Shown here piece after piece: positions 1 through 64,000 of a stretch of 64,000 nucleotides of DNA. The notes under the pieces are model-generated. The model was given only the letters and a program-made list of their open reading frames with translations, had not been told where the DNA came from and made no database searches. A program made the position numbers and the translations under genes. Source of the DNA: Clostridia bacterium (GTDB lineage Bacteria; Bacillota; Clostridia; Christensenellales; Aristaeellaceae); NCBI GenBank assembly GCA_017447185.1, contig JAFSOC010000031.1, positions 1 through 64,000 of the forward strand. The letters are read 5' to 3'. Numbering within the stretch: the stretch's first letter is position 1; each line of letters starts with the position of its first letter.

Positions 1-105
1 CGATATGCAGTATTTCTCTGCAATCGTATCGAAAGATCCTTTTCCGTCAATGTATTCTTTTATTGCTTCAATAAGTCTTTCAGGGGATATGTTCCTCTTC
101 CGCAT
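1..105 (-). CDS. Transposase N-terminal helix-turn-helix (truncated by window edge)
   Basis: Thirty-five codons are visible, beginning MRKRNISPERLIEAIKEY and continuing with a segment ending IAEKYCIS, which fits an OrfA-type helix-turn-helix DNA-binding domain. The start codon at 105 has an AGGGAG ribosome site about ten bases upstream. The rest of the gene lies beyond base 1. The domain would bind the IS ends. It sits inside the candidate IS end reaching to 178, which supports a transposase over a cellular regulator. No catalytic DDE residues can be seen here. Confidence 0.55.
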   Translation of the reverse strand, partial: MRKRNISPERLIEAIKEYIDGKGSFDTIAEKYCIS

Positions 106-178
106 AAGAATAGCTCCCTTCTGAGGTACAGTTTTTCTTTTCTGTATCCTCAAAAGGGAGCATATCATAAGTGAGACA
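1..178 (-). mobile_element. End of an IS3-like insertion sequence (partial)
   Basis: A transposase N-terminus reads leftward out of the window. Upstream of it, on the minus strand, lies a candidate terminal sequence beginning TGTCTCACTTATGAT at 178, which has the TG..CA end typical of IS3-family inverted repeats. The other end, the target duplication and the catalytic part lie outside the window, so family assignment is inference. Confidence 0.5.
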
Positions 179-212
179 GCCCCTTGTATGTTCGTTGTGT
201 GTTTCCGGGGGA

Positions 213-767
213 TTATTCCTTTGCCGCAGCCTTCAGCCACAGTCCCGCCAGCAGGTATCCGGCAACCTGCGCAACATCAAAGATAACAGTGAACCAGAAA
301 CTACCCGCCAGGTTCGCTGTAACCCCGTTGCTGAACGTGTTTACATACATAATAACCATCCGAACCAGCAGGATAGCCGCCGGCAGGAACCAGAAGAAAC
401 TGATCAGTCCGCTCTTCTTCATCGTCAGGATAATCGCAACCACAAAGGCGGTAGCCGCCAGGAAGAAGAGGAATCCGGACGCGGAGAAGGAAGCAATCAT
501 GTTATACAGCCTGTACAGGCAGTAAATGCTCGCTGCGCAGAGAACCGCTTTCAGGTTTCGGGTGAAGAGCGTTGCGGGAATCAGGAAAATGGTGATCCAT
601 CCGATGATGGTCTCCACGGTAATCGATACGTTCAGGTTTCCGATTCCTTCATAATAGACCGTCGAGTTCGTTGCTTTCGTGATGAGGTACACGCTTCCGG
701 CCAGATAAGCCAGCAGGCAGAGTGCCCCGATAATGGCAAAATTCTTTCCTTTTGTTGCGCTGTTCAA
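213..767 (-). CDS. Hypothetical multi-pass membrane protein
   Basis: About 184 residues with five or six hydrophobic segments (for example IIGALCLLAYLAGSVYLI and FLFFLAATAFVVAIILTM) and few charged residues, so an integral membrane protein. I recognise no family. The start is a choice: an upstream ATG at 818 opens the frame, but a perfect AGGAGG lies eight bases before a TTG at 767, and the 818 ATG has only a weak site. I favour the TTG start; translation from 818 would give 201 residues. The gene stands alone between the IS end and a gene-poor stretch. A promoter-like repeat about 400 bases upstream (1184-1212) points toward it. Function unknown. Confidence 0.6.
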   Translation of the reverse strand: MNSATKGKNFAIIGALCLLAYLAGSVYLITKATNSTVYYEGIGNLNVSITVETIIGWITIFLIPATLFTRNLKAVLCAASIYCLYRLYNMIASFSASGFLFFLAATAFVVAIILTMKKSGLISFFWFLPAAILLVRMVIMYVNTFSNGVTANLAGSFWFTVIFDVAQVAGYLLAGLWLKAAAKE

Positions 768-818
768 AATCTTTTCCTCCTGTTCTCTCATCAAAAAGTT
801 TATACATCCGAAACTCAT

Positions 819-1121
819 GCGGAGAAATCCTTCTGATCCAACAGCTCCCAGAGTTTTCGCATCATTAAAGCACAGAATCCCTGATCTTGCAACTCTTATC
901 TTTCATCTGTATCTATCTGGGATTAATTTTTCCATCTATTCCAGCCAAATACGTACCGGATTCACCAAATAAGGTCGTCTTTTGCCTGTATTTGTCCTGT
1001 TCGCCTCGTTGCACAGACGCGTCCCATTTGTTATATTTTTTCTTGCCATGTACTACTGTTTCGGATAGCTGACATGGAACACTACATCGAGCAGGTGATC
1101 GCTGAAGATCAGTGCGAAAAC
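819..1121. other. Gene-poor stretch with no supported feature
   Basis: Low-complexity, AT-richer DNA. Short open frames here lack ribosome sites and protein-like composition. Around 1067-1123 the plus strand reads IADMEHYIEQVIAEDQCENR, which could be a gene remnant, but I cannot assign it. Confidence 0.4.
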
Positions 1122-1228
1122 CGCCCTATCACAAATTGCATAATCCAAAGTTTCCCGGATTGGTCATAACCGGCTTGGATTGTATTTTATCTGCATTTCA
1201 GTCATCTTGCAATGACATCCTTTTTTTC
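1122..1228. repeat. Promoter-bearing intergenic repeat, copy A
   Basis: About 107 bp that align end to end, without obvious large gaps, with 7564-7671. It carries a minus-strand promoter, TTGCAA (1207-1212), 17 bp, TAAAAT (1184-1189). In copy B the same module drives the C1 peptidase lipoprotein. Here the lipoprotein start is gone and the repeat is followed by unrelated DNA, so copy A looks like an orphan promoter left after rearrangement. Confidence 0.65.
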
Positions 1229-1361
1229 TAGGTGAAGGAGATGGTCTTCATGGATTGTCAGAGAAATCAGAAGAACCGTTTTCAGAATTATTTTAATTGC
1301 TTTCATGGAAAGATCCTCCGGTCTATTTTTTTCCAGAGATACGCTCGGAAGAACCCGAAGG

Positions 1362-1500
1362 TTTCTTTCTTTTGTTTTGGGTGCGTATATGGTAGAATCG
1401 CAAGTGATGACTGGAAAGGGTCATCGCGAAATATCTTTGAATTTTTCGGCCCAAGGCATGAAGAGGAAATCCCAGATATACAATACAGGAAACTCATGGT
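1362..1500 (+). repeat. Degenerate copy of the leader region of the 21.3-kb GG-peptide gene
   Basis: Landmarks occur in the same order as in 21210-21335: a T-rich/TTTTGGG stretch, ATATGGTA, the imperfect hairpin GTGATGACTGGAAAGGGTCATC (1404-1425, against 21245-21266) and GGAAACTC (near 1488, against 21328). No peptide gene follows, only the decayed lead into sstT. The match is by eye and patchy. Confidence 0.4.
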
Positions 1501-1624
1501 TACTGTGAACCGGCGAGGGTTTTGCTTCAGAAAATGACAGGAAAGTAATTTCCCGCAGACTGGTTTTCAGTTGTAGCCATAAGCGGAATTGATGCTTGCC
1601 AGAATAACTGAAAGGAGTTTTTCC

Positions 1625-2851
1625 ATGAAAACAATCGGCAAAATCTGGAACGGGACTTCTCTGATCGTCAAAATCCTGATCGGCCTGGTGCTCGGAGCCC
1701 TTTTGGGGCTTCTGGTGCCGCAGGCAGTCTTCCTCACCATCCTGGGCGATCTGTTCGTCGGCGCCCTGAAGGGCATTGCGCCGCTGCTGGTATTTGTACT
1801 GGTCATCAGTTCCCTGGCCAACGCGACCGGCGGCATTGGGAAACGCTTCAGGATGGTGCTTGCGCTGTATCTGGGCAGCACGCTGCTCGCGGCTGTCATC
1901 GCTGTGATCGCCAGCTTCATCTTCCCTTTGACCATCAAGCTGACAGACGGCGATATTGGTTCCGCGCCTCCCGGAGGTCTCATGGAGATCTTCGAGTCCA
2001 TCCTGGGCAATATCGTACAGGATCCCATCGCGGCGATCAGCAGCGCAAACTATGTCGGCGTGCTGGCATGGGCGATAATGCTGGGGCTTGCGTTCAAGAC
2101 CTTCGCTTCCGCGAACCTCAAGACCTCCCTGCAGAACATCTCTGACGCCGTATCCCAGGTTGTCCGCTGGATCATCGGCCTGGCGCCCTTCGGCATTCTC
2201 GGCCTGGTGTTTACAGCGGTTTCCACCAGCGGGCTGTCCATATTCGCGGATTACGGCAGGCTTCTGCTCCTGCTCGTTGGAACAATGGCTTTTGTGACCT
2301 TTGTCAGCAATCCCCTCATCGTGGGCCTGACCCTTCGCCGCAACCCTTATCCGCTGGTGTTCAAATGCCTGCGGGAAAGCGGCATTACCGCTTTCTTCAC
2401 CAGAAGTTCCGCCGCCAACATCCCCGTGAACATGTCCCTGTGCGAACGGCTCGGCCTGGACAAGGATTTCTATTCTGTGTCAATCCCTCTCGGCGCGACG
2501 ATCAATATGGACGGCGCCGCGGTGGTCATCACCGTCATGACGCTGACAGCGGCGCAAACGCTGGGCATCAGCGTATCCTTTGTCAGCGCGATTGTCCTGA
2601 GCATCCTGGCTACCCTTGGCGCCTGCGGCACTTCGGGCGTGGCCGGCGGTTCCCTGCTGCTGATCCCGATGGCCTGTTCCATGTTTGGAATCAATAATGA
2701 TATTGCCATGCAGGTCGTAGCGGTGGGCTTCATCATCAGTGTCATTCAGGACTCCTGCGAAACGGCGATCAACTCCTCCGGCGATGTGCTGTTTACCGCC
2801 ACAGCGGAATTCAGAGAGTGGATCAAGAACGGCCGGAAACTTCCCCTGTGA
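1625..2851 (+). CDS. sstT: Serine/threonine:Na+ symporter
   Basis: A 408-residue member of the dicarboxylate/amino acid:cation symporter (DAACS) family that imports serine and threonine with sodium across the cytoplasmic membrane. The family's conserved C-terminal elements are visible: RSSAANIPVNM (near residue 258), then GATINMDGAA, followed by a glycine/serine-rich re-entrant segment (GACGTSGVAGGSLLL). Eight or more hydrophobic segments are evident. The start at 1625 is chosen over an in-frame ATG at 1589 because AAGGAG lies seven bases upstream of it. The gene is monocistronic and ends just before a strong terminator at 2892-2923. Imported serine would feed fermentation; that last point is inference. 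Confidence 0.9.
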   Translation: MKTIGKIWNGTSLIVKILIGLVLGALLGLLVPQAVFLTILGDLFVGALKGIAPLLVFVLVISSLANATGGIGKRFRMVLALYLGSTLLAAVIAVIASFIFPLTIKLTDGDIGSAPPGGLMEIFESILGNIVQDPIAAISSANYVGVLAWAIMLGLAFKTFASANLKTSLQNISDAVSQVVRWIIGLAPFGILGLVFTAVSTSGLSIFADYGRLLLLLVGTMAFVTFVSNPLIVGLTLRRNPYPLVFKCLRESGITAFFTRSSAANIPVNMSLCERLGLDKDFYSVSIPLGATINMDGAAVVITVMTLTAAQTLGISVSFVSAIVLSILATLGACGTSGVAGGSLLLIPMACSMFGINNDIAMQVVAVGFIISVIQDSCETAINSSGDVLFTATAEFREWIKNGRKLPL

Positions 2852-2891
2852 GTCCTCCGGCCGGAATATAAGGAATTTTCCGGCCCAACTG

Positions 2892-2923
2892 CCTGCTGAT
2901 CCGGCCGGATCGGCAGGTTTTTT
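2892..2923 (+). terminator. Terminator of sstT
   Basis: Eleven-bp stem CCTGCTGATCC / GGATCGGCAGG (one G-T pair), GGCC loop, then six T. Confidence 0.85.
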
Positions 2924-3129
2924 CATATGCAGATCCTGCTGACAGGAATTCTTCACTGCGCGACGAATATCGGACGCACAGTTCGAGTTTGCAGACGAGA
3001 TCATCAAATCCAGGATCACCACAAGACGCCGTAAAGGAAATTTCCCGGAAGGCGTAACAAAGGTTTGTATCACGGCATCTTGACCTAATCAGGTAATTGT
3101 TTAGAATAGACAATGAGATTGAGATTATT

Positions 3130-3215
3130 GGAGTAACTGGGGTGTAAGTACGAATACTTCGTTAGCGCGCGACATTCGCATTGGCGGAACAGGGGTTCGA
3201 CTCCCCTATGCTCCA
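3130..3215 (+). ncRNA. tmRNA-like (or tRNA-like) 3' end, possible attachment site
   Basis: The segment ends with a canonical T arm (AGGGG TTCGACT CCCCT) and acceptor-like ATGCTCCA, the hallmark of a tmRNA or tRNA 3' end. The preceding 60 bases fold into small hairpins (AAGTA-CGAA-TACTT) but not into D and anticodon arms. No mRNA-like tag region or matching full 5' end of tmRNA is visible upstream, so a whole ssrA is unlikely. Duplicated tmRNA 3' ends are common att sites of integrated elements. A terminator follows at 3223. Confidence 0.4.
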
Positions 3216-3222
3216 CTCAAAA

Positions 3223-3252
3223 CCTTGCAGATCAACGTCTGCAAGGTTTTTT
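3223..3252 (+). terminator. Terminator after the tmRNA-like tail
   Basis: CCTTGCAGA / TCTGCAAGG nine-bp stem, six-base loop, then six T. Confidence 0.8.
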
Positions 3253-3344
3253 CTTGCCGTCGAGCCGCAGATAATAGTATGCAAATCATGCAAAAACAAA
3301 AATTTAGTACGAATTCGCACGAATTCGCACCACCAATAAATAAA

Positions 3345-3380
3345 AATAGAATAAAAATGGCGAGGAACTTCCCCGCCATC
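3345..3380 (-). terminator. Terminator of the first M13 peptidase gene
   Basis: On the minus strand ATGGCGGGG / CCTCGCCAT (one wobble) is followed by TTTTTATT, about 90 bases after the stop at 3472. A second hairpin (CTGGTC-TTTC-GACCAG) lies at 3388-3403. Confidence 0.65.
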
Positions 3381-3471
3381 AGATGGACCTGGTCTTTCGA
3401 CCAGCCCAATCAATTTCTTGATCTTAATAGAAATATATTATTTGCAATTTAACATTTCCATCCCAATCCGA

Positions 3472-5409
3472 TTACCAGATCACGGTCCGGTCTTCAGGGG
3501 CGATGTACATCGGCGTGCCTTCCTTCACCGAGGGGAAGGTCTCATAGAATTCGTCGAACTGCGCCACCGTGTAGTTGATCCGGATGTAAGGCAGGGGATG
3601 CACTTCCATGCTTCTGCTGTGTGCAGCTAAAAAATCCCGCTCCGGCGAACACGAGTGGAAGAAACCTGCGTAGGCGCGGAAGAATTCGGCATAATCGAAG
3701 TTCTCCGTCTTCTTCGCCAGGTCGAGGGACAGGCTGACGCCTGTCACATCCGGCATAAGCTCGGAAATCTTTGCGCTGCCGTTCAGCATCTCACCGTCAA
3801 ACGGTTCGATCTTGTTCATTTCCGCGATCATGGCATTCTCTTTTTCCCTGTAAACCTTAAAGCTTTCTTCTGAAAAGAGCAGTTCTTTGTCCCTGGATCT
3901 GTGCACCGCCTCATTATAGCAGAAGGCGTGGCTGAGCTCGTGGGCGATGTGGTGGCCGATCGTGCCCAATAACGTTTCCCTGCTTTCGGCGTTGAACATC
4001 GGCATGTTCAGCGCGGGGGCGCCGATCCAGATGATGCTCTGAGCAGAATCGAGAACGCCGTTGCTGGTCATCACTTTGTTGGCGTTCATCAGGTAGTGGC
4101 AGCCATTGGTATATGGCTGGCCAGCGTAGCGAAGTGTACAGTGACGAAAGAAGACATCGCATACCGCCGCCGCATCCAGCAGTGTGCTGCAGGACTGCAG
4201 AGCAGTCTTCAGCGGCTCACAGTCAAACATGCCGCCCATCGCCGTTAACGGCGCAACCTCGATCAGTTCCAGCCTTTCCAGGCATTTCTGCCTCGTCTCT
4301 TCGTCGATCCAGGTGTTCTGTATAAACCGGTTCCGCATGGCTTCCTTATACTCTTTGAACAGCGCCACGACTGTCTCCCAGTTTTCTTCCGGGCAGAAAT
4401 GCTTCAGGTAAGCCTGGTCCACCGGGATATTGCATATACTTTCGATCAGAAGGTATATGTTTCGATCCGGCGCGAAGGTATTATTCCAGGAACCTTCCGT
4501 CTTCCAGGTTTCCTCGTCCAGGTAATTCACGGAATTCTCGTACAGCTTCAGCGCGATGGCTGCCTTGAACAGATCCAGGTTTTCCGCTGTGAAGAAATGG
4601 TTTACCGCTTCGGCTTCCGCCGGCATGGAAACTTCGTAAACCGGGCCTTCCGTCTTAAATCCCATGCCGACTGCCTGCGCGTACAGCAGGGGACATTTCT
4701 CCTTCAGCTGTTCGATGGTCAGGACCGTTCCCTCAGGCCATTCGACATTTTCTTCCGGGAAGTATTCGTCGTATTCCTTCATGCGCTCCGCCAGGGACGC
4801 AGCTTCCTCTTCGCTATACTGCATGCGCATGAGCGTGGCCTTCGCTGCTTCTGTATCCTGTCCGCCCAGCAGGGATTCCTTCATGTAGACTGTGACATCA
4901 AATATGTCAGGATTGTCTTTTCCCGGCTGTATGGAAATACTGAAGAAGGAATTGCAGGGCAGGAAGCCTTCCTCCTGCAGCAGGGCAAGCAGGTCGTCTG
5001 TCGTTTCCGCGGCTTTCACCCGGTCCACCCTGGCCATCAGAGGCGCCAGGCCGTCCGCATTGCGCTTCTCCGTATCCGTAACAAATCCGTAGAGGATCCG
5101 GAGGATCTCGTCTTCCGCGTACTCTGTTGTCGTGCTCCTGCACAGGTCAAGGATCTGCCCCTGTGCGTTGACTTCCGCCTCTTCAAAGGCTGAGAGTGTG
5201 GTCATGGTCCCTTTGTCCCGTGCCTCCGCGTATGCGTCATAATTGACGTACAGGTCGAAGCTGTCTTCCACCGCCGGCCGCTCTTCCGGCAGGTTGCCCA
5301 TGAAATTTGAATTGACCCAAGGTTTTCCCTCCGGGTCTTTTTCCGCACCGGCGAGCCCGCAGCCTTCCAGCAGACACAGGGTCAGGAGCAAACTGATGAT
5401 TTTTTTCAT
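3472..5409 (-). CDS. M13 family zinc metallopeptidase lipoprotein (neprilysin-like), copy 1
   Basis: A 645-residue secreted endopeptidase of the neprilysin/PepO family. A lipoprotein signal (KKIISLLLTLCLLEGC, lipobox LEGC, Cys17) anchors it outside the membrane. The zinc motif HELSH is at about 490-494. The third-ligand motif is SELMPD (E near 550), against the usual GENIADxGG, so the second half is diverged. The family C-terminus is kept: EGTPMYIAPEDR..W. The normally conserved substrate-binding NAxY region before HExxH is also altered (SIIWIGAPALNMP). It is the last gene of a block with the C1 peptidase upstream (27-bp gap). Likely peptide degrading; reduced or shifted activity is possible. 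Confidence 0.85.
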   Translation of the reverse strand: MKKIISLLLTLCLLEGCGLAGAEKDPEGKPWVNSNFMGNLPEERPAVEDSFDLYVNYDAYAEARDKGTMTTLSAFEEAEVNAQGQILDLCRSTTTEYAEDEILRILYGFVTDTEKRNADGLAPLMARVDRVKAAETTDDLLALLQEEGFLPCNSFFSISIQPGKDNPDIFDVTVYMKESLLGGQDTEAAKATLMRMQYSEEEAASLAERMKEYDEYFPEENVEWPEGTVLTIEQLKEKCPLLYAQAVGMGFKTEGPVYEVSMPAEAEAVNHFFTAENLDLFKAAIALKLYENSVNYLDEETWKTEGSWNNTFAPDRNIYLLIESICNIPVDQAYLKHFCPEENWETVVALFKEYKEAMRNRFIQNTWIDEETRQKCLERLELIEVAPLTAMGGMFDCEPLKTALQSCSTLLDAAAVCDVFFRHCTLRYAGQPYTNGCHYLMNANKVMTSNGVLDSAQSIIWIGAPALNMPMFNAESRETLLGTIGHHIAHELSHAFCYNEAVHRSRDKELLFSEESFKVYREKENAMIAEMNKIEPFDGEMLNGSAKISELMPDVTGVSLSLDLAKKTENFDYAEFFRAYAGFFHSCSPERDFLAAHSRSMEVHPLPYIRINYTVAQFDEFYETFPSVKEGTPMYIAPEDRTVIW

Positions 5410-5436
5410 GTTCTGTTCCGCCTTTCCGTAAATCCA

Positions 5437-7554
5437 TTAAGGTTCAAGGAATTCAAGCACATAGCCGCAATCCGGGCAGATGGCGGCTTCGCCGCCGGCG
5501 GTGGAAATCCGGGTATCCAGATCGTGGATCGCCAGGATCTCATCCCGGGCATAAACATATCCCTTTACGGGCAGGTTGTCATAAGCAATGCAGGCGCGGT
5601 TCCCTTCCCCTGAGACGTTGTCGAGAACGGTCCGCCAGTCCAGCCAACGGCCTTCCTCAAAGCTGACATAACTTTCTCCGGTGTTGACCTTGCTGACATA
5701 CCAGCGGGTCTCGATACGCGGCGACTTTTCTCCCTGGCTGGAGGTGTTCACCAGGGCGTATTTCACTTTTTCCCCGTCGGCTACGCGCTGCAGCACGGTG
5801 ATTCCGACGCGGGCCCCGGCCGGCAGCAGCAGGCTCTCCGCCAGTTCCATCCGGTGGTAGCCCGCATAGGTGAAGGTGTCCGTCACGCTGGCCAGCAGTT
5901 TTCCGTCCGTGGGAGAGGCGGCGCCCTCCTTCAGCAGCCACACGGAAGCGGTGACCTGGGTATCCGGTTCACCGGTCATGGCGGACACATACCGGAGCAC
6001 CGTCTGCGCCTCTTTGACGGTGAACACGTTGGCTGCGTAAACCGGCGTATCGTACACGGTGGAGTTGATCATTTCGGCGGGCATATAGTCATACTGCAGG
6101 ATACCGAAGGTCTCAATCTTCTGCATATCCGCATCGTTCGCGAACTCGAAGGTCTGTGGCATGCCGAAGGACCGGTCATAATAGGACAGATAGAAGTACC
6201 CCTCCATGCCCCAGGCCGTGCTGTAGCTGTTCCGGCAGATCCACGCGCCGTCCGCCGGCGGCCGGTGGTTTTCCGGGAAGAAGGAAGCAGGGAAAGTATC
6301 GTCCCAGCCGACGATGCACGTGGCATGGTTCGGCAGAACGACGTTCTTTGAATACTGGGCCCAGATGACCGGATCTGTGTCGGAGAAGAACCGGACCCGT
6401 TTTTCCTCGGCATCAGCCTTGGATTGGCGGCATTCATCCGGCGTCCAGCCGAGCGCGTTCTCCGTTGTCAGCAGGGCGAGGTCCTCGTGCGAAAGGTCGG
6501 AGAAGGAATAGGTTCCTTTCTCAACCATTTGGGCCTCGCAGCGGGCCTGGAGGAATTTCCACAGCTGCTCATCCGGCAACGTCAACGGATCCAGGTCTCC
6601 GATCAGGACCTGGATCAGGATCTCCTTTTCTTCGTCGCTGAGTTCCGTGAGGGACAGCTCAGCCTCGTAATTGGCCCGCTTGGTCTCTTTGGGCGGGTCC
6701 GGCAGTTGGTCGGCGCCTGTCTCATAGCCGGCCGCCACGGCACGGCCCTGGACCAGCTCCCGTTTGATGGCGGCGGTTCCCTCCGGGCGGTAGACATAGT
6801 TGCCGTCCGCATCCGTTCCGGCCGGCGAAGGCAGCACGTTGGTGTCCTTCAGCTGGAAGCTCTGGACGAAACGGTACTGATCCGGCAGAGACCAGTCGCC
6901 TTTCCGGAGATCCGTCTCTCCTTCTGGAAGTTCTTCATTGGCCTCATAAGGCGCGATGCTTTCGGCGACGACGCCGATCCCCGACGCCAGGCTGGAAGCG
7001 GACATCATATAGGAACCGCCAGCCATGAGGGGCGGTAACCCTTCCCTTATCCGGCAGCCTTCCCCTGCCTGGGACGCGTCATAGGGATATTCGCCTTCCG
7101 GATAATCGGATACTTCCGGCAGCGGCATGGCGGTAAACCAGGCCAGGTGGCGCTCGGAAATATCCATATCCACGCCGAATTTTTCCTTATATCCTTCTGT
7201 AGTCAGACCAAGCATGCTCAACAGGCTGGTTTCGCAGGCTGCCGAGGTGCCGAAGGTCCAGCACGTGCCCCAGGGAGACTGGTTTTTCACCGCGGGCACA
7301 ATCCCCCTATCCCGCAGGTCAAACTTCTCCGGGAAGCTGTCCGTGTCCGCAGTAAAGGAAGCAGGCAGCTCCGAATACAGATCGGTAACTTCGCCGACGG
7401 CAGCGATTTGCCTTACCGCATCCTTTTCCAGCGACTCTGACAGCATTTCCAGCGCCTTCCGTTCGCCTTCGGTAAACTCCTGGCTCTCCGCTCCTGCCAT
7501 GGAGCAGCCCGCCAGCAGGCACAGGGTCAGGATCAGGCAGATCATTCTCTTCAT
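5437..7554 (-). CDS. Papain-like (C1 family) cysteine peptidase lipoprotein
   Basis: 705 residues. Signal peptide with lipobox LLAGC (Cys17), then a short prosegment and a papain fold: oxyanion Gln92 and nucleophile Cys98 in QSPWGTCWTF, His410 in LPNHATCIVGWDD, Asn442 in WICRNSYSTAWG. All three catalytic residues are in place, so an active extracellular peptidase is expected. A long insertion separates Cys and His. The C-terminal 220 residues form a beta-rich region seen in other clostridial C1 proteins, ending with CPDCGYVLEF. Start 7554 is chosen because AGGGG lies upstream; an ATG at 7575 also opens the frame. It has its own promoter in repeat B and is followed 27 bp later by an M13 peptidase, suggesting a joint proteolytic role. 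Confidence 0.87.
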   Translation of the reverse strand: MKRMICLILTLCLLAGCSMAGAESQEFTEGERKALEMLSESLEKDAVRQIAAVGEVTDLYSELPASFTADTDSFPEKFDLRDRGIVPAVKNQSPWGTCWTFGTSAACETSLLSMLGLTTEGYKEKFGVDMDISERHLAWFTAMPLPEVSDYPEGEYPYDASQAGEGCRIREGLPPLMAGGSYMMSASSLASGIGVVAESIAPYEANEELPEGETDLRKGDWSLPDQYRFVQSFQLKDTNVLPSPAGTDADGNYVYRPEGTAAIKRELVQGRAVAAGYETGADQLPDPPKETKRANYEAELSLTELSDEEKEILIQVLIGDLDPLTLPDEQLWKFLQARCEAQMVEKGTYSFSDLSHEDLALLTTENALGWTPDECRQSKADAEEKRVRFFSDTDPVIWAQYSKNVVLPNHATCIVGWDDTFPASFFPENHRPPADGAWICRNSYSTAWGMEGYFYLSYYDRSFGMPQTFEFANDADMQKIETFGILQYDYMPAEMINSTVYDTPVYAANVFTVKEAQTVLRYVSAMTGEPDTQVTASVWLLKEGAASPTDGKLLASVTDTFTYAGYHRMELAESLLLPAGARVGITVLQRVADGEKVKYALVNTSSQGEKSPRIETRWYVSKVNTGESYVSFEEGRWLDWRTVLDNVSGEGNRACIAYDNLPVKGYVYARDEILAIHDLDTRISTAGGEAAICPDCGYVLEFLEP

Positions 7555-7563
7555 TTCTCGATA

Positions 7564-7671
7564 CACCCCTATCATAGATTACATAAACAAAAGTTCCCCG
7601 GATTGATCATAATCAGCTTAGCTTTCATTGTACTTGCATTTCAGGCATCTTGCAACGGCATCCTTTTTTGC
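7564..7671. repeat. Promoter-bearing intergenic repeat, copy B
   Basis: Full-length partner of 1122-1228. Similarity runs from the ribosome-site region of the C1 peptidase gene back through the promoter to a T-run. Confidence 0.65.
7627..7655 (-). promoter_or_regulatory. Promoter of the C1 peptidase gene
   Basis: TTGCAA (7650-7655), exactly 17 bp, TACAAT (7627-7632) on the minus strand, about 75 bases before the start codon. Confidence 0.65.
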
Positions 7672-7687
7672 TCTCCTTATAAAACAC

Positions 7688-7729
7688 AAAAAGAGCCCTG
7701 AGACCAGAATCACTTCCAGCCCCGGGCTC
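7688..7729 (-). terminator. Terminator of the second M13 peptidase gene
   Basis: GAGCCC / GGGCTC stem with a long loop followed by five T on the minus strand, 47 bases past the stop at 7776. Confidence 0.6.
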
Positions 7730-7775
7730 ATCATTGCCTGTTCACTTGTCTTTTGCCTGCGTCAGTCCCGGCGGC

Positions 7776-9740
7776 TTACCAGACCAGGATCCGGTCTTCC
7801 GGGGCCATGTACATGGGCGTGCCTTCCGTCACGGAGGGATAGGTCCGGTAGAATTCTTCAAAGTGCTGCACCGCGAAGTTGATCCGCAGATAGCAATACG
7901 GATGGATGTAGTGCGCGCTTTCCGGATCCGTGGTTTCCCGGGAAGGTATGATATTGATAAAGAAATAGGCGAAAGCCCGGAAGTAGGCGTCATAGTCAAA
8001 GTTTTCCGTATCCCGGACCATATCCAGCGTCAGGCTCATGCCTGTGATGTCCGCCAGGAATTCGCCGATCTGCATTTCCCCGTCGCTGTAGACGCCGTCA
8101 AACACCTCCAGGGAGTTGATCTGCTTCTTGATGGCTTCCACCTTCCGGTTGAAGATCTCCTGGTCCTTTTCCGTGGCGAACAGGGTCCCCGTGTAGTCCG
8201 CGTTGTCCTGCGAACCCCGTGTGTCAAAGGCGTGGCTCATCTCATGGGAGATATGTGCGCCGAAGGTGCCGAGGATCGTTTCCCGGGAGGTCATATCCAG
8301 CATGTAGTCGCAGAGGGACGCTCCGCCGAGATAGAAGGCGTTCACCGTGGGCTCATACCGGCCTTCCGCTGTGATCGTTAAATTCTCAGAACCAAGCCGG
8401 TTGCCGGGAACATATTCCCGTCCCGCATAGTACGCCTCGCACCGGTGACTGAACCAGCTGCACCATGCGTAGGCTTCGATGACGTTGTCGCAGCCGCGCA
8501 GCTTCTCCAGCAGGGCCGTGCAGTCGAAGGCCCCGTCCGGATACAGGATGTCCGACGCCACCATTTTGTCGAGCTTCCGGTAGATCTCTTTCTTAGTTTC
8601 CTCGCTGACCCAGTCGTTCTTTTCAATCCGCGCGCGGAAGGCTTCCTTGTATTCGTTCGCCAGTTCCTTATACAGGTCGATCCGCTCCTGGGGAACAAAG
8701 CTGTGCACATAACCCTGTTCCCGGAGTACCCGCGGAAGCAGGTAAGTCAGCGTTGTCGCGGGATCTGACGCACCTTCCTTCGGCAGGACTTTTGCCGCCG
8801 CATTGTACATGGACAGCGCCAGGATCCCCTTGATGGTATCCAGGTCATCCCGTTCCCAGAGGACCCGGATCTTCTTCAGTTCCGTTATTTCCACACCGTA
8901 TGCCTGCGTTGTTCCGGCGCCTTCCCTCTCCAGGCCCCGGGCCCTGAAAAGTTCATACAGCATCGGGCAGATTTCCCGGATCTCCTCCAGGGATACCCGT
9001 AGCGGCTTGCGGAGCTTCAGTTCTTTTTCAAGTTCTAATTCGTCGCCCGTCTCCCCCGGAATGGTAGGGTCATAATACGCGAAAATCTTTTCGAAGACCT
9101 GCGGGATTTCTTCCTCGCTCCAACCCAGGCGCCGCAGTTTCTCCTTCGTGCCGTCAATATCCCTTTCGATGTCAAATGTTTCCTCGTCCGGGGGCAGGTA
9201 ATCAATGGGATCCGTTGGGCTGAGCGTCAGGTAGTATATTCCGGTTTCCCGGTCGATTGTTTTCAGGTCGCTGCTGAAAAAGGCGTTCCCGTACAGCCAT
9301 CCGTCTTCCCGGATTACCGCGGCCAGTTCCTCCTCCGTCTTTGCGGCACGCAGTCGTTCCGCGTACGGGAGCAGGGGCGCGATTGCCTCCTCTCCCTGCT
9401 TCGTGCCGGTATACAGAGCGTATACAATCCGCATGCATTCCGCCTCCGGACAAGTCAGGGCCGGATCCGTGCAGAGACTTACCTCCTGCTGGATGGCCAG
9501 TTTCTGCGCTTCGTCAAGCGGCATGAATTTCCTTACCTCTTTGGCCAGCGCATCCATATACCGGTCATAGTTGGCGTACAGCTCGAAGGATTCCTCCACA
9601 GCAGGCTGCTCGGAGGGCCAGAGGCCGTAGAAATTCGAGTTGATCCAGGGCTTTCCCTCAAAGTGAGGGCTTTCCGCTCCTGCCATGGAGCAGCCCGCCA
9701 GCAGGCACAGGGTCAGAAGTAAGCTGATGATTTTCCTCAT
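7776..9740 (-). CDS. M13 family zinc metallopeptidase lipoprotein, copy 2
   Basis: 654 residues, paralogous to the protein at 3472. Signal KKIISLLLTL-like with lipobox LLAGC, then EGKPWxNSNF shared with copy 1. Zinc motif HEMSH at about 499-503 and GEFLADITG (Glu near 560) give all three zinc ligands in near-canonical form. C-terminus EGTPMYMAPEDR..W. The substrate-cleft motif NAFYLGG precedes HExxH as expected. It should be an outward-facing, membrane-tethered endopeptidase. Start 9740 has AAGGAG ten bases upstream; the longer in-frame ATG at 9806 lacks a good site. It ends in a terminator before the C1 peptidase promoter, so the two peptidase units are transcribed separately. Confidence 0.88.
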   Translation of the reverse strand: MRKIISLLLTLCLLAGCSMAGAESPHFEGKPWINSNFYGLWPSEQPAVEESFELYANYDRYMDALAKEVRKFMPLDEAQKLAIQQEVSLCTDPALTCPEAECMRIVYALYTGTKQGEEAIAPLLPYAERLRAAKTEEELAAVIREDGWLYGNAFFSSDLKTIDRETGIYYLTLSPTDPIDYLPPDEETFDIERDIDGTKEKLRRLGWSEEEIPQVFEKIFAYYDPTIPGETGDELELEKELKLRKPLRVSLEEIREICPMLYELFRARGLEREGAGTTQAYGVEITELKKIRVLWERDDLDTIKGILALSMYNAAAKVLPKEGASDPATTLTYLLPRVLREQGYVHSFVPQERIDLYKELANEYKEAFRARIEKNDWVSEETKKEIYRKLDKMVASDILYPDGAFDCTALLEKLRGCDNVIEAYAWCSWFSHRCEAYYAGREYVPGNRLGSENLTITAEGRYEPTVNAFYLGGASLCDYMLDMTSRETILGTFGAHISHEMSHAFDTRGSQDNADYTGTLFATEKDQEIFNRKVEAIKKQINSLEVFDGVYSDGEMQIGEFLADITGMSLTLDMVRDTENFDYDAYFRAFAYFFINIIPSRETTDPESAHYIHPYCYLRINFAVQHFEEFYRTYPSVTEGTPMYMAPEDRILVW

Positions 9741-9855
9741 GGTCTGATTTCTCCTTTTGCGTTCTCTTTCCGGAATTTTATCATTTTTCGTAAATAACAT
9801 ATCCATCCCGACACCACACCGTCAAAAAAGGTAAAGGCCCCCCGAACCCTGTCTG

Positions 9856-10236
9856 TTACTCCGCGGGAGCTTTGAATTCAACAGTGTCAGGCAGCAATGT
9901 GATGGCGTCGGTCTTCGTGTTCAGGGTAGCGCTCACGCTCTTACCGCCTGCAGTCTTATAGGCGATCTGCAGGTTCGGCGTTCCGCTTTCGTCCACGACA
10001 GCGCCGACGCTGGCGGTCGAGGTGAGACCGACTTCCAGGTTCCTGGCGGTCGTACTGGTTCTGCCCGTTTTATCCGAAATGGACAGCTCGGTGATCACTT
10101 CGCCGGTTCGGTTGTAGATCGTGTAGTTCAGGGTTTCCTCAGTCGTTTTCTTCGCCGTTTCATTATTCTGGGCGCAGGAAGCCAGAACCAGTGCAGCCAT
10201 CAGTAGCACAGCGATCATCGCCAGTGTTTTCTTCAT
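9856..10236 (-). CDS. Small putative lipoprotein
   Basis: 126 residues. Signal peptide with lipobox LASC (Cys20), then a threonine-rich linker and a beta-rich domain (LNYTIYNRTGEVITELSISD...) that could be an immunoglobulin-like or similar sandwich. No family recognised. It is read divergently from the lipoprotein at 10435; the two share a near-identical start (MKK..A..AMLLAA..L.SCAQNN-like), which suggests duplication of the signal region. Its own promoter is at 10269-10274. Function unknown. Confidence 0.7.
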   Translation of the reverse strand: MKKTLAMIAVLLMAALVLASCAQNNETAKKTTEETLNYTIYNRTGEVITELSISDKTGRTSTTARNLEVGLTSTASVGAVVDESGTPNLQIAYKTAGGKSVSATLNTKTDAITLLPDTVEFKAPAE

Positions 10237-10268
10237 CTTTCATTACCATCCTTTCATGAGATTGTTTC

Positions 10269-10274
10269 ATTATA
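10269..10274 (-). promoter_or_regulatory. Extended -10 promoter of the 9856 lipoprotein gene
   Basis: TATGCTATAAT on the minus strand: a perfect TATAAT with the TGn extension. The -35 (TTAGAA, 17 bp away) is poor. Confidence 0.55.
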
Positions 10275-10373
10275 GCATAGTTTTGAGTCCTTTCTAATAA
10301 AAAAATGGATACCACGCCGTTACTGTTCACAGTTTTGAGGCAGGGACAAAAGAAAAAACCGGCAAAGAGTAAC

Positions 10374-10402
10374 TTGAAACTACTTCTCATGGATGCTATA
10401 AT
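10374..10402 (+). promoter_or_regulatory. Promoter of the 10435 lipoprotein gene
   Basis: TTGAAA (10374-10379), 17 bp, TATAAT (10397-10402), with TGC before the -10. Strong sigma-A type. Confidence 0.75.
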
Positions 10403-10434
10403 ACTTCAACCTGATGAAAGGAAGGAATATGAAA

Positions 10435-10914
10435 ATGAAGAAAAAAATGGCAATTGTCGCTATGCTGCTCGCGGCGGCGCTGCTGCTGGGCTCCTGTGCC
10501 GGCCAGAACAACGGGGAAAAGAAACTGACAACCGGAGACATCGAAGGAACATGGACTGTGTCTGATAAGTCCGTCCATTCGAAAGACTACCTCTCGTTAG
10601 ACGGATACATGCTGAAACCGGATACCAGCGCTGTCCTGGTTTTAAGAGGCGGAAAAATCACCTGGGAATGGGAAGCCCAGGACGGAAAGCACACCAGCGA
10701 AGACGGCGGCTATGAAGTGAAAGATGGTGAAGTGTTCTTCAGCAGCGTCAAATTAAACGCCAGGCTGGAAGGCAGGACCCTGACCCTGACCCAGCTGGCT
10801 CCGCCGAAGAATGACGGTGCATACAGGGTTGAAGGCGATGTATATGTGTCGGTAGACGATCCGAAAGTAACCGAGGTGCCCGATAAATCTGTTCTGGTCC
10901 TGGAAAGAAAGTAA
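10435..10914 (+). CDS. Small putative lipoprotein
   Basis: 159 residues: signal peptide with lipobox LGSC, then LTTGDIEGTWTVSDK... and a run of short beta strands ending VLVLERK. The GTW opening and strand pattern resemble lipocalin-like or DUF5640-type small lipoproteins, but I cannot assign a family with confidence. ATGs at 10414, 10429 and 10435 are in frame; AAGGAAGG is nine bases before 10435, so that one is used. The gene has a strong promoter and its own terminator, so it is monocistronic, and is divergent from a second lipoprotein with a similar leader. Confidence 0.75.
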   Translation: MKKKMAIVAMLLAAALLLGSCAGQNNGEKKLTTGDIEGTWTVSDKSVHSKDYLSLDGYMLKPDTSAVLVLRGGKITWEWEAQDGKHTSEDGGYEVKDGEVFFSSVKLNARLEGRTLTLTQLAPPKNDGAYRVEGDVYVSVDDPKVTEVPDKSVLVLERK

Positions 10915-10966
10915 TTCAGCAATCAGACGGTATCGGGCTTTCCTGAAACGCGTCACAGACAAAAAA

Positions 10967-10997
10967 ACCTGCAGATCATAATATCTGCAGGTTTTTT
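10967..10997 (+). terminator. Terminator of the 10435 lipoprotein gene
   Basis: ACCTGCAGAT / ATCTGCAGGT ten-bp stem, CATAAT loop, six T. Confidence 0.85.
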
Positions 10998-11147
10998 GTC
11001 GGCAGTTTTTCCCGGTCTTTCCGGCGGAGAATTCCGACGCGCCGGGATAACCGGTGAAAAAGGATCGGAGGCAATTTTCCTTTTGATTCAGAAAACTTCA
11101 GAAAACTTCGAAAATTTTTGCAAACGTTTGCTGCCATCCTCTAATCT

Positions 11148-11159
11148 GGATGCGTATAC
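11148..11159 (+). promoter_or_regulatory. Shared motif upstream of a GG-peptide gene, copy 1
   Basis: GGATGCGTATAC, 64 bases before the start of the 11224 peptide. The identical 12-mer occurs at 21309-21320, 47 bases before another GG-peptide gene. Possible activator or promoter element; role inferred only from position. Confidence 0.35.
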
Positions 11160-11223
11160 AGATATGTCAGCGCGATAAACGCCGGCAAAAAGAAAGAAAA
11201 CAACAATGAAGGAGATAACGAAA

Positions 11224-11436
11224 ATGAATACCAACACGATGGAACTGAACATGAACGAAATGGCAACTGTAAACGGCGGAGACGGGCTCAGAATCGGCAA
11301 TCCCAATTCCACATTCAGCAAGAATTCAACGAATTGGTTCAACACCACCGTTGTTCCAGCCGCTGAAAACTTTGGAAAAGCCGTCTGCACCGTAAGCAAG
11401 GCCGCCTATAACTGGGTTACCGGACTCTTCGACTGA
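11224..11436 (+). CDS. GG-leader secreted peptide precursor (bacteriocin-like)
   Basis: 70 residues. The first 19 (MNTNTMELNMNEMATVNGG) form a double-glycine leader with spaced hydrophobic residues, as cleaved by C39-type exporters. The 51-residue mature part is rich in Asn, Ser and Thr, has one Cys and ends AYNWVTGLFD; it has no known antimicrobial motif. Start 11224 has AAGGAG nine bases upstream; an upstream ATG at 11206 lies inside the ribosome-site region. The leader is almost the same as in the 58730 peptide. A rearranged second copy of the ribosome site and first codons begins at 11459. No exporter is adjacent; ABC genes at 25 and 61 kb are candidates. Confidence 0.7.
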   Translation: MNTNTMELNMNEMATVNGGDGLRIGNPNSTFSKNSTNWFNTTVVPAAENFGKAVCTVSKAAYNWVTGLFD

Positions 11437-11491
11437 CAAGGAAATTTTCCCCGTCAGACGAAAGAAAGCGACGATGAAGGAGATCACGCAT

Positions 11492-11644
11492 ATGAATACC
11501 AATAAAGGGACCATGGGGACGGTTCCTTTGGCCCATGGACCAGAAGAACCGTCCCCATGGCGGATCCAGGTGACGAATGCCTGCGAACAGGTTCGGGAAG
11601 TCTTTGAAATGACCGGATATGATCATGTGGTTAAGATGGTGTGA
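11492..11644 (+). pseudogene. Chimeric ORF: GG-leader start, hairpin repeat, STAS-like tail
   Basis: The ribosome site and first four codons (ATGAATACCAA) copy those of the 11224 gene. The frame then enters the 65-bp hairpin repeat (11504-11568), translated as GTMGTVPLAHGPEEPSPW, and leaves it into VTNACEQVREVFEMTGYD, which reads like the last helix of a STAS anti-anti-sigma domain. It stays open for 50 codons. Most likely a scar where the repeat joined two gene fragments, since neither domain is complete; expression as a fusion cannot be excluded because the ribosome site is intact. Confidence 0.5.
11504..11568. repeat. 65-bp hairpin repeat, copy 1
   Basis: Imperfect inverted repeat with arms CCATGGGGACGGTTC and GAACCGTCCCCATGG around a short centre. 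Identical base for base to 16874-16938. Such GGGGACGGTTC hairpins are scattered in clostridial genomes, probably as non-autonomous mobile units; that is recollection, not shown here. Confidence 0.85.
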
Positions 11645-11758
11645 CAGGAACCGGGACAGCAGGGACGAACGGACGCGAAAAGGACTGTATTTTTATGAAC
11701 TGACAGAATCGTGATGATGAATGCAAGACAGAACGCCCGCAACGAAGCACACAGCGTT

Positions 11759-14700
11759 TCATGAAATATGATTGCGCCTTCTGTGCCACAGAAACAGGAT
11801 AACCAGTCCCGCAAGGCCGACCAGCCCACACCCTGCCCAGAGCAGCGGGTTTGCTTCGTCGCCGGTCTTCGGGATTTTTTTGTTCACAAGAGTCCCGCCG
11901 CTGTACAGGCGGTCGGTCGTTTTGGCATATTTTCCTTCATTGACATAGATGGTGCTGTAGCCTGCCATGGATTTTTCAACCACATAACAGGGATAGGCCG
12001 AGGCAATTTCCGCTGAATACAGCCATTCGGTTTCGCTGATCTTTTCCCGGGTAAATTTAGCACCCGGGTATTCTGTGCCATCCGACTGGTACAGGGTGAA
12101 TTCGATGCCCCGCTCCTGCCCGCCGGACCACTGCTTGCGGAAGGAGAAGGTTTCCGGCACAGGGTTTTCGGCCGAGATGTAGGTGACGGCCACACCATCT
12201 GTGAACACAAAATACAGGGCATGATAGCCAGGCTCCAGGGAAGCCAGCTTCGAGGCCTTCAGCCGCAGAATCAGGCTGCCCTGATTCGTTTCATAGTCTT
12301 CCGGATCCACGGTTACCCGGTCAATCTCCAGCCGGTGGAAGTTTTTGTATGTGACCGCGTCATTGCTCTTCCGTTTGACCTGGAAAACGAGATCCTCCTG
12401 AGTGCCGGTGACCCATTTCATCCCATGGCCGGAAACGACTCTGTAATCGGGGTCTTCAATGAGGACGGGAAGCGGACGATCGGGATGGTAATGGGTGTAG
12501 CCATCGTTTCCCAGCAGCTGGGTCCAGATGTAATAGACGCCGACAGAACTCGCCATGGGGATATCTTCGGAATAGAGATCCTGATTCTTAGGCGGAGTGA
12601 TGCCGTTGACGGCCGGGGAAGGCAGCGGGGCGGGGGTCGGTGTCGGATCATCGCCGCCGGGAGTGGCGGTGGGTTGGGGCCTTCCGGGGGTAGGTGTCGG
12701 GTCAACCCTTCCGGGGGTACGCGTAGGTTCAGCTGTCGGATCGCTGCCTTCGGGAGTAGCTGTCGGTTCGCTGCCTTCCGGGGTCGGTATCGGGTCATCG
12801 CCGCCGGGAGTGGGTGTTGGGGAGACTGCGGGACCATGAGGCTCGTCCTCCGGGATCGGGGCCACGCCGCCGCCGATGGCGTATTGGATGGTGCCTTCTT
12901 CCTTCGGCCGCGTATCGGGAATAATCAGCTCATGGATGAAGGCTTCCTCCACCAGCCCAGGCGCGGGAGAGGGCTGAGGAATCGTTGATTCCACTTCCAC
13001 CAGGAAGCTGGCATCGGCGTATCCATCCGCAAACCAGACAGTGACCTCGTGCCAGCCAGGCTCCAGATTCTTCAGCCAGGCCGGCTGCAGAAGCACTTCC
13101 AGGCCGCCGTCAGTCATGCCGACAGGAATAAAGTCTTGGTTATCCTCCAGCTCTTCTTCATCATCCACGGTCAGGTTCAGGTAGCGGTCATAGGTTTCCT
13201 CATCCTGAACGGAACGGTGGAAATGGAGGGAGAGTTCCTTTTCGCTGGTCTTTTTCCAGGTCATACCCTCTTTGGAAACGTAATAATGGAAGGCCGTTTC
13301 GGCTCCGGCTTCGAGGTCCATACATTCAACATGGGAGGGATCGTTTTCGCAGACCCGCATGGCCCGCCCCGCCTCTGTCTCTGTGGGCGCTTCCAGAATG
13401 ACCCAGTCGCCCCATTTGTGGCCAACGGGCGCCAGGGGCGTCCGGACGGTGGACAACTCAGTGAAGCACAGGGTGCAGTAAATCTTTTTTTCCGTATAGC
13501 CCTGTTCAGTGCAGGAACGGACGGTTTCAGTCCGTACCGCCGTGATATGATGACACACATCCCAGAGGGCCTTCACGGCGGTGTTGCCGCCAATCGTGAT
13601 TTCTTCTCCGGGCTGGCGGACGTTCCCGCTGACCTCCCAGCCCGCAAAAAACTGCGTATCAGGATCAGGCGGCGTGAACTCACTTTTGGGAAGTTTGTAG
13701 GTCTTTTGCTCCTCCGGAACCTGAACCGCTGCCATGGTTCCTATGCCACCATTTCCGTCAAAGGTGACCTGATGTGTCACCTTCGCGTGATAATGGCAGA
13801 CTTTGCAGATGTTGTTTTCAAAGACATGAGGTTCTTCTCCGGAAAGCATTTTCTTACAGGTCTGACAGTACATCAGATGCCCTTTTTCGGATATGATGGG
13901 TGTCGCTTGCGCGTGATCGCAGATTTCGATCACGGCCCAGCGGTTACGCCGGCCGTGGTTTTTCCGATCCTCCTTGTTGGCCGCGGTCATCCCTGATTCG
14001 CTGTCCCCCACTCTGACCCGGTAAGCGGGAGCCAGATCACAGGAAGCCACCTTCAGCGCTGTGGCTGCCGGCCCATCGTGATAGGAGATATAGGCATCCA
14101 TATCCACGTTGTCCGCAAATACAGCGTTGGCGTTTCCGCCGTGGGCGATGACCGTTCCGCCAGTGATTTTCAGCACGCCGGAAAAAGGCACATCTTCCTT
14201 GTATTTCTTATATGTTTTGGAACCGGATTCCCTTGCATTCACAATGGAAAGGAGTGAAGTTCCGCCGTTTCCGATGCCTCCGCCGGTGTCGTTACCCACC
14301 GCGGACACCCTGCCGCCGGTAATGGTCACATGACCGCCTTTGCCACCGTGGGAGGCTGAAATGGTTTCCTCCTCTCCGCCGCCGATGCCGGCACCTCTTT
14401 TTCCGCCTTCGGCCTTCACTTCGCCACCCGCGATCTTTACTTCACCGCCCTGGTCGCCGCCTTTCCCGCCGCCTATGCCTGCCCCGCTTTCGCCTCCCGT
14501 AGCGGAAATCTTTCCGCCGTAGATGGTCACGTTGCCGCCATGGCCGCCGCCTCTGTAATATTCCCCGCCGCCGATGCCAGCGCCGCAGGCTCCGCCGGTC
14601 GCGGTTACACTGCCGCCGTAGATGGTCACGTTGCCGCCCTGACTGCCGGCGTATCCGCCGCCGATGCCGGCGGCATTGCAGCCGGCTGTGGCCCGTACGC

Positions 14701-16741
14701 TGCCGCCGTAGATGGTGACATTTCCGCCGTTGGCGTCCTCGCCGCCGCCAATGCCGGCGCCATAGTTTCCACCCAGGCCGGCCAGATCCCCGCCGTAAAT
14801 AATGACCTCGCCGCCGCTGCCCCCGTCGCCGCCGCCGATCCCCGCGGCGGATTTGCCGCCCTGAGCGCCGACATTGCCGCTGTGCAGAATGAAGGTACCG
14901 GCGGCTTCCTTTTTATCCCCGCCGATGCCGGAATAGCCGGAGCTGCCGGAGGTGGAAATCAGCCGGCCGGTCTTTCCGCTCTGGCCCCAGACCGTCAGCG
15001 ATGCGCCCGGCGTCAGGCGAATGCCCGGGTAGATCGTCAGGGTCGCCCCGTCCTGCAGAATCAGGTTGACATGACCGGATATGGTCATCCGGTAATCACT
15101 GATCTCCTGGGATTTCCGGACCACATACCATCCGCTTCCCTCCGGGCCAATGCCCCAGCCGCCCCGGACCGGCAGCGTGTCGAACCAGGTGTAGCTGTTG
15201 CAGTATCGGGTGGAGCCGTATTCATCGATGTAGGGGACAGATTTTGCTGAAGGCCGGTCGCTGAGGGTCACGGTCTTTCTGGAGATCTCCTCCCCGCATT
15301 TGCTGCAGCGGACCACTTCCTCATAGTGTCCGTCGGCATTCGCCGTGGCGGGAACCACTTTTTCCGCCGCCGGCGCTCCGGGTTCGTGACCGCCTGTGGC
15401 GGGAAGGGTCAGATCGTTCGACTGAACCTCCAGGATTCCCTGGCCGTCCAGGAAAAGCTTTCCGCAGTCAGCGCAGGTATAATAGGATTTTTTCCCTTCC
15501 TTTGTGCAGGTGGGCGCGATGCCTTCGGAAGGTCCGGTCAGCCTGTGCACATGATTTGGAAAATTCGTCTTCCACAGCCTGGCGGCAATATCTTCCGTGA
15601 TAAAGTCCGAAAGGATCCACCCGTAGAATCGCCCGGCTTCACTGACGATGGGATTCTTTCCCGTGTAGACGACAGGGTTCATGTGGGCCGCGATTTCGCT
15701 GGGATAGCGTCCGCCCGAGACAAAGGTAAAGGCATTGGAGGAAATCTGCACATGGTTCGCGTGTCCGATGCGGACGGTGGGATCCGCGGGAATATGGACA
15801 TGCTGAAAAGCGGTGAAGAAGCTTCGGACCCAGGTCTCCTTGTCCTTGTCCTTCGCCTCATAGTGGTTTTCAAAATAGGTTACCTGATCCCCTAACTTCA
15901 TGGTAGGATACCAGTTGGCTTCGTCCACGGTGCTGGCGTTGAATGACCCGGCATACTGGGTGCCGTATCCCGTCAGCTTCGGCTGGGAGGACAGGATGAC
16001 CATTTTCCCCCGGCACTGGTTCAGCGTTGGCATCTCCTCGTGGGTGCCCTGGGGATGATAAACATACTCCTGATATCTGGTCAGATGCTCCTTCACACGG
16101 GGATAGACATCCTTGTTCTGATCGTCCCCGGATTTGCCTTTGGTGCCGCTCTCCCGGCTCACGCAGAGGATCACGGTTTCCGTCGGATGCTCCTTCAGGA
16201 AGGCAGTGACGATCTTCAGCACTTCATCCAGCGAGAGTTCGCTCCACTCTCCGTTTTCCTTCTTGTCATAGCAGAAGAAACGTCCGTTGATGCCGGCGGA
16301 CTGATGATCCCCGTGGACAAGCCACAGGTTTTTGCCATCGTCTTTTTCCTCCGATAAAACGACAGGACGATAATCGTAGGTGTTTGAAAGGCGCAGATCC
16401 AGGTAGCGTACGCCGGCCATCAGCTGCTCCCGGATGGACAGCTTCTGACAAACCGCGTAATTATGGTAAAGGGGAGAAACCACGCTGTAGGTGAACACCG
16501 CGTGCGTTGCGGAATCGTGGGTCCCCGGCAGATTGATTTCGGTAATCAGCCGCTCGCCGTCAATCCCGCTCATCCAGTTCACAGAGCTGAGACCGCTCAG
16601 ATCCGACCGGGTGAACTGAGAACTGCCGGCCGTTTCCGCCCGTGCGGTGCCCACCGGCCACGACGCGATCGGCAGCAGAAGCATTGCGCAAAGAATCGCA
16701 GCCGCCCTTCTGATGATACTGGTGATGTCTTTTCCTTCCAT
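11759..16741 (-). CDS. Cell-wall-anchored surface protein with PI-PLC X domain and glycine-rich repeats
   Basis: 1660 residues. Order: signal peptide (residues 1-36); a PI-PLC X-like domain with active-site histidines in LPGTHDSATH and LVHGDHQS and the RYLDLR motif; two short cysteine-pair modules; eight or so GIGGG..GG.VTIYGG repeats (about 600-830); more CxxC modules; an InlB-type repeat (VTFDGNGG...FAGW); beta domains; a Pro/Thr linker (PTPTPGGDD); a collagen-binding B-like module; and an IPKTGD sortase signal followed by a membrane helix and HRRR. It should sit on the cell wall; whether it cleaves inositol lipids is unproven. Start 16741 has GGGAGG nine bases upstream. Two identical hairpin repeats bracket the gene. 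Confidence 0.85.
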   Translation of the reverse strand: MEGKDITSIIRRAAAILCAMLLLPIASWPVGTARAETAGSSQFTRSDLSGLSSVNWMSGIDGERLITEINLPGTHDSATHAVFTYSVVSPLYHNYAVCQKLSIREQLMAGVRYLDLRLSNTYDYRPVVLSEEKDDGKNLWLVHGDHQSAGINGRFFCYDKKENGEWSELSLDEVLKIVTAFLKEHPTETVILCVSRESGTKGKSGDDQNKDVYPRVKEHLTRYQEYVYHPQGTHEEMPTLNQCRGKMVILSSQPKLTGYGTQYAGSFNASTVDEANWYPTMKLGDQVTYFENHYEAKDKDKETWVRSFFTAFQHVHIPADPTVRIGHANHVQISSNAFTFVSGGRYPSEIAAHMNPVVYTGKNPIVSEAGRFYGWILSDFITEDIAARLWKTNFPNHVHRLTGPSEGIAPTCTKEGKKSYYTCADCGKLFLDGQGILEVQSNDLTLPATGGHEPGAPAAEKVVPATANADGHYEEVVRCSKCGEEISRKTVTLSDRPSAKSVPYIDEYGSTRYCNSYTWFDTLPVRGGWGIGPEGSGWYVVRKSQEISDYRMTISGHVNLILQDGATLTIYPGIRLTPGASLTVWGQSGKTGRLISTSGSSGYSGIGGDKKEAAGTFILHSGNVGAQGGKSAAGIGGGDGGSGGEVIIYGGDLAGLGGNYGAGIGGGEDANGGNVTIYGGSVRATAGCNAAGIGGGYAGSQGGNVTIYGGSVTATGGACGAGIGGGEYYRGGGHGGNVTIYGGKISATGGESGAGIGGGKGGDQGGEVKIAGGEVKAEGGKRGAGIGGGEEETISASHGGKGGHVTITGGRVSAVGNDTGGGIGNGGTSLLSIVNARESGSKTYKKYKEDVPFSGVLKITGGTVIAHGGNANAVFADNVDMDAYISYHDGPAATALKVASCDLAPAYRVRVGDSESGMTAANKEDRKNHGRRNRWAVIEICDHAQATPIISEKGHLMYCQTCKKMLSGEEPHVFENNICKVCHYHAKVTHQVTFDGNGGIGTMAAVQVPEEQKTYKLPKSEFTPPDPDTQFFAGWEVSGNVRQPGEEITIGGNTAVKALWDVCHHITAVRTETVRSCTEQGYTEKKIYCTLCFTELSTVRTPLAPVGHKWGDWVILEAPTETEAGRAMRVCENDPSHVECMDLEAGAETAFHYYVSKEGMTWKKTSEKELSLHFHRSVQDEETYDRYLNLTVDDEEELEDNQDFIPVGMTDGGLEVLLQPAWLKNLEPGWHEVTVWFADGYADASFLVEVESTIPQPSPAPGLVEEAFIHELIIPDTRPKEEGTIQYAIGGGVAPIPEDEPHGPAVSPTPTPGGDDPIPTPEGSEPTATPEGSDPTAEPTRTPGRVDPTPTPGRPQPTATPGGDDPTPTPAPLPSPAVNGITPPKNQDLYSEDIPMASSVGVYYIWTQLLGNDGYTHYHPDRPLPVLIEDPDYRVVSGHGMKWVTGTQEDLVFQVKRKSNDAVTYKNFHRLEIDRVTVDPEDYETNQGSLILRLKASKLASLEPGYHALYFVFTDGVAVTYISAENPVPETFSFRKQWSGGQERGIEFTLYQSDGTEYPGAKFTREKISETEWLYSAEIASAYPCYVVEKSMAGYSTIYVNEGKYAKTTDRLYSGGTLVNKKIPKTGDEANPLLWAGCGLVGLAGLVILFLWHRRRNHIS
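12620..12840 (-). repeat. Pro/Thr-rich linker repeats in the surface protein
   Basis: Tandem units of about 24-36 bp encode PTPTPGGDDP, PTPEGSEPTA and similar strings. They form the extended stalk between the beta domains and the C-terminal module. Confidence 0.8.
14260..14940 (-). repeat. Glycine-rich GIGGG tandem repeats in the surface protein
   Basis: Seven to nine units of about 66-75 bp encode G-A-G-I-G-G-G ... GGxVTIYGGxVxATGG. The period and strand pattern suggest a solenoid or beta-helix. Units differ in linker length and sequence, so the array is old rather than freshly expanded. Confidence 0.85.
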
Positions 16742-16817
16742 ACCCTGTTGCCTCCCTGCGCGCTCTCGATCACAGCACTGCAAAGCCAAGAAAAAAGTAC
16801 TAAACGTAGAAACTATA

Positions 16818-16846
16818 ATAATACAACGCATTTTGGCTGTCTGCAA
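16818..16846 (-). promoter_or_regulatory. Promoter of the PI-PLC surface protein gene
   Basis: TTGCAG (16841-16846), 17 bp, TATTAT (16818-16823) on the minus strand, about 75 bases before the start. The hairpin repeat lies just upstream. Confidence 0.65.
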
Positions 16847-16873
16847 GCATGTCAGGTGACAAAAAAGCAATCC

Positions 16874-16938
16874 AAAGGGACCATGGGGACGGTTCCTTTG
16901 GCCCATGGACCAGAAGAACCGTCCCCATGGCGGATCCA
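16874..16938. repeat. 65-bp hairpin repeat, copy 2
   Basis: Identical to 11504-11568 and in the same orientation. It lies just upstream of the surface protein promoter. Confidence 0.85.
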
Positions 16939-17059
16939 ACTTTTTCCATTTTCGGACACCTCCGTATCATCTGCTTACAGGATACAGAAAAAGATGGAAG
17001 AAAACAAGTCATATATCGGCCCGCCCGGACATCAAAAAAGCCGCCCCGAAGAACGGCAA

Positions 17060-17099
17060 GCAAAAGAAAAAGCAGCATTCAGATTACCCTGAATGCTGC
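17060..17099 (-). terminator. Terminator of the DUF4160/DUF2442 operon
   Basis: GCAGCATTCAG / CTGAATGCTGC eleven-bp stem followed by TTTTTCTTTT on the minus strand, 14 bases past the stop at 17113. Confidence 0.85.
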
Positions 17100-17112
17100 G
17101 GAGGAGATGCTG

Positions 17113-17583
17113 TTATTTGCTTGTTGGAATGGCGATTTTGATGGCTAATTGACCACCCAAAGCTTTAGCGATTCTCTCCAGTGTGGAAACGGATGGATTG
17201 GCTACACCACGTTCAATCTTGGAAATGTCAGACTGGTCAATTCCGGTTGCAGCTGCCAGCTGCTTTTGCGACATACCGCTCAGCGCACGCGCAGAAGCTA
17301 CTGCTGATGCAGCAGCCTGATTCGCGGCAGGCTGTTCTTCTCGAACAGTAATCCCATCCTCATAGATGGTTTCTGTTTCAATGTCCAGATCGTCATTCCA
17401 CATGATGCCATAGGCACCCATGAGCTTACCGGAAAGGAAAAGCTCACGATTTTCCAGCGCCCGAAGCTGAGGATACTTATCAAAGAGTGATGCCATGTCG
17501 TACTGCTTTACCTTGCCATCCTGGAAGACAACCTCCATGGCTGTACCATCCAGGAAACGCATGTCAACTGCTTTATTGAACAT
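17113..17583 (-). CDS. DUF2442 plus XRE helix-turn-helix protein (antitoxin-like)
   Basis: 156 residues. Residues 1-80 match DUF2442 (FLDGTAMEVVFQDGKVKQYD...LFDKYPQLRAL...); residues 95-150 form a Cro/CI helix-turn-helix (SQKQLAAATGIDQSDISKIERG...STLERIAKALG). GGGAGG is six bases before the start. It follows a DUF4160 gene by 38 bases. DUF4160-DUF2442 pairs are common and are suspected toxin-antitoxin or stress modules; here the DNA-binding half makes the pair self-regulating. An 18-bp perfect palindrome in the operon promoter is the obvious binding site. The biochemical role of both DUFs is unknown. Confidence 0.85.
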   Translation of the reverse strand: MFNKAVDMRFLDGTAMEVVFQDGKVKQYDMASLFDKYPQLRALENRELFLSGKLMGAYGIMWNDDLDIETETIYEDGITVREEQPAANQAAASAVASARALSGMSQKQLAAATGIDQSDISKIERGVANPSVSTLERIAKALGGQLAIKIAIPTSK

Positions 17584-17621
17584 TCATTTCACCTCCCTGG
17601 TGGCTGTTCTTATCCATTAGC

Positions 17622-17876
17622 TTAGTCGAGAGGCGGCAGCTTTATGTACTGCTCGGTTTCCCACATCTGGTTCAGTTCTTTCTGATACTTCAGAATGAAC
17701 TCTTTAACCAGAGCCTTAGCCTTCGGCGGGAATTCACCCTCCATGATTTCCCCGGTTGCGATCAGAAACGGAGCATCGAAGTCCTGCGTGATTGCGTGAA
17801 TGTGCGGCGGATTATGTTCCTTATTTCGCAGGTACATCACGATGATGATTCCGTAAAAATGACTGATTGTTGGCAT
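17622..17876 (-). CDS. DUF4160 protein (partner of DUF2442-XRE)
   Basis: 84 residues starting MPTISHFYGIIIVMYLRNKEHNPPHIH, the typical DUF4160 opening with its HNPPHIHA motif. Start 17876 follows GGAGG and an AT-rich spacer; longer in-frame starts back to 17960 would run over the promoter, so they are wrong. First gene of a two-gene operon with the DUF2442-XRE gene. Family members accompany DUF2442 widely; a toxin role is a guess. Confidence 0.82.
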   Translation of the reverse strand: MPTISHFYGIIIVMYLRNKEHNPPHIHAITQDFDAPFLIATGEIMEGEFPPKAKALVKEFILKYQKELNQMWETEQYIKLPPLD

Positions 17877-17903
17877 AGAAGCACCTCCATTCAGTCCGAT
17901 ACC

Positions 17904-17933
17904 ATTATAGGGGATAAATCCCCTATTTGTCAA
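17904..17933 (-). promoter_or_regulatory. Operon promoter with perfect palindromic operator
   Basis: TTGACA (17928-17933), 18 bp, TATAAT (17904-17909) on the minus strand, a near-consensus promoter. Between the two hexamers lies the perfect inverted repeat TAGGGGAT-AA-ATCCCCTA (17908-17925), exactly where an XRE repressor would block RNA polymerase. The operon encodes such a repressor, so autoregulation is likely. Confidence 0.75.
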
Positions 17934-18171
17934 CCACAATCTGATATCCTTAACCCTCATTTTCCAGAGTTTTTCCGACTAAATGCCAATATATGACAAT
18001 TTTACTGCTCTCCAGAGCAGTTTTTGTTTGCTGGTTTTTCTTAACCAGACGTGCCCGTCACTATCTTTCTTCTCCGGTTCAGCATTTCCCTGCAGCTTGT
18101 TGCAGGAACCCTTCAGAAGATTATTTTATCGGATCTTTTTTACCGTTTCCTCACTGTGGTATGATTCTTTA

Positions 18172-18363
18172 ACGAAATCCAGGTGGACAAGATTCTAAGC
18201 TGGGCCAACCGCTTTGGCGATGCAAGCTAAAGTCAAACATCTGGTGATCGCCCAGCTGGTTGACCGGATTGAGATCCGGAAGAACGACGGCTACGATATT
18301 ACCATTCATTGGCGTATGACCCCTGAGCAGTTCCTTGGAAGGAAGAAAGAAGAAAGTGCCTGA
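18172..18363 (+). pseudogene. Serine recombinase C-terminal remnant, copy 1
   Basis: Reads EIQVDKILSWANRFGDAS, then a stop and frame changes, then the rest of a large serine recombinase tail: LVIAQLVDRIEIRKNDGYD and IHWRMTPEQF. It is nearly the same DNA as 20990-21163, including the terminator downstream. The catalytic N-terminal domain is missing, so it is inactive. Together with copy 2 it brackets the serine hydrolase-GNAT cassette. Confidence 0.75.
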
Positions 18364-18377
18364 AAACAGGCCGAAGC

Positions 18378-18415
18378 CCGCAGAGCTTAATTTTTCGAGC
18401 TCTGCGGTTTTTTTT
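18378..18415 (+). terminator. Terminator after recombinase remnant, copy 1
   Basis: CCGCAGAGCT / AGCTCTGCGG stem, then eight T. Copied at 21176-21216. Confidence 0.85.
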
Positions 18416-18439
18416 CGTTTCAGAAATCAAAACGGAGGC

Positions 18440-18467
18440 TTGCCATCTGGGCCCCTTCGTGTATAAT
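18440..18467 (+). promoter_or_regulatory. Promoter of the serine hydrolase leader transcript
   Basis: TTGCCA (18440-18445), 16 bp, TATAAT (18462-18467), just after the copy 1 terminator. Confidence 0.65.
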
Positions 18468-18499
18468 ATTGTCAGAGTCCTCGAAAGGAGCGTAAACCA

Positions 18500-18526
18500 A
18501 TGAACAACATGAAGGTTATCCGCTGA
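18500..18526 (+). CDS. Short leader peptide MNNMKVIR
   Basis: Eight codons plus stop with a good AAAGGAG site nine bases upstream. It lies between a promoter and two hairpins ending in T-runs, 197 bases before the serine hydrolase start. This layout is that of a ribosome-controlled attenuator. There is no run of a single amino acid codon, so starvation sensing is less likely than drug- or stall-sensing. Confidence 0.5.
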   Translation: MNNMKVIR

Positions 18527-18530
18527 TTAG

Positions 18531-18657
18531 CTGAATACAGGTGCATAGCAGCCAGAGGAGCGCAATCCTCTTGTTCAGTGTACCTTTTTGAGTAACTTCT
18601 GATCGTGGGAACCGCAGGATGCAGCCACAAAAAGGAGCTGCTTCGCTGCGGTATTTT
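18531..18657 (+). promoter_or_regulatory. Attenuator-like hairpins in the serine hydrolase leader
   Basis: Hairpin 1: CTGAA / TTCAG outer and AGAGGA / TCCTCT inner pairs, then ACCTTTTT (to about 18588). Hairpin 2: CCGCAG / CTGCGG outer and GCAGC / GCTGC inner pairs, then TATTTTT (18612-18657). Either could stop transcription before the structural gene; translation of the leader peptide could alter folding. Inference from structure only. Confidence 0.5.
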
Positions 18658-18723
18658 TATGTCCATATTCACCGGCACAGTACAAAAAAACAAATAACAC
18701 GTTGAGAATGGAGGTAAACCTTT

Positions 18724-20097
18724 ATGGATAAGAAAACAGCAATGGAAAATCTGGCCCAGGCGCTACAGGAAAAGGATAGTTATAACGGGGCATGGCTCTA
18801 TGCGGAAAAGGGCGAAATCATCTCCAAAGGAGCTCTTGGCTTCCGGGATCCCGAAGATACGCTGCCGATCACAGAGGACACGGTCTTTCAGTTGGCTTCG
18901 GTCAGCAAGACGTTTACGGCAGCGGCAATCATGCTGCTGATGCGGCAGGGGCTTCTCCGCCCGGAGAATGAGATCACGAAATTCTTCCCGGAGATCCCTT
19001 ACCCGGGTGTAACGGTCCGGCATCTTCTGAACCACACCAGCGGCATTCCCGATTATTTTGACGACGCGGACTGGTTCATCAATATCTGGAAAGAAGAAAA
19101 ACGGGTTCCGGGCAACGATGAAATCCTTCGCTTTCTCCGCGAAACCAAAGCAAAACCGTACTTCGCTCCCGGCGAAGGACTGCATTACTCCAATACCGGC
19201 TTCAACCTGCTGGCCCTGCTGGTGGAGCGGCTCTCCGGCATTCCCTATGAAGAGTTCCTGCAAAAGAACATCTTTGAGCCCGCCGGTATGAACTCTACCC
19301 GCTGCTGCCATATCCGCCGGGACGGCGTGCCGTTTGAGAACTATGCCCGGGCGACGGTATATGATGACGGCAAATGCGTTGCCGACATCGATTCCGCAGA
19401 GGACGGCGATGTGGTCGCTTTTGACGGGCTGAACGGCGATGACTACGTGTATACCAACATCTTCGATATGCTCCGCTGGGACAGAGCGCTGCGTGAGGGC
19501 ATCATTCTCACTCCGGAAGAGCAAAAGATCATGTATACCCCCGGAAAGCTCAACAACGGCGAGGACGCCGTTTATGATGAGGACGACGGGTTGGGTTACG
19601 GTTTCGGATGGGCAGTCGGACACGACGGGGATTACGGGCTGGTCGTCAGTCACAGCGGCGGCATGCCGGGTGTCGCCACCTGGTTCGAGCGTTTCATCGA
19701 CGCGGACAGGGTTCTTGTGATTCTCAGCTGCCGGGACTACAGGGACGTTAGAGCGTATCTGGGCTACTGGGACGGTATGGAAGCAGTTGCAAGGGACAGG
19801 GAGCCGGAACCCGTCGTCTCCATCGAGGATATCGCGGTCAAAGATCCAGACAAGTCGAAATGGGAAAGCTTCTGCGGAAAATACGAACATCCGGAAGAAG
19901 CCGATTTCATCGTCGATGAAGTCTTCATGAAGGACGGTGAGCTTTATGCGAATGCGATCGACGACGAGGGCGACGACCTTTCGTTCCGTCTCTATCCCAT
20001 CGGGGAAAACGAGTTCGGCAGAAAGTGCGGCATGCTGAAGCTTACCTTCGGTGACGGCTACCTGATGTTTGATGATATCACCTGCAAAAAGCTGTAA
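18724..20097 (+). CDS. Serine hydrolase, class C beta-lactamase/penicillin-binding family
   Basis: 457 residues, no signal peptide, so probably cytoplasmic. Family motifs: SVSK (S-x-x-K nucleophile and base, near residue 60), YSN (Y-x-N, in LHYSNTGFNLLA, near 156) and HSGG (in VVSHSGGMPG, near 309, in place of KTG). An extra 110-residue C-terminal domain (KYEHPEEADFIVDEVF...) is the beta-barrel lipocalin-like domain often found on such esterases. It may act as an esterase or D-aminopeptidase; true beta-lactamase activity is not implied. GGAGG lies nine bases before the start. It has a long leader with a small ORF and hairpins, and is followed by a GNAT gene 23 bases on. Confidence 0.88.
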   Translation: MDKKTAMENLAQALQEKDSYNGAWLYAEKGEIISKGALGFRDPEDTLPITEDTVFQLASVSKTFTAAAIMLLMRQGLLRPENEITKFFPEIPYPGVTVRHLLNHTSGIPDYFDDADWFINIWKEEKRVPGNDEILRFLRETKAKPYFAPGEGLHYSNTGFNLLALLVERLSGIPYEEFLQKNIFEPAGMNSTRCCHIRRDGVPFENYARATVYDDGKCVADIDSAEDGDVVAFDGLNGDDYVYTNIFDMLRWDRALREGIILTPEEQKIMYTPGKLNNGEDAVYDEDDGLGYGFGWAVGHDGDYGLVVSHSGGMPGVATWFERFIDADRVLVILSCRDYRDVRAYLGYWDGMEAVARDREPEPVVSIEDIAVKDPDKSKWESFCGKYEHPEEADFIVDEVFMKDGELYANAIDDEGDDLSFRLYPIGENEFGRKCGMLKLTFGDGYLMFDDITCKKL

Positions 20098-20120
20098 ATG
20101 AATTTATGGAGGAATCAAAA

Positions 20121-20996
20121 ATGAAAGTCGAAATGATGCCTTGTTCAGAAGACGATACGGAGTTTATCGAAGAACAGGCGGACAATGCTTTCAATGCTAT
20201 TGCACAACCTGATGAAGACGCAGAGGAAGAAGAATTTGTTTATACGGTCACCGATAAAAGCGGGAACCTTCTCGGCGGATGCATTTTGTCTGTAGATGCT
20301 CTGAGGACTGCATCGATCTATGACCTGTGGGTGGAAGAAGCGTTTCGCAGACAGGGTATGGCTTCTGCATTGATGCGGGAGGCTGAGCAAAAAGCAAGGG
20401 AACTTGGTTGCTGTCTCGCAATGGTCGGAACATTTGACTGGCAGGCAAAATCGTTTTACGACAAACATGGTTATATGCTCAACGACACGATGACAGATGT
20501 GCCAAAGGGGCATGAACACTATTTTCTAACAAAACGACTTGATTGCCCTTCCGCAGAATATATCCCGTCAAACTGCCACCAATATGAGATCAAACCTGGT
20601 GACGAAAAGGACGCAGAAATCCTTTCCGGCAAATTACATGAATATGACAGTGCCATTGCGCCTCGCGAGCATGAATACATCCCGCTGAGTAGAAAAATCA
20701 CGGACGAAAGCGGAAGGATCATTGCCGGATTTGTCGGTGGTGTTGATGGCTGGAACGGCACAGATATCGATGCACTTTGGGTCGAAGAAAAGTACCGTAA
20801 TCAAGGAATCGGCTCTCAGCTCCTTGGCGAGCTAGAGCGAGAGGTAAAGAAAAACGGTGCTGATGTTATGTTTATTGAAGCATTTGATTGGAATGTTGAT
20901 TTTTTCAAAAAGAACGGATATGAAAGAGTAACCGGCATGCTTGAAGATTATCCGAAAGGTCATACCATGTATTGCCTGGAAAAGCCTCTATCCTGA
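20121..20996 (+). CDS. Tandem GNAT acetyltransferase (two domains)
   Basis: 291 residues with two GNAT folds. Domain 1 (1-140) has the acetyl-CoA loop RRQGMAS; domain 2 (150-291) has RNQGIGS. Both end alike (FDW..KSFYDKHGY / FDWNVDFFKKNGY, then PKGHxxY), so this is an internal duplication. Start 20121 has GGAGG eight bases upstream. Substrate unknown; in this context it may modify a drug or peptide. The stop codon TGA lies within the first bases of recombinase remnant copy 2, so the gene's end coincides with a recombination junction. Confidence 0.85.
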   Translation: MKVEMMPCSEDDTEFIEEQADNAFNAIAQPDEDAEEEEFVYTVTDKSGNLLGGCILSVDALRTASIYDLWVEEAFRRQGMASALMREAEQKARELGCCLAMVGTFDWQAKSFYDKHGYMLNDTMTDVPKGHEHYFLTKRLDCPSAEYIPSNCHQYEIKPGDEKDAEILSGKLHEYDSAIAPREHEYIPLSRKITDESGRIIAGFVGGVDGWNGTDIDALWVEEKYRNQGIGSQLLGELEREVKKNGADVMFIEAFDWNVDFFKKNGYERVTGMLEDYPKGHTMYCLEKPLS

Positions 20997-21163
20997 GCTG
21001 GGCCAACCGCTTTGACGATGCCAGCTATGAAGCCAAGCATCTGGTAATTGCCCAGCTGGTGGACCGGATCGAGATCCGGAAGAATGACGGCTACGATATT
21101 ACCATTCATTGGCGCATGACCGCCGAGCAGTTCCTTGAAAGGAAGACAGAAGAGAGTGCCTGA
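20990..21163 (+). pseudogene. Serine recombinase C-terminal remnant, copy 2
   Basis: ILSWANRFDDASYEAKHLV, then IAQLVDRIEIRKNDGYD and WRMTAEQFLERKTEESA, open to its stop at 21163. This is the distal part of a large serine recombinase, missing the catalytic domain. About 90 percent like copy 1 by eye, but without its frame breaks. Confidence 0.75.
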
Positions 21164-21175
21164 AAGCAGGCCGAA

Positions 21176-21216
21176 GCCCGCAGAGCTTATTTTTTCGAGC
21201 TCTGCGGGCTTTTTTT
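21176..21216 (+). terminator. Terminator after recombinase remnant, copy 2
   Basis: GCCCGCAGAGCT / AGCTCTGCGGGC twelve-bp stem, then seven T. It would also stop the serine hydrolase-GNAT transcript. Confidence 0.85.
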
Positions 21217-21244
21217 GTTTTTGGGAATATGGTATCATAGGCAG

Positions 21245-21266
21245 GTGATGGCTGGAAGGTCATCAC
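21245..21266 (+). promoter_or_regulatory. Hairpin in the leader of the 21368 peptide gene
   Basis: GTGATG / CATCAC inverted repeat with centre GCTGGAAGGT. A near copy is at 1404-1425. Could be an operator or RNA hairpin. Confidence 0.35.
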
Positions 21267-21308
21267 TCCCAACTTTCAATTTAACCTTCCAACTGCCACA
21301 TTGAATTC

Positions 21309-21320
21309 GGATGCGTATAC
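21309..21320 (+). promoter_or_regulatory. Shared motif upstream of a GG-peptide gene, copy 2
   Basis: GGATGCGTATAC, identical to 11148-11159. Confidence 0.35.
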
Positions 21321-21367
21321 CCTTATAGGAAACTCTTAATTCTTAATTATGGAAGGAGATTATGACA

Positions 21368-21595
21368 ATGGAAGAAAAGAACATGCAGGAGCTGAAATTA
21401 GAGGAGCTGGAACAAGTTTCTGGCGGAAAGAAAGTGTATAATATTCGATCTCGAAAACCGATTGGTTGCGGTTGTGGTTCTACTGAATGGAATATTTATG
21501 GATGGGGCGAAAATCCGAGGGGTTACAGGATTGAATGTGTCTCATGTCATGCAAGGCATATTTATGACGGAGAATTCTGGCATAATTGGAACTAA
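21368..21595 (+). CDS. GG-leader peptide with zinc-ribbon-like mature part
   Basis: 75 residues. Leader MEEKNMQELKLEELEQVSGG has the classic ELEQVSGG double-glycine end. The 55-residue mature part contains C-x-C and C-x2-C pairs (GCGCGSTEW ... ECVSCHARH) separated by about 20 residues rich in Trp, Tyr and Gly, plus several His. It reads like a small zinc ribbon, so it may be metal-binding or disulfide-linked rather than a pore-forming bacteriocin. Start 21368 is nine bases after AGGAG; the ATG at 21362 is only three bases away. No exporter or immunity gene is adjacent; TetR-DUF998 follows. Confidence 0.75.
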   Translation: MEEKNMQELKLEELEQVSGGKKVYNIRSRKPIGCGCGSTEWNIYGWGENPRGYRIECVSCHARHIYDGEFWHNWN

Positions 21596-21758
21596 GAACA
21601 ACATTTTGGTTAATGAGGTACAAAGGTCCTAAGGCACAGAGATGGATAACACGATGATGTCCTATTACACCCCACAAGGAAAAAGAGCACGATCTTTCCT
21701 CTGAGACAGAAACCATGCTGGTAAACAGCTAACCCGGAAGTTGATAGTTCCAGGCGTT

Positions 21759-21789
21759 CTGCTGATCTGCAAGGATCGGCAGTTTTTTT
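21759..21789 (+). terminator. Terminator before the tetR promoter
   Basis: CTGCTGATC / GATCGGCAG stem (one G-T pair), TGCAAG loop, seven T. Confidence 0.8.
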
Positions 21790-21790
21790 C

Positions 21791-21833
21791 TTTACAAAAC
21801 TAATGGTCGTTAGTATAATAGCTAACGTAAAAA
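21791..21833 (+). promoter_or_regulatory. Promoter and likely operator of the tetR operon
   Basis: TTTACA (21791-21796), 17 bp, TATAAT (21814-21819). CTAA-TGGTCG-TTAG and GTTAG-TATAATAG-CTAAC overlap the spacer and the -10, a usual place for TetR self-repression. Confidence 0.65.
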
Positions 21834-21856
21834 AGTTCTCGAAGGAGGGCGTGCTG

Positions 21857-22495
21857 ATGGAGCGAAAGGAAGAAATCATTCTGGCAACGTTGGAATTGGC
21901 ATCTGAGAATGGATTGAAATCCATTTCCATGGCGCAAATAGCTGAAAAGATCGGGATCAAAGCCCCGTCTTTGTATAATCATTTCAAATCAAAGGATGAG
22001 ATTGTCAAAGCGATGTACTGCTTTCTCAGGGAAAAAGCGATGCAGAATCGTTCTTCCGGGTTCGCTGATCCTGAAGAGTTTTCGTCAAAGGGCCTGGAAC
22101 AGATCCTCTCAGAGTCCCTGACTGCATATCTGGGCATGATCACCGATCAGAATATGATGCGCTTTTTCAGGGTGCTTTATTCTGAAAGATCCATCAATCC
22201 TCTGGCAGCGGAGATTATGCTGGAAGAAACAGAGCACATGATCCGATCGACACGAAATTTGTTCTATGCGCTGGCGGTGCATGGGAAGATGAAAAACAGA
22301 GGTATTGATACAGCCGCGATGACCTTTGCTCTTACGGTCCATTCTCTGATTGATTACAGGATGGATATGATTACAGCCGGAAAGGCAGAGCGGTTCGGCG
22401 ACGGGGAAACTCCTTATACAAAAGAACTGACAGCATTTATCCAATGGTTCAGCGAACAGAACGGAGGCGACATTCATGAACAGAAAGCTCATTAA
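21857..22495 (+). CDS. TetR/AcrR family regulator
   Basis: 212 residues. The N-terminal helix-turn-helix reads IILATLELASENGLKSISM...IAEKIGIKAPSLYNHFKSKDEI, typical of TetR. The C-terminal ligand domain is all-helical and unassigned. GGAGG lies eight bases before 21857. It overlaps the next gene by 20 bases, so both form an operon and the regulator probably controls the DUF998 protein and itself through the palindromes in its promoter. The effector is unknown. Confidence 0.87.
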   Translation: MERKEEIILATLELASENGLKSISMAQIAEKIGIKAPSLYNHFKSKDEIVKAMYCFLREKAMQNRSSGFADPEEFSSKGLEQILSESLTAYLGMITDQNMMRFFRVLYSERSINPLAAEIMLEETEHMIRSTRNLFYALAVHGKMKNRGIDTAAMTFALTVHSLIDYRMDMITAGKAERFGDGETPYTKELTAFIQWFSEQNGGDIHEQKAH

Positions 22496-23135
22496 CTGGC
22501 TCGGATTAACCGGTGTTATCGCATTCATTTCCTATACGCTGGCGGTTGTCATATCTCCCTCCGCCTTTCCCGGATACAACTGGATGGAGCAGGCCGTCAG
22601 CGACCTGTCCGCGGAAAGCGCGCCGTCCCGGATGCTATGGAACCAGATCGCGGCCCTGTACAACATCTGCAGCGTGGTCTGCGCAACCTGCGTTTCCGTA
22701 TACATCTCCGAAAAGAAGATTTCCACAAAACTGTTCCGGATCGGAATGCACCTGTTCACAATCATGAACTGGATTTCCAATGCAGGTTATACGATGTTCC
22801 CGCTGGCGGACAGCGGAAAGGAAATCGCATCCTTCCAGGAGATTATGCATATGATAGTAACAGCAGCTGTCGTGCTTCTTTCGATCGTTTCGCTGGTTTG
22901 CCTGATCATTGTCGGATTGAAAAAGGGCGGCATCCGGGGCATCGGGATCTGGGCAGCTATCGTCCTCCTTATGATGATGGTCGGTGCTGTCGGCCAGAAG
23001 GCAGTCCCCCCGCAGTATTTCGGCATTATGGAGCGTTTCAGCGTCTTTGCTGCTGTCGGCTTCAATGCGATATGCGGAATATACCTGTTCAGGGGCTTTG
23101 CAGATAAGACAGATCGTTATCAGATATCCAGATGA
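22476..23135 (+). CDS. DUF998 membrane protein
   Basis: 219 residues with six predicted helices. The family signature is visible near the start: SPSAFPGYNWMEQAVSDLSAESAPSR (written here in two parts: SPSAFPGYNW, MEQAVSDLSAESAPSR), then helices such as VVLLSIVSLVCLIIVGL. DUF998 proteins are integral membrane proteins of unknown function often linked to TetR regulators. Translationally coupled to tetR. A weak GCCGACTC / GAGCCGGC hairpin follows near 23173. Confidence 0.85.
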   Translation: MNRKLINWLGLTGVIAFISYTLAVVISPSAFPGYNWMEQAVSDLSAESAPSRMLWNQIAALYNICSVVCATCVSVYISEKKISTKLFRIGMHLFTIMNWISNAGYTMFPLADSGKEIASFQEIMHMIVTAAVVLLSIVSLVCLIIVGLKKGGIRGIGIWAAIVLLMMMVGAVGQKAVPPQYFGIMERFSVFAAVGFNAICGIYLFRGFADKTDRYQISR

Positions 23136-23220
23136 ACCGGAAAACCGGAAGCTAGCCTCTCCAAAAAAGATGGCCGACTCGTTTTGAGCCGGCTTTCATT
23201 TTGCTTGATTTTGTTATGTT

Positions 23221-23727
23221 TTATGCCCGTGAACCTGCTTCCATCATGCAATGGAAATGTGCTGCTTCCAGGGCTTCATTGGCAGATGTCCGGAGAATGA
23301 TCTTCTTAACAAGGGTGTCCAGTTCAGATCCCTCAGTATAATCCGCAGGCGCATAATATCTGATTCGCTGGTCCCGGAACATCTTCTGAACTTTTTCCTT
23401 TCGGCCTGTTTCAGGATTGTACACACCGATGGAGTGCCCGCCATTTACATTCACGAGCTTCATGCAGGGAATATTGGTATCGCTATCCCCGATATAGACC
23501 ATGTTTCTGAAGGGAACACGAATCTGATCCGGCGGGAAATAGTCGTTTACTCCCGGGTCGTTCACATCCAATGTTCCTTTTTCAATCCGGAAAAGGAACT
23601 GGGTCTTGTTTGTGTAGTTGACCACCTGCGCTGGCCATTTGACCAATCCGCGGTCATTGAAGTAGAAAGAGCTGGCGTAGATTCGATCAAAAGCGCCGTT
23701 CTTTGCCATCTCCGTTCCCTCGATCAT
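23221..23727 (-). pseudogene. HAD family phosphatase, 5'-truncated
   Basis: The C-terminal half of a HAD hydrolase: MIEGTEMAKNGAFDRIYASS, then NYTNKTQFLFRI, and the motif IV region MVYIGDSDTNIPCMKLV followed by GGHSIGVYNP. The N-terminal DxDxT nucleophile and cap are missing. The ATG at 23727 has no ribosome site, so expression is doubtful. The lost part would lie at 23728-23960, where nothing related is seen; deletion by rearrangement is likely. Confidence 0.7.
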
Positions 23728-23964
23728 GAATCACATTCCCGGCGACGGCTTTATCAAATCCTTGGGCAAGATATTGAAGATGTGTGATATCGGCTTTTTC
23801 TATAACAATATTTGTATATGGTATCGCTTCTATTTGACAGTTCTAATAATCAATTATTCTGTATCCGTCTCGATTTTCTTTACTTATGGCTAAGCACAGG
23901 CATTCCTGTTGATTTTTCAAGCCCGATATGGTACGCTGAGAAAAACTTCAGGAGGGATTGTTTC

Positions 23965-24444
23965 ATGAGTTATAAAGCAGCCATTATCGCCCTGTCGGAC
24001 AACGCTTCCAAAGGAATACACGAAGATGTCAGCGGAAGCCTGATCCGGGAAATGATCAGTCAGGAAGGATTTGACGTATCGGTTCAGCTGCTGCTGAGCG
24101 ACGATCCGGCGGAATTGAAAAAATCGCTAATCGACATCTGTGACAACAAAAAGGCAAACCTGGTGCTTACATCCGGCGGAACCGGTCTGTCCCAGCAGGA
24201 TACCGCGCCGGAAGCGACGCTGGCGGTGCTTGAGCGTCAGGTGCCCGGTATTGCCGAAGCGATTCGCGTCGAATCCATGAAATACACCCCCAGAGGGATG
24301 TTCTACCGCGGCGTCAGCGGAATCCGTGGAGAGACGCTGATCATCAATCTGCCCGGCAGCCCCAAAGCCATCAAGGAGACGCTGGGCGTCATTCTGCCCG
24401 TCCTGCAGCATGGGGTCAAAATCGTCACCAGCAAGAACGATTAA
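23965..24444 (+). CDS. MogA/MoaB family molybdenum cofactor protein
   Basis: 159 residues. The MoCF_biosynth fold is shown by LTSGGTGLSQQDTAPEAT (molybdopterin-binding loop) and by NLPGSPKAIKE near the C-terminus. This family adenylylates molybdopterin before metal insertion. GGAGG is eight bases before the start. It has its own hairpin terminator at 24460 and sits next to mobA, pointing to local Mo-cofactor work. Whether it should be called moaB or mog cannot be decided from sequence alone. Confidence 0.85.
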   Translation: MSYKAAIIALSDNASKGIHEDVSGSLIREMISQEGFDVSVQLLLSDDPAELKKSLIDICDNKKANLVLTSGGTGLSQQDTAPEATLAVLERQVPGIAEAIRVESMKYTPRGMFYRGVSGIRGETLIINLPGSPKAIKETLGVILPVLQHGVKIVTSKND

Positions 24445-24459
24445 GCAAATAAATGGATT

Positions 24460-24491
24460 CTCGCTCTCCCCCTGTTATGGGGGAGAGCGAG
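24460..24491 (+). terminator. Hairpin terminator after moaB
   Basis: Thirteen-bp stem CTCGCTCTCCCCC with its complement, TGTTAT loop, then a loose ATCTCTTTT tail. Confidence 0.7.
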
Positions 24492-24592
24492 ATCTCTTTT
24501 GGGTTTTCCCGATGAAAATCGAACTGCCGGGACGCTGATTTGAATCAATCGGCGCCTTCCTTCCAATTACACGATAAAGGGGACAAGAAAAC

Positions 24593-25183
24593 TTGAATAC
24601 TGATCAGGTCTCCGCGGCGGTTCTGGCCGGAGGTTACAGCAGCCGGATGGGACGCGATAAGGCGCTGCTGGAATGCGACGGGCATACGCTGCTGGGCATC
24701 CATGTTTCCCGCCTGAAAGCGATCGGGGTCGGAGAGATCCTGCTGTCAGGAACGCCCCATCAGGTTCCCGGAGCCCGGAACGTGGCGGATCTTTACCCCC
24801 ATCGGGGTCCACTCAGCGGTGTACACGCGTGTATGCGGTGCGCCGCTTTTCCCGCCCTGCTGGTCGTGAGCGTGGATGTACCGCTGATTCCGGCGGATAC
24901 CCTACGCCAGCTGATTCACGACCATAGCGGCGGCATCACCGTATTGGAACACGCCGGCCGGCTGGAACCGCTGATGGCCGTGTACAGCTGCGATCTGGCG
25001 GAAGAGGCGGAGCGCATCCTGAACTCTGACCGGCATGCCATCAGCCGGCTGTTTGATAACGCGCCTGTGCGACACTGCCCCTACCGGGATGACGAACGCC
25101 TGCTGTCCGGCTGCAACACGCCGGAAGAGTACACCCGCGTCCTGGCCTATCACTCTTCTCTCTCCATGGCAGCCAGGGACTGA
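24593..25183 (+). CDS. mobA: Molybdenum cofactor guanylyltransferase
   Basis: 196 residues. The nucleotidyltransferase signature LAGGYSSRMGRDKALLE near the start binds GTP; DVPLIP (metal-binding Asp) and RLEPLMAVY are further family motifs. MobA joins GMP to molybdopterin to give the guanine dinucleotide cofactor. The start is TTG at 24593, preceded by AAAGGGG; no in-frame ATG lies before the conserved motif. Its 3' end overlaps the ABC exporter gene on the other strand by 34 bases, so the two transcripts converge without a terminator between them. Confidence 0.88.
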   Translation: MNTDQVSAAVLAGGYSSRMGRDKALLECDGHTLLGIHVSRLKAIGVGEILLSGTPHQVPGARNVADLYPHRGPLSGVHACMRCAAFPALLVVSVDVPLIPADTLRQLIHDHSGGITVLEHAGRLEPLMAVYSCDLAEEAERILNSDRHAISRLFDNAPVRHCPYRDDERLLSGCNTPEEYTRVLAYHSSLSMAARD

Positions 25184-27243
25184 TACGGTTCACAGATTTC
25201 CATCAGCTGCTCATGGGTGCCCTCCGCGAGAATCCGGCCATCCTGCATGTACAGGATCCGATCCGCGTTTGCGATGGTTGAGAGCCGATGCGCAATGATG
25301 ATGACGGTACGGTTGTGGCGCAGGTTGTCGATCGCCTGTTGAATTCTGGCCTGCGTCATATTGTCCAGGGCGGAAGTCGCCTCATCGAAGAGGATGATCC
25401 GGCTGTCCCGGAGGATGCAGCGGGCAATGGCCAGCCTCTGTCGCTGGCCGCCGGACAGATTGACGCCGCCTTCGCCGATCATGGCATCATATCCGCCGGG
25501 CATATTCTGAATATCCTCGTCGATACAGGCCTGCCGGCAGACGTTCCGCATCTCCTCATCAGTCAGATCCGGTTTGACCAGCTTCAGATTATCTCGGACA
25601 GACATACGGAAAATATATGGGTTCTGGGTAACTACTGTCATATTGGCCCGAACGGCATTCCGGCTCAGTTCCTGCATATCGATTCCGTCAAAAAGGATCC
25701 GACCGTTGGTGGGATTATACAGCCTTGAAAGCAGGTTAAACGTCGTGGTTTTTCCGCACCCGCTCTTTCCCACCAGGCCGACCATTTCGCCGGGATGGAT
25801 GGTGAAGCACAAATCTTCCAGCACCTTCGGATACTTCCTGTCCTCTGGATGATAGGAAAAGCGGACATGCTCGAAGGTAATCTCGCCCCTGGGATCGGGC
25901 AACTCCTTTTCTCCAAAATGCTCTTTGGGAAATTCCGGGCTGTTCAGCAGGGCGTGGACTCTTTCGTTGGAAACATTGAAATCCGCGATGGAATCCATAA
26001 AATTGCCGATTACCTTGATGGCGTTCGGCCCCAGATCAGAATAATAGTTGTAGAGCACCAGGGCTGTTGACATGGACAGCCTGCTCTGAGAGGTCAACCA
26101 GGCTAGCAGGGTGATCATGGCGAAGGAACCGACCTCGCCGATTTCCCAGCGGAAGAGCTTTGATCTCCAGGAGCGGGTCTGCATAAAGAGCCGCTTGTCG
26201 TTGGCGGCGTTTATCCGCTCTTCCAGCTCGCCGGAAAACCGTTTTTCACAGTTCATCAGCTTTACATCCTTTTCGCCCCGTACCATTTCTCCCACCAGGC
26301 CGGAGAAACGCTCGTTGGCGATCCTGTAAACGCGGTCATCCTTATACAGCCTTTTAGTTCTCCGGTATTCCAGCAGGTACTGGGTGCCCAGGATCACGAT
26401 GACAAAGAGGGCGATCAGCGGATGAACGATCACCATGGCACACAATACGCCGATGTAGTTCAGTGCCTGGGTGATCATATCGGCAATATTGTTAAACCCG
26501 GACGCGATCCGCTGGGTATCGGTTGTGATCCGCTGAATAAACAGGCCGCTCCCCTTCTCATCCATGCACTGGCTTTCCACCCGCAGAGCGTTGTCCACCA
26601 GATCCTTTTCCAGGTTGCTCAGCGTCCGGGCATAGGCCCGGTTATATCCCTGGTTGCTGATCACCAGAAACAGGTTTCGCAGCAGCTGGATGATCATCAG
26701 TGCCAGGGCGGTATAGATCACGCGGGTGCCTTCATGCTGGGTATAGGAGACAATGATCCTGGCGCTGACGATCGGCGCTACGATACCCAGCCCTGCGCTG
26801 ATCATCTGAGAGATGAGGGAAAGGCCCAGGGTTTTCCGGCTGTCGACCGTGTATTTCCAGGAAAACCGAATATTCTTCCATGTTGTGTTATAAAGCGTGA
26901 AGAAGAAATCAATCCGGTTCTGATTCTTTTCATACCGCCAGACGGGCGTGTTTCTGGCCCGCTCAGCCAGAATGTTCAGAATTTCGCTGCTTTCGGCAAA
27001 GGGATTTACCGATTCTCCGGCGACGGTCAGATACGTGACCAGATTCCCGCTTATCTTCCGGTAGCTGATCGTGAAGGCGGCGTCTTCTCCAAGGCGTTCC
27101 CGGTAAATCAGCAGAACTTCTTCCAGCGCAAGCCGATAGGCCAGGCAGATTTTTTCTTCAATGCCCGCGCGCTCCAGTTCCGTTTTGCCGGCCTCAACCA
27201 CCCGAACGATTTCCTCGTTCGTCAGTTTTCCGCGATACTTCAT
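25150..27243 (-). CDS. ABC exporter (TMD-NBD half transporter) with HATPase-like N-terminal appendage
   Basis: 697 residues. Residues about 130-420 carry six membrane helices; the C-terminal ATPase has Walker A (GLVGKSGCGKTT), Q-loop, signature LSGGQRQRLAIARC and Walker B (IILFDEATSALD), then the switch His (IIAHRLS). Residues 1-100 are not a C39 peptidase; they read like half of a histidine-kinase-type ATPase (IEEKICLAYRLALEEVLLIY, the N-box helix, without the Asn and without G boxes). GGAGG precedes the start. Last gene of an operon with NTPase, ECF S and molybdopterin-fold genes. Substrate unknown. A close paralogue lies at 61618. Confidence 0.88.
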   Translation of the reverse strand: MKYRGKLTNEEIVRVVEAGKTELERAGIEEKICLAYRLALEEVLLIYRERLGEDAAFTISYRKISGNLVTYLTVAGESVNPFAESSEILNILAERARNTPVWRYEKNQNRIDFFFTLYNTTWKNIRFSWKYTVDSRKTLGLSLISQMISAGLGIVAPIVSARIIVSYTQHEGTRVIYTALALMIIQLLRNLFLVISNQGYNRAYARTLSNLEKDLVDNALRVESQCMDEKGSGLFIQRITTDTQRIASGFNNIADMITQALNYIGVLCAMVIVHPLIALFVIVILGTQYLLEYRRTKRLYKDDRVYRIANERFSGLVGEMVRGEKDVKLMNCEKRFSGELEERINAANDKRLFMQTRSWRSKLFRWEIGEVGSFAMITLLAWLTSQSRLSMSTALVLYNYYSDLGPNAIKVIGNFMDSIADFNVSNERVHALLNSPEFPKEHFGEKELPDPRGEITFEHVRFSYHPEDRKYPKVLEDLCFTIHPGEMVGLVGKSGCGKTTTFNLLSRLYNPTNGRILFDGIDMQELSRNAVRANMTVVTQNPYIFRMSVRDNLKLVKPDLTDEEMRNVCRQACIDEDIQNMPGGYDAMIGEGGVNLSGGQRQRLAIARCILRDSRIILFDEATSALDNMTQARIQQAIDNLRHNRTVIIIAHRLSTIANADRILYMQDGRILAEGTHEQLMEICEPYQSLAAMEREE

Positions 27244-27291
27244 GGATTCTTCTCCTCCGCTGCGTCAGGAATCAGGTTTTCCCGGAAAAAA

Positions 27292-27795
27292 CTACCGGAT
27301 CTCCAGCTTCACCAGGTTTCGAATGATTCGTTTGGAATTGGAATCCCCAAAGACGATTACCATCACGCCGGACTGATCCGGCTCCATCCCCTCGATTTTC
27401 TGATCGTTCATGGCAACTGCCAGGTAGACCCGTCCTGCTTCCCGAATTTCATCGCCTGAATATTCCGCGGAGTACTGGTCCGCCGCGGTAGCAGTCATCC
27501 CGGTCACCCGATCCGGATTGTATTCGCGTTCCTGCAGCAGCGTTCTGACTTCTACCCCGCGGTAACTGTTCGAAATGGCTTCGCCTTTTCCGCTGACCGT
27601 CTCTCCGAAGAATTCTCCCCGATCCAGCTGAGAGACAGGAATCACGAATTCCTGACCTTGAACAATCAATCGGACAGAGCCCGCCTTTTCCAGCTCCAGC
27701 TGCTGATTCCGCACCTGGAATCCAACAATAAGAACCGTCGCGATCAGCACCAGGAGAACGGCCAGCATGATCCATCCATACTTTTTAACCGTCAT
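27292..27795 (-). CDS. Membrane-anchored molybdopterin-oxidoreductase-fold protein
   Basis: 167 residues: one N-terminal helix (IMLAVLLVLIATVLIVGF) then an extracellular domain with YRGVEVRTLLQEREYNPDRV, an Ala-rich stretch and RVYLAVAMNDQKIEGMEPDQ, matching the small domain related to sulfite-oxidase-type molybdopterin proteins (GVPLRDLL...YLAYxMNG). The Cys ligand of true sulfite oxidases is not seen, so cofactor binding is doubtful. AAAGGAG lies eight bases before 27795. It starts two bases after the ECF S gene, so they are co-translated. Context with mobA, moaB and an NTPase supports a Mo-cofactor link. Confidence 0.65.
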   Translation of the reverse strand: MTVKKYGWIMLAVLLVLIATVLIVGFQVRNQQLELEKAGSVRLIVQGQEFVIPVSQLDRGEFFGETVSGKGEAISNSYRGVEVRTLLQEREYNPDRVTGMTATAADQYSAEYSGDEIREAGRVYLAVAMNDQKIEGMEPDQSGVMVIVFGDSNSKRIIRNLVKLEIR

Positions 27796-27797
27796 AT

Positions 27798-28367
27798 TCA
27801 GTTCTCCTTTCCCGCGTCTTCCGGTTTGGGTTTCTGCATCGCGAACCTGCCGACTGCTTTCTGCAGCCTGGAGGAAACCAGCTGGGCCAGCAGACCGCCC
27901 AGCGCGCCGGACAGGGCCGCCAGCAGCAGCCACAGCAAAAGGCTGATCCCGGCAAGATGGAACACCAGCAGATTGCTGATCACTGCGCTGACGATGCAGG
28001 ACAGTATTCCGGCCACGAAACAGAACAGAGGATGCTGTTGTTTAAGGATCAGCGACAGTCCGTCAATGAGCAGGCCAGGCGCCACATAGCTGAAGATTGC
28101 CAGAGCACCCTGATAGCCGGAGAACCCCAGCGCCAGGGCAAGCAGCGCCTGAACCAGGCTCATTACCGTAGCGGCAAACGGGAACGGCGCGATTCGCTTT
28201 CCGATGATCAGGAAAGCCAGAGAAAAGCCTGCAGCCGTACTGCCGCCGGGAATACGGAAGAAATCGGTCAGCCCGTTTGTGACCGGAGAAATGATCCTTT
28301 TGACCACCAGACTCAATGCGACGCAGATGGCCAGAAAGGCCAGATCCCGCAGGGTTGCTTTTTTCAT
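27798..28367 (-). CDS. ECF transporter S component-like membrane protein
   Basis: 189 residues with five or six hydrophobic helices. The N-terminus (LAFLAICVALSLVVKRI...) and the loop FFRIPGGSTAAGFSLAF are typical of substrate-binding S components of energy-coupling factor transporters. Such proteins capture a vitamin or metal and dock on a shared EcfAT module, which is not encoded here. Substrate not assignable; a cofactor precursor is plausible from the neighbours. Twenty bases after the NTPase gene and two before the next one. Confidence 0.7.
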   Translation of the reverse strand: MKKATLRDLAFLAICVALSLVVKRIISPVTNGLTDFFRIPGGSTAAGFSLAFLIIGKRIAPFPFAATVMSLVQALLALALGFSGYQGALAIFSYVAPGLLIDGLSLILKQQHPLFCFVAGILSCIVSAVISNLLVFHLAGISLLLWLLLAALSGALGGLLAQLVSSRLQKAVGRFAMQKPKPEDAGKEN

Positions 28368-28387
28368 GCTTCAGGGAATCTCCTTTA

Positions 28388-28912
28388 TCAATGATCTGTC
28401 AGGGATGGTTGTAACAGTGCTTTCGCAATCTTCTCCGGGAGAGAATCCCGGTTATCCATGGTCACGGGGAACACCCGCACCCCTGGATGATTTTTGATAA
28501 ACGCATGCCAGGACTGATCCATTCGCAGCGCGCCAAGAACGGGAATGTTTCCGTCCAGGCATTGCAGAACCTCCCGGTGAAAACAGTCCAGTCCTGCTTC
28601 CAGATGACCGCATTCATCCATCAGGATGATTCCTTCGGGGTGCGATCGGGCTTCCTGCAGCAGGGAGGTGGCCAGGCTTTCAAACCGATCCGGAAGAAGC
28701 CTCATCCGTCCATCCTGCCGGAGGGCAATCCGATGTGCGTTATCTGTCCAATCCGGATGGGATGGAGGAACCATGCAGAGAGAAGATGAATCCGGATCCC
28801 CATCCTGGAAAAGGGTCAGGAATCCGTAAGGCGTGCGCCTGAGGAGCTTTACAGCATTCCGGATCGCCAGGGATTTACCGATTCCCCGTTCGCCGATCAG
28901 AAAAATATGCAC
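28388..28912 (-). CDS. NTPase, THEP1-like
   Basis: 174 residues. Walker A GERGIGKS at residues 7-14, Walker B-like IILMDECGHLE near 95, and LGALRMD...HPGVRVFPVT near the end match the NTPase_1 (THEP1) family of nucleoside triphosphatases. First gene of the operon, with GGAGG six bases upstream and a promoter at 28973-29001. In some clostridia this family accompanies molybdenum cofactor or ECF genes; its cellular role is not settled. Confidence 0.78.
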   Translation of the reverse strand: MHIFLIGERGIGKSLAIRNAVKLLRRTPYGFLTLFQDGDPDSSSLCMVPPSHPDWTDNAHRIALRQDGRMRLLPDRFESLATSLLQEARSHPEGIILMDECGHLEAGLDCFHREVLQCLDGNIPVLGALRMDQSWHAFIKNHPGVRVFPVTMDNRDSLPEKIAKALLQPSLTDH

Positions 28913-28972
28913 GCCTCCGGTTCTCCTTTCCGCTGGATTGCATCCCGTTCCGTTCTTTATCTGGACAATCAG

Positions 28973-29001
28973 ATGATACCCCTTTGGGCAAAGAAGCGCA
29001 A
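28973..29001 (-). promoter_or_regulatory. Promoter of the NTPase-ECF-ABC operon
   Basis: TTGCGC (28996-29001), 17 bp, TATCAT (28973-28978) on the minus strand. Confidence 0.55.
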
Positions 29002-29456
29002 CTTTTTCCCGGAAATCGTGTTTTTCTCACTGATCTCATGGAAAAGGACAGTCCGAGACCACAGGAATTTTCTTCAGAAAGACGGAAGTTGCCTTCCTGG
29101 AGATTACAAACCTGTCAATTGCGCCGAATTTCCGTATACGGCAAGACCAGATCGCTGGGCAAGTCTGCTCGGAATCGTAAGCAATGCTTCCACCTTGAGA
29201 GGCTTATTGATATACATGTTGATTATATTGACTTTTCAGCACTTTTATATGACAAAATCCGAGGCCTTAACCTCGGACTTTGTCGACAGTCTGACAGGAT
29301 CACCTTCATGGTGGTCCTGTTTCGTTATGCAGGCACGGAGTGTCTGCATCCCTGATTTCGATATTGCACGAATGCATTGGAGAGGAGTTCGACTGGTTTG
29401 TTTTGTGAAGATACGGCTGGGATCAGGGCAGATTTATCTGAACATACTCCATTTTA
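29002..29456. other. Intergenic stretch with one terminator-like hairpin
   Basis: No protein-like frame with a ribosome site. The only clear structure is TCCGAGG-TTAAGG-CCTCGGA with ATTTTGTC after it on the minus strand (29251-29277), about 180 bases past the hydrogenase stop, a probable terminator of the long redox operon. Confidence 0.5.
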
Positions 29457-30878
29457 TTATCGGAGCGGCGCGATCGCATCCAATATGGTTTTTTCCAATG
29501 CCTCCCGGCCATAGCTGTCCACGGCTGCCTTGTTTTTTTCTCCATGGGTCAGGTTTCCGGCACCTCCGATACAGCCGTTTACACAGGCCATGCCCTCAAT
29601 GAAATTGGCATCCAGTGCATTTTTGCTCTTTTTCAGCAAGGCCATTCGGCATTCCTCGATCCCGTCGCAGGCACAGGCCTTCAGCTCAAAATCGTCCAGG
29701 TGCTGTTCTTTCAGTCCTTCGGCCACAGCATCGGACAGGCCCCCGCTGCGGGCAAAGATGCGGCCAAAATAACTGGCGTTGTCCAGTACATCTTCCGGAA
29801 GGGATGTGATGTCGATATCCCTGCTGTCCAGGAGCGCCTGCAGCTCTTCAAAGGTGATGGCGGCATCCACATAGGGCTTCACATCTTCCAGCTGAACTTC
29901 AGCCTTTTTCGCGGTGCAGGGCCCGATAAAAACGATTTTGACGTTTTCTTCATGTTCCTTGATGTATCTCGCAATCGTGGCCATGGGTGACAGATTGTGC
30001 GAAATATAAGGGACAAGCGCCGGGAAAGCGGTTTTGACATAACGTACGAACGCCGGGCAGCAGGAGGATGTCAGGAATCCCTTTTCAGTCAGTTCTTTTG
30101 ATTCTGCCTGGGCTACCATATCCGCGCCAAGGGCGGCCTCCACCACGGTGTAAAAGCCCAGCTGCTTGATACCAGTAATCACCTGTCCCAGTTTGGCATA
30201 ATTGAGCTGGCTGCCGATGGCAGGCGCAACCAGGGCATAGACCTTGTAACGGGTATTCCCCTGGCTTTTTTTCAGCATATCGATCACGTTGATGATAAAG
30301 GACCGGTCTGAAATCGCGCCGAAGGGGCACTGATATACGCATGCGCCGCATTGGATGCACTTTTCATCATCGATACAGGCGGCATTCTCCTCGTTGATAG
30401 AAATGGCCTTGATTTTGCAGGCATTCTGGCAGGGGCGCTTGCGGTTCACAATAGCACTGTAGGGACAGACTTTGGCGCACTGGCCGCATTCCACACATTT
30501 GGTTTTGTCGATATGCGCCTCGTGTTTATAATCAAAAGAAATCGCGCCGCGTTTGCAAACGTCCTCACACCGGTGAGCCAGGCAGCCCCGGCAGGAATCT
30601 GTGACCTGATAGCCTATGGCAGGGCAGTCATCACAGGCAATATCAATTACCTGAATAATATTGCCACTGTTTCCTCCGCCCATCGCCAGTTTGACGCGCT
30701 CGGCCAGAATGGCCCTTTCCTTGTAAACGCAGCAGCGCATAGTGGGGACTTTGCCGGGTACAATCATTTTGGGAATGTCCAGCACGTTTTCCAGCAGGGT
30801 ATCATTCCAGGCCTGCCGGGCTACCTCCCGGAGCACCTTGTATTTCAGATGCTGTACCTTGGTATCAAACTTCCGCAT
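29457..30878 (-). CDS. [FeFe] hydrogenase with ferredoxin-type Fe-S domains
   Basis: 473 residues. The N-terminal half has several 4Fe-4S motifs (CRGCLAHRCEDVC, CVECGQCAKVCP, CIQCGACVYQCP). The C-terminal half has the three H-cluster motifs: TSSCCPAFV (L1), GPCTAKKAE (L2) and EGMACVNGCIGGAG (L3), so all four H-cluster cysteines are present. No NADH or PAS domain. It should reduce protons or oxidise H2 with ferredoxin. Last gene of the rex-adhE operon, nine bases after a SpoIIE phosphatase; this pairing with a PAS-type sensory hydrogenase suggests that H2 production is itself regulated. Confidence 0.88.
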   Translation of the reverse strand: MRKFDTKVQHLKYKVLREVARQAWNDTLLENVLDIPKMIVPGKVPTMRCCVYKERAILAERVKLAMGGGNSGNIIQVIDIACDDCPAIGYQVTDSCRGCLAHRCEDVCKRGAISFDYKHEAHIDKTKCVECGQCAKVCPYSAIVNRKRPCQNACKIKAISINEENAACIDDEKCIQCGACVYQCPFGAISDRSFIINVIDMLKKSQGNTRYKVYALVAPAIGSQLNYAKLGQVITGIKQLGFYTVVEAALGADMVAQAESKELTEKGFLTSSCCPAFVRYVKTAFPALVPYISHNLSPMATIARYIKEHEENVKIVFIGPCTAKKAEVQLEDVKPYVDAAITFEELQALLDSRDIDITSLPEDVLDNASYFGRIFARSGGLSDAVAEGLKEQHLDDFELKACACDGIEECRMALLKKSKNALDANFIEGMACVNGCIGGAGNLTHGEKNKAAVDSYGREALEKTILDAIAPLR

Positions 30879-30887
30879 AATGACTCC

Positions 30888-32057
30888 TTAAAAATAACTG
30901 ACTTTAATGCGTTTCCCCATCTTTTTCAAAGCTTCCGACAATTCCTGCACCAGGTTCATCTTGATATTGAAATTGATGGGAAGGTCGGGATTCTGGTGGG
31001 CCGGATTGATGGCTTTGCCTACATAGAAATTGATATCGGTGGCTTCTTCAAACAACAGGCGGCTGATGAGGGAGGCACCGTCCTTCCCGAAACTCCAGTC
31101 TTCATAGTGTTTATTCTCACCGATATAGTCCTTGGCATATTCGACAACCCGGTTAACGGTAATCACGCCTTCGGTCACCAGATCGACCCCTTCCAGATAA
31201 GCAATGGGCGGGATGTCCCCCGTGAAATCCAGTGAGGCGCGCAGCGGTTTGTTCAGCCATTTTGCCGCAATGGAGGAAGTGGTGCCGCCGCAGATGATAT
31301 GCTTGCCTTCCTTGGCAAAGAACAGGCTCATCATCCGGTCGCCGTCGTCCCGGTTGCTGGGCGGGCCGAAAAGCATATTCATGGGCACACGCCTGCGGAC
31401 GCGCACCACGCAGGATGTGGCGTCGTCGCCAGGCTCCCCGCCGTAAAGCTTGTTGCACTCATCCACCAGCAGGGTGGACAGGTTCTTTGCCGTGTATCCG
31501 CACAGGCTCATGGCTTCCATAAATTTGATGATATCTTCCCGTTTCCAGCCGAAGTTATAAGCCATGCCGATGCCGGCATGCGGACAGCCGTCGCTCATGG
31601 CAATAAACACGTCGTCCTCCTGAAGCCGGATCAGTGAGCGGAAGATCTGCTTTCCGCCGATGGTGGTCTCCGTACGCGGATATTCCCAGTTTTCTCCGTT
31701 GCGCAGCACAATCACCTGTGGATTGTCATACTGGATCAGTTCCGCGGTCTGGCTGCGGATCAGTCGGATAATGGTAAAGGTGGAATAAGCCACGCCGCGC
31801 ACGGAACACACCGGCAGCGTGGCGGCGATGGTTTCCACGCATTCCTCAATGGACAGCCCGGCAGCCAGCATGGTGGAAATGATTTTACTGGTCAGCGTGG
31901 ACAGAATACTGGCTTTTACCCCGCTGCCCAGCCCGTCCGCCAGCACGATGACTGTGGAGCCGTCTTCCTGCTCCACGACCTCCACATGGTCTCCGCAAAG
32001 CTGTTCGCCTGCGTGATTGATGCTTTTATAGCCGATATCGCAAGTCAGATCATTCAT
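30888..32057 (-). CDS. SpoIIE-family serine phosphatase in the hydrogenase operon
   Basis: 389 residues. The N-terminal 225 residues are a PP2C/SpoIIE phosphatase: GDHVEVVEQEDG...VIVLADGLGSGVKA, then FIAMSDGCPHAG and GDDATSCVVRV supply the metal-binding aspartates. The C-terminal 160 residues (MMSLFFAKEGKHIICGGTTSSI...) are a domain seen after such phosphatases near hydrogenases, of unknown role. Cytoplasmic. Overlaps the sensory hydrogenase gene by eight bases, so output of that sensor is probably passed to this phosphatase. Its phosphoprotein target is not in the window. Confidence 0.85.
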   Translation of the reverse strand: MNDLTCDIGYKSINHAGEQLCGDHVEVVEQEDGSTVIVLADGLGSGVKASILSTLTSKIISTMLAAGLSIEECVETIAATLPVCSVRGVAYSTFTIIRLIRSQTAELIQYDNPQVIVLRNGENWEYPRTETTIGGKQIFRSLIRLQEDDVFIAMSDGCPHAGIGMAYNFGWKREDIIKFMEAMSLCGYTAKNLSTLLVDECNKLYGGEPGDDATSCVVRVRRRVPMNMLFGPPSNRDDGDRMMSLFFAKEGKHIICGGTTSSIAAKWLNKPLRASLDFTGDIPPIAYLEGVDLVTEGVITVNRVVEYAKDYIGENKHYEDWSFGKDGASLISRLLFEEATDINFYVGKAINPAHQNPDLPINFNIKMNLVQELSEALKKMGKRIKVSYF

Positions 32058-33726
32058 TGGTAATGGACTCCTTCAGCTTGGACAGGGCAATTTTGGTTTC
32101 GGCGGCGGTTTCACCCAGCAGGCTCGCAATTTCCTGCACAATGCGCATTTGCTTATCCACCACCTTGTCAGCCACTTCAACCGTCTGGCGGCTGATTTCC
32201 TCCCGCTGCCGGCGGGACTCCTCTTCCTCGCTCACATCACGCATGATGCACAGCAGCATCCGTCCTTCTTCGGCAGGTACGATGGTCTGCTGGATCGTGC
32301 AGCCGTACTCTGCCAGATAACTCCTCTGGTGGAAAATACCGCGGCCTGTGTTCTGCACCTTGATAAACGGTGCGGGATCCAGAATACGCACCACCTGGTC
32401 GCCCAGCACGGCGTTCTCGGAACGCAGGTTCAGGATTTTGAGGGCGGCCGGGTTAATCTGCTGCACCTCCAGCTGATCGTTCAGCATGATGATGCCGTTA
32501 GGGCTGTTGCGGGCAATGGTATCATTGACGTTTTCCGCCTTTTCCATCAGGTAAGGCAGGCACATGGACACATCCGCCTTGCCCTGATAAATGGCAATAG
32601 CTTTTTCCCGGCAGGAATTATACCCGCAGGAGCCGCAGTTCAGTTCCTGGCTGGGTTTGAACTTGCCCATCTCCCGCAGGATATCCCGGATCTCATCTTC
32701 GCTGGGCATGGCGGCACGCTGGTCAATGGGTTCGAAGTGCTTGCGCAGCTGCCGGATTTCCGGCTGTTCAATATTGAAGTCCCTGGCCCCTGCGTACCCG
32801 GATATTGCCAGATAGTCCTTCAGCGGACTGTGGCCGTACTTCTCCATAACCGGGCCGCCGGCGCAGCTGCCCGCGCAGGCGCTCATTTCGATGAAGCAAT
32901 GATGGATATTCCCCTGCTCGATTTCCCTGAGCGCCGCGATACAGTTTTCCACACCGTCCACCGCCAGATAGCTGAACCCCGGCGCGTCCTGTGCCATGGT
33001 TTTCAGGATGCCGCCCGTCGTAGGGAAAAACCTGGCCAGGCTGTTTTCATCTGAACGCTTATCCTGCTTTATTTCCACGCCCTCTTTTTTCATCCAACTG
33101 GTCAGTTCTTCATACGTCAGCACCGCATCCACAATGCCTTCATAGTATTCCGCTTCATCCTTTTTTGCCACGCAGGGACCGATGAACACCGTTTTCGCAT
33201 TGGGGAGGCGGCGTTTGATATCCTCACAGTGGGCCTGCATGGGCGACAGTACGTCCGCCAGGTACGGAAGCAGCTTGGGGAAATACTTCTGGATCAGCAG
33301 ATTCACGGAATGGCAGCAGGAAGAAATGACTACATCCCGGTCCTCCTGCGACAGAATGCGGTCGTATTCCCGCTTGACCAGCGTGGCTCCCAGGGCGGTT
33401 TCCTCCACATCATAAAAGCCGAGCTTTTTCAGCGCTTCCTGCATGGCTTCGATACCCACGCCTTCATAGTTGGCTACAAAGGACGGAGCCAGAGAAACCA
33501 CCACCGGGTCGCCGCTCTGGATCAGCACCTTCACCTTTTCGGTTTCATCCACAATCTCCTTGGCATTCTGCGGGCAGACCACAAAGCAGCGCCCGCACAG
33601 GATGCACTCGTTGCCGATGATATGGGCCTGGTTGCCGGAAAAGCGAATGGATTTCACAGGGCAGTTGCGGATGCACTTATAGCAGTTTTTGCAGTTGGAT
33701 TTTTTCAGCGTCAGACAATTCGGCAT
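32050..33726 (-). CDS. Sensory [FeFe] hydrogenase with PAS domain (group C type)
   Basis: 558 residues. Order: two 4Fe-4S motifs (CKNCYKCIRNCP, CILCGRCFVVCP); a hydrogenase core with SSCCHSVN (L1), GPCVAKKDE (L2) and MSACAGSCAGGP (L3); a 4Fe-4S FeS-A module (CGSCGYNSCREKA); a PAS domain (NGIIMLNDQLEVQQINPAALKILN) and a C-terminal coiled coil. This is the layout of group C (HydS) hydrogenases, thought to sense H2 and signal to partner proteins. L1 has His after CC instead of the catalytic Pro, in keeping with a sensor. It follows a [2Fe-2S] protein by three bases and overlaps the SpoIIE phosphatase. Confidence 0.9.
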   Translation of the reverse strand: MPNCLTLKKSNCKNCYKCIRNCPVKSIRFSGNQAHIIGNECILCGRCFVVCPQNAKEIVDETEKVKVLIQSGDPVVVSLAPSFVANYEGVGIEAMQEALKKLGFYDVEETALGATLVKREYDRILSQEDRDVVISSCCHSVNLLIQKYFPKLLPYLADVLSPMQAHCEDIKRRLPNAKTVFIGPCVAKKDEAEYYEGIVDAVLTYEELTSWMKKEGVEIKQDKRSDENSLARFFPTTGGILKTMAQDAPGFSYLAVDGVENCIAALREIEQGNIHHCFIEMSACAGSCAGGPVMEKYGHSPLKDYLAISGYAGARDFNIEQPEIRQLRKHFEPIDQRAAMPSEDEIRDILREMGKFKPSQELNCGSCGYNSCREKAIAIYQGKADVSMCLPYLMEKAENVNDTIARNSPNGIIMLNDQLEVQQINPAALKILNLRSENAVLGDQVVRILDPAPFIKVQNTGRGIFHQRSYLAEYGCTIQQTIVPAEEGRMLLCIMRDVSEEEESRRQREEISRQTVEVADKVVDKQMRIVQEIASLLGETAAETKIALSKLKESITNE

Positions 33727-33729
33727 TGC

Positions 33730-33969
33730 TTACACCTTTGCTTTAATTTCTTTTTCAAAGAAAGAGGAAACGGTTTCAGGTGATACGGAAAAGAATTCTC
33801 CGTCCACTGTGACGCACACACCCTGCTGGCATTTGCCCATGCAGAAAGTGCCGCCCAGTTCAATTTTGTCGTTCAGGTTTTCTTTGGCAATCAGGTCCTG
33901 AAGCTGTTCCACCACGGAACGTGAACCTTTGATATGGCAGGAGGAACCGATACATACTGTAACTTTCAT
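33730..33969 (-). CDS. Thioredoxin-like [2Fe-2S] ferredoxin (NuoE-like)
   Basis: 79 residues. Cysteines in CIGSSC near the start and CMGKC at about 43-47 give the C-x4-C ... C-x3-C pattern of thioredoxin-fold [2Fe-2S] proteins, as in the NuoE/HydC subunits. It would pass electrons to or from the hydrogenase next to it (three-base gap). Short for NuoE, with only the cluster domain. Confidence 0.87.
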   Translation of the reverse strand: MKVTVCIGSSCHIKGSRSVVEQLQDLIAKENLNDKIELGGTFCMGKCQQGVCVTVDGEFFSVSPETVSSFFEKEIKAKV

Positions 33970-34039
33970 ACGCTTTATCTCCTCGTTTTTTGTTGCGCCC
34001 TGTCCGGAAAAAGGGGAGCGATGCTCCCCGCCGGAAAAA

Positions 34040-34789
34040 TTAATGATATTCCACTACATTAGCCCAGGAGAGCAGGAATTCCCGTTCCTTTTCATTTCCC
34101 TTCACAGATTGGCTGGCTGCCACGATGGGCATCCATTTCTGCACATACTGCATGGGAGTACCGCTCTTTTCACAGAAAAGATTCAGGTATTCCTTTGCCC
34201 CGTCAATATCTCCGTTCAGCCAGAACAGCAGATACGTCCTCGCCACATCGGCGGAGGCGTTGCCCTGGGTTACGTGACTCCAGTCGATGATATAGGGGGT
34301 GCCGTCCTCACTGATGATTACGTTGGAGGGCCAGAAATCGCCATGGCACACTTTGTTATGGGAAGGCATGCCTTCCAGACGGGCAAGCAGGTCATAGCGC
34401 GTCGTAGCGTCAAGATCGGCCTGGCTGATTTTCCGGGACATTTTGTCCTTGAGCCGGTTCAGCATCGGACAGGTTTTACTCTGCACTTCCATCTGCAGAT
34501 CCACAAACATATTCAAATATTTCGACTTGCTGTCCGGATCTTCCTTCATCAGCTGGGATAATGTTTTCCCCTGGATGAACTCGGAGAGAATGGCCCATTT
34601 GCCCTCGATCATTGTAACGCCAAGGATCCTGGGAACATGCAGCCCGATCCCCTCGATCCGCGCCTGATTCAGCGCCTCATTGAGAATGTCCGCCTTGGAA
34701 TAGTTTTCGTTGAATACTTTTACGCACTGGTCCCCATCCCGATAGATGGTCTTGGCGTTGCGCACAGCAATGACACGATCAAGATTCAT
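34040..34789 (-). CDS. APH/choline-kinase-like phosphotransferase
   Basis: 249 residues of the aminoglycoside phosphotransferase-like kinase fold: hinge region ILSEFIQGKTLSQLM, catalytic loop CHGDFWPSNVI (HGDxxxxN) and metal site YIIDWSH. Sixteen bases after adhE and 70 before the [2Fe-2S] gene, so within the redox operon. Family members phosphorylate sugars, choline or drugs; a small-molecule or protein substrate linked to this operon is unknown. It is unusual company for adhE. Confidence 0.82.
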   Translation of the reverse strand: MNLDRVIAVRNAKTIYRDGDQCVKVFNENYSKADILNEALNQARIEGIGLHVPRILGVTMIEGKWAILSEFIQGKTLSQLMKEDPDSKSKYLNMFVDLQMEVQSKTCPMLNRLKDKMSRKISQADLDATTRYDLLARLEGMPSHNKVCHGDFWPSNVIISEDGTPYIIDWSHVTQGNASADVARTYLLFWLNGDIDGAKEYLNLFCEKSGTPMQYVQKWMPIVAASQSVKGNEKEREFLLSWANVVEYH

Positions 34790-34805
34790 GTTTTTTTCCT
34801 CCTTC

Positions 34806-37508
34806 TCAGTGCTTCCGGCCGGGACGGTAAGCCTTTTTTACTGCGTCGTCTTCCAGAGAGGCAATATCATCTGCGGTAGGCTTGGGCGTTTCGGTAAAGT
34901 GTTTTTCTCCGTAGTATGCGTTCAGATACATCTGCCTGATTTCGCTCATCAGGGGATAACGGGGATTGGCGCCGGTGCACTGGTCATCAAAGGCCTGCTC
35001 TACCATAGCGTCCAGCCTGTCAAGGAAATCTTTCTCATCAGGTACATAATCCCGGATCGCGGGTTTGATACCCACATAAGCTTTCAGGTCGCTGATCATT
35101 TTGATCAGCCCTTCCAGCTTCTCTGTGTCGTTGCTGCCTTTCACGCCCAGTGCTTCCGCCACCTCTGCGTAGCGGCGCAGTGTATGGGGATGGTCGTACT
35201 GCGGGAAGGTGCCCATCTTGGCGGGCACTTCAGCGGCATTGAAGCGCAGTACTTCTTCGATCATCAGCGCGTTGGCGACACCGTGCGCAATGTGATGGAA
35301 CGCGCCCAGTTTATGCGCCATGGAATGGCATACCCCCAGGAAAGCGTTGGCAAAGGCCATGCCTGCCATAGTGGCCGCGTTGGCCATCTTTTCCCTTGCT
35401 TCCACATCGGTGAGACCGTTGTCGTAAGCCCGGGGCAGATATTCGAAGATGGTTTGCAGCGCTTTGATCGCCAGGCCGTCAGTGTAATCCGTGGCCATCA
35501 TGGAGGCGTAGGCTTCAAGCGCGTGGGTCACGGCATCGATGCCGCTGGCTGCGGTGAGGCCTTTCGGCGCGGTCATATGGAAATCAGTATCGATGATCGC
35601 CATGTTGGGCAGCAGCTCATAGTCGGCCAGCGGATACTTTACTCCGCTCTTTTCATCGGTAATGACGGCAAAGGGCGTCACCTCACTGCCGGTGCCGGCG
35701 GAGGTGGGGATAGCAATGAAATAAGCCTTCTCGCCCATCCTGGGGAAGGTATATACCCGCTTGCGGATATCCATGAAACGCATCGCCATGTCCTGGAAAT
35801 CCACTTCAGGGTGCTCATACAGGACCCACATGATTTTGCCCGCGTCCATGGCGCTTCCGCCGCCCAGGGCGATGATCACGTCGGGCTGGAACAGGCGCAT
35901 CTGCTCCGCGCCGGCCTTTGCGCACGCCAGGGTGGGATCGGGGGCTACATCAAAGAAGGTAGCATGCTGGATGCCCAGTTCGTCCAGCTTATCCGTAATG
36001 CACCTGGTGTTGCCGTTCTGATAAAGGAAGCTGTCCGTGACAATAAAAGCCTTCTTCCTGCCCATCACGTTTTTCAGCTCATCCAGCGCCACCGGCAGGC
36101 AGCCCTTCTTGATATACACCTTTTCCGGTGTGCGGAACCACAGCATGTTCTCTCTCCTTTCAGCCACGGTCTTGATATTCAGCAAATGCTTTACGCCCAC
36201 ATTCTCCGATACGGAGTTTCCGCCCCAGCTGCCGCAGCCGAGAGTAAGGGAAGGAGCCATTTTAAAGTTGTACAGGTCGCCGATACCGCCCTGGGAAGAG
36301 GGGGTGTTGACCACAATGCGGCAAGTCTTCATCCGGGCCGCAAAAGCATCCAGCACTTCCGGCTTCTTCTGTGTATCTGCATACAGGGAAGCCGTATGGC
36401 CGTAACCTCCGTCGGCAATCAGCCGTTCCGCTTTGCTGAATGCGTCTTCAATATCCTTTGCCCGGTACATTGCCAGCACGGGACTCAGTTTCTCATGCGC
36501 GAATTCTTCCGACAGTTCCACAGATTCAACTTCTCCGATGAGCACCTTGGTTCCTTCCGGCACGGTGACACCGGCCAGTGCCGCGATTTTGCAGGCGCTC
36601 TGGCCGACGATTTTCGCGTTCAGCGCGCCGTTGGTCAGGATCGTATGGCGCACCTTATCCAGATCAGCGCCTTTCAGGAACCAGCAGCCCCGGGCAGCAA
36701 ATTCGGCACGAACCGTTTCGTAGATACTGTCCAGCACGATTACGCTCTGTTCGGAAGCGCAGATCATGCCGTTGTCGAAGGTTTTGGAATGAATGACAGA
36801 ATTGACCGCCAGGACCAGGTTGGCGCTGTCGTCAATCACTGCCGGCACGTTTCCGGCGCCCACACCCAGGGCAGGTTTACCGCTGGAATACGCTGCTTTT
36901 ACCATGCCGGGGCCGCCTGTGGCCAGGATGATATCGGCATCCCGCATCAGGGTGTTGGTCATCTCCAGGGAGGGAACATCGATCCAGCTGATGATGCCTT
37001 CAGGAGCGCCGGCCTTTACTGCCGCATCCAGTACAACTTTCGCGGCGGCAATCGTCGCTTTCTTTGCCCGGGGATGAGGACTGAAGATAATCCCATTGCG
37101 GGTTTTCAGACAGATCAGGGCCTTGAAAATAGCTGTGGAGGTAGGGTTGGTTGTGGGAATCACCGCCGCCACCACACCGATGGGCTCTGCGATCTTCCTG
37201 ATGCCGAAAGCCTTGTCTTCCTCGATCACGCCGCAGGTTTTGGTATCCCGGTAAGCGTTATAAATATATTCACTGGCATAATGATTCTTGATTACCTTAT
37301 CTTCCACCACACCCATACCGGTTTCTTCCACGGCCATTCTGGCCAGCGGCACCCGGGCCTGATTGGCTGCCGTTGCTGCAGCCAGGAAGATCCGGTCCAC
37401 CTGTTCCTGCGTGTAGGCGGCGAATACCCTCTGCGCTGCGCGCACCCGGGCGATAGCCGCCTCCAGCGCTTCCACACTGTCCACCATGTCAAATGCTTTG
37501 GTTTCCAT
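34806..37508 (-). CDS. adhE: Bifunctional acetaldehyde-CoA / alcohol dehydrogenase
   Basis: 900 residues, near the family's usual 860-900. The N-terminal half is a CoA-acylating aldehyde dehydrogenase with catalytic Cys in FDNGMICASEQS. The C-terminal half is an iron alcohol dehydrogenase with GGGSAMDAGKIMW and iron-ligand histidines in CHSMAHKLGAFHHIAHG. It converts acetyl-CoA to ethanol, using two NADH, and forms cytosolic filaments (spirosomes) in relatives. It sits 21 bases after rex, whose product is the usual NADH-responsive repressor of adhE, so feedback through the NADH/NAD+ ratio is expected. Confidence 0.95.
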   Translation of the reverse strand: METKAFDMVDSVEALEAAIARVRAAQRVFAAYTQEQVDRIFLAAATAANQARVPLARMAVEETGMGVVEDKVIKNHYASEYIYNAYRDTKTCGVIEEDKAFGIRKIAEPIGVVAAVIPTTNPTSTAIFKALICLKTRNGIIFSPHPRAKKATIAAAKVVLDAAVKAGAPEGIISWIDVPSLEMTNTLMRDADIILATGGPGMVKAAYSSGKPALGVGAGNVPAVIDDSANLVLAVNSVIHSKTFDNGMICASEQSVIVLDSIYETVRAEFAARGCWFLKGADLDKVRHTILTNGALNAKIVGQSACKIAALAGVTVPEGTKVLIGEVESVELSEEFAHEKLSPVLAMYRAKDIEDAFSKAERLIADGGYGHTASLYADTQKKPEVLDAFAARMKTCRIVVNTPSSQGGIGDLYNFKMAPSLTLGCGSWGGNSVSENVGVKHLLNIKTVAERRENMLWFRTPEKVYIKKGCLPVALDELKNVMGRKKAFIVTDSFLYQNGNTRCITDKLDELGIQHATFFDVAPDPTLACAKAGAEQMRLFQPDVIIALGGGSAMDAGKIMWVLYEHPEVDFQDMAMRFMDIRKRVYTFPRMGEKAYFIAIPTSAGTGSEVTPFAVITDEKSGVKYPLADYELLPNMAIIDTDFHMTAPKGLTAASGIDAVTHALEAYASMMATDYTDGLAIKALQTIFEYLPRAYDNGLTDVEAREKMANAATMAGMAFANAFLGVCHSMAHKLGAFHHIAHGVANALMIEEVLRFNAAEVPAKMGTFPQYDHPHTLRRYAEVAEALGVKGSNDTEKLEGLIKMISDLKAYVGIKPAIRDYVPDEKDFLDRLDAMVEQAFDDQCTGANPRYPLMSEIRQMYLNAYYGEKHFTETPKPTADDIASLEDDAVKKAYRPGRKH

Positions 37509-37529
37509 ACTGTTCCTCCTCTTCCTGTT

Positions 37530-38144
37530 TTATGCCTCACTGGCTGCCATATGGAGATAAGCCAGCGATAAGGCAATGTCTTCCTGCTGTACTGTCACAC
37601 CGGACGGCACTTGAATCTGTACCGGTGCTAAATTAAGAATCGCTGTCAGCCCGGCGGCAACCATTACATCCGCGGCTGACTGGGCCGATGATGCCGGAAC
37701 CGTCAGGATGCCTGCCTGCACATGTTGCGAAGCGCAGAACCCTGAGAGCCGATCCATGGGATACACCGGAATACATCCATGACGGTCAGGCAAAGCGGAT
37801 GCTTTCTGATCAAAGGCGGCGACGATCTTCATACCGTAATCCGCAAACCCGTCATACTCCATCAAAGCGGATCCCAGTTTGCCCGCCCCGATGATCACCG
37901 CTGAAACGGGTACGTTCACTCCCAGTGCCCTTTCCATATCCCTGCGGAGAGCTGATACGGGGTAACCCACCTTGGGAAGCCCTTCTGCGCATACGCTGGC
38001 CAGGTCCTTCCGCACCTGAACCTCGCCAAGTCCCAGATCTTTCGCGATCTGCGTGGCCGAAATTTTGTCCGTATTCGTCCTGCGGATATACCGCAGATAC
38101 ATAGGCAGCCGCCCCAATGTCGCTCTGGAAAGTGTGCCTTGCAA
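37530..38144 (-). CDS. rex: Redox-sensing transcriptional repressor Rex
   Basis: 204 residues. N-terminal winged helix (LGRLPMYLRYIRRTN...SATQIAKDLGLGEVQVRKDLA) and a Rossmann domain with VIIGAGKLGSALMEY, where Asn of the usual GAGNLG is Lys. Rex binds DNA when NADH is low and lets go when NADH rises. The start is TTG at 38144, set by a perfect AAAGGAGG eight bases upstream; the ATG at 38204 would overlap the promoter. First gene of the redox operon. A 23-bp palindrome just before the ribosome site (38158-38180) is a candidate self-operator, although it does not match the TTGTTAA-type Rex box. Confidence 0.93.
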   Translation of the reverse strand: MQGTLSRATLGRLPMYLRYIRRTNTDKISATQIAKDLGLGEVQVRKDLASVCAEGLPKVGYPVSALRRDMERALGVNVPVSAVIIGAGKLGSALMEYDGFADYGMKIVAAFDQKASALPDRHGCIPVYPMDRLSGFCASQHVQAGILTVPASSAQSAADVMVAAGLTAILNLAPVQIQVPSGVTVQQEDIALSLAYLHMAASEA

Positions 38145-38157
38145 AGGATCATCCTCC

Positions 38158-38180
38158 TTTCGATATGCATTATATCGAAA
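38158..38180 (-). promoter_or_regulatory. Perfect palindrome over the rex -10 region
   Basis: Arms TTTCGATAT and ATATCGAAA with a five-base centre; the minus strand also carries TATAAT across it, and the right arm runs into AAAGGAGG. More ATCGAT inverted repeats lie upstream (about 38190-38250). Likely operator for Rex or for the adjacent LysR. Confidence 0.55.
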
Positions 38181-38253
38181 TGTTTTTCCTTTGCGAATTA
38201 CCAAAACCGTATAATCGGTATATCAGAATCGATAACCGGTCATCGATATACGA

Positions 38254-38293
38254 AAAAAAGCTTTGCAGCCAGCGGAGGGCAGCAAAGCTTTTT
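38254..38293 (-). terminator. Terminator of the lysR gene
   Basis: AAAAAGCTTTGC / GCAAAGCTTTTT stem ending in a run of seven T on the minus strand, 11 bases past the lysR stop. The A/T-rich arms allow it to work in both directions. Confidence 0.8.
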
Positions 38294-38304
38294 CAGTGGC
38301 TATC

Positions 38305-39234
38305 TCATTTTTTCTCTGCCAGGCAGGCACGCCTGGAACGGGTCAGTTCCGTAATAAAACGCTTATCCAGCTCTGTCAGCGAATAATCCCTGCGACGGAT
38401 GAGCACATCCCTGTATACCCGCTGATGATCCGCACACTTTCGCTGCACCAGATGCATCCGCTGCAACATCCTCTCCGGCAAAGGAGACACCCACATATAT
38501 GTTTCCGGGTTTTCCGTCAGCAGATCAAACTGGCTTCCGCGCTCAAAGACAAAGATACGTCGTGGCATCTGGGGCAATTCCTCGTTTTTAACGGCTGAAA
38601 GAGGCAAAGAGGGCACATAAGGGTCAGCATGCGCAATCTGGATATAATTATGAAGATCCGGGAAGCGGATGCTGTCCAATGCGGCCAGGGTGCTGTCCTC
38701 ACGCATAACCAGGACATATTTGAATTCCGCAACGATTTCACCTGCCAGCCCTTTTTCCTCCAGCATCTGCCTGAAGTATCTGTCATAGCCTGCCGCATAG
38801 CGGATAATGCCCAGGTTGTATCCAACTTCCAGAATGTTTTTCACGGCCTGCAATGCGTTGGTTTCCTGATAAAAAATTTCCGCATCCTCCCTGCCCAGCG
38901 TTCGGGAAAAAGCGGCGAAAGCGTCTGAAATATAGCTGGCTCTGGGAACAGAAATGGAAAAACGCTGCTTTGCGGTTCTTTTTTCTTTGTACAGGCTTTC
39001 TATTTCATCTACCTGTTCCAGGATCTTATGTGCCTGACTGACAAATAACTCGCCATCCGGCGTCAGCATCATGCCCCTGGAAGAGCGGCGGAAAAACTGT
39101 ATACCCAGTTCGGCTTCCATCTCCCTGACCACTCTGCTCAGATTGGGCTGCGCTACGTGCAGCTCTTCAGCCGCTTTGTTGATGGAGCCGTTTTCTGCAA
39201 TACATACCACATATTTGAGATGGAGGATATTCAT
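38305..39234 (-). CDS. LysR-type transcriptional regulator
   Basis: 309 residues, the usual LysR length. N-terminal helix-turn-helix FVVCIAENGS-like (LKYVVCIAENGSINKAAEELHVAQPNLSRVVREME, given in parts: SINKAAEELHVAQPNLSRVV) and a periplasmic-binding-type effector domain from residue 90. It lies just upstream of rex in the same direction but is cut off by a terminator. It may regulate the redox operon or the thioesterase gene further up; the ligand is unknown. Confidence 0.87.
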   Translation of the reverse strand: MNILHLKYVVCIAENGSINKAAEELHVAQPNLSRVVREMEAELGIQFFRRSSRGMMLTPDGELFVSQAHKILEQVDEIESLYKEKRTAKQRFSISVPRASYISDAFAAFSRTLGREDAEIFYQETNALQAVKNILEVGYNLGIIRYAAGYDRYFRQMLEEKGLAGEIVAEFKYVLVMREDSTLAALDSIRFPDLHNYIQIAHADPYVPSLPLSAVKNEELPQMPRRIFVFERGSQFDLLTENPETYMWVSPLPERMLQRMHLVQRKCADHQRVYRDVLIRRRDYSLTELDKRFITELTRSRRACLAEKK

Positions 39235-39521
39235 TCATTTCTCTTCCTGAACCGTTCAGCTGGTTCTGTTTGTCATTTTCCGGCGGGTTACTGCGGGGCT
39301 TTTCCGTGTTACTTCCCCGGCCGGATCAAAATATGCGTATAAAGAATAATCCCATTGCTATTATACAGTAGTCCCCGTCATCCCGCAAGGATCACTGTTG
39401 TCATGGCCGGGGACAGCAGCCACATCAAGACCAGACACTCTTGTCTAATCACCGAAGGCATATTTTTTCAAGTACACAACCAACTTTATTTTCCGAGTTT
39501 CATTGCAAGTAAATGATTAAT

Positions 39522-40247
39522 CTATCTCCTGAAATCGGCCACGGAAGCAATCTGTCCATTCTGGTGCAGCGCGGCGAAATGCACAGCATCTCCTGTCATT
39601 TTGCTGCGGACCGAGATTGCTTCTCCTTCCTTACACTGGGACATAAAGCAGATCTCCATTTCCCTCGGGGAAAAATCCCGCCAGAAACTGCTGTCACAGG
39701 CATCCTGGAACATGGCAATATAGCGCAGGTTGTTCATATGCCGGTTTACATCAAGGTCGGATGCCCGGACTGTACGGATATAACGCTCTTCCGTTCCGTC
39801 CGCTGTCTTCTCAATTCCGAGGAAATCCGGAATATCATTCGGGACATCTTCGGCAAAATTCTCCGGAAAATCGACTGCGGTCAGGCGCAGCGGACGCTGC
39901 CTGGCGAGGCTGAACACACAGCACTCCAACTTTCCGCAGGCGGTGATTTTTCCATGTTGTAAGATTTCGATGTTTTCATTCACCAACACCGGCTGCCGGT
40001 ATGGCTCCATCCAGGCACGGAGTGTCAGTTCTCCACGGTAGTCCATCTTTTGTTTCAAAACGACATGATATCGGGTATAGATCCAGCCTGCTTCATATTT
40101 CTGCGGCAGGACATCGTTCCCTTTGTCGATTGAATGCAGATGCCAGGTGTGGATGTTCTGGAAATAATACATTGCACCGCGCAGACCGATCAATCCGTCA
40201 TCATCTGCGTAATGATACTGGGGTAAGTCTTTTTGGATAAAAGGCAT
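39522..40247 (-). CDS. Acyl-ACP thioesterase
   Basis: 241 residues of the FatA/acyl-ACP thioesterase type, made of two hot-dog folds. The first contains MYYFQNIHTWH and the second ASDLDVNRHMNNLRYIAMF, the conserved Asn-His region. It releases free fatty acids from acyl carrier protein in the cytoplasm. AAGGAG lies before the start at 40247. It starts 63 bases after the SpoIIE-HATPase gene without a clear terminator, so partial co-transcription is possible. Chain-length preference cannot be read from sequence. Confidence 0.87.
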   Translation of the reverse strand: MPFIQKDLPQYHYADDDGLIGLRGAMYYFQNIHTWHLHSIDKGNDVLPQKYEAGWIYTRYHVVLKQKMDYRGELTLRAWMEPYRQPVLVNENIEILQHGKITACGKLECCVFSLARQRPLRLTAVDFPENFAEDVPNDIPDFLGIEKTADGTEERYIRTVRASDLDVNRHMNNLRYIAMFQDACDSSFWRDFSPREMEICFMSQCKEGEAISVRSKMTGDAVHFAALHQNGQIASVADFRR

Positions 40248-40310
40248 CGCTGGTCTCCTTCAGTTGATTCGTAATGATGGATCAGAATATTTAAATCTGC
40301 TAAAGTCGGA

Positions 40311-42389
40311 TCAGCCCGCCCAGCTTTTTTTCATGGTCAGAATATTCTGTCCGTCCTCATAGCGGTACAGCATTTCATCCATGCTTTTTTTCACCATATA
40401 GATACCCAGCCCGCCAATCTGCCTTTCCTCCGCGGAAAGGGTCACGTCCGGATCCGGTTTCTCCAGCGGATTATAGGGAATACCGCGGTCGATGAGCGTA
40501 ATGGAGATGGTGTCCGGCTGCTCCAGCTCCGCCCGGATCGTCACGGAACCGCTTTCCGGCGCGTAAGCGTAATGCGCGACATTAACGAACATCTCCTCCA
40601 GCGCCACATCGATCTGCATCTGTGTTTTCATCGGGCATTTTCCCTGCTCCAGCAGGGAATCCACAAACCCGAGAACCTGATTCAGGTTTTCCACCCTGGC
40701 TTCCAGTGTCAGCTCCGTGCCTGTTTCCTTTCCGTGATAGCAAAAGCAGAGCATGGTCAGATCGTCAAACTGTTCCGCATCCTGTACGAACGCATTCACG
40801 CCCATGCGGACATTCTTCAGAACCTGCTCCGGCGCCGCGTCCGGTTCCCTGTTCAGCGCTTCCAGCATGCGGTCCGTTCCGAACAGTTCATTTTGTGCGT
40901 TGGTGGCTTCCGGAACACCGTCGGTATATACAAACAGGCTGTCGCCGGGGTGAAGCTCGAATTCATGCTCCCGGAAACGTATGCCCTCCATGGTGGCGAC
41001 CGCGGGGCTGTGCCGGTAGACTATCAGCTCATAGCTGCCGCCGGCCCGCCGGATGGCCGGATGCTCATGACCCGCGTTTGCGGCAACCCCCTTCCCGGTG
41101 GAGAGCTCGATAATGGCCAGCCAGACAGTGACAAACAGCTCGGCTTCGTTTCCTTCGCAGAGCTGATCATTCACATCCCGCAAAATTTCGGCAGGCCCGC
41201 CTCCCATCTGCGTGCGGTTTTTGATCAGGGTCTTGGCGATGACCATGAACAGCGCGGCAGGCACTCCCTTTCCGCTCACGTCCGCAATCACCAGGGCGAT
41301 GTGATCGTCGTCAATCAGGAAGAAATCGTAGAAGTCTCCGCCAACTTCCCTCGCGGGATTCATGGAAGCGTACAGATCCACTTCCTTCCGTCCCGGGAAA
41401 GGCGGGAAAATCCGGGGCAACATGTCCGCCTGAATCTGCGTGGCCACATTGAGCTCCGCCCCGATCCGTTCCTTCTCCGCGGTTACGGTGGCCAGATTGT
41501 CCATATAATCAATCAGGCGGATCTCCATTTCCCGGGTTTCCTGATAGAGCAGGCCGATTTCGTCCCTCGTGTGAATGGGAAGATTAATCACATCCCCGCT
41601 GGTGATCTTTCCCCCATGACTGCCGAACTCTCCCACCGCCTTCGAAAGCATCGAGATCGGTTTGGTTACGGTCCGGGACATCAGATACATGACCAGCACA
41701 CTGGCTGTGAGTCCCAGGATGATGGCATAGGTCAGAAGCCGGATCAGGAAGGCGTTGCGGTCGCTCATGACCTTTGTCATATCAATGTCCACGCCCACGC
41801 AGGCGACCGCTTCCCCGGCGCTGTTCAGCACAGGCTCATACCCGGAAGAGAGCCAGCCGAAATCGGTCAGGCTGACCGTCGGTTCAATCCGCTCGTTATC
41901 GGTTTTCCTCTCAAAGCCCTCCGCGTCCGCCTCGACGAGGCCCATGATCCACAGCGGCTCATCCGGATCAAGAACGTACATGCTCTCATGCCTGTCCGCC
42001 GGCATATGCAGCATGTATATGTATTTCGCATCCTGCAGGTCACGCAGCCCGGACATGGTTTTCCGAAGGGACTGCACTTCTTCGAGCCAGCCGTTTTCCG
42101 CCAGACAGTCCTCAATCATCTGTTCGTCTTCCGCCTCTTCGGCCCGGTTTCGGATTTCCTGATATTCCGGCGTGCTGAGGAAGTCTCTCAGGGCTTCGAT
42201 CCGGTCTCCGTTCAGCAGGGAAGACACCGTGGCGGCTGTTTCTACGGTTTCCACCCGATAAAACTCATCCACCTGAGACGTGTTCGCCCAGTACGCAATG
42301 GCAATCAGACCCCCGGCGATTGCCAGCACCAGAAACAGGAGAAGGCCATTCACCCGACGGGAGACAGACTGTCTTCTTTTTTGTATCAT
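40311..42389 (-). CDS. Membrane SpoIIE phosphatase with HATPase anti-sigma domain
   Basis: 692 residues. Two membrane helices (about 14-36 and 217-240) flank an extracellular sensor domain; then a HAMP linker (SRTVTKPISML...), a SpoIIE/PP2C phosphatase (AREVGGDFYDFF, IADVSGKGVPAALFM, VYTDGVPEA, DDLTML) and a C-terminal RsbW-like HATPase (QIDVALEEMFVNVAHYAY, GGLGIYMVKKSMDE). Such proteins both phosphorylate and dephosphorylate an anti-sigma antagonist in response to outside signals. No STAS partner is adjacent. It is the last member of a four-gene unit, 21 bases after the MATE-HATPase gene. Confidence 0.9.
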   Translation of the reverse strand: MIQKRRQSVSRRVNGLLLFLVLAIAGGLIAIAYWANTSQVDEFYRVETVETAATVSSLLNGDRIEALRDFLSTPEYQEIRNRAEEAEDEQMIEDCLAENGWLEEVQSLRKTMSGLRDLQDAKYIYMLHMPADRHESMYVLDPDEPLWIMGLVEADAEGFERKTDNERIEPTVSLTDFGWLSSGYEPVLNSAGEAVACVGVDIDMTKVMSDRNAFLIRLLTYAIILGLTASVLVMYLMSRTVTKPISMLSKAVGEFGSHGGKITSGDVINLPIHTRDEIGLLYQETREMEIRLIDYMDNLATVTAEKERIGAELNVATQIQADMLPRIFPPFPGRKEVDLYASMNPAREVGGDFYDFFLIDDDHIALVIADVSGKGVPAALFMVIAKTLIKNRTQMGGGPAEILRDVNDQLCEGNEAELFVTVWLAIIELSTGKGVAANAGHEHPAIRRAGGSYELIVYRHSPAVATMEGIRFREHEFELHPGDSLFVYTDGVPEATNAQNELFGTDRMLEALNREPDAAPEQVLKNVRMGVNAFVQDAEQFDDLTMLCFCYHGKETGTELTLEARVENLNQVLGFVDSLLEQGKCPMKTQMQIDVALEEMFVNVAHYAYAPESGSVTIRAELEQPDTISITLIDRGIPYNPLEKPDPDVTLSAEERQIGGLGIYMVKKSMDEMLYRYEDGQNILTMKKSWAG

Positions 42390-42410
42390 GGTTTTCTGCT
42401 CCTCTCAGTC

Positions 42411-44207
42411 CTATTCGTAAACCACGGTCATGGTGTTGAAACCCTGATAGTGCCGGTAATCGATGAATTTGCTCTGGCGGCGCACCATCATGACGCCGAT
42501 GGAATCCATGATCGATGCCTCCATGTCCTTCCGGGCCTTCTCCATCCGCAGGTTCAGCGGATTGAAGAAAGGCGCGCTGTCCCGGATATGCAGCACATAC
42601 TGCGGGCCGGGTTCAATCACCAGCACAATCTGAATATACTCGTCCTTCCTGCCGGTAAAGGCCTTCTGCATCGTGACCGCGCACAGTTCCTCCACGCCCA
42701 GCTGAATCTGCGCGGCCTTGCCCGGCGGAATGCGGTTCTCATCGCAGAATTCCTCCACCTGCGCCAGCGCGGTCGCGAGTTCGCGGTTGTTGTTCGTCAT
42801 CACGATCCGGCAGGCCCGTACGTTTTTGAAGGCGTCCTTCATTTTCCGCGTCCGCAGAAACAGCTGGAAAATCAGAAGCGACAGCGCGGCGGTCAGCGGG
42901 AACACCCACCAGATCCTGGCCGGATCCCGGAGTCCGAAGAAAAGCGTGAAGGGGATCAGGCAGACCGCCTCCCGGAGCGCGGTGGCGATGAAGGTATACC
43001 ATGTTTCCCCCCGAGCCTGGCAATACCGCAGAAGAATCGACAGGATGCCTGTCAGCGGAGAGGATATCAGAAAGATGCGTATCGCCGGAACCGCCACGGC
43101 CAGCTGGGTCTCCTCCCGGAAGCCGAAAAACAGCGCCGCGGGTCTCGCCAGAATCGCCAGCACGGCAGCCACCAGCGTTCCAAGCGCAATTCCGAGCTGC
43201 AGGCTCATCTTTTCGACCATGTGCAGGCTTTCCTGGTCCCTCTCCGCCGAAAATGTGGCGACCGCGGGCTGCATGGCGTCCCCGATGGCGGAATAGACGG
43301 GCATGGCAAGATAGCTGATATTCAGAATCAGATCATATACAGCCACATACAGCGTTCCGGGAATCAGCTCCCTGGCTCCCGCCCACATCAGCAGATGGTT
43401 CATCAGCAGCTGGGAGCAGAACTGGAACACATAGCCGATGGATGAGGCAAACCCCGTCCGGAAGGAAATCCGGAAATACTTTCTTGTCTCCTGCGGGCGG
43501 TCGTCTTTCACGCCGAAAATGACGCGGAAATGGAGGGTGCCTTTTGCGCTGAAGAAATGAACGGTCAGAATACCCAGGCTGACCGCCTGGGCCGTGATGG
43601 TCGCCAGGGCCGCCCCCCGTACGCCCCATCCCGCGACCAGAACAAACAGGATATTCAGCACGACGTCCAGAATGCCTCCGGCCGTCATCGCCTGAGCCGC
43701 GCGCCGGGGGTCGTCGTCGTTCTGAACAAAGTAATACAGCATATAGCTGAAAAGCAGAATCGGGCTGGCTGTCAGCAGCGGACGCGCGTACTGCATGCAC
43801 ATCGTCCAAAGCTCCGGATCCTCCTCGCTGGCCGCCAGAAGCCTGAGCAGGAAGTCAGGAAAAAGATTTCCTGCCAGGATCAGGAAAAGAGAAATCCCCC
43901 CCGTCCAGAAAGCAATCTTCCGGAAAAGCGCCGGCGTCAGCAGCTCCTTCCGCCTGGCGCACAGCTGTGCGTGCACGATGGAGCCCCCAATGCCGAAGCT
44001 CAGGGCGATCACGTTATAAAACAGGTATATGGGCGTCACGATTCCGATGGCCGCGAGCGCCTTTTCTCCCAGCCGCTGCCCCACCGTCACTGCGTCCGCG
44101 ATATTGGACAGCGACAGCGCCGCCGAGGAAATCAGGGTGGGGATCAGCACCTGCAACAGCATATTGCGGGGGATGACCCATTTCTCGCTGGTTTTTTTCC
44201 AGGTCAT
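42411..44207 (-). CDS. MATE transporter fused to a C-terminal HATPase (RsbW-like) domain
   Basis: 598 residues. Residues 1-450 are a MATE efflux protein: twelve helices, starting VLIPTLISSAALSLSNIADAV. Residues 465-598 form a separate cytoplasmic domain reading like a serine-kinase anti-sigma HATPase: QIQLGVEELCAVTMQKAF (N-box, with Asn replaced by Thr or Met), HIRDSAPFFNPLNL and SIGVMMVRRQSKFIDYR. It overlaps the downstream-encoded DUF2156-like protein start by four bases. The fusion couples a transporter to a partner-switching kinase fold in the same operon as a SpoIIE phosphatase; function unknown. Confidence 0.88.
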   Translation of the reverse strand: MTWKKTSEKWVIPRNMLLQVLIPTLISSAALSLSNIADAVTVGQRLGEKALAAIGIVTPIYLFYNVIALSFGIGGSIVHAQLCARRKELLTPALFRKIAFWTGGISLFLILAGNLFPDFLLRLLAASEEDPELWTMCMQYARPLLTASPILLFSYMLYYFVQNDDDPRRAAQAMTAGGILDVVLNILFVLVAGWGVRGAALATITAQAVSLGILTVHFFSAKGTLHFRVIFGVKDDRPQETRKYFRISFRTGFASSIGYVFQFCSQLLMNHLLMWAGARELIPGTLYVAVYDLILNISYLAMPVYSAIGDAMQPAVATFSAERDQESLHMVEKMSLQLGIALGTLVAAVLAILARPAALFFGFREETQLAVAVPAIRIFLISSPLTGILSILLRYCQARGETWYTFIATALREAVCLIPFTLFFGLRDPARIWWVFPLTAALSLLIFQLFLRTRKMKDAFKNVRACRIVMTNNNRELATALAQVEEFCDENRIPPGKAAQIQLGVEELCAVTMQKAFTGRKDEYIQIVLVIEPGPQYVLHIRDSAPFFNPLNLRMEKARKDMEASIMDSIGVMMVRRQSKFIDYRHYQGFNTMTVVYE

Positions 44208-45055
44208 TTCAGCACCTCATATACTTTCAGCAGATCAACAGGAGAAAGCAGCGTCTTTTCCCTCCGCAGACCGTCCAGCCCCAGATCCTCCTCGATATCG
44301 ATCAGCGGATACTGAGGCAGCAGGACTTTGGCAAATTCATGAATACAGACGGCGGTCACATCCGGGGAGATCAGCTCCTCCCGCCGGAACATGGTCAGGG
44401 TAAAGATTTTCGGATCGCGTTCATAGCCAAGAAAAAACGCTGCAGGTCCTTCCTCGGTCTCTACCAGCACGCCCCGGAAGCCCAGTTCGCGCAGATGGCT
44501 CAGTTCAAAGGAAAGCACCAGCTCGTCTCCCGGCCCGACAGGTGCGGACGGCAGCGCGGCGTCCGCCGCGATTTTCCGAAGGCGGGGCTCATCCTCGAAG
44601 GAGATTTCCCTGACCGTGTATGGTCTGATTTTGCTGAAATGCCTGCACTTGTATCGGAAGCTGTGGGTCACGGGGAACCCCGGACTCAGAGCCAGCGCGG
44701 GGGTGGAAAGGATATACTCGCTCAGATCCGCCCGGTACAGATGTTTCCATCCTCTCTTCTCCAGCGCCTCCGCCTGCGTCTCCGTCGCGTACACAAAACG
44801 GGCAGGATGCTCCGTTCGGGCCGTTTCTTCCATAAACGCCGCGCATTTGTCCTCCCGGCCGCATGGCATATAATATGCCTTATCATGCTGGCTTCGGATG
44901 ACATAAAAGTCTTCATCCCCGCCAATCGTCATCCCGTAGGTCTCCGCCCAGGTCAGCAGAGACGGAAAGGTCAGTGCGGAAAAAGGTTGAACATCGGCAT
45001 TTCTGCATTTTTCAATCCAGGCCCGGTCCGACAGCTCCAAAGGACGAAACAGCAT
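44204..45055 (-). CDS. DUF2156-like (lysyl-phosphatidylglycerol synthetase C-domain) acyltransferase
   Basis: 283 residues with the tandem-GNAT-like fold of DUF2156: opening LFRPLELSDRAWIEKC...TFPSLLTWAETYGM and later FRYKCRHFSKIRPYTV, GFRGVLVETEEGPAAFFLGYE, close to other clostridial members. Related enzymes transfer aminoacyl groups from tRNA to lipids. No membrane part, so it is cytoplasmic and the acceptor is unknown. Second gene of the unit; it overlaps the MATE-HATPase gene by four bases. Confidence 0.75.
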   Translation of the reverse strand: MLFRPLELSDRAWIEKCRNADVQPFSALTFPSLLTWAETYGMTIGGDEDFYVIRSQHDKAYYMPCGREDKCAAFMEETARTEHPARFVYATETQAEALEKRGWKHLYRADLSEYILSTPALALSPGFPVTHSFRYKCRHFSKIRPYTVREISFEDEPRLRKIAADAALPSAPVGPGDELVLSFELSHLRELGFRGVLVETEEGPAAFFLGYERDPKIFTLTMFRREELISPDVTAVCIHEFAKVLLPQYPLIDIEEDLGLDGLRREKTLLSPVDLLKVYEVLK

Positions 45056-45099
45056 ATTCTGCTTCTCACTCTCTAAATCATTTTTTCTTTTCCGTCGGT

Positions 45100-45939
45100 T
45101 TATTCCAGCGAAAAAGGAAACCAGAAATCCTGGGGGATAATCTGATCCGCCGCCCGGAAGCTCCCGAGGGAAAACACTCTTTCTTCTCCCGGACCGTCCT
45201 GAAACAGCGGCGTGCGAACCAGGTAAACCGATGCGGGAATTCTTTCCGTCATCGGGATCAGCGCCTCTTTCCAGTCTTCACCGCAGGCAAGCAGCTCGCT
45301 GACAACACAGCGCCCGTCCTGAACGTAAGCCGCCATCAGCGCCCGGCCGGCCCGCCAGTAGGACGTGCCGTACGTTTCTGACAGTTCATACCATGTCTGC
45401 GGATAAACAGAATGAGGAAGTCCTGTAAGCGCCGTCTCCCGCAGCTTCGCGTAGGCCGCCGCGGTCAGACGCGCCGCCTCCAGCGGTGAAGAATCCGGAA
45501 GGCTTTCCTTTGTAACCCTGGCCTCCCGCAGCCTGCTCAGCGGCCTGAAACGGCGTTCCCGCAAATAAACCGGTATCAGGGACGGCTCTGACGGCACCAG
45601 CGTCGCGCTGTCCGAAACCGACAGCGCCTGATCCAGCGCCGCGCTTTGAAGCTTCAGGCCAATCCGGCATCCGCGGTATTCCGGCAGGGTGGAAAGCGCG
45701 TACAGATAACTGGTTGAAACCGGCGTCTTCCCATCCGGCAGGTGATATACACCGGAAACGATGTATTCCGCCGATACGGGCTTCCCTTCCGTCTCCGCGA
45801 CCAGGCAGCCGTCCTCCCGCAGAAAGAGCCTGTAAAAGGCGTCAATGTCTTCCTCCGGATCGTGAAATCCCGCCTTCCAGATCTCCCGAAGCGCGGGAAG
45901 ATCTTCCGGCTTCCAGGGGCGAATCACCTTTTCCTTCAA
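45100..45939 (-). CDS. GNAT family N-acetyltransferase
   Basis: 279 residues. The GNAT core is in the first 130 residues: VIRPWKPEDLPALREIWKAGF, LYALSTLPEYRGCRIGLKLQ (acetyl-CoA loop, though the RxxGxG pattern is RGCRIG). The C-terminal 130 residues look like a second, degenerate GNAT half. First gene of the unit, 44 bases before the DUF2156 gene. Substrate unknown. The same trio of GNAT, DUF2156 and SpoIIE suggests a shared pathway acting on an envelope compound. Confidence 0.82.
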   Translation of the reverse strand: MKEKVIRPWKPEDLPALREIWKAGFHDPEEDIDAFYRLFLREDGCLVAETEGKPVSAEYIVSGVYHLPDGKTPVSTSYLYALSTLPEYRGCRIGLKLQSAALDQALSVSDSATLVPSEPSLIPVYLRERRFRPLSRLREARVTKESLPDSSPLEAARLTAAAYAKLRETALTGLPHSVYPQTWYELSETYGTSYWRAGRALMAAYVQDGRCVVSELLACGEDWKEALIPMTERIPASVYLVRTPLFQDGPGEERVFSLGSFRAADQIIPQDFWFPFSLE

Positions 45940-46147
45940 TGCTTTTCATTCCTTTCAGGGATATTCTCCAGGCCGCCGGCGGCCAAAGCACTTCAGGGCG
46001 ACGGAAACCCCGGAACCCACTTCCCCGAGGGACAAATCAATCTTCACCATCTTATGATTATACCAAACCCCTTCGCTAATTGCAAAAAAGTTGAATCGCC
46101 GATCCGTATCCATTCATTCTCCAGTAATTTTTGTTGATATTTATATG

Positions 46148-46176
46148 TTGCAAAAGAATGTAAAATGCGGTTAAAT
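46148..46176 (+). promoter_or_regulatory. Candidate promoter of the asparaginase gene
   Basis: TTGCAA (46148-46153), 17 bp, TTAAAT (46171-46176), about 120 bases before the start. Confidence 0.4.
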
Positions 46177-46293
46177 AAGAATGTATAGAGAAGCAATGCA
46201 AAACATAAAACTCTGTGGTTTTCCTGTACTGTCTCTATTCCCGAACGCGCACGAAAGGGACATAACATACTGATAAAGAAGGAGAAAAATTAT

Positions 46294-47385
46294 ATGAAAA
46301 AGTGGGTTGCGATTTTTCTTTCCCTGGTCCTGGCGGTATGCTGGCTGATTCCTGGCGGCCTGGCGGAAGGCAGCGAAGCGGCTGGCGACAATGAAACAGA
46401 AACTGCGGCGCCGCGTGGAAAAGTCGTCGTACTGGCCACGGGCGGAACCATTGCCGGTGTAGGCGATCCCGGGAAAGTGACCGGCTATAAGCCGGGAACC
46501 TTGACAGCGGAGATCCTGCTTTGGGGCGTGCCTGAAATTGACGAGGTGGCGGATATCGAAGCAATTCAGGTCTGCAATGTGAATTCCGACGACATGACAG
46601 CGGAAATTTGGCTGACACTGGCCGAAACGATCAACCGGATGGCCGACGACCCGGAAGTAAAGGGATTCGTCATCACGCACGGAACCGACACCATGGAGGA
46701 AACCGCCTATTTCCTGAATCTGACCTTGAAGACGGACAAACCGGTGGTACTGACCGGCGCCATGCGCCCGTCAACGGCTCTTTCCGCGGACGGTCCGCTG
46801 AATCTGTATGAAGCGGTCTGCCTCGCGGCCTCGGAAGAAGCTGTCGGGCAGGGAGTCCTGATCGTCTTTTCCGATCGGATTTATGCGGCGCGGTCCATGA
46901 GCAAGACCAGCACCTACAGCGTGATGGCAATCTCCGCGGGCGAAGTTGGCAGTATCGGTATTATGCGGGACGGGATTGTTCATCTGTATGAATCTCCCAG
47001 CCGGAAACATACCCTTGCGTCCGAGTTCGACGTCAGCGGACTGGATACCCTGCCGAAGGTCTCAGTGCTGTATTTCTCCGTGGACGCGGATCCCGGATTG
47101 CTGCGCTATGCGGCAGAGCATTCCGACGGTCTGGTAATTGCCGGGGCGGGAGCCGGAGAATTCAGCCTGGAATGGATTGATATCATCAACAGTCTGACCA
47201 TCCCGGTCGTGATTTCTTCCCGGATCAATGACGGCATCATCACCAAGGACAATCTGTTGTGCAAAAATACAATTGCAGCGAATACCCTTTCTCCCCAGAA
47301 GGCGGCCATCCTACTGCGCCTTGCCCTGGCCAAGGATCCCGAAATCAGCCAGGACAGCCTGGAAGAACTCTTTTTACAATATTAA
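46294..47385 (+). CDS. ansB: Exported type II L-asparaginase
   Basis: 363 residues. Sec signal peptide (MKKWVAIFLSLVLAVCWLIP, to about residue 25), then the asparaginase fold with the first catalytic Thr in LATGGTIAGVG and the second in ITHGTDTMEETAYF; both signature motifs are intact. It should hydrolyse asparagine to aspartate and ammonia outside the membrane. GGAG is eight bases before the start. Monocistronic, with a terminator at 47454. The tail (EISQDSLEELFLQY) resembles the tail of other type II enzymes. Confidence 0.92.
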   Translation: MKKWVAIFLSLVLAVCWLIPGGLAEGSEAAGDNETETAAPRGKVVVLATGGTIAGVGDPGKVTGYKPGTLTAEILLWGVPEIDEVADIEAIQVCNVNSDDMTAEIWLTLAETINRMADDPEVKGFVITHGTDTMEETAYFLNLTLKTDKPVVLTGAMRPSTALSADGPLNLYEAVCLAASEEAVGQGVLIVFSDRIYAARSMSKTSTYSVMAISAGEVGSIGIMRDGIVHLYESPSRKHTLASEFDVSGLDTLPKVSVLYFSVDADPGLLRYAAEHSDGLVIAGAGAGEFSLEWIDIINSLTIPVVISSRINDGIITKDNLLCKNTIAANTLSPQKAAILLRLALAKDPEISQDSLEELFLQY

Positions 47386-47453
47386 AGACCGGCATATCAT
47401 TCTGTGACAGAGCCGGTGCCGGAGAGGCCGGACCCGGTGATATGTGATAATTC

Positions 47454-47485
47454 GTTCGCGGTCACATTCGGCCGCGAACTTTTTT
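47454..47485 (+). terminator. Terminator of ansB
   Basis: GTTCGCGG / CCGCGAAC stem followed by six T. Confidence 0.85.
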
Positions 47486-47541
47486 GTGTGCATATTTCTT
47501 TTTGAAGCTTTTGATTTCCAGGTCCAGGATAATATTCACTG

Positions 47542-47593
47542 CTTATTCCGAATGCACATTAATGGTAAGAACCGCCGCTGCTATTTTCTTCAT
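47542..47593 (-). pseudogene. Stub of an exported protein gene (MKKIAAAVLTINVHSE)
   Basis: Sixteen codons with a perfect AGGAGG site; the first ten residues look like the start of a signal peptide and then the frame stops. It lies 23 bases beyond the end of the hydrolase-SBP gene in the same direction. Probably the remains of a deleted secreted-protein gene in that operon. Confidence 0.4.
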
Positions 47594-47616
47594 ATTGCCT
47601 CCTGTACTGTCAGCCA

Positions 47617-49344
47617 TCAGGCCGCTTCGTCCGTTTCCTGCCGGACATATCGATAAATGTATTCTTCTGCCAGCTCATCGATCCGGCCCGTCTCTTTTTC
47701 TTTTTCCAGGAATTCATTCACATAACTCAGCAGGTCTTCCGATCCTTTCGGCATCAGAACGCCAAGCTGTCCGTTTGTGAACGGCTCGTAAATCAGAGGG
47801 GCGGCAAGCCTCTCATCCTGCCCCACATAGTAGCCTGCCTCCATGATCTCCGTGATCATGACATCCGCTTTCCCGGAAGCAACAAGCCCCGGAATCTCCT
47901 GATTGATCTCATGGATGATCAGCGTGGCATCCGGCAGGTTCTCACGGGCGAACTTCTCATTCAGTCCGCCGGGGTTCTCCATCACACGGACTTCCGGATG
48001 ATTGATGGCTTCCAAGGATGTATATTTCTCTGCGTCCTCTGCCCGGCACAGAACCGTCTTTCCATTCTCCAGATATCCCTCAGACATCAGCGCCTGCTCT
48101 TTTCTGGCGTCCGTGATCGTAATACCGCATATCGCCAGATCGAATTTTCCGGCCAGAGTATCTTCCATCAGGGTCGGCCAGGATGTTTTCACATACTCTG
48201 TCTTCACCCCCAGAGAGGCAGCCAGGTCCTCCGCAAGCGCCGCGTCAAAACCCACATAGGTGTTCGTCTCCGGATCCAGATAGGACATCGGCAGATAATC
48301 TCCTGCAGTTCCTACCCGCAGTACACCGTTTTTCCGGATGGCATATATCACATTATTTTCTTCGCCCGCTGCCTGTGTGCTGCCAAGAAATCGGATCAGC
48401 CTGTCCTGGAAATCGCGATAATACGGCTTTTCAATGAAGGCCACATGGGACGCTCCTTCGATCACTTCCAGTTCGGAACCGGCCGGAAGGTCGTCAAGGA
48501 CCGCGTTCACGCGGCTGAAGTCCAGATAGGGATCCTGATCCCCGCAGATCACAAGCGTGGGGACCGTGATTTTTTTCAGATTAATCAGAGACTGTGTTTT
48601 GTCCACACAAATATCCCGTCTGCCGCCGTTGGGACTGGATTCTTTGTCATAATGCCAGGAGCCTGAACAAAGCATTTCAATGACAACAGGATCCGCAATC
48701 AGGTAATTGAACGTCCCGTCTTCATTTTTCTGGAAATCATCCGCTGCATGCTCCCATGTATTGTGATGGAACGGCTCTGTTACGTCGGCCTTGCCGAGGC
48801 CGCTCAGGATGGGCGCAAAAAGAACAAGCCTGTTTATATGCCCGGGATGGTTTGAGACAAACCGGCCGGCCGTCACTGTTCCCCAGCTCCAGCCCAACAG
48901 ATCGATCTTGTCCTGCCCGGATATTTCACAGATCTTCTCCACGGCGGCATGAATATCCTCCGCTGCATAATCCGAATCCGGAAGGAAGCCGTCTTCCACC
49001 TCCTCTGACTGACCGAATCCCGCGATATCCAGCCGCCATACAGCATAGCCTTCCCGTGCGAGAAACCGTACCAGGCTGTAATCCTCATAATCGATATCGA
49101 ACTCGTGGGAGGAATATGTAACGCCGTGGATCAGGAGGATATTTCTGTCCGGATTCGATCCCGTGACCGACATGCGGTCCAGATGCAGATCGATGCCGTT
49201 TCTTTCCAGAGGGTATTCATTATAGCTGTACGAAACAGACGGCTCCGCCGCGCTGCTTTGCTTTTGTGGTTCCTCCCCGGAAGCACATATCGCCAGTGAA
49301 AAGATCAACATAACGGCAAGAACCATTGCTGTTATTTTCTTCAT
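47617..49344 (-). CDS. Secreted fusion: alpha/beta hydrolase plus cyclohexadienyl-dehydratase-like solute-binding domain
   Basis: 575 residues. Signal peptide (KKITAMVLAVMLIFSLAICAS, Cys may be lipidated but the lipobox is poor). Residues 35-325: alpha/beta hydrolase with nucleophile Ser in GWSWG, Asp in CGDQDPYLDF and His in GASHVAF. Residues 335-575: family 3 extracellular solute-binding domain, closest in wording to cyclohexadienyl dehydratase PheC (VLRVGTAGDYLPMSY, TSWPTLMEDTLAGKFDLAICGI). The two functions in one exported protein are uncommon; the hydrolase may release a ligand that the second domain binds or converts. Start 49344 has GGAGG seven bases upstream. No transporter permease is adjacent. 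Confidence 0.87.
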   Translation of the reverse strand: MKKITAMVLAVMLIFSLAICASGEEPQKQSSAAEPSVSYSYNEYPLERNGIDLHLDRMSVTGSNPDRNILLIHGVTYSSHEFDIDYEDYSLVRFLAREGYAVWRLDIAGFGQSEEVEDGFLPDSDYAAEDIHAAVEKICEISGQDKIDLLGWSWGTVTAGRFVSNHPGHINRLVLFAPILSGLGKADVTEPFHHNTWEHAADDFQKNEDGTFNYLIADPVVIEMLCSGSWHYDKESSPNGGRRDICVDKTQSLINLKKITVPTLVICGDQDPYLDFSRVNAVLDDLPAGSELEVIEGASHVAFIEKPYYRDFQDRLIRFLGSTQAAGEENNVIYAIRKNGVLRVGTAGDYLPMSYLDPETNTYVGFDAALAEDLAASLGVKTEYVKTSWPTLMEDTLAGKFDLAICGITITDARKEQALMSEGYLENGKTVLCRAEDAEKYTSLEAINHPEVRVMENPGGLNEKFARENLPDATLIIHEINQEIPGLVASGKADVMITEIMEAGYYVGQDERLAAPLIYEPFTNGQLGVLMPKGSEDLLSYVNEFLEKEKETGRIDELAEEYIYRYVRQETDEAA

Positions 49345-49540
49345 AGGAAGCCTCCATTTATCTGCATAAAAATAGCATTCATTCAGATCGTCTCCCCCGC
49401 AAACCCGGCAGGGCGCTCGAGTCGGTCCTCACCGTTGCTCTGTCCTCCCTGGCGGTAAAGCATTTTCAGTATACGGGAATATCCAGCTGATAGTAAAGCC
49501 CTAAAACTCATTTTGTCCTTGACATGGGGTACACTTTACT

Positions 49541-49766
49541 ATGTTAGAAGAGACAAGCTGAAGGGATTGTAGCTGCAAGAGCAAGAGGAACTCACTTTGG
49601 AAGACCAACTAAAGATGCACCGCCGAATTTTCAACAGATAATCAGCGCCTGGGAATCCGGTAAAATCACATTTTCTGAAGTCCTTAAATGTTGCGGTGAT
49701 ATGCGGCCTTCGACCTTCTATCGACGTTTGCGTGAATTCAGACTCATGAATTCTGAAGAAGGATAA
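49541..49766 (+). pseudogene. Resolvase (serine recombinase) C-terminal remnant
   Basis: Reads RQAEGIVAARARGTHFGRP, then ISAWESGKITFSEVLKCCG and PSTFYRRLREFRLM to a stop at 49766: the end of the catalytic domain plus the HTH_7 DNA-binding domain of a resolvase/invertase. A frame break lies just before RQAEG and the catalytic serine part is missing. A relic of a mobile element. Confidence 0.8.
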
Positions 49767-49795
49767 CTGTCAAATCCTTTCGGGGTATTTGACAG
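49767..49795. repeat. Inverted repeat next to the resolvase remnant
   Basis: CTGTCAAAT and ATTTGACAG arms with an 11-base centre, starting at the base after the resolvase stop. Could be a residual res or att half, or an operator for the gene at 49892. Confidence 0.6.
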
Positions 49796-49891
49796 TAGTA
49801 GACTTTATGACAGTAGTGGTGTATAGTTTTAAGGTTCGAACCACATTGCTCATATGGGAAGTTTAAGTTATTGAAAGAAAGAGGAAAAAAC

Positions 49892-50545
49892 ATGAGGTTT
49901 CCAAACGCGTTCCGTGGAATCAAAAAGATCTGGCTGGCTGAGCTGCTGATGCTCCTGGCCGTCGTCCTCGGGATTGTCCTGCTTATCGTGGTCGCTGCGA
50001 ACAGCACCATGGCGGGTGACCAGGTGGTCATCAACAAAGACGCTGTCCAGACGCCTGCCGCGATCCTCGGGATCGGCGCGGCCCTGATCGCCCTGATCGG
50101 TTTCATCCTGAACCTGGTCGGCCTGATCAACGCCCGCAAGGACGAAGGGGCTTTCAAGGTTGCCCTGTTCGTGACCGGACTGGGCATCATCGCTGCCGCG
50201 ATCGGCGCCATCTGGAGCAGCAACGAGCGCCTGAACGATTGGATGGACACGCTGATCACGATCTTCAGCATGTTCGCTTCCTACTACGTCCTGACCGGTA
50301 TCGCCAACCTGGCGGACCAGATGCCGGATCCCGAGACCAAGGCAGTGGCGCTGAAGTCCCGCCTGCTGGTCGAATGTTCCTTCTGCGCGACCGCGGTTTT
50401 CAAACTGATCATCAATATCTTCAATATCCAGAGCGGTTCCACGATCCATACCATCATGGCGGTCGTCGCGATGCTTCTGGAGCTCCTCGCCTACATCCTG
50501 TACCTGCGGGCTCTGGCCAAGGGCAGGAAGATGCTGGCCAGGTAA
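49892..50545 (+). CDS. Hypothetical four- to six-helix membrane protein
   Basis: 217 residues with hydrophobic segments at about 12-35, 55-80, 90-110, 125-145, 160-180 and 185-205; the C-terminus is basic (ALAKGRKMLAR). No family recognised. The start at 49892 has a purine-rich AGAGGAAAA stretch. Codons are strongly biased to C- and G-ending forms, like the next two genes, a sign of high expression. It may form a unit with the M13 peptidase 108 bases downstream and the membrane protein at 52837. Confidence 0.75.
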   Translation: MRFPNAFRGIKKIWLAELLMLLAVVLGIVLLIVVAANSTMAGDQVVINKDAVQTPAAILGIGAALIALIGFILNLVGLINARKDEGAFKVALFVTGLGIIAAAIGAIWSSNERLNDWMDTLITIFSMFASYYVLTGIANLADQMPDPETKAVALKSRLLVECSFCATAVFKLIINIFNIQSGSTIHTIMAVVAMLLELLAYILYLRALAKGRKMLAR

Positions 50546-50653
50546 GGCACAGCCGGAAATTTCCGCAGATCCCGCGCCCCTTCTCCGAAGGGGCACTTTC
50601 GTGAGCGATGCTCCTGCGGGAGCATGGAAGTATTAAAACGGAGGTTTATGACC

Positions 50654-52723
50654 ATGAAAAAGTTCGGTCTGGTTCTTCTGATTCTCGGCCTGTGCCTGGC
50701 GGCGGGCGTCGCGACGGCGGAGGCGGAAAGCGCTGACGCCGGGCGCACCGTCGGCGCCAAATGGATCGATTCCGGCCTGTACGGGACCTTCGCCGGTATG
50801 GGCGAGATCCGCCCCCAGGACGACTTCGCGGCCTGGGTGAACCGTGAATGGGCGGAAAACACGCAGATTCCGGAGGGAGAAGGCCTCACTTCCGCGAGGA
50901 CCGAGCTTGAGCGGGCGAACAACGACCTGAAGATTCAGCTCCTGACCGGAGAGAAAAAGGACGATCCTGAACTCACCTCCATGCAGAACTTCTTTGCGAT
51001 GCTGATTGACTGGGATACCAGGAACGAAACCGGGTACCAGGAACTGAAAACCTACGCCGACGATATCATGTCGATTTCGAGCATCGGGGAGCTGACGGCG
51101 TTCTTTTCCGATCCGGAGCGCAATCTGTACGGGTATCCGATGATTGACAGCATCGTGATGGCGGACGCGGAGGACGCCATGACGCATATCATGAACTTCT
51201 GCAATCCGGCCATGTTCGGCAGCACGGACCCTTCCCTCTACACGGAAGGAAACGATGGACCGATGCTGGCTTATGTCAGGCAGCTTTCCGAATATATGAT
51301 GAAGCGGCTGGGATATTCCGAAGCTGAGGCGGAGGAAATCTTCAGCCGGTGTTTCGCGCTGGAGAAGAACTTTGCGCCGGCCGCGGCTGAATATCAGCAG
51401 CGGAGAGCGCTTGAAGGCGACGCCGCCCAGTTGAATCCGACCACCGTGGAAGAGCTTGAAAAAAAGATGAAAAACCTTCCGCTGATGGATATCTACCGCA
51501 GCCTGGGCTTTGAACTGAGCGGGAAGATCAACCTTTGGATGCCGGGCGCCTTTGATGTTTATGACAGCCTGTATACGGAGGAACACCTGGAGGAACTGAA
51601 GGCGTGGGTGCTTGTCTGGACGCTGATTAAAACCAGCGATTTTGTGGACAGGGAAACAAGCGAAACGGCCGTGAAGGTTTCCGCGCCGCTGACCGGCACC
51701 GAGGATATGCTTCCCGATGAACGGTATGCCTATAAAGCCATTTATGAACTGATTCCCGGGATGATTGATAAGCTTTATGCCGAATACTGCTTTGACCAGG
51801 AAGTCAAACCCCAGGTGACCGAACTGACAAAGATGATGATCGACGCCTACCGCGTGATGCTGCAGGAGGAAGACTGGCTGTCCGAGGAAACGAAGGCGGC
51901 TGCCATTGAAAAACTGGACAGCATCAAGCTCCATATCTGTTATCCGGACGCTATGCCGGACTTTACCGATGTGAAGATCCCCTCAAAGGAGGAAGGCGGG
52001 ACGCTGCTGAAAGCGTATAAATCCATCAACCGGAGCAAAATGAATTCCGAGATTCACCGGCTTGAGGTGAAGAACGACGGCGTGCTCTGGAACGTCCAGA
52101 TCAAATACAGTGAGCTGGGCGCCGCTTATATGCCCAGTGAAAACTCCATCAATATCAATGCCGGGATCTGCGGCGGCGATTATTACGACGCTTCCTGGCC
52201 GCTGGAAAAGAAACTGGGCGGGCTCTGCCTGGTCATCGGCCACGAGATCACCCATGCCTTTGACAGCGAAGGCGCAAACTATGACAAGATCGGCAATTAC
52301 AGGGACTGGTGGAAAGCGGAGGACAGGCAGGCGTTCCAGGAGCGGGTGGATAAACTGCTGGCGTATTACAGCAAGCTCGTTCCGGTGCCGCAGTTGACGG
52401 ACAAGGCTTATGGTGAAGCCGGCGCCCGGTTCATCCAGGGCGAAGCGATCGCGGACCTCGGAAGCCTGAAGTGTCTGCTGTCGATTGCGAAGCAGCAGAA
52501 GGATTTCGACTATGAGATGTTCTTCACCCAACTGGCAACGGTTCAGAAGGCCGCCAAAACCGACGCCGCGGAGATGCAGTACCTCCGCACGGACAATCAT
52601 CCGGTGGAATGCTACCGCTGCAATATACCGGTGCAGAACTTCGATGAGTTCCTGGAAACCTACGGCGTGAAAGAAGGCGACGGCATGTACCTGGCGCCGG
52701 AAGACCGGATCCGGGTCTGGTGA
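50654..52723 (+). CDS. M13 family zinc metallopeptidase, copy 3 (canonical)
   Basis: 689 residues. Sec signal (KKFGLVLLILGLCLAAGVATA) without a lipobox, so it may be secreted or anchored by its signal. HEITH at about 530-534 and GEAIADLGS (Glu near 597) match the family consensus much better than the two lipoprotein copies. C-terminus GDGMYLAPEDR..W and VECYRCN (NPxH-like region) are typical. Start 50654 is nine bases after GGAGG; in-frame ATGs at 50624 and 50648 are too close or too far. Strong codon bias suggests abundant expression. An active endopeptidase for oligopeptides is expected. Confidence 0.92.
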   Translation: MKKFGLVLLILGLCLAAGVATAEAESADAGRTVGAKWIDSGLYGTFAGMGEIRPQDDFAAWVNREWAENTQIPEGEGLTSARTELERANNDLKIQLLTGEKKDDPELTSMQNFFAMLIDWDTRNETGYQELKTYADDIMSISSIGELTAFFSDPERNLYGYPMIDSIVMADAEDAMTHIMNFCNPAMFGSTDPSLYTEGNDGPMLAYVRQLSEYMMKRLGYSEAEAEEIFSRCFALEKNFAPAAAEYQQRRALEGDAAQLNPTTVEELEKKMKNLPLMDIYRSLGFELSGKINLWMPGAFDVYDSLYTEEHLEELKAWVLVWTLIKTSDFVDRETSETAVKVSAPLTGTEDMLPDERYAYKAIYELIPGMIDKLYAEYCFDQEVKPQVTELTKMMIDAYRVMLQEEDWLSEETKAAAIEKLDSIKLHICYPDAMPDFTDVKIPSKEEGGTLLKAYKSINRSKMNSEIHRLEVKNDGVLWNVQIKYSELGAAYMPSENSININAGICGGDYYDASWPLEKKLGGLCLVIGHEITHAFDSEGANYDKIGNYRDWWKAEDRQAFQERVDKLLAYYSKLVPVPQLTDKAYGEAGARFIQGEAIADLGSLKCLLSIAKQQKDFDYEMFFTQLATVQKAAKTDAAEMQYLRTDNHPVECYRCNIPVQNFDEFLETYGVKEGDGMYLAPEDRIRVW

Positions 52724-52836
52724 TCGGTTGATTGCGCCGCGCGTGATATGCAATAATCAATACAACAAGATAAAAAGTCCGCGCGGGTGACGCCGCAGAC
52801 CGGACAAAATACAGGCGATCAAGGAGGACTGCTCTT

Positions 52837-54033
52837 ATGGCGGGTAAACGCATCAAACTTCATGAACAGGGAGTGCACAACGACATCAGGTACAGCGGGC
52901 CGCTGTCCTTCCAATCTTTCCAGATCCTGGGCTGGTCGTGTATCGTGGTTACCGTGATCATGGCGCTGATGAAGGTTGCCATGAAACTGAACCCGGCCGA
53001 CACGCAGCGGTTTGCGGCTATCAGCGACGTCATCAGCTACATCGCTGAAATGTCCCTGCCCTTCCTGCTGATGGCGAACTTCGCGCGGATCCTGAACAAT
53101 ACCGACGGGTTCAAAAAGCAGCTGCTCCGGAACGGCGGCGCGACGGCCGCGATTTTCCTGGTGTTCATGCTCTTCTTCAACCGCTACGTCGTCGGCACCG
53201 TGGGCCTGCTTCTGCAGGATCCGAAAGAAGCGTATCCCCTGGTCATGACGTCCTTCTATGGCGTCAACCCGAGAGGCTTCTTCGCCTTCAACATTTTTGT
53301 GGACCTGTTTCTGTGCACGCTGGTCATGTATTTCATGAACGCCCGGCCGACGAAGGTCTTTACCGGGAAGAAGATCTACATTTTCCGTGCGCTGACCATC
53401 CTTCCGATCGCCTATGAAGTGGCCAGCATCCTCCTCAAGGGCAAAGCCGCCGCCGGAAGCATCCTGCTTCCTTCCTGGGTGTTCCCGCTCCTGACGGTGA
53501 AGCCGCCGATGACCTTCCTGGTCTTCGTGTTCCTGGCGATCCATATCAAGACGCGCGAACTGCGTTACTGCCGGCACGGCAAGACGCATGACGACTACCA
53601 GGAATTCCTGAAAACCAACCGAAACGCCTGGCATTTCTCCGTATACGCCGCGATCGTCCTGTTCATCGCCGGCGTGATCGACCTGATCATCGCGATCCTC
53701 CTGTTGGCCGGCCAGGCCGGATCCGCCGAAGCGCTGGACGCGATCATGGCGTCTGAAAAAGCGTTCAACAACACGATCGCGATGTCCATCGGCTTCGGAA
53801 AGTCCACGTGCCTGATCTTTTTCGCGCCGATCGTCCTGCTGTTCAACTATACCAAGATCCCGAAGAACAAGACGGTGGGCATGCTGATCCCCGTGGCCGG
53901 CATCCTGCTGATCGCTCTCATCGGCGTGCAGGGCATTTTCCAGCTGGTCAAAATTGCGCCGATCAAGAAACTGGACGGCGCGCAGCTGGGCGAAATCCTG
54001 ACGTCGGTCTTTACCCTGATGTCAGGGCAATGA
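52837..54033 (+). CDS. Hypothetical polytopic membrane protein
   Basis: 398 residues with eight to ten hydrophobic helices and a basic N-terminus (GKRIKLHEQG). No family recognised. AAGGAGG lies nine bases before the start. Follows the M13 gene after 113 bases and shares its codon bias; like the 49892 protein it has a short basic loop pattern, but no clear homology. It might cooperate with the peptidase, for instance in envelope maintenance, which is a guess. Confidence 0.75.
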   Translation: MAGKRIKLHEQGVHNDIRYSGPLSFQSFQILGWSCIVVTVIMALMKVAMKLNPADTQRFAAISDVISYIAEMSLPFLLMANFARILNNTDGFKKQLLRNGGATAAIFLVFMLFFNRYVVGTVGLLLQDPKEAYPLVMTSFYGVNPRGFFAFNIFVDLFLCTLVMYFMNARPTKVFTGKKIYIFRALTILPIAYEVASILLKGKAAAGSILLPSWVFPLLTVKPPMTFLVFVFLAIHIKTRELRYCRHGKTHDDYQEFLKTNRNAWHFSVYAAIVLFIAGVIDLIIAILLLAGQAGSAEALDAIMASEKAFNNTIAMSIGFGKSTCLIFFAPIVLLFNYTKIPKNKTVGMLIPVAGILLIALIGVQGIFQLVKIAPIKKLDGAQLGEILTSVFTLMSGQ

Positions 54034-54202
54034 TCCCGGGCCTGTCATCCATCACGTGCGAAGCGAGGGAATTTTCACCCTGCTGATGATCCCCCTGGGG
54101 TTATCCTCCGTCCGGGCCCTTAAAGCGACGGAAAACAGGATAATACGGGATATCCGTAAAGAACCAGGGAAGGGTTCCGACGGGAAAGAAGGGAGAGCAC
54201 CC

Positions 54203-54238
54203 ATGAAGAAACTGATCGCAGTTCCAATACCGAAGTAA
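54203..54238 (+). pseudogene. Stub of an exported protein gene (MKKLIAVPIPK)
   Basis: Eleven codons preceded by GGGAG; a signal-peptide-like start that stops at once. It abuts a minus-strand gene fragment (54239-54324), so a deletion joined two gene ends here. Confidence 0.4.
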
Positions 54239-54324
54239 AAAGTTCGAGCAGGCGCTTTTTCTGTTCCTTTGTTAGTTTTTCATCCACTTTTAGATCCTCC
54301 TGCATATTGTTTTCTACCGTCATA
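54239..54324 (-). pseudogene. Truncated fragment, MTVENNMQEDLKVDEKLTKEQ...
   Basis: About 28 residues of hydrophilic, lysine-rich, helix-forming protein (EDLKVDEKLTKEQKKRLLEL) read leftward and then run into the stub at 54203. No family recognised. Apparently the first part of a gene cut by a deletion. Confidence 0.35.
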
Positions 54325-54388
54325 GTGGAGTGCGTTTGCTGTTTGATTACTTGATCGATTGGGTGAATGCGAAGCTGTCTGCGTAAGG

Positions 54389-54415
54389 GAGAGGGAGGCG
54401 CCCCCTCTCTTTTTT
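54389..54415 (+). terminator. Terminator in the 54-kb scar
   Basis: GAGAGGG and CCCTCTC arms followed by six T. Confidence 0.75.
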
Positions 54416-54520
54416 CATACAAAAGCATTAATCAGAGACATACTTTTGTTCTGCATGGCCACCTACTAATACTGTTTATGAATGTCTCTTTTTAATTGCT
54501 TTTGATAAACTTCAATACAT

Positions 54521-54552
54521 GATTGATCGCAGGACGGTTTTCAGTTATGATT
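54521..54552. repeat. 80-bp-spaced direct repeat, unit 1
   Basis: GATTGATCGCAGGACGGTTT then TCAGTTATGATT; partner of 54601-54632 with a few base changes. Each unit contains the small inverted repeat GACC-GCA-GGTC or its variant. Confidence 0.65.
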
Positions 54553-54600
54553 AGGTCGATGCTTAGGCCCGCAAAATTCGGGTTTTCCTTTCTAAGCCCT

Positions 54601-54632
54601 GATTGACCGCAGGTCGGTTTTCGGCTAAGATG
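54601..54632. repeat. 80-bp-spaced direct repeat, unit 2
   Basis: GATTGACCGCAGGTCGGTTT then TCGGCTAAGATG. It lies 116 bases before the HD-GYP gene and could be part of its control region. Confidence 0.65.
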
Positions 54633-54748
54633 GAGCTAAAAAAATGCAACTGAAAAAGACATTATGGTCACCTACCAGGGCAACAGGACGAAATTTGAAA
54701 TCCGATTAACCGCAGACAATATCAAAGTCGCGTTCGGAGGATGCTCCA

Positions 54749-57157
54749 ATGATCGATCTTATCAGGAATTACCAGCTGGACATCATGCTGTTTTTCAGCG
54801 GGGCCTGTGCACTTCTTATTCCCCTGACATGGGTTACCACAACCCTGAGCCGGGAACGAAAATGGCTGCTGACACTGCTCGAGTTAATTTCTGCCCTGCT
54901 GCTGATCTTTGACCGCTTCGCCTATATCTATCGCGGCGATCCGAGTAGCCTTGGATACTGGATGGTCCGGATCAGCAACTTTATTGTTTTCAGCATGCAG
55001 ATCTGTGTGCTTGAAGCCCTCAATATGTACCTGTGCGATCTTTTCCTCCGCGAAGGCAAACTGGAAAAAGCACCGAAGCTGCTGATAATCAACAATTATT
55101 ATTTCTTTTCGGCACTGCTGCTGCTGGTGATTTCCCAGTTCACAGGTCTGTATTATACATTTACGCCTGATAATGTTTACCAGCGGTCCGCGCTGATGCC
55201 GCTGTGCTATGTTTTTCCTCTCATGATGATGATTCACCAGATGATTTCGATCATCCTGTACAGGAAGCATCTCAGCCGCCGCATGTTTATTCCCTTGCTG
55301 CTGAATGCAGTGCTGCCGTTTGCCGCTACCATCGCGCAATACTTCCTGTACGGCCTGTCGCTGACGAACCTGACTTTTGTATGGATGGTCATTCTGCTGT
55401 ATCATTTCGCGCTTTTTGATATGAGTGCGGCAATCAAAGAGGCCCAGGCGAGGGAAATCGCGACCTGGCAGGAGGAGGAAAAACGAATCTACCGTCTGTT
55501 CGGACAAACGGCTGAAGCGCTGGCTACGGCAATCGACGCGAAGGATAAGTATACCCACGGTCACTCCACGCGGGTTGCGGATTATTCCGTGAAAATTGCC
55601 CGCGCGCTGGGCAAGAGCGAGGAAGACGTACAGAAGGTTTATTATGCCGCCCTGCTTCACGATGTGGGCAAGATCGGCGTACCGGATGTGATTATCAACA
55701 AGGACGGCAAGCTGACAGACGAGGAATTTGCTCAGATCAAACTTCATCCGGTCCACGGCAACAAGATCCTGTCCCGAATCAACGAATCCCCTTATCTGAG
55801 CATTGGCGCGCACTACCATCATGAACGGTATGACGGCCGTGGTTACCCCACAGGCCTCAAAGGAGAGGATATTCCTGAAATTGCCCGGATTATTGCCGTT
55901 GCGGATTCCTATGACGCCATGACATCCAAGCGCAGTTACCGCGATCCGCTGCCGCAGCAGAAGGTAAGAGAGGAACTGTACAAAGGAATCGGAACACAGT
56001 TTGATCCTGAGTTTGCCCGGCTGATGATTGCGTTTATCGACCTGGATACATCCTATACCATGCAGGAAGGCGACCAGAGGACAAACCAGGCTGTTACGAC
56101 AAGACTGACGTGCGGTGAACTATACAGTGAATATACCGAAGGTACGGAACTGAATGACAGGATCGCGCGCTTCCGGCTGTACAGCAAACCAGAGAACGGG
56201 TTTGCAACGGAGGAATCTTTTCCGTCCCTGGTGCTTTTTGATTCACTGGACGGCCGTATTCACCTGGAGGATTTCAAGAAAAAGGATTTACTGTACTTTG
56301 AATATGCCAGGATCTGCCTGGACGGAGAAGTGATACATGAGGGAGTCCGGCGGGTTGCCCAAACCCGGCAGAACGGGTCGGATATTACACTGGCACCGGA
56401 TGCGTCCACAGAAGAGCGCGGCTTGAGATACGATATTCAGGCGGTTCGGCAGAAAGATCATGTACTGATCTATATTGAAAGTATGTATCAGACACTGGAA
56501 ATCACCCTTGCCCTGCCGGACAGTACACGCTTTGCCTATCTGGCCATCACTGGCAGCCATTGTGCCATTACCGGCATCCATATGGAACGGGATGATGAAC
56601 CGGTGCCTGCCCGGTATATCACGCGGATCGCGCCGCTGGTCAGTTATATTGACGGAGCCCCGAAAGGCAACTTGCCTAACCTGCAGATCGACGGCTGGCG
56701 GACGGATTCCACCGGAGGTATTCCCCTGAAAGGGAAAACAGTCATCTCATTCCATTCCCGCAGCCTGCCAATGTCGCGGTTGATCTGGCACTGTCCTTTC
56801 ATCCTGATTTTCACCTCTGACAACGCGCTTGTTACGGGTGATCACTTCCGGGAATTCGGACTGATCAGGCTGGATGGTGAAACGTGGTTGTCTGATACTC
56901 ATGCCGAGAATATTATAGAGGCTGAACAGACAAAAGATTTCAAAGGATGGAACGATTGGAAAGAGAAACACAAAGAAGGAGTGGATATTACTGTGACGCT
57001 GGTCAGGGAAGGCAATACCATTACCATGGAAACAGAAAACCTCGGCCTGGCTTTGCATTCAAAAACAGTGATCAAGGACGATATAAAGGATGTCTATGCA
57101 GCTATTACCGGCGATCAATGCGCTATTACCAATATTCACATTTCTGATTCTGATTAA
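54749..57157 (+). CDS. Membrane HD-GYP protein with unusual C-terminal repeat domains
   Basis: 802 residues. Residues 1-230: seven helices, a sensor-like membrane domain. Residues 255-430: HD-GYP phosphodiesterase with ALLHDVGKIGVPDVI, HHERYDGRGYPTGL and ADSYDAMTSKRSYRDP, all metal and GYP residues intact; it should degrade cyclic di-GMP. Residues 440-802 hold two copies of a beta-rich module, each ending in a similar string (YLAITGSHCAITGIHM and YAAITGDQCAITNIHI), of unknown function. GGAGG is eight bases before the start. Monocistronic, with a terminator in the repeat at 57189. Confidence 0.9.
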   Translation: MIDLIRNYQLDIMLFFSGACALLIPLTWVTTTLSRERKWLLTLLELISALLLIFDRFAYIYRGDPSSLGYWMVRISNFIVFSMQICVLEALNMYLCDLFLREGKLEKAPKLLIINNYYFFSALLLLVISQFTGLYYTFTPDNVYQRSALMPLCYVFPLMMMIHQMISIILYRKHLSRRMFIPLLLNAVLPFAATIAQYFLYGLSLTNLTFVWMVILLYHFALFDMSAAIKEAQAREIATWQEEEKRIYRLFGQTAEALATAIDAKDKYTHGHSTRVADYSVKIARALGKSEEDVQKVYYAALLHDVGKIGVPDVIINKDGKLTDEEFAQIKLHPVHGNKILSRINESPYLSIGAHYHHERYDGRGYPTGLKGEDIPEIARIIAVADSYDAMTSKRSYRDPLPQQKVREELYKGIGTQFDPEFARLMIAFIDLDTSYTMQEGDQRTNQAVTTRLTCGELYSEYTEGTELNDRIARFRLYSKPENGFATEESFPSLVLFDSLDGRIHLEDFKKKDLLYFEYARICLDGEVIHEGVRRVAQTRQNGSDITLAPDASTEERGLRYDIQAVRQKDHVLIYIESMYQTLEITLALPDSTRFAYLAITGSHCAITGIHMERDDEPVPARYITRIAPLVSYIDGAPKGNLPNLQIDGWRTDSTGGIPLKGKTVISFHSRSLPMSRLIWHCPFILIFTSDNALVTGDHFREFGLIRLDGETWLSDTHAENIIEAEQTKDFKGWNDWKEKHKEGVDITVTLVREGNTITMETENLGLALHSKTVIKDDIKDVYAAITGDQCAITNIHISDSD

Positions 57158-57188
57158 ACTCGTACGATTATGACGTGCTCCGGCGCGA

Positions 57189-57268
57189 AAAACCAAAATT
57201 TCGGTTGCATACGCAGCTGCCAATCCATTCGGACAGGCAGCTTTTTTCTGCAAGCACAAATGTTACAG
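57189..57268. repeat. 80-bp terminator-containing repeat, copy 1
   Basis: Same DNA as 59161-59240 apart from a handful of changes. The core AGCTGCC / GGCAGCT stem followed by TTTTTT is a rightward terminator; here it closes the HD-GYP gene. Confidence 0.75.
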
Positions 57269-57942
57269 AATTGTAAATGGCAAGGAGAATCAGATATTTT
57301 GGCTAGCCCAGATTGTCTGAGCTCCTGAAAAGTATACCATTTCTGCATGATGAACGATAGGAATACATCAGATCTTTCTGTGCAATGGCTGACAAATAAC
57401 GCAACTATAAAAGTCCAAACAACATTGGCCAGTTACAGAAATCCTATGGAAAACCATTGACACTTACTCAGATGACGGAGGCGCTTCCTCAGATTACGTC
57501 TTCTGGACGATATCCTGCTCTGCATTTGCGGAGCAGAATTTTATCTATCTGATCCCGGATATAGAAAATATGACAAAATGGTTCTGACGAAAAGCACCGA
57601 CAAAAAGGCACAAAAAAAGAAATGGCTCCGCGTTTACCGCACACCCAGCTACAAGAAGCCAGGAAGACATTTCTCAATGATAAAGTACCACAAGCGTCCT
57701 GCTCCGAAAGCTGAAGCTCAATACCTGGGACGGCACCAACGAAACCGTGGAAGCCTGCCTGGAAGCAGGGGAAACCCTCACGGACACAGGAGGAAATAAT
57801 GTAACCGTACAGACAACCGGAACACTGCCCCTGCCCGTGCAGGAGCTGCTGCCGGTTCCGGTTGGAGTGGCCGTGGTCAGGTATTAGTTTTTGCCGATTA
57901 AAAAGCGTTCGTCCTTTTCAGGGAGCGAACGCTTTTGAGGTT
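57269..57942. other. Gene remnants without an intact gene
   Basis: Several short frames end quickly. The clearest, about 57685-57887 on the plus strand, reads VLLRKLKLNTWDGTNETVEAC, then GGNNVTVQTTGTLPLPVQEL and a stop, like the end of a surface or beta-rich protein; it lacks a start and a ribosome site. I cannot assign it. Confidence 0.4.
57898..57935 (-). terminator. Terminator of the IF-1-like peptide gene (bidirectional)
   Basis: AAAAGCGTTCG / CGAACGCTTTT stem; on the minus strand it ends in five T just past the stop at 57943. Confidence 0.75.
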
Positions 57943-58221
57943 TCAAGGATTCCTCTTGTATCTCCACGTGAGCCGGTTGCCCTCCACCCGAACCCGGTCG
58001 CCAACCAATATTCTGTCGTGCCTCATTCTCTGCTTTCCGTCTAAACGGACGGTGACCAGCTGCCCGCCGACGTCCACATTGAACCTGTCGTAGGGCAGGA
58101 GCTCGACCACTGTACCGTCCGCTCCGTCTTTTTCACCGCCTGATCCGAAACCGCCTGCCACGAGTTCAAGCGTATCCAGATCCAGCTCTTCCACCGGCGG
58201 TTTCCCGGGTCTGTTATTCAT
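57943..58221 (-). CDS. GG-leader precursor with an IF-1-like (S1/OB) mature domain
   Basis: 92 residues. Residues 1-24 (PPVEELDLDTLELVAGG at the end) form a double-glycine leader. Residues 35-90 read as translation initiation factor IF-1: DGTVVELLPYDRFNVDV, GGQLVTVRLDGKQRMRHD, RILVGDRVRVEGNRLTWRYK, aligning with GTVLETLPNTMFRVEL, GKMRKNYIRILTGDKVTVE and FRSR of E. coli IF-1. It lacks about seven residues of the final loop. The start at 58221 is fixed by AGAGGAGG eight bases upstream; the ATG at 58248 would place a second start in the ribosome site. Either an exported IF-1 mimic or an IF-1 paralogue with a chance leader. A bacteriocin-like gene is divergent from it. Confidence 0.75.
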   Translation of the reverse strand: MNNRPGKPPVEELDLDTLELVAGGFGSGGEKDGADGTVVELLPYDRFNVDVGGQLVTVRLDGKQRMRHDRILVGDRVRVEGNRLTWRYKRNP

Positions 58222-58406
58222 CACAGCATCCTCCTCTTTGTTTTCCATTTTTCCGTACCCGCCTCCTCCCGAAGAGAGCGGGGTCTGTATGTTTCTATTA
58301 GTATATACGACGATGTTTCCGATCCGGCATGTTCCTGTATAAATTTAATAATTCTGTAACATTTTCGCTGTCCAGGTCATCATTTACTCGAGGAGCTAAT
58401 ACAGCA

Positions 58407-58679
58407 ATGAACACTTATGCCAAAGTCCAATCCCTCATTGTTCAGTCTGTAATGGATACGTACGGTGTTGATGTCGCTTATATAACGGCCCAGCAGCTGC
58501 AGGTCATCGCCGGTTCCGCCAACCTGCTCGAGCTCTATGGTCCCGAAACGCTCCGCAAACATTCCTGGTCTGCCATCTGCTTCACCCCCCGACGCAGAAA
58601 GAATCTTAACCCAATCCGAAAGATATTCAAATTCCACCCTTCCCTGCCGGTACGTATATACAAGTGCAAGGAGCAATGA
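58407..58679 (+). CDS. Small hypothetical protein, possibly degenerate
   Basis: 90 residues. First part (YAKVQSLIVQSVMDTYGVDV...ITAQQLQVIAGSANLLELYG) is protein-like and ends with a helix resembling a GG-leader core (QLQVIAGS); the second part (SAICFTPRRRKNLNP...) looks random. GAGGAG lies 12 bases before 58407, a long spacing. Possibly the frameshifted remains of a peptide precursor. It directly precedes the 58730 gene in the same direction. Confidence 0.35.
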   Translation: MNTYAKVQSLIVQSVMDTYGVDVAYITAQQLQVIAGSANLLELYGPETLRKHSWSAICFTPRRRKNLNPIRKIFKFHPSLPVRIYKCKEQ

Positions 58680-58729
58680 AGCTCCTGCAGATAATAAAAA
58701 CAACGCCCACAGGGCAGGAGGAAAAGAAT

Positions 58730-58999
58730 ATGAATACCAATATGATGGAACTGAACCTGGACGAAATGGAAATGGTAAACGGCGGCGACTGGAGGGACCG
58801 TATTGCGGGAGCTGTCAGTGGAATGGCCATGGGCGGTACCGCCGGGGCGATTGCCGGCACGGCGGGTGGTCCTGTAGGAATTGTCACCGGCCTGATCGGC
58901 GGCGGGGCCTTCGGCGCAGTGGTCGGCGGAGCCATGGGCTGTGAAGTATTAAAGAAAAAAATCCAGGAAGCCAAGAAAGCAGTAGAGGATATTTTCTGA
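58730..58999 (+). CDS. Class II bacteriocin-like precursor with GG leader
   Basis: 89 residues. Leader MNTNMMELNLDEMEMVNGG, then a 70-residue glycine- and alanine-rich mature part (GMAMGGTAGAIAGTAGGPVG and LIGGGAFGAVVGGAMGCEVL) with several GxxxG motifs and a basic amphipathic tail (KKKIQEAKKAVEDIF). GxxxG-rich mature parts are typical of two-peptide (class IIb) bacteriocins that pair in membranes. AGGAGG is nine bases before the start. A likely frameshifted second peptide tail (KIDKPLLGWIGKVIKSIFD) follows at 59017-59074. No immunity or C39 exporter gene is adjacent; the ABC gene at 61618 is the nearest exporter. Confidence 0.78.
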   Translation: MNTNMMELNLDEMEMVNGGDWRDRIAGAVSGMAMGGTAGAIAGTAGGPVGIVTGLIGGGAFGAVVGGAMGCEVLKKKIQEAKKAVEDIF

Positions 59000-59160
59000 T
59001 CTGTTCAGATAAGCGAAAGATTGACAAACCGCTTCTCGGCTGGATCGGAAAGGTGATCAAATCCATATTTGACTGATTCGGTGTAACAACCGGGAATGAT
59101 TCCCGACTGTGGTAACAGGTTTTCCGTATAAGGGCACAGAATAAGAATGTCCTGACTTGT

Positions 59161-59240
59161 AAAACCAAAATTTCGGTGGTCTACGCAGCTGCCAATCCAT
59201 TCGGACTGGCAGCTTTTTTCTGCAAGCATAAATGTTACAG
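59161..59240. repeat. 80-bp terminator-containing repeat, copy 2
   Basis: Partner of 57189-57268; here the AGCTGCC / GGCAGCT hairpin plus TTTTTT closes the bacteriocin-like gene. Confidence 0.75.
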
Positions 59241-59324
59241 GTTTCTGCTCCTTTTGCGGCATTTAGGGCAAAAGAAGAGGAGTTGCCTCTTATGATCCTC
59301 TCAGATCATTTTGAGACAACTCCA

Positions 59325-59438
59325 TTACGGAGCAGTAGAAGGAATTCCTACAATGGGGATGTTTTCTGCCTGCATCAAATCGTGTATACAGCGTCGAATT
59401 GCACCACGATCAACCGATCGGCCGTCTTTTCCTAGCAT
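59325..59438 (-). pseudogene. Helix-turn-helix fragment
   Basis: DGRSVDRGAIRRCIHDLMQA, ENIPIVGIPSTAP: resembles the first helices of winged-helix domains that read GLRRAVNRLRSDGIPI. It is cut off after 37 residues and overlaps the end of the GG-leader remnant. Low certainty. Confidence 0.35.
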
Positions 59439-59706
59439 TATATATATAATCATTGGAATCTTTCGCAAGCTTCTCATTGTTTCCGGCCAGCATAATATCC
59501 TGTGCGACTCTAAATGTCCTGTCTTCACAGAACTTCTGAACCGGTGCAGCGATATTCCGGACGAACCAATCGACCACGCTTCCTCCGCTGACCTGACCCA
59601 ATTCCTCCAGGCTGATTTCCCCGGGCTTTGTCTCGAAAGCCTTCAGATCCTCACCGGTGAGGTCGATATCCAGAATGCTTTTGACCGCCTTGATCGTGGC
59701 TTCCAC
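59410..59706 (-). pseudogene. GG-leader (NHLP/Nif11-like) peptide precursor, probably 5'-truncated
   Basis: About 98 residues open from a GTG at 59706: VEATIKAVKSILDIDLTGEDLKAFETKPG, then EISLEELGQVSGG, a long leader of the type found on modified or NHLP peptides, then VVDWFVRNIAAPVQKFCEDRTFRVAQDIML. No ribosome site or ATG precedes the frame, and a stop lies just upstream, so the true start seems lost. The core has one Cys. It is read away from the MATE gene. Unlike the other GG peptides here, its leader exceeds 40 residues. Confidence 0.55.
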
Positions 59707-59971
59707 AGATTGACACGAACGTATAAATCAGATGGCACAGACTGTTTGGATCAAATTTTTCTTTCTTTCTTTTTTCTCTCCTGGCTTATCTTGTCTGAAA
59801 ACCTGCCGGCGGTCAATAACGGCATAGCAGGGGTCCTGACCCCCGGGTTTTCCATTCTGTCAAACCCGGCGGAAATTTCACAAAATATACTGGTAATATC
59901 CGGAAACCTGTGGTATAGTTTAAGAACCTTATACCAATTTTTACATTTCATTCGAGAGGAGTCCTTTATCT

Positions 59972-61357
59972 ATGGATGGGAATGCTTCGGCCCTGGCTCA
60001 ACACTATTCCATGGGCAAACTGTTCAAGTTTGTCCTGCCCACGATCTTCGCGGTGCTGCTGGCCTCGCTGTATTCGATCGTTGATGGTATTTTCGTATCG
60101 AACTTCGGCGGAACGACGGCCTTCGCGGCTATCAACCAGGTTTCCCCTGTTTTCATGATCGTCGCGGCCATCGGTTTCATGTTCGGTACCGGCGGCAGCG
60201 CCCTGGTCGGCAAGGTCCTGGGCGAAGGAGACCATGAGAAGGCAAAAGGCTTGTTCTCCTTCTTCGCTTATGTCCTGATCGCTATCGGTATCGCCTGCTC
60301 CATCATCCTGTGGTTCACCCTGGAGCCCATCCTGGTGGCCCTGGGCGTGACGGAAACGATGATGCCCTACTGTCTTGCTTACAGCCACATCATCATCCCA
60401 GCGATCACCCTGTTCATGCTGCAGTTCTTCTTCCAGAGCTTCCTGGCCACCGCGAAGAAGCCCGGCCTCGGCCTGCTCTTCACCGTCCTGGCCGGTGTGA
60501 CCAACGTGGTCGGTGACGCGATCCTGGTCGGCATGGTCTCCCAGGGCGATCCCACCAGGGCGGTCCAGGGCGCGGCCATCGCAACGGCCTGCGGCCTCTT
60601 CGTCGGCGGCGTGGTTCCGCTGATCTATTTTGCCTGCAAGAACAAGAGCCTCCTGCGCCTCGGCAAGCCGCTCAAGAGCGGCCGTGACCTGGCCAAGGCC
60701 TGCGGCAACGGTTCCTCGGAATTCTTCACCAACATTTCCGGTTCCGTCATCAACGTGGTTTACAACAGCCTGTTCCTCTACATGATCGGTGACCTGGGCG
60801 TCGCTGCCTACGGTACCGTCGGTTATGTGAACTCCATCTTCACCGCCATTGCCACCGGCTTTGTCATCGGCGTCGGCCCGCTGTTCGCCTATAACTTCGG
60901 TGCCGGCAATACGGACAACCTGAAGAACCTCTTCAAGAAGAGTATGATCATTGTCATCATCTTCAGTGTGGTCTCCACCGTCATCATCGAACTGTTGTCG
61001 CATCCGTTGGCAAACGCCTTCTCGCATGGCGACGAGCAGCTCGTTCAGATCACGGTGGACGGCCTCTCGATCTTCACCCTGTCCTTCCTGTTCAAGGGAA
61101 TCCCGACCTTCGGTTCCGGCCTGTTCACCTCCCTGAACAACGGCAAGGTTTCCGCCATCATCTCCATTGTGAGAACCCTGGTCTTCAACCTGGCGACCAT
61201 CGTGGCGGTTCCGGTGATCTTCTTCCACATCTGGGGCTCCAGCTACGAAGCGGCCTTCTACGGTGTGTGGTACTCCGTGGTGTTCTCCGAACTGCTGGCC
61301 ACCATCATGACCCTCATCTTCTTCAAGAAGTACAAGGCCAGGTACCAGTACGCGTAA
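59972..61357 (+). CDS. MATE family efflux transporter
   Basis: 461 residues, twelve helices, typical MATE opening LFKFVLPTIFAVLLASLYSIVDGIFVSNF with two-fold repeat (GSGLFTSLNNGK near the middle of the second half). It exports cationic drugs or metabolites with Na+ or H+. AGAGGAG lies about ten bases before the start. Very strong C/G-ending codon bias suggests high expression. Closed by a terminator at 61421. It stands between GG-peptide genes and an ABC exporter, so a role in peptide immunity is possible but not shown. Confidence 0.9.
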   Translation: MDGNASALAQHYSMGKLFKFVLPTIFAVLLASLYSIVDGIFVSNFGGTTAFAAINQVSPVFMIVAAIGFMFGTGGSALVGKVLGEGDHEKAKGLFSFFAYVLIAIGIACSIILWFTLEPILVALGVTETMMPYCLAYSHIIIPAITLFMLQFFFQSFLATAKKPGLGLLFTVLAGVTNVVGDAILVGMVSQGDPTRAVQGAAIATACGLFVGGVVPLIYFACKNKSLLRLGKPLKSGRDLAKACGNGSSEFFTNISGSVINVVYNSLFLYMIGDLGVAAYGTVGYVNSIFTAIATGFVIGVGPLFAYNFGAGNTDNLKNLFKKSMIIVIIFSVVSTVIIELLSHPLANAFSHGDEQLVQITVDGLSIFTLSFLFKGIPTFGSGLFTSLNNGKVSAIISIVRTLVFNLATIVAVPVIFFHIWGSSYEAAFYGVWYSVVFSELLATIMTLIFFKKYKARYQYA

Positions 61358-61420
61358 GCGCTGCGCCTGAAAAGGCGTCCCCTTCCCCCTTCAGGACCCG
61401 GAGATTCTCCGCGGTCCGGA

Positions 61421-61451
61421 AAATCCGGAAAGTTTTTTCCGGATTTTTTTT
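61421..61451 (+). terminator. Terminator of the MATE gene
   Basis: AAATCCGGAAA / TTTCCGGATTT stem, short loop, then a run of T. Confidence 0.85.
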
Positions 61452-61617
61452 GTTTGGGGGATTGACACCGCTGGCGGACGGCCTCAACCCCATTCCCGGA
61501 TCCCCGGCGTCCTTCTACGGCGAATACAGCGAAATTGTCACCTTCCCCGCGCCGTAAAAAAGCGCCGGATACGCCGGTTTGTCAACCACGGCAAACAGCA
61601 GCGGCCGGCCGCGCCCG

Positions 61618-63699
61618 TCAGGAAGGGAGCTCCTCGCTGTAAAGCCTGCGGTATTCCTCGCAGCCTGCCAGCAGCTCCTGATGCGTTCCGCTGGCAAGCA
61701 CCCTGCCCTCCGAGATAAAGAACAGGCGCTCACAGTTCATGACGGTGGACAGCCGGTGAGCGATGATGATCACCGTGCGTCCGCCGCGCGTTTTTTCGAT
61801 CGCCCGGGTGACGTCGGACTGGGTGGTGTTGTCCAGGGCGGAGGTGGCTTCGTCCAGCATGATAATCGGCGTTTCACGCAGCAGGCTCCGGGCCAGCGCG
61901 ATCCGCTGTCGCTGACCGCCGGACAGCTGCACGCCGCCTTCTCCGACCACCGTGCCGTAGCCGTCCGGGAAGGCCATGATATCCTCATGAATACAGGCGG
62001 CTTTGCAGGCTTCGATCATTTCCTCGTCCGTCAGATCCTTTTTCACAACCGCCAGATTGTCCCGGATGCTCATATTGAACAGATAGGGCATCTGGCTTAC
62101 CACGGTGATATTTCCGCGAATCGTATCCTGATCCAGCGATTCCACGGGAACGCCGTCGATCAGAACCGATCCGCTGTCCGCGTCGTACAGGCGGGAGAAA
62201 AGGGAAAGGATGGTGGTTTTTCCGCATCCGCTTCGTCCTACCAGGGCCACCGATTCGCCGGCATGGATTTTCAGGGAGGCGCCGCGCAGCACCCTGTTTT
62301 CTTTTCCGTCCGCCTGGCGGTAGGAGAAGGAGACATCCCGCAATTCCAGCTCGCCGCGCACATGATCCAGATGCCTGGTGCCAAACTGCTCCCACGCATA
62401 ATCCGGACTGTTCATCAGCTGGTAAATCCGCTCAATGGAAACGCCCAGGCTGTAAGCGGTAGACATCAGGTTCGCCAGATCCGAGGCGCAGGTATATACC
62501 CTGCCGTTGTAGTTGAACAGAACCAGCGCGGTGGAAGGGGCCATGCTGTGGTTCGCCATCAGAAACGCCAGCAGAAACATATAGGCGCAGCTGGTCCAGC
62601 TGACAAACTGGGAGCGCAGCAGAATGAAATTCATTGACCTGCGGCGCATCCGGGATGCCAGATCCACGCTTTCACGGACGCTTCCGGTGAATTTTTCCAT
62701 AAAACTGTCTTCACAGTGAAGCAGTTTGATATCCCGGTGGGCGCGGGCCATTTCGCTGACAAAGCCGCTGTGCCGTTCATTGGCCACGCTGGTTTCACGG
62801 CCGTTCTGCTGCAGGCTTTTGCTGTGCGCCCGCTGAATGAGCATATAGATCACAAAAAGCGCCAGCTCGAACAGAAACATCGGAACGGAGACGATGGCGA
62901 AACCGATCAGCAGGCTGATCAGCCGGAAGGCTTCCGTGAACGTTCCCAGGAGTTCATCGATCCCGTCAACGATATCGGCGGTATCATTCAGCAGGCGCCG
63001 TGAAAAGGCACCGCTGCCGGCTTTGTCCATCCGGTCTGTCCGGATGCGCAGAATCCGCGCCGCCAGATCGATCTGCATCCGTTTCTGCATGGACGCGTAG
63101 GTCGCCCGGAGCAAGCGGCTCGCGGCATAGTTGATCAGGCTGCTCAGCACCCCCTGGCCCAGGATCAGCAGCGCCAGCAGGGCAATTTTCCGGATTTCCG
63201 ACTCCGTATAGGCCACGATGATCCAGGCGGAGAGCATCGGTTCCAGGACGGAGAGCGCCATGTTGAGAAAGCGCAGGAATACAGCCCACCGGAAGGTGTG
63301 CTTTTCATTCCGCATATACTGCCAGATATACCGAAGGCTCCGGAAGTCCTTCATGGGAGTCTGGAAAGTGCAGAAAATGATGTTCTGACGCCTGATATAT
63401 TTCCAGAAAAGGCCATGGGGAAAGTTTTCCCGTATTTTATCGGCAATGAAGCTTGCCTGCTCCTTCAGCAGGTTCCGGCTTTCACAGGCAACATGCAGCG
63501 ACAGGAACACCCGTTTCCATGTGCGCTTCAGAACCAGACGATAAGAGATTTCTTCTCCGTACAGGTCGCGGTAGCCCAGCAGCAGCTGCTCCAGCAGCAG
63601 GCGGTAGCCCAGCCGCTTCTGACGGTCCGCGCCGTTGGCTTCCATAAAGCGGTCCGCCTGATCCACGGTCCGCTGGATGTTTTCCAGGGTCAGATTCAT
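61618..63699 (-). CDS. ABC exporter with HATPase-like N-terminal appendage (paralogue of 25150)
   Basis: 693 residues. N-terminal 110-residue domain (TLENIQRTVDQADRFME, KRLGYRLLLEQLLLGYRDLY, LHVACESRNLL) matches the domain on the 25150 exporter rather than a C39 peptidase. Then six helices and an ATPase with Walker A LVGRSGCGKTT, signature LSGGQRQRIALARS, Walker B IIMLDEATSALD and switch IIAHRLS. GGAGG precedes the start. It follows a partial gene by 48 bases. Nearest exporter to the IF-1-like and bacteriocin-like GG peptides, but without a visible leader peptidase. Confidence 0.88.
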   Translation of the reverse strand: MNLTLENIQRTVDQADRFMEANGADRQKRLGYRLLLEQLLLGYRDLYGEEISYRLVLKRTWKRVFLSLHVACESRNLLKEQASFIADKIRENFPHGLFWKYIRRQNIIFCTFQTPMKDFRSLRYIWQYMRNEKHTFRWAVFLRFLNMALSVLEPMLSAWIIVAYTESEIRKIALLALLILGQGVLSSLINYAASRLLRATYASMQKRMQIDLAARILRIRTDRMDKAGSGAFSRRLLNDTADIVDGIDELLGTFTEAFRLISLLIGFAIVSVPMFLFELALFVIYMLIQRAHSKSLQQNGRETSVANERHSGFVSEMARAHRDIKLLHCEDSFMEKFTGSVRESVDLASRMRRRSMNFILLRSQFVSWTSCAYMFLLAFLMANHSMAPSTALVLFNYNGRVYTCASDLANLMSTAYSLGVSIERIYQLMNSPDYAWEQFGTRHLDHVRGELELRDVSFSYRQADGKENRVLRGASLKIHAGESVALVGRSGCGKTTILSLFSRLYDADSGSVLIDGVPVESLDQDTIRGNITVVSQMPYLFNMSIRDNLAVVKKDLTDEEMIEACKAACIHEDIMAFPDGYGTVVGEGGVQLSGGQRQRIALARSLLRETPIIMLDEATSALDNTTQSDVTRAIEKTRGGRTVIIIAHRLSTVMNCERLFFISEGRVLASGTHQELLAGCEEYRRLYSEELPS

Positions 63700-63747
63700 G
63701 AAAACACCTCCGAATCAGTCAATAAGAGCCGTCCCTGTGACGCTGAA

Positions 63748-64000
63748 TCATGCTTTCCGTCCCTTCGGAGCAAATCTTCCAAAGCGTTCGTTGATGCGGG
63801 GAATGGTCTGGGGATAGGAGCGGGTAAAATCATCCGGTTTTCTCAGCTCCGGGTCCAGGCAGGATGCGGTATTCGCGAAAATCGCGGCAGCTTCATCCTG
63901 CGAGATGAGCGGCTTTTTCTTCTCCCTGAGAAGATAATTCAGACGCCTGTTCCGGACGCGTTCAAAGACTTCAGGATACTGAACGGGGTTGCCCCTGGTC
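63748..64000 (-). CDS. Unknown protein, C-terminal part (gene continues past the window)
   Basis: At least 83 residues: NPVQYPEVFERVRNRRLNYL, then SQDEAAAIFANTASCLDPEL and a basic end RFGRFAPKGRKA. Charged and soluble, no signal or membrane segment in this part. No family recognised. It ends 48 bases before the ABC exporter gene in the same direction, so the two are probably co-transcribed and functionally linked. Confidence 0.65.
   Translation of the reverse strand, partial: TRGNPVQYPEVFERVRNRRLNYLLREKKKPLISQDEAAAIFANTASCLDPELRKPDDFTRSYPQTIPRINERFGRFAPKGRKA

Follow-up and report, generated by a model that had tools for sequence, protein, structure and literature searches.

A fast-changing family of IF-1-like genes with a double-glycine leader in Clostridia, probably encoding secreted proteins

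In a stretch of 64,000 nucleotides from a Clostridia bacterium (the window), a gene was found that joins a 24-residue double-glycine (GG) leader to the OB fold of translation initiation factor IF-1 minus most of its last loop. This gene, here termed GG-IF1, is a member of a real and fast-changing gene family, and from comparison of its sequences the product is probably secreted and antibacterial. The cargo for which GG-leader exporters are known consists of short peptides with antimicrobial or signalling roles. Conservation of such a leader ahead of an IF-1 fold would mean that an essential intracellular factor has been turned into an exported protein, and GG-IF1 gives a genetic test of the reports of antibacterial extracellular IF-1. 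Should it turn out to block the 30S A site of other cells, GG-IF1 would count as a protein that inhibits translation initiation. The first-pass annotation, made from the sequence alone, knew of no described GG-leader IF-1, and none was found in the open-access full-text literature that was searched.

The coordinates of the gene and of its surroundings are collected in Table 1. A rival start for GG-IF1 exists at an in-frame ATG at 58248, whose nearest GGAGG is 13 bases off and thus beyond the usual spacing; in the 101-residue reading from this longer start, the IF-1 match covers residues 43-89. A consensus scan of 57850-58450 returned one terminator-like site, on the opposite strand at 58267-58283, and neither the hairpin downstream of the stop codon nor a promoter-like site. 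A candidate 5' hairpin was unsupported (z 0.05 and 0.40).

Table 1. Features of the GG-IF1 gene and other features of the window
Feature	Position	Strand	Basis
GG-IF1 coding sequence, 92 aa	57943..58221	-	ORF and Pfam analysis; same fusion in five relatives
Double-glycine leader, residues 1-24 (V-4, L-7, L-12, GG)	58150..58221	-	Leader profile; C39 recognition positions given in the part of PMC6363468 consulted
IF-1 OB-fold domain, residues 35-90, shortened beta4-beta5 loop	57952..58119	-	Pfam, NCBIfam, solved structures, alignment, AlphaFold
Shine-Dalgarno GAGGAGG, before ATG 58221	58230..58236	-	Read from sequence
Terminator-like hairpin and U run, directly 3' of the GG-IF1 stop	57901..57936	-	z -4.63
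Phage tail gene remnant	57693..57878	+	64.5% identity over 62 aa to an L099 protein assigned by PHROGs to the baseplate region
GG-leader peptide, Bacteriocin_IIc-like, glycine-rich body	58664..58999	+	Pfam and leader profile
GG-leader ORF, leader EISLEELGQVSGG, no Shine-Dalgarno found by script	59410..59706	-	Leader profile
GG-leader protein, Cys/His-rich zinc-ribbon-like body (by eye)	21362..21595	+	Leader profile; Pfam, weak leader-type matches only
GG-leader peptide, 70 aa	11224..11436	+	Leader profile
ABC exporter without C39 peptidase; N-terminal region of about 110 aa without Pfam match	61618..63699	-	Pfam/NCBIfam scan

The genome of the window carries a canonical infA elsewhere, at C1:91250 (102 bits), adjoining what we take to be a methionine-aminopeptidase-like gene, so that the check for a separate infA proposed at first pass did not refute the first reading. 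A search of 45 genomes of the genus yielded one relative of GG-IF1, in genome G229, and a search of 308 genomes of the family with a two-row profile yielded three more, in G252, G257 and G271. The gene is therefore present in 5 of 308 family genomes, the window's included, and these copies are set apart by score, with at least 69 bits versus at most 56.4 for the others among the matches listed. A sixth copy, 84% identical to that of the window, lies on viral contig IMGVR_UViG_3300033463_002399 (L099), which is phage-like with tail/baseplate, endolysin and holin genes (PHROGs). In all, six copies were obtained, five of them in three genera and the sixth on the viral contig. The relatives had been expected to lack the leader or to sit in ribosomal operons if the gene were an ordinary infA; all five keep the leader, and no ribosomal operon was seen in the stretches that were read.

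Beyond these copies, two further viral-contig scans gave no other GG-IF1, scans of genome contigs gave none and then the G229 copy alone, and among the matches listed from plasmid and phage records none covered 80% of the query. In the order (396 genomes, E<=1e-13) and the class (391 genomes, E<=1e-18), the top matches examined besides the window's own were canonical infA (L124, L125, L127, L189); this negative rests on top matches, and a distant member could be missed. A script check of 102 loci found the canonical last loop in 101, L031 falling outside the script's pattern; of eight further loci, five were canonical infA, and the pattern did not match in the other three (L211, L214, L215). 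With contamination estimates of 8 for G252 and 9 for G271, single contigs in these two genomes could be misplaced, and the right end of L099 may have arisen in assembly, since the contig stops within a 220-bp repeat that also precedes its GG-IF1 gene. A plain, leaderless IF-1 of 71 residues was observed on a different, 160-kb viral contig (L143:7989-8204, plus strand).

The C39 peptidase recognises V-4, L-7 and L-12 of a leader, according to the part of PMC6363468 that was available. The window leader, MNNRPGKPPVEELDLDTLELVAGG, carries L-12, L-7, V-4 and Gly-Gly exactly as in GG-leader substrates. On a profile built from 21 other GG leaders, with the GG-IF1 sequences excluded, the scores were 17.7 bits for G229, 13.0 for the window, 10.8 for L099, 10.0 for G271, 6.8 for G257 and 6.2 for G252, and 1.5 bits for the genome's own infA. 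Among 30,000 shuffled proteins, one reached at least 12 bits (at 15.1), 11 at least 8 and 120 at least 5. Set against these counts, profile support is judged strong for G229, the window, L099 and G271 and weak for G257 and G252. A chance leader on the window copy was ruled out by this shuffle test, which is weaker for G252 and G257. The initial reading of residues 1-24 as a GG leader like others nearby is hence upheld.

Across all six copies, L-12, L or M at -7, and GG are present without exception, with V-4 in four and A-4 in two. The leaders are 18-27 residues long and acidic (pI 4.1-4.2), and the bodies that follow them are cationic (pI 8.1-10.2). The G257 copy has a leader with the ending LDLDELDSAAGG, compared with LSLDELDNAAGG in another GG leader of that genome; the ending in the G271 copy is ALDLDALEQVTGG, compared with ALELNDDALEAVTGG in the leader of a GG-SH3 gene just upstream of a C39 exporter. 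By these endings, the GG-IF1 leaders appear to resemble the GG leaders of their own genomes. When upstream and leader DNA was searched at E<0.01, the window's genome, G271 and G252 gave the only matches, all of them GG-IF1 copies. Leaders of this length differ from the long Nif11 or nitrile-hydratase leader of Nif11/NHLP RiPP precursors, and no Nif11 domain was matched by Pfam in the window protein or in the relatives of G229, G252, G257 and G271.

From profile searches and modeling, the body of the window protein is predicted to have the IF-1 OB fold. It matches solved IF-1s with E 2e-7 and Pfam eIF-1a (PF01176) with E 7.6e-7 and 29.1 bits, just below the cut-off of 30.2; the relatives in G229, G252, G257 and G271, the four that were scanned, score 45.3-47.9 bits, above that cut-off. 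Against NCBIfam infA (TIGR00008), the window copy attains 30.7 bits, far below the equivalog cut-off of 61.15, and therefore it is not filed as infA. When superposed on a solved IF-1 (4ql5_B), its AlphaFold model fits to 0.7 Å over 58 residues. The profile searches and the model comparison accordingly point to IF-1, and the alignment of residues 35-90 with a last loop some seven residues short held as well: seven alignment columns are missing there, a shortening common to five of the six copies.

The residues that contact the 30S subunit have not fared equally. K39, R41 and M42 are invariant in all six copies, and the helix loop touching G530/A1492/A1493 is present in each by alignment. R46 is R or K in five copies, and H35 is kept in two. 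By alignment, five of the six have lost the loop bearing Y60 and R64, and the S12-facing loop is deleted in five. The kept triad and this deletion pull in different directions on the first-pass choice between a secreted decoy and a reused OB fold. The window copy, which has also lost N19, F44 and I45, is the most distant from IF-1 of the six (32.7 bits vs 43.9-58.7).

Selection on GG-IF1 is unlike that on infA. The two closest copies, those of the window and L099, differ at 17 coding positions, all of them nonsynonymous and at codon positions 1 or 2, with no synonymous difference; of the changed residues, 13 are in the domain and 2 in the leader, and the upstream DNA has 4 differences in 217 bases. 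The lack of synonymous changes has a P of 0.009 under neutrality. Nonsynonymous sites (17/209) compared with synonymous plus upstream sites (4/284) give P 4e-4, a result that upstream constraint, if any, would inflate, and the comparison with synonymous sites alone gives P 0.016. Nine of the 13 domain changes fall within the 15 of 53 positions that form the interface (P 5e-4), the interface set being taken from the C. difficile IF1 30S contacts in the part of PMC10913371 consulted, fixed after the sequences had been seen and applied to one pair only. For the other 14 pairs of GG-IF1 copies, dN/dS is 0.53-0.87, compared with a median of 0.036 and a maximum of 0.159 for canonical infA (887 pairs with a synonymous difference of 0.1-0.72, drawn from 48 coding sequences of 58 loci). 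Because of the pattern without synonymous changes, hypermutation by a diversity-generating retroelement was also considered; a template-repeat search of the window's genome (88.7% complete) with the GG-IF1 body DNA at E<=1 returned the self match only.

Only one C39 peptidase match was obtained in the window's genome, on contig C7, in an adjacent NHLM-type exporter pair (ABC1 911.9 bits, cut-off 853.3; ABC2 736 bits, cut-off 709.4). A GG-like ORF ending NAAG lies beside this pair, at C7:736-813. C39 is present in four of the five GG-IF1 genomes, the miss being G229, which is 58% complete, and it is above the cut-off in three of the four other than the window's. The first-pass annotation had placed the gene among GG peptides and an exporter and had asked whether its homologues lie next to exporters. 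As far as contig fragments allow proximity to be judged, this stands in part: GG peptides are nearby, an ABC exporter without C39 lies within 4 kb, and the G252 copy shares a contig with a C39 exporter about 14 kb off. Class II bacteriocins are recognised by an adjacent immunity gene and a dedicated transporter; for GG-IF1, no immunity gene was noticed in an unsystematic look. The window exporter itself gave no Pfam match to C39, and G252 is the only such relative. A second exporter of the window (25150-27243, minus strand) and the one in Table 1 have similar-looking N-terminal regions of about 110 residues where C39 would be, by eye like a degenerate histidine-kinase-type ATPase domain, and each has GG peptides within about 4 kb.

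The leader profile has 28 places in the window's genome, 19 of them at E<=0.05, of which four are in the profile itself; two of the 28 stand apart, L181 being plainly not of this kind and L166 lacking the second Gly. The genome carries some 20 further candidate GG-leader proteins. Elsewhere, the counts are 0-1 in five genomes of the genus (at least 97% complete), 4 in G229, 1 in G252, 5 in G257 and 3 in G271, a comparison biased by the inclusion of the own genome's leaders in the profile. The bodies behind the leaders in the window's genome include LysM, Cys-rich zinc-ribbon-like (by eye) and glycine-rich bacteriocin-like types, and one has a weak SH3 match (14.2 bits vs a cut-off of 27). Seven small fusions of a GG leader to a LysM-like body were observed at C8:29567, C3:13829, C1:30896, C1:141040, C34:5550, C32:42604 and C40:84148 (L162, L169, L170, L171, L174, L177 and L179, respectively); six exceed the Pfam LysM cut-off and the seventh scores 19.3 against 20.9. 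No description of such a GG-LysM fusion was found in the open-access texts searched, as far as their consulted parts extend. In G271 (L151:883-3949, minus strand), a GG-SH3_3 gene (54.1 bits), a small accessory-like protein and a C39 ABC exporter follow one another on one strand, and therefore such an exporter adjoins folded cargo. In another protein, L172 (C10:22021), a Cys-rich zinc-ribbon-like body comes after a leader that ends VAGG and is weakly Nif11-like (16.3 bits against a cut-off of 23.8). The presence of one leader type on LysM and SH3 bodies as well suggests that this Clostridia family has a toolkit of exported proteins, and the LysM bodies suggest that export is not for killing alone.

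We regard it as about an even chance that GG-IF1 is a dedicated, exported antibacterial paralogue of IF-1, with cleavage, export, antibacterial action and target all inferred. The acidic 24-residue leader would take the precursor to an ABC exporter with a C39 peptidase, presumably the NHLM pair of contig C7 with the one C39 domain found in this genome, and a cut after Gly-Gly would release a cationic mini IF-1 of 68 residues. Outside the producer, the mini IF-1 would most likely be antibacterial towards neighbouring bacteria. By one route, it would enter and occupy the 30S A site via the kept K39/R41/M42 patch; by another, it would act on the membrane, as was suggested for extracellular cationic IF-1. 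The kept triad would favour the ribosome route, and the cationic body would also fit membranes. We know of no entry route for a folded protein of 7 kDa. Counted for this reading were the leader in six of six copies, C39 in four of five genomes, the accessory distribution, the intact own infA, the change pattern of 17 to 0, the clustering at the interface, the invariant triad, the cationic body and the published IF-1 activity. Counted against it were the immunity gene not noticed in the unsystematic look, the distance of the window copy from a C39 exporter, the weak leader scores of G257 and G252, the divergence of the window copy from IF-1 with its loss of N19, F44 and I45, R46 being R or K in only five of six, the LysM bodies on other GG proteins of the genome, and an interface test framed after the fact on one pair. 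A wider scenario is offered tentatively: IF-1 may have been duplicated, acquired a leader and become an antibacterial effector with its ribosome face under diversifying selection, as one cargo among the folded domains (IF-1, LysM, SH3, zinc-ribbon-like) exported via C39 exporters, which in the genome of the window belong to the NHLM type.

Several known systems share part of this architecture. With IF-1 itself (infA; PF01176, TIGR00008), GG-IF1 has in common the fold, the order beta1-beta2-beta3-alpha1-beta4-beta5 and the GK-RM motif; unlike infA, it has a GG leader, a short last loop (five of six copies), an accessory distribution and fast evolution. An ordinary IF-1 from the culture supernatant of Paenibacillus polymyxa Kp10 was antilisterial when made recombinantly, and the portion of that report consulted refers to a comparable result from Lactobacillus sakei 2a, with membrane potential being lost (PMC7343975). 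This is the nearest support, by analogy, from which we infer the killing of rivals, an IF-1 protein acting outside the cell on bacteria being documented for Kp10 and presumed for GG-IF1. The Kp10 protein is an ordinary IF-1 of 71 residues, for which the consulted part of the article (PMC7343975) mentions no export tag, whereas GG-IF1 has a gene of its own and carries a GG leader. Similarly, an 18-residue helix-loop peptide of C. difficile IF1 inhibits bacteria, Gram-positives more according to its authors, in the part of PMC10913371 available; its helix loop is the one kept in all six GG-IF1 copies, but the peptide is a synthetic 18-mer, unlike a protein that a cell makes and exports. Class II bacteriocins and the other substrates with GG leaders that peptidase ABC exporters handle (PF10439; NHLM pair) resemble GG-IF1 in leader type, small size, cationic mature part and an exporter in the genome; they differ in that the GG-IF1 body is a folded housekeeping domain in place of a glycine zipper or short peptide, and in the lack of a noticed immunity gene. 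The phrase 'initiation factor' does not appear in the accessible part of a rumen bacteriocin survey (PMC13289728).

Other explanations have to be weighed against an antibacterial role. The mini OB fold may be exported for another purpose: once outside the producing cell it would bind nucleic acid, the cell wall or the matrix, presumably like the GG-LysM proteins. The many leader-profile places with LysM bodies and one weak SH3 match, together with the loss of the S12-facing loop, are consistent with such a protein; the invariant decoding-centre contacts and the concentration of closest-pair changes on the ribosome face argue against it, and we consider it unlikely, if still a serious contender. 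It is improbable that GG-IF1 acts inside the cell as a phage-linked modulator of translation that competes with or replaces IF-1 in the host, the leader merely masking or marking it. The phage genes on the L099 contig, the phage-tail remnant adjoining the window copy and the kept contact residues point that way, and they are opposed by the conservation of the leader, its similarity to local GG leaders and the seemingly ordinary chromosomal genes (by eye) around the G252, G257 and G271 copies.

That same phage remnant on one flank, and the position of the window copy as the most IF-1-distant of the six, would also fit a decaying fragment within a prophage remnant. The open frame, the Shine-Dalgarno sequence, the terminator-like hairpin and the nonsynonymous excess, at both P values given above (neutrality, and synonymous plus upstream sites), make decay quite improbable. 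Lastly, a housekeeping IF-1 with a chance N-terminal extension would account for the IF-1 domain, and an in-frame upstream GG, partly a translated ribosome-binding site, occurs at 37 of 101 infA loci. The separate infA and the leader conserved in every relative rule out that GG-IF1 is the housekeeping infA, and with dN/dS values far from those of infA this explanation is left with a negligible probability.

In G252, G257 and G271, the DNA shared between the copies begins about 60-75 bases ahead of the ATG and ends 20-40 bases past the stop codon. Since homology ends near the gene ends and the neighbours are unlike one another, GG-IF1 appears to move or to be kept as a single-gene unit. The G229 copy is flanked by a 67-bp direct repeat (91%; L068:3169-3235 and 3834-3900), part of which resembles a tRNA start, with no tRNA called there by ARAGORN. 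In the window, an 80-bp direct repeat (57189-57268 and 59161-59240, 93.8% identical, terminator-like by eye) flanks a 2-kb stretch containing GG-IF1 and the GG bacteriocin.
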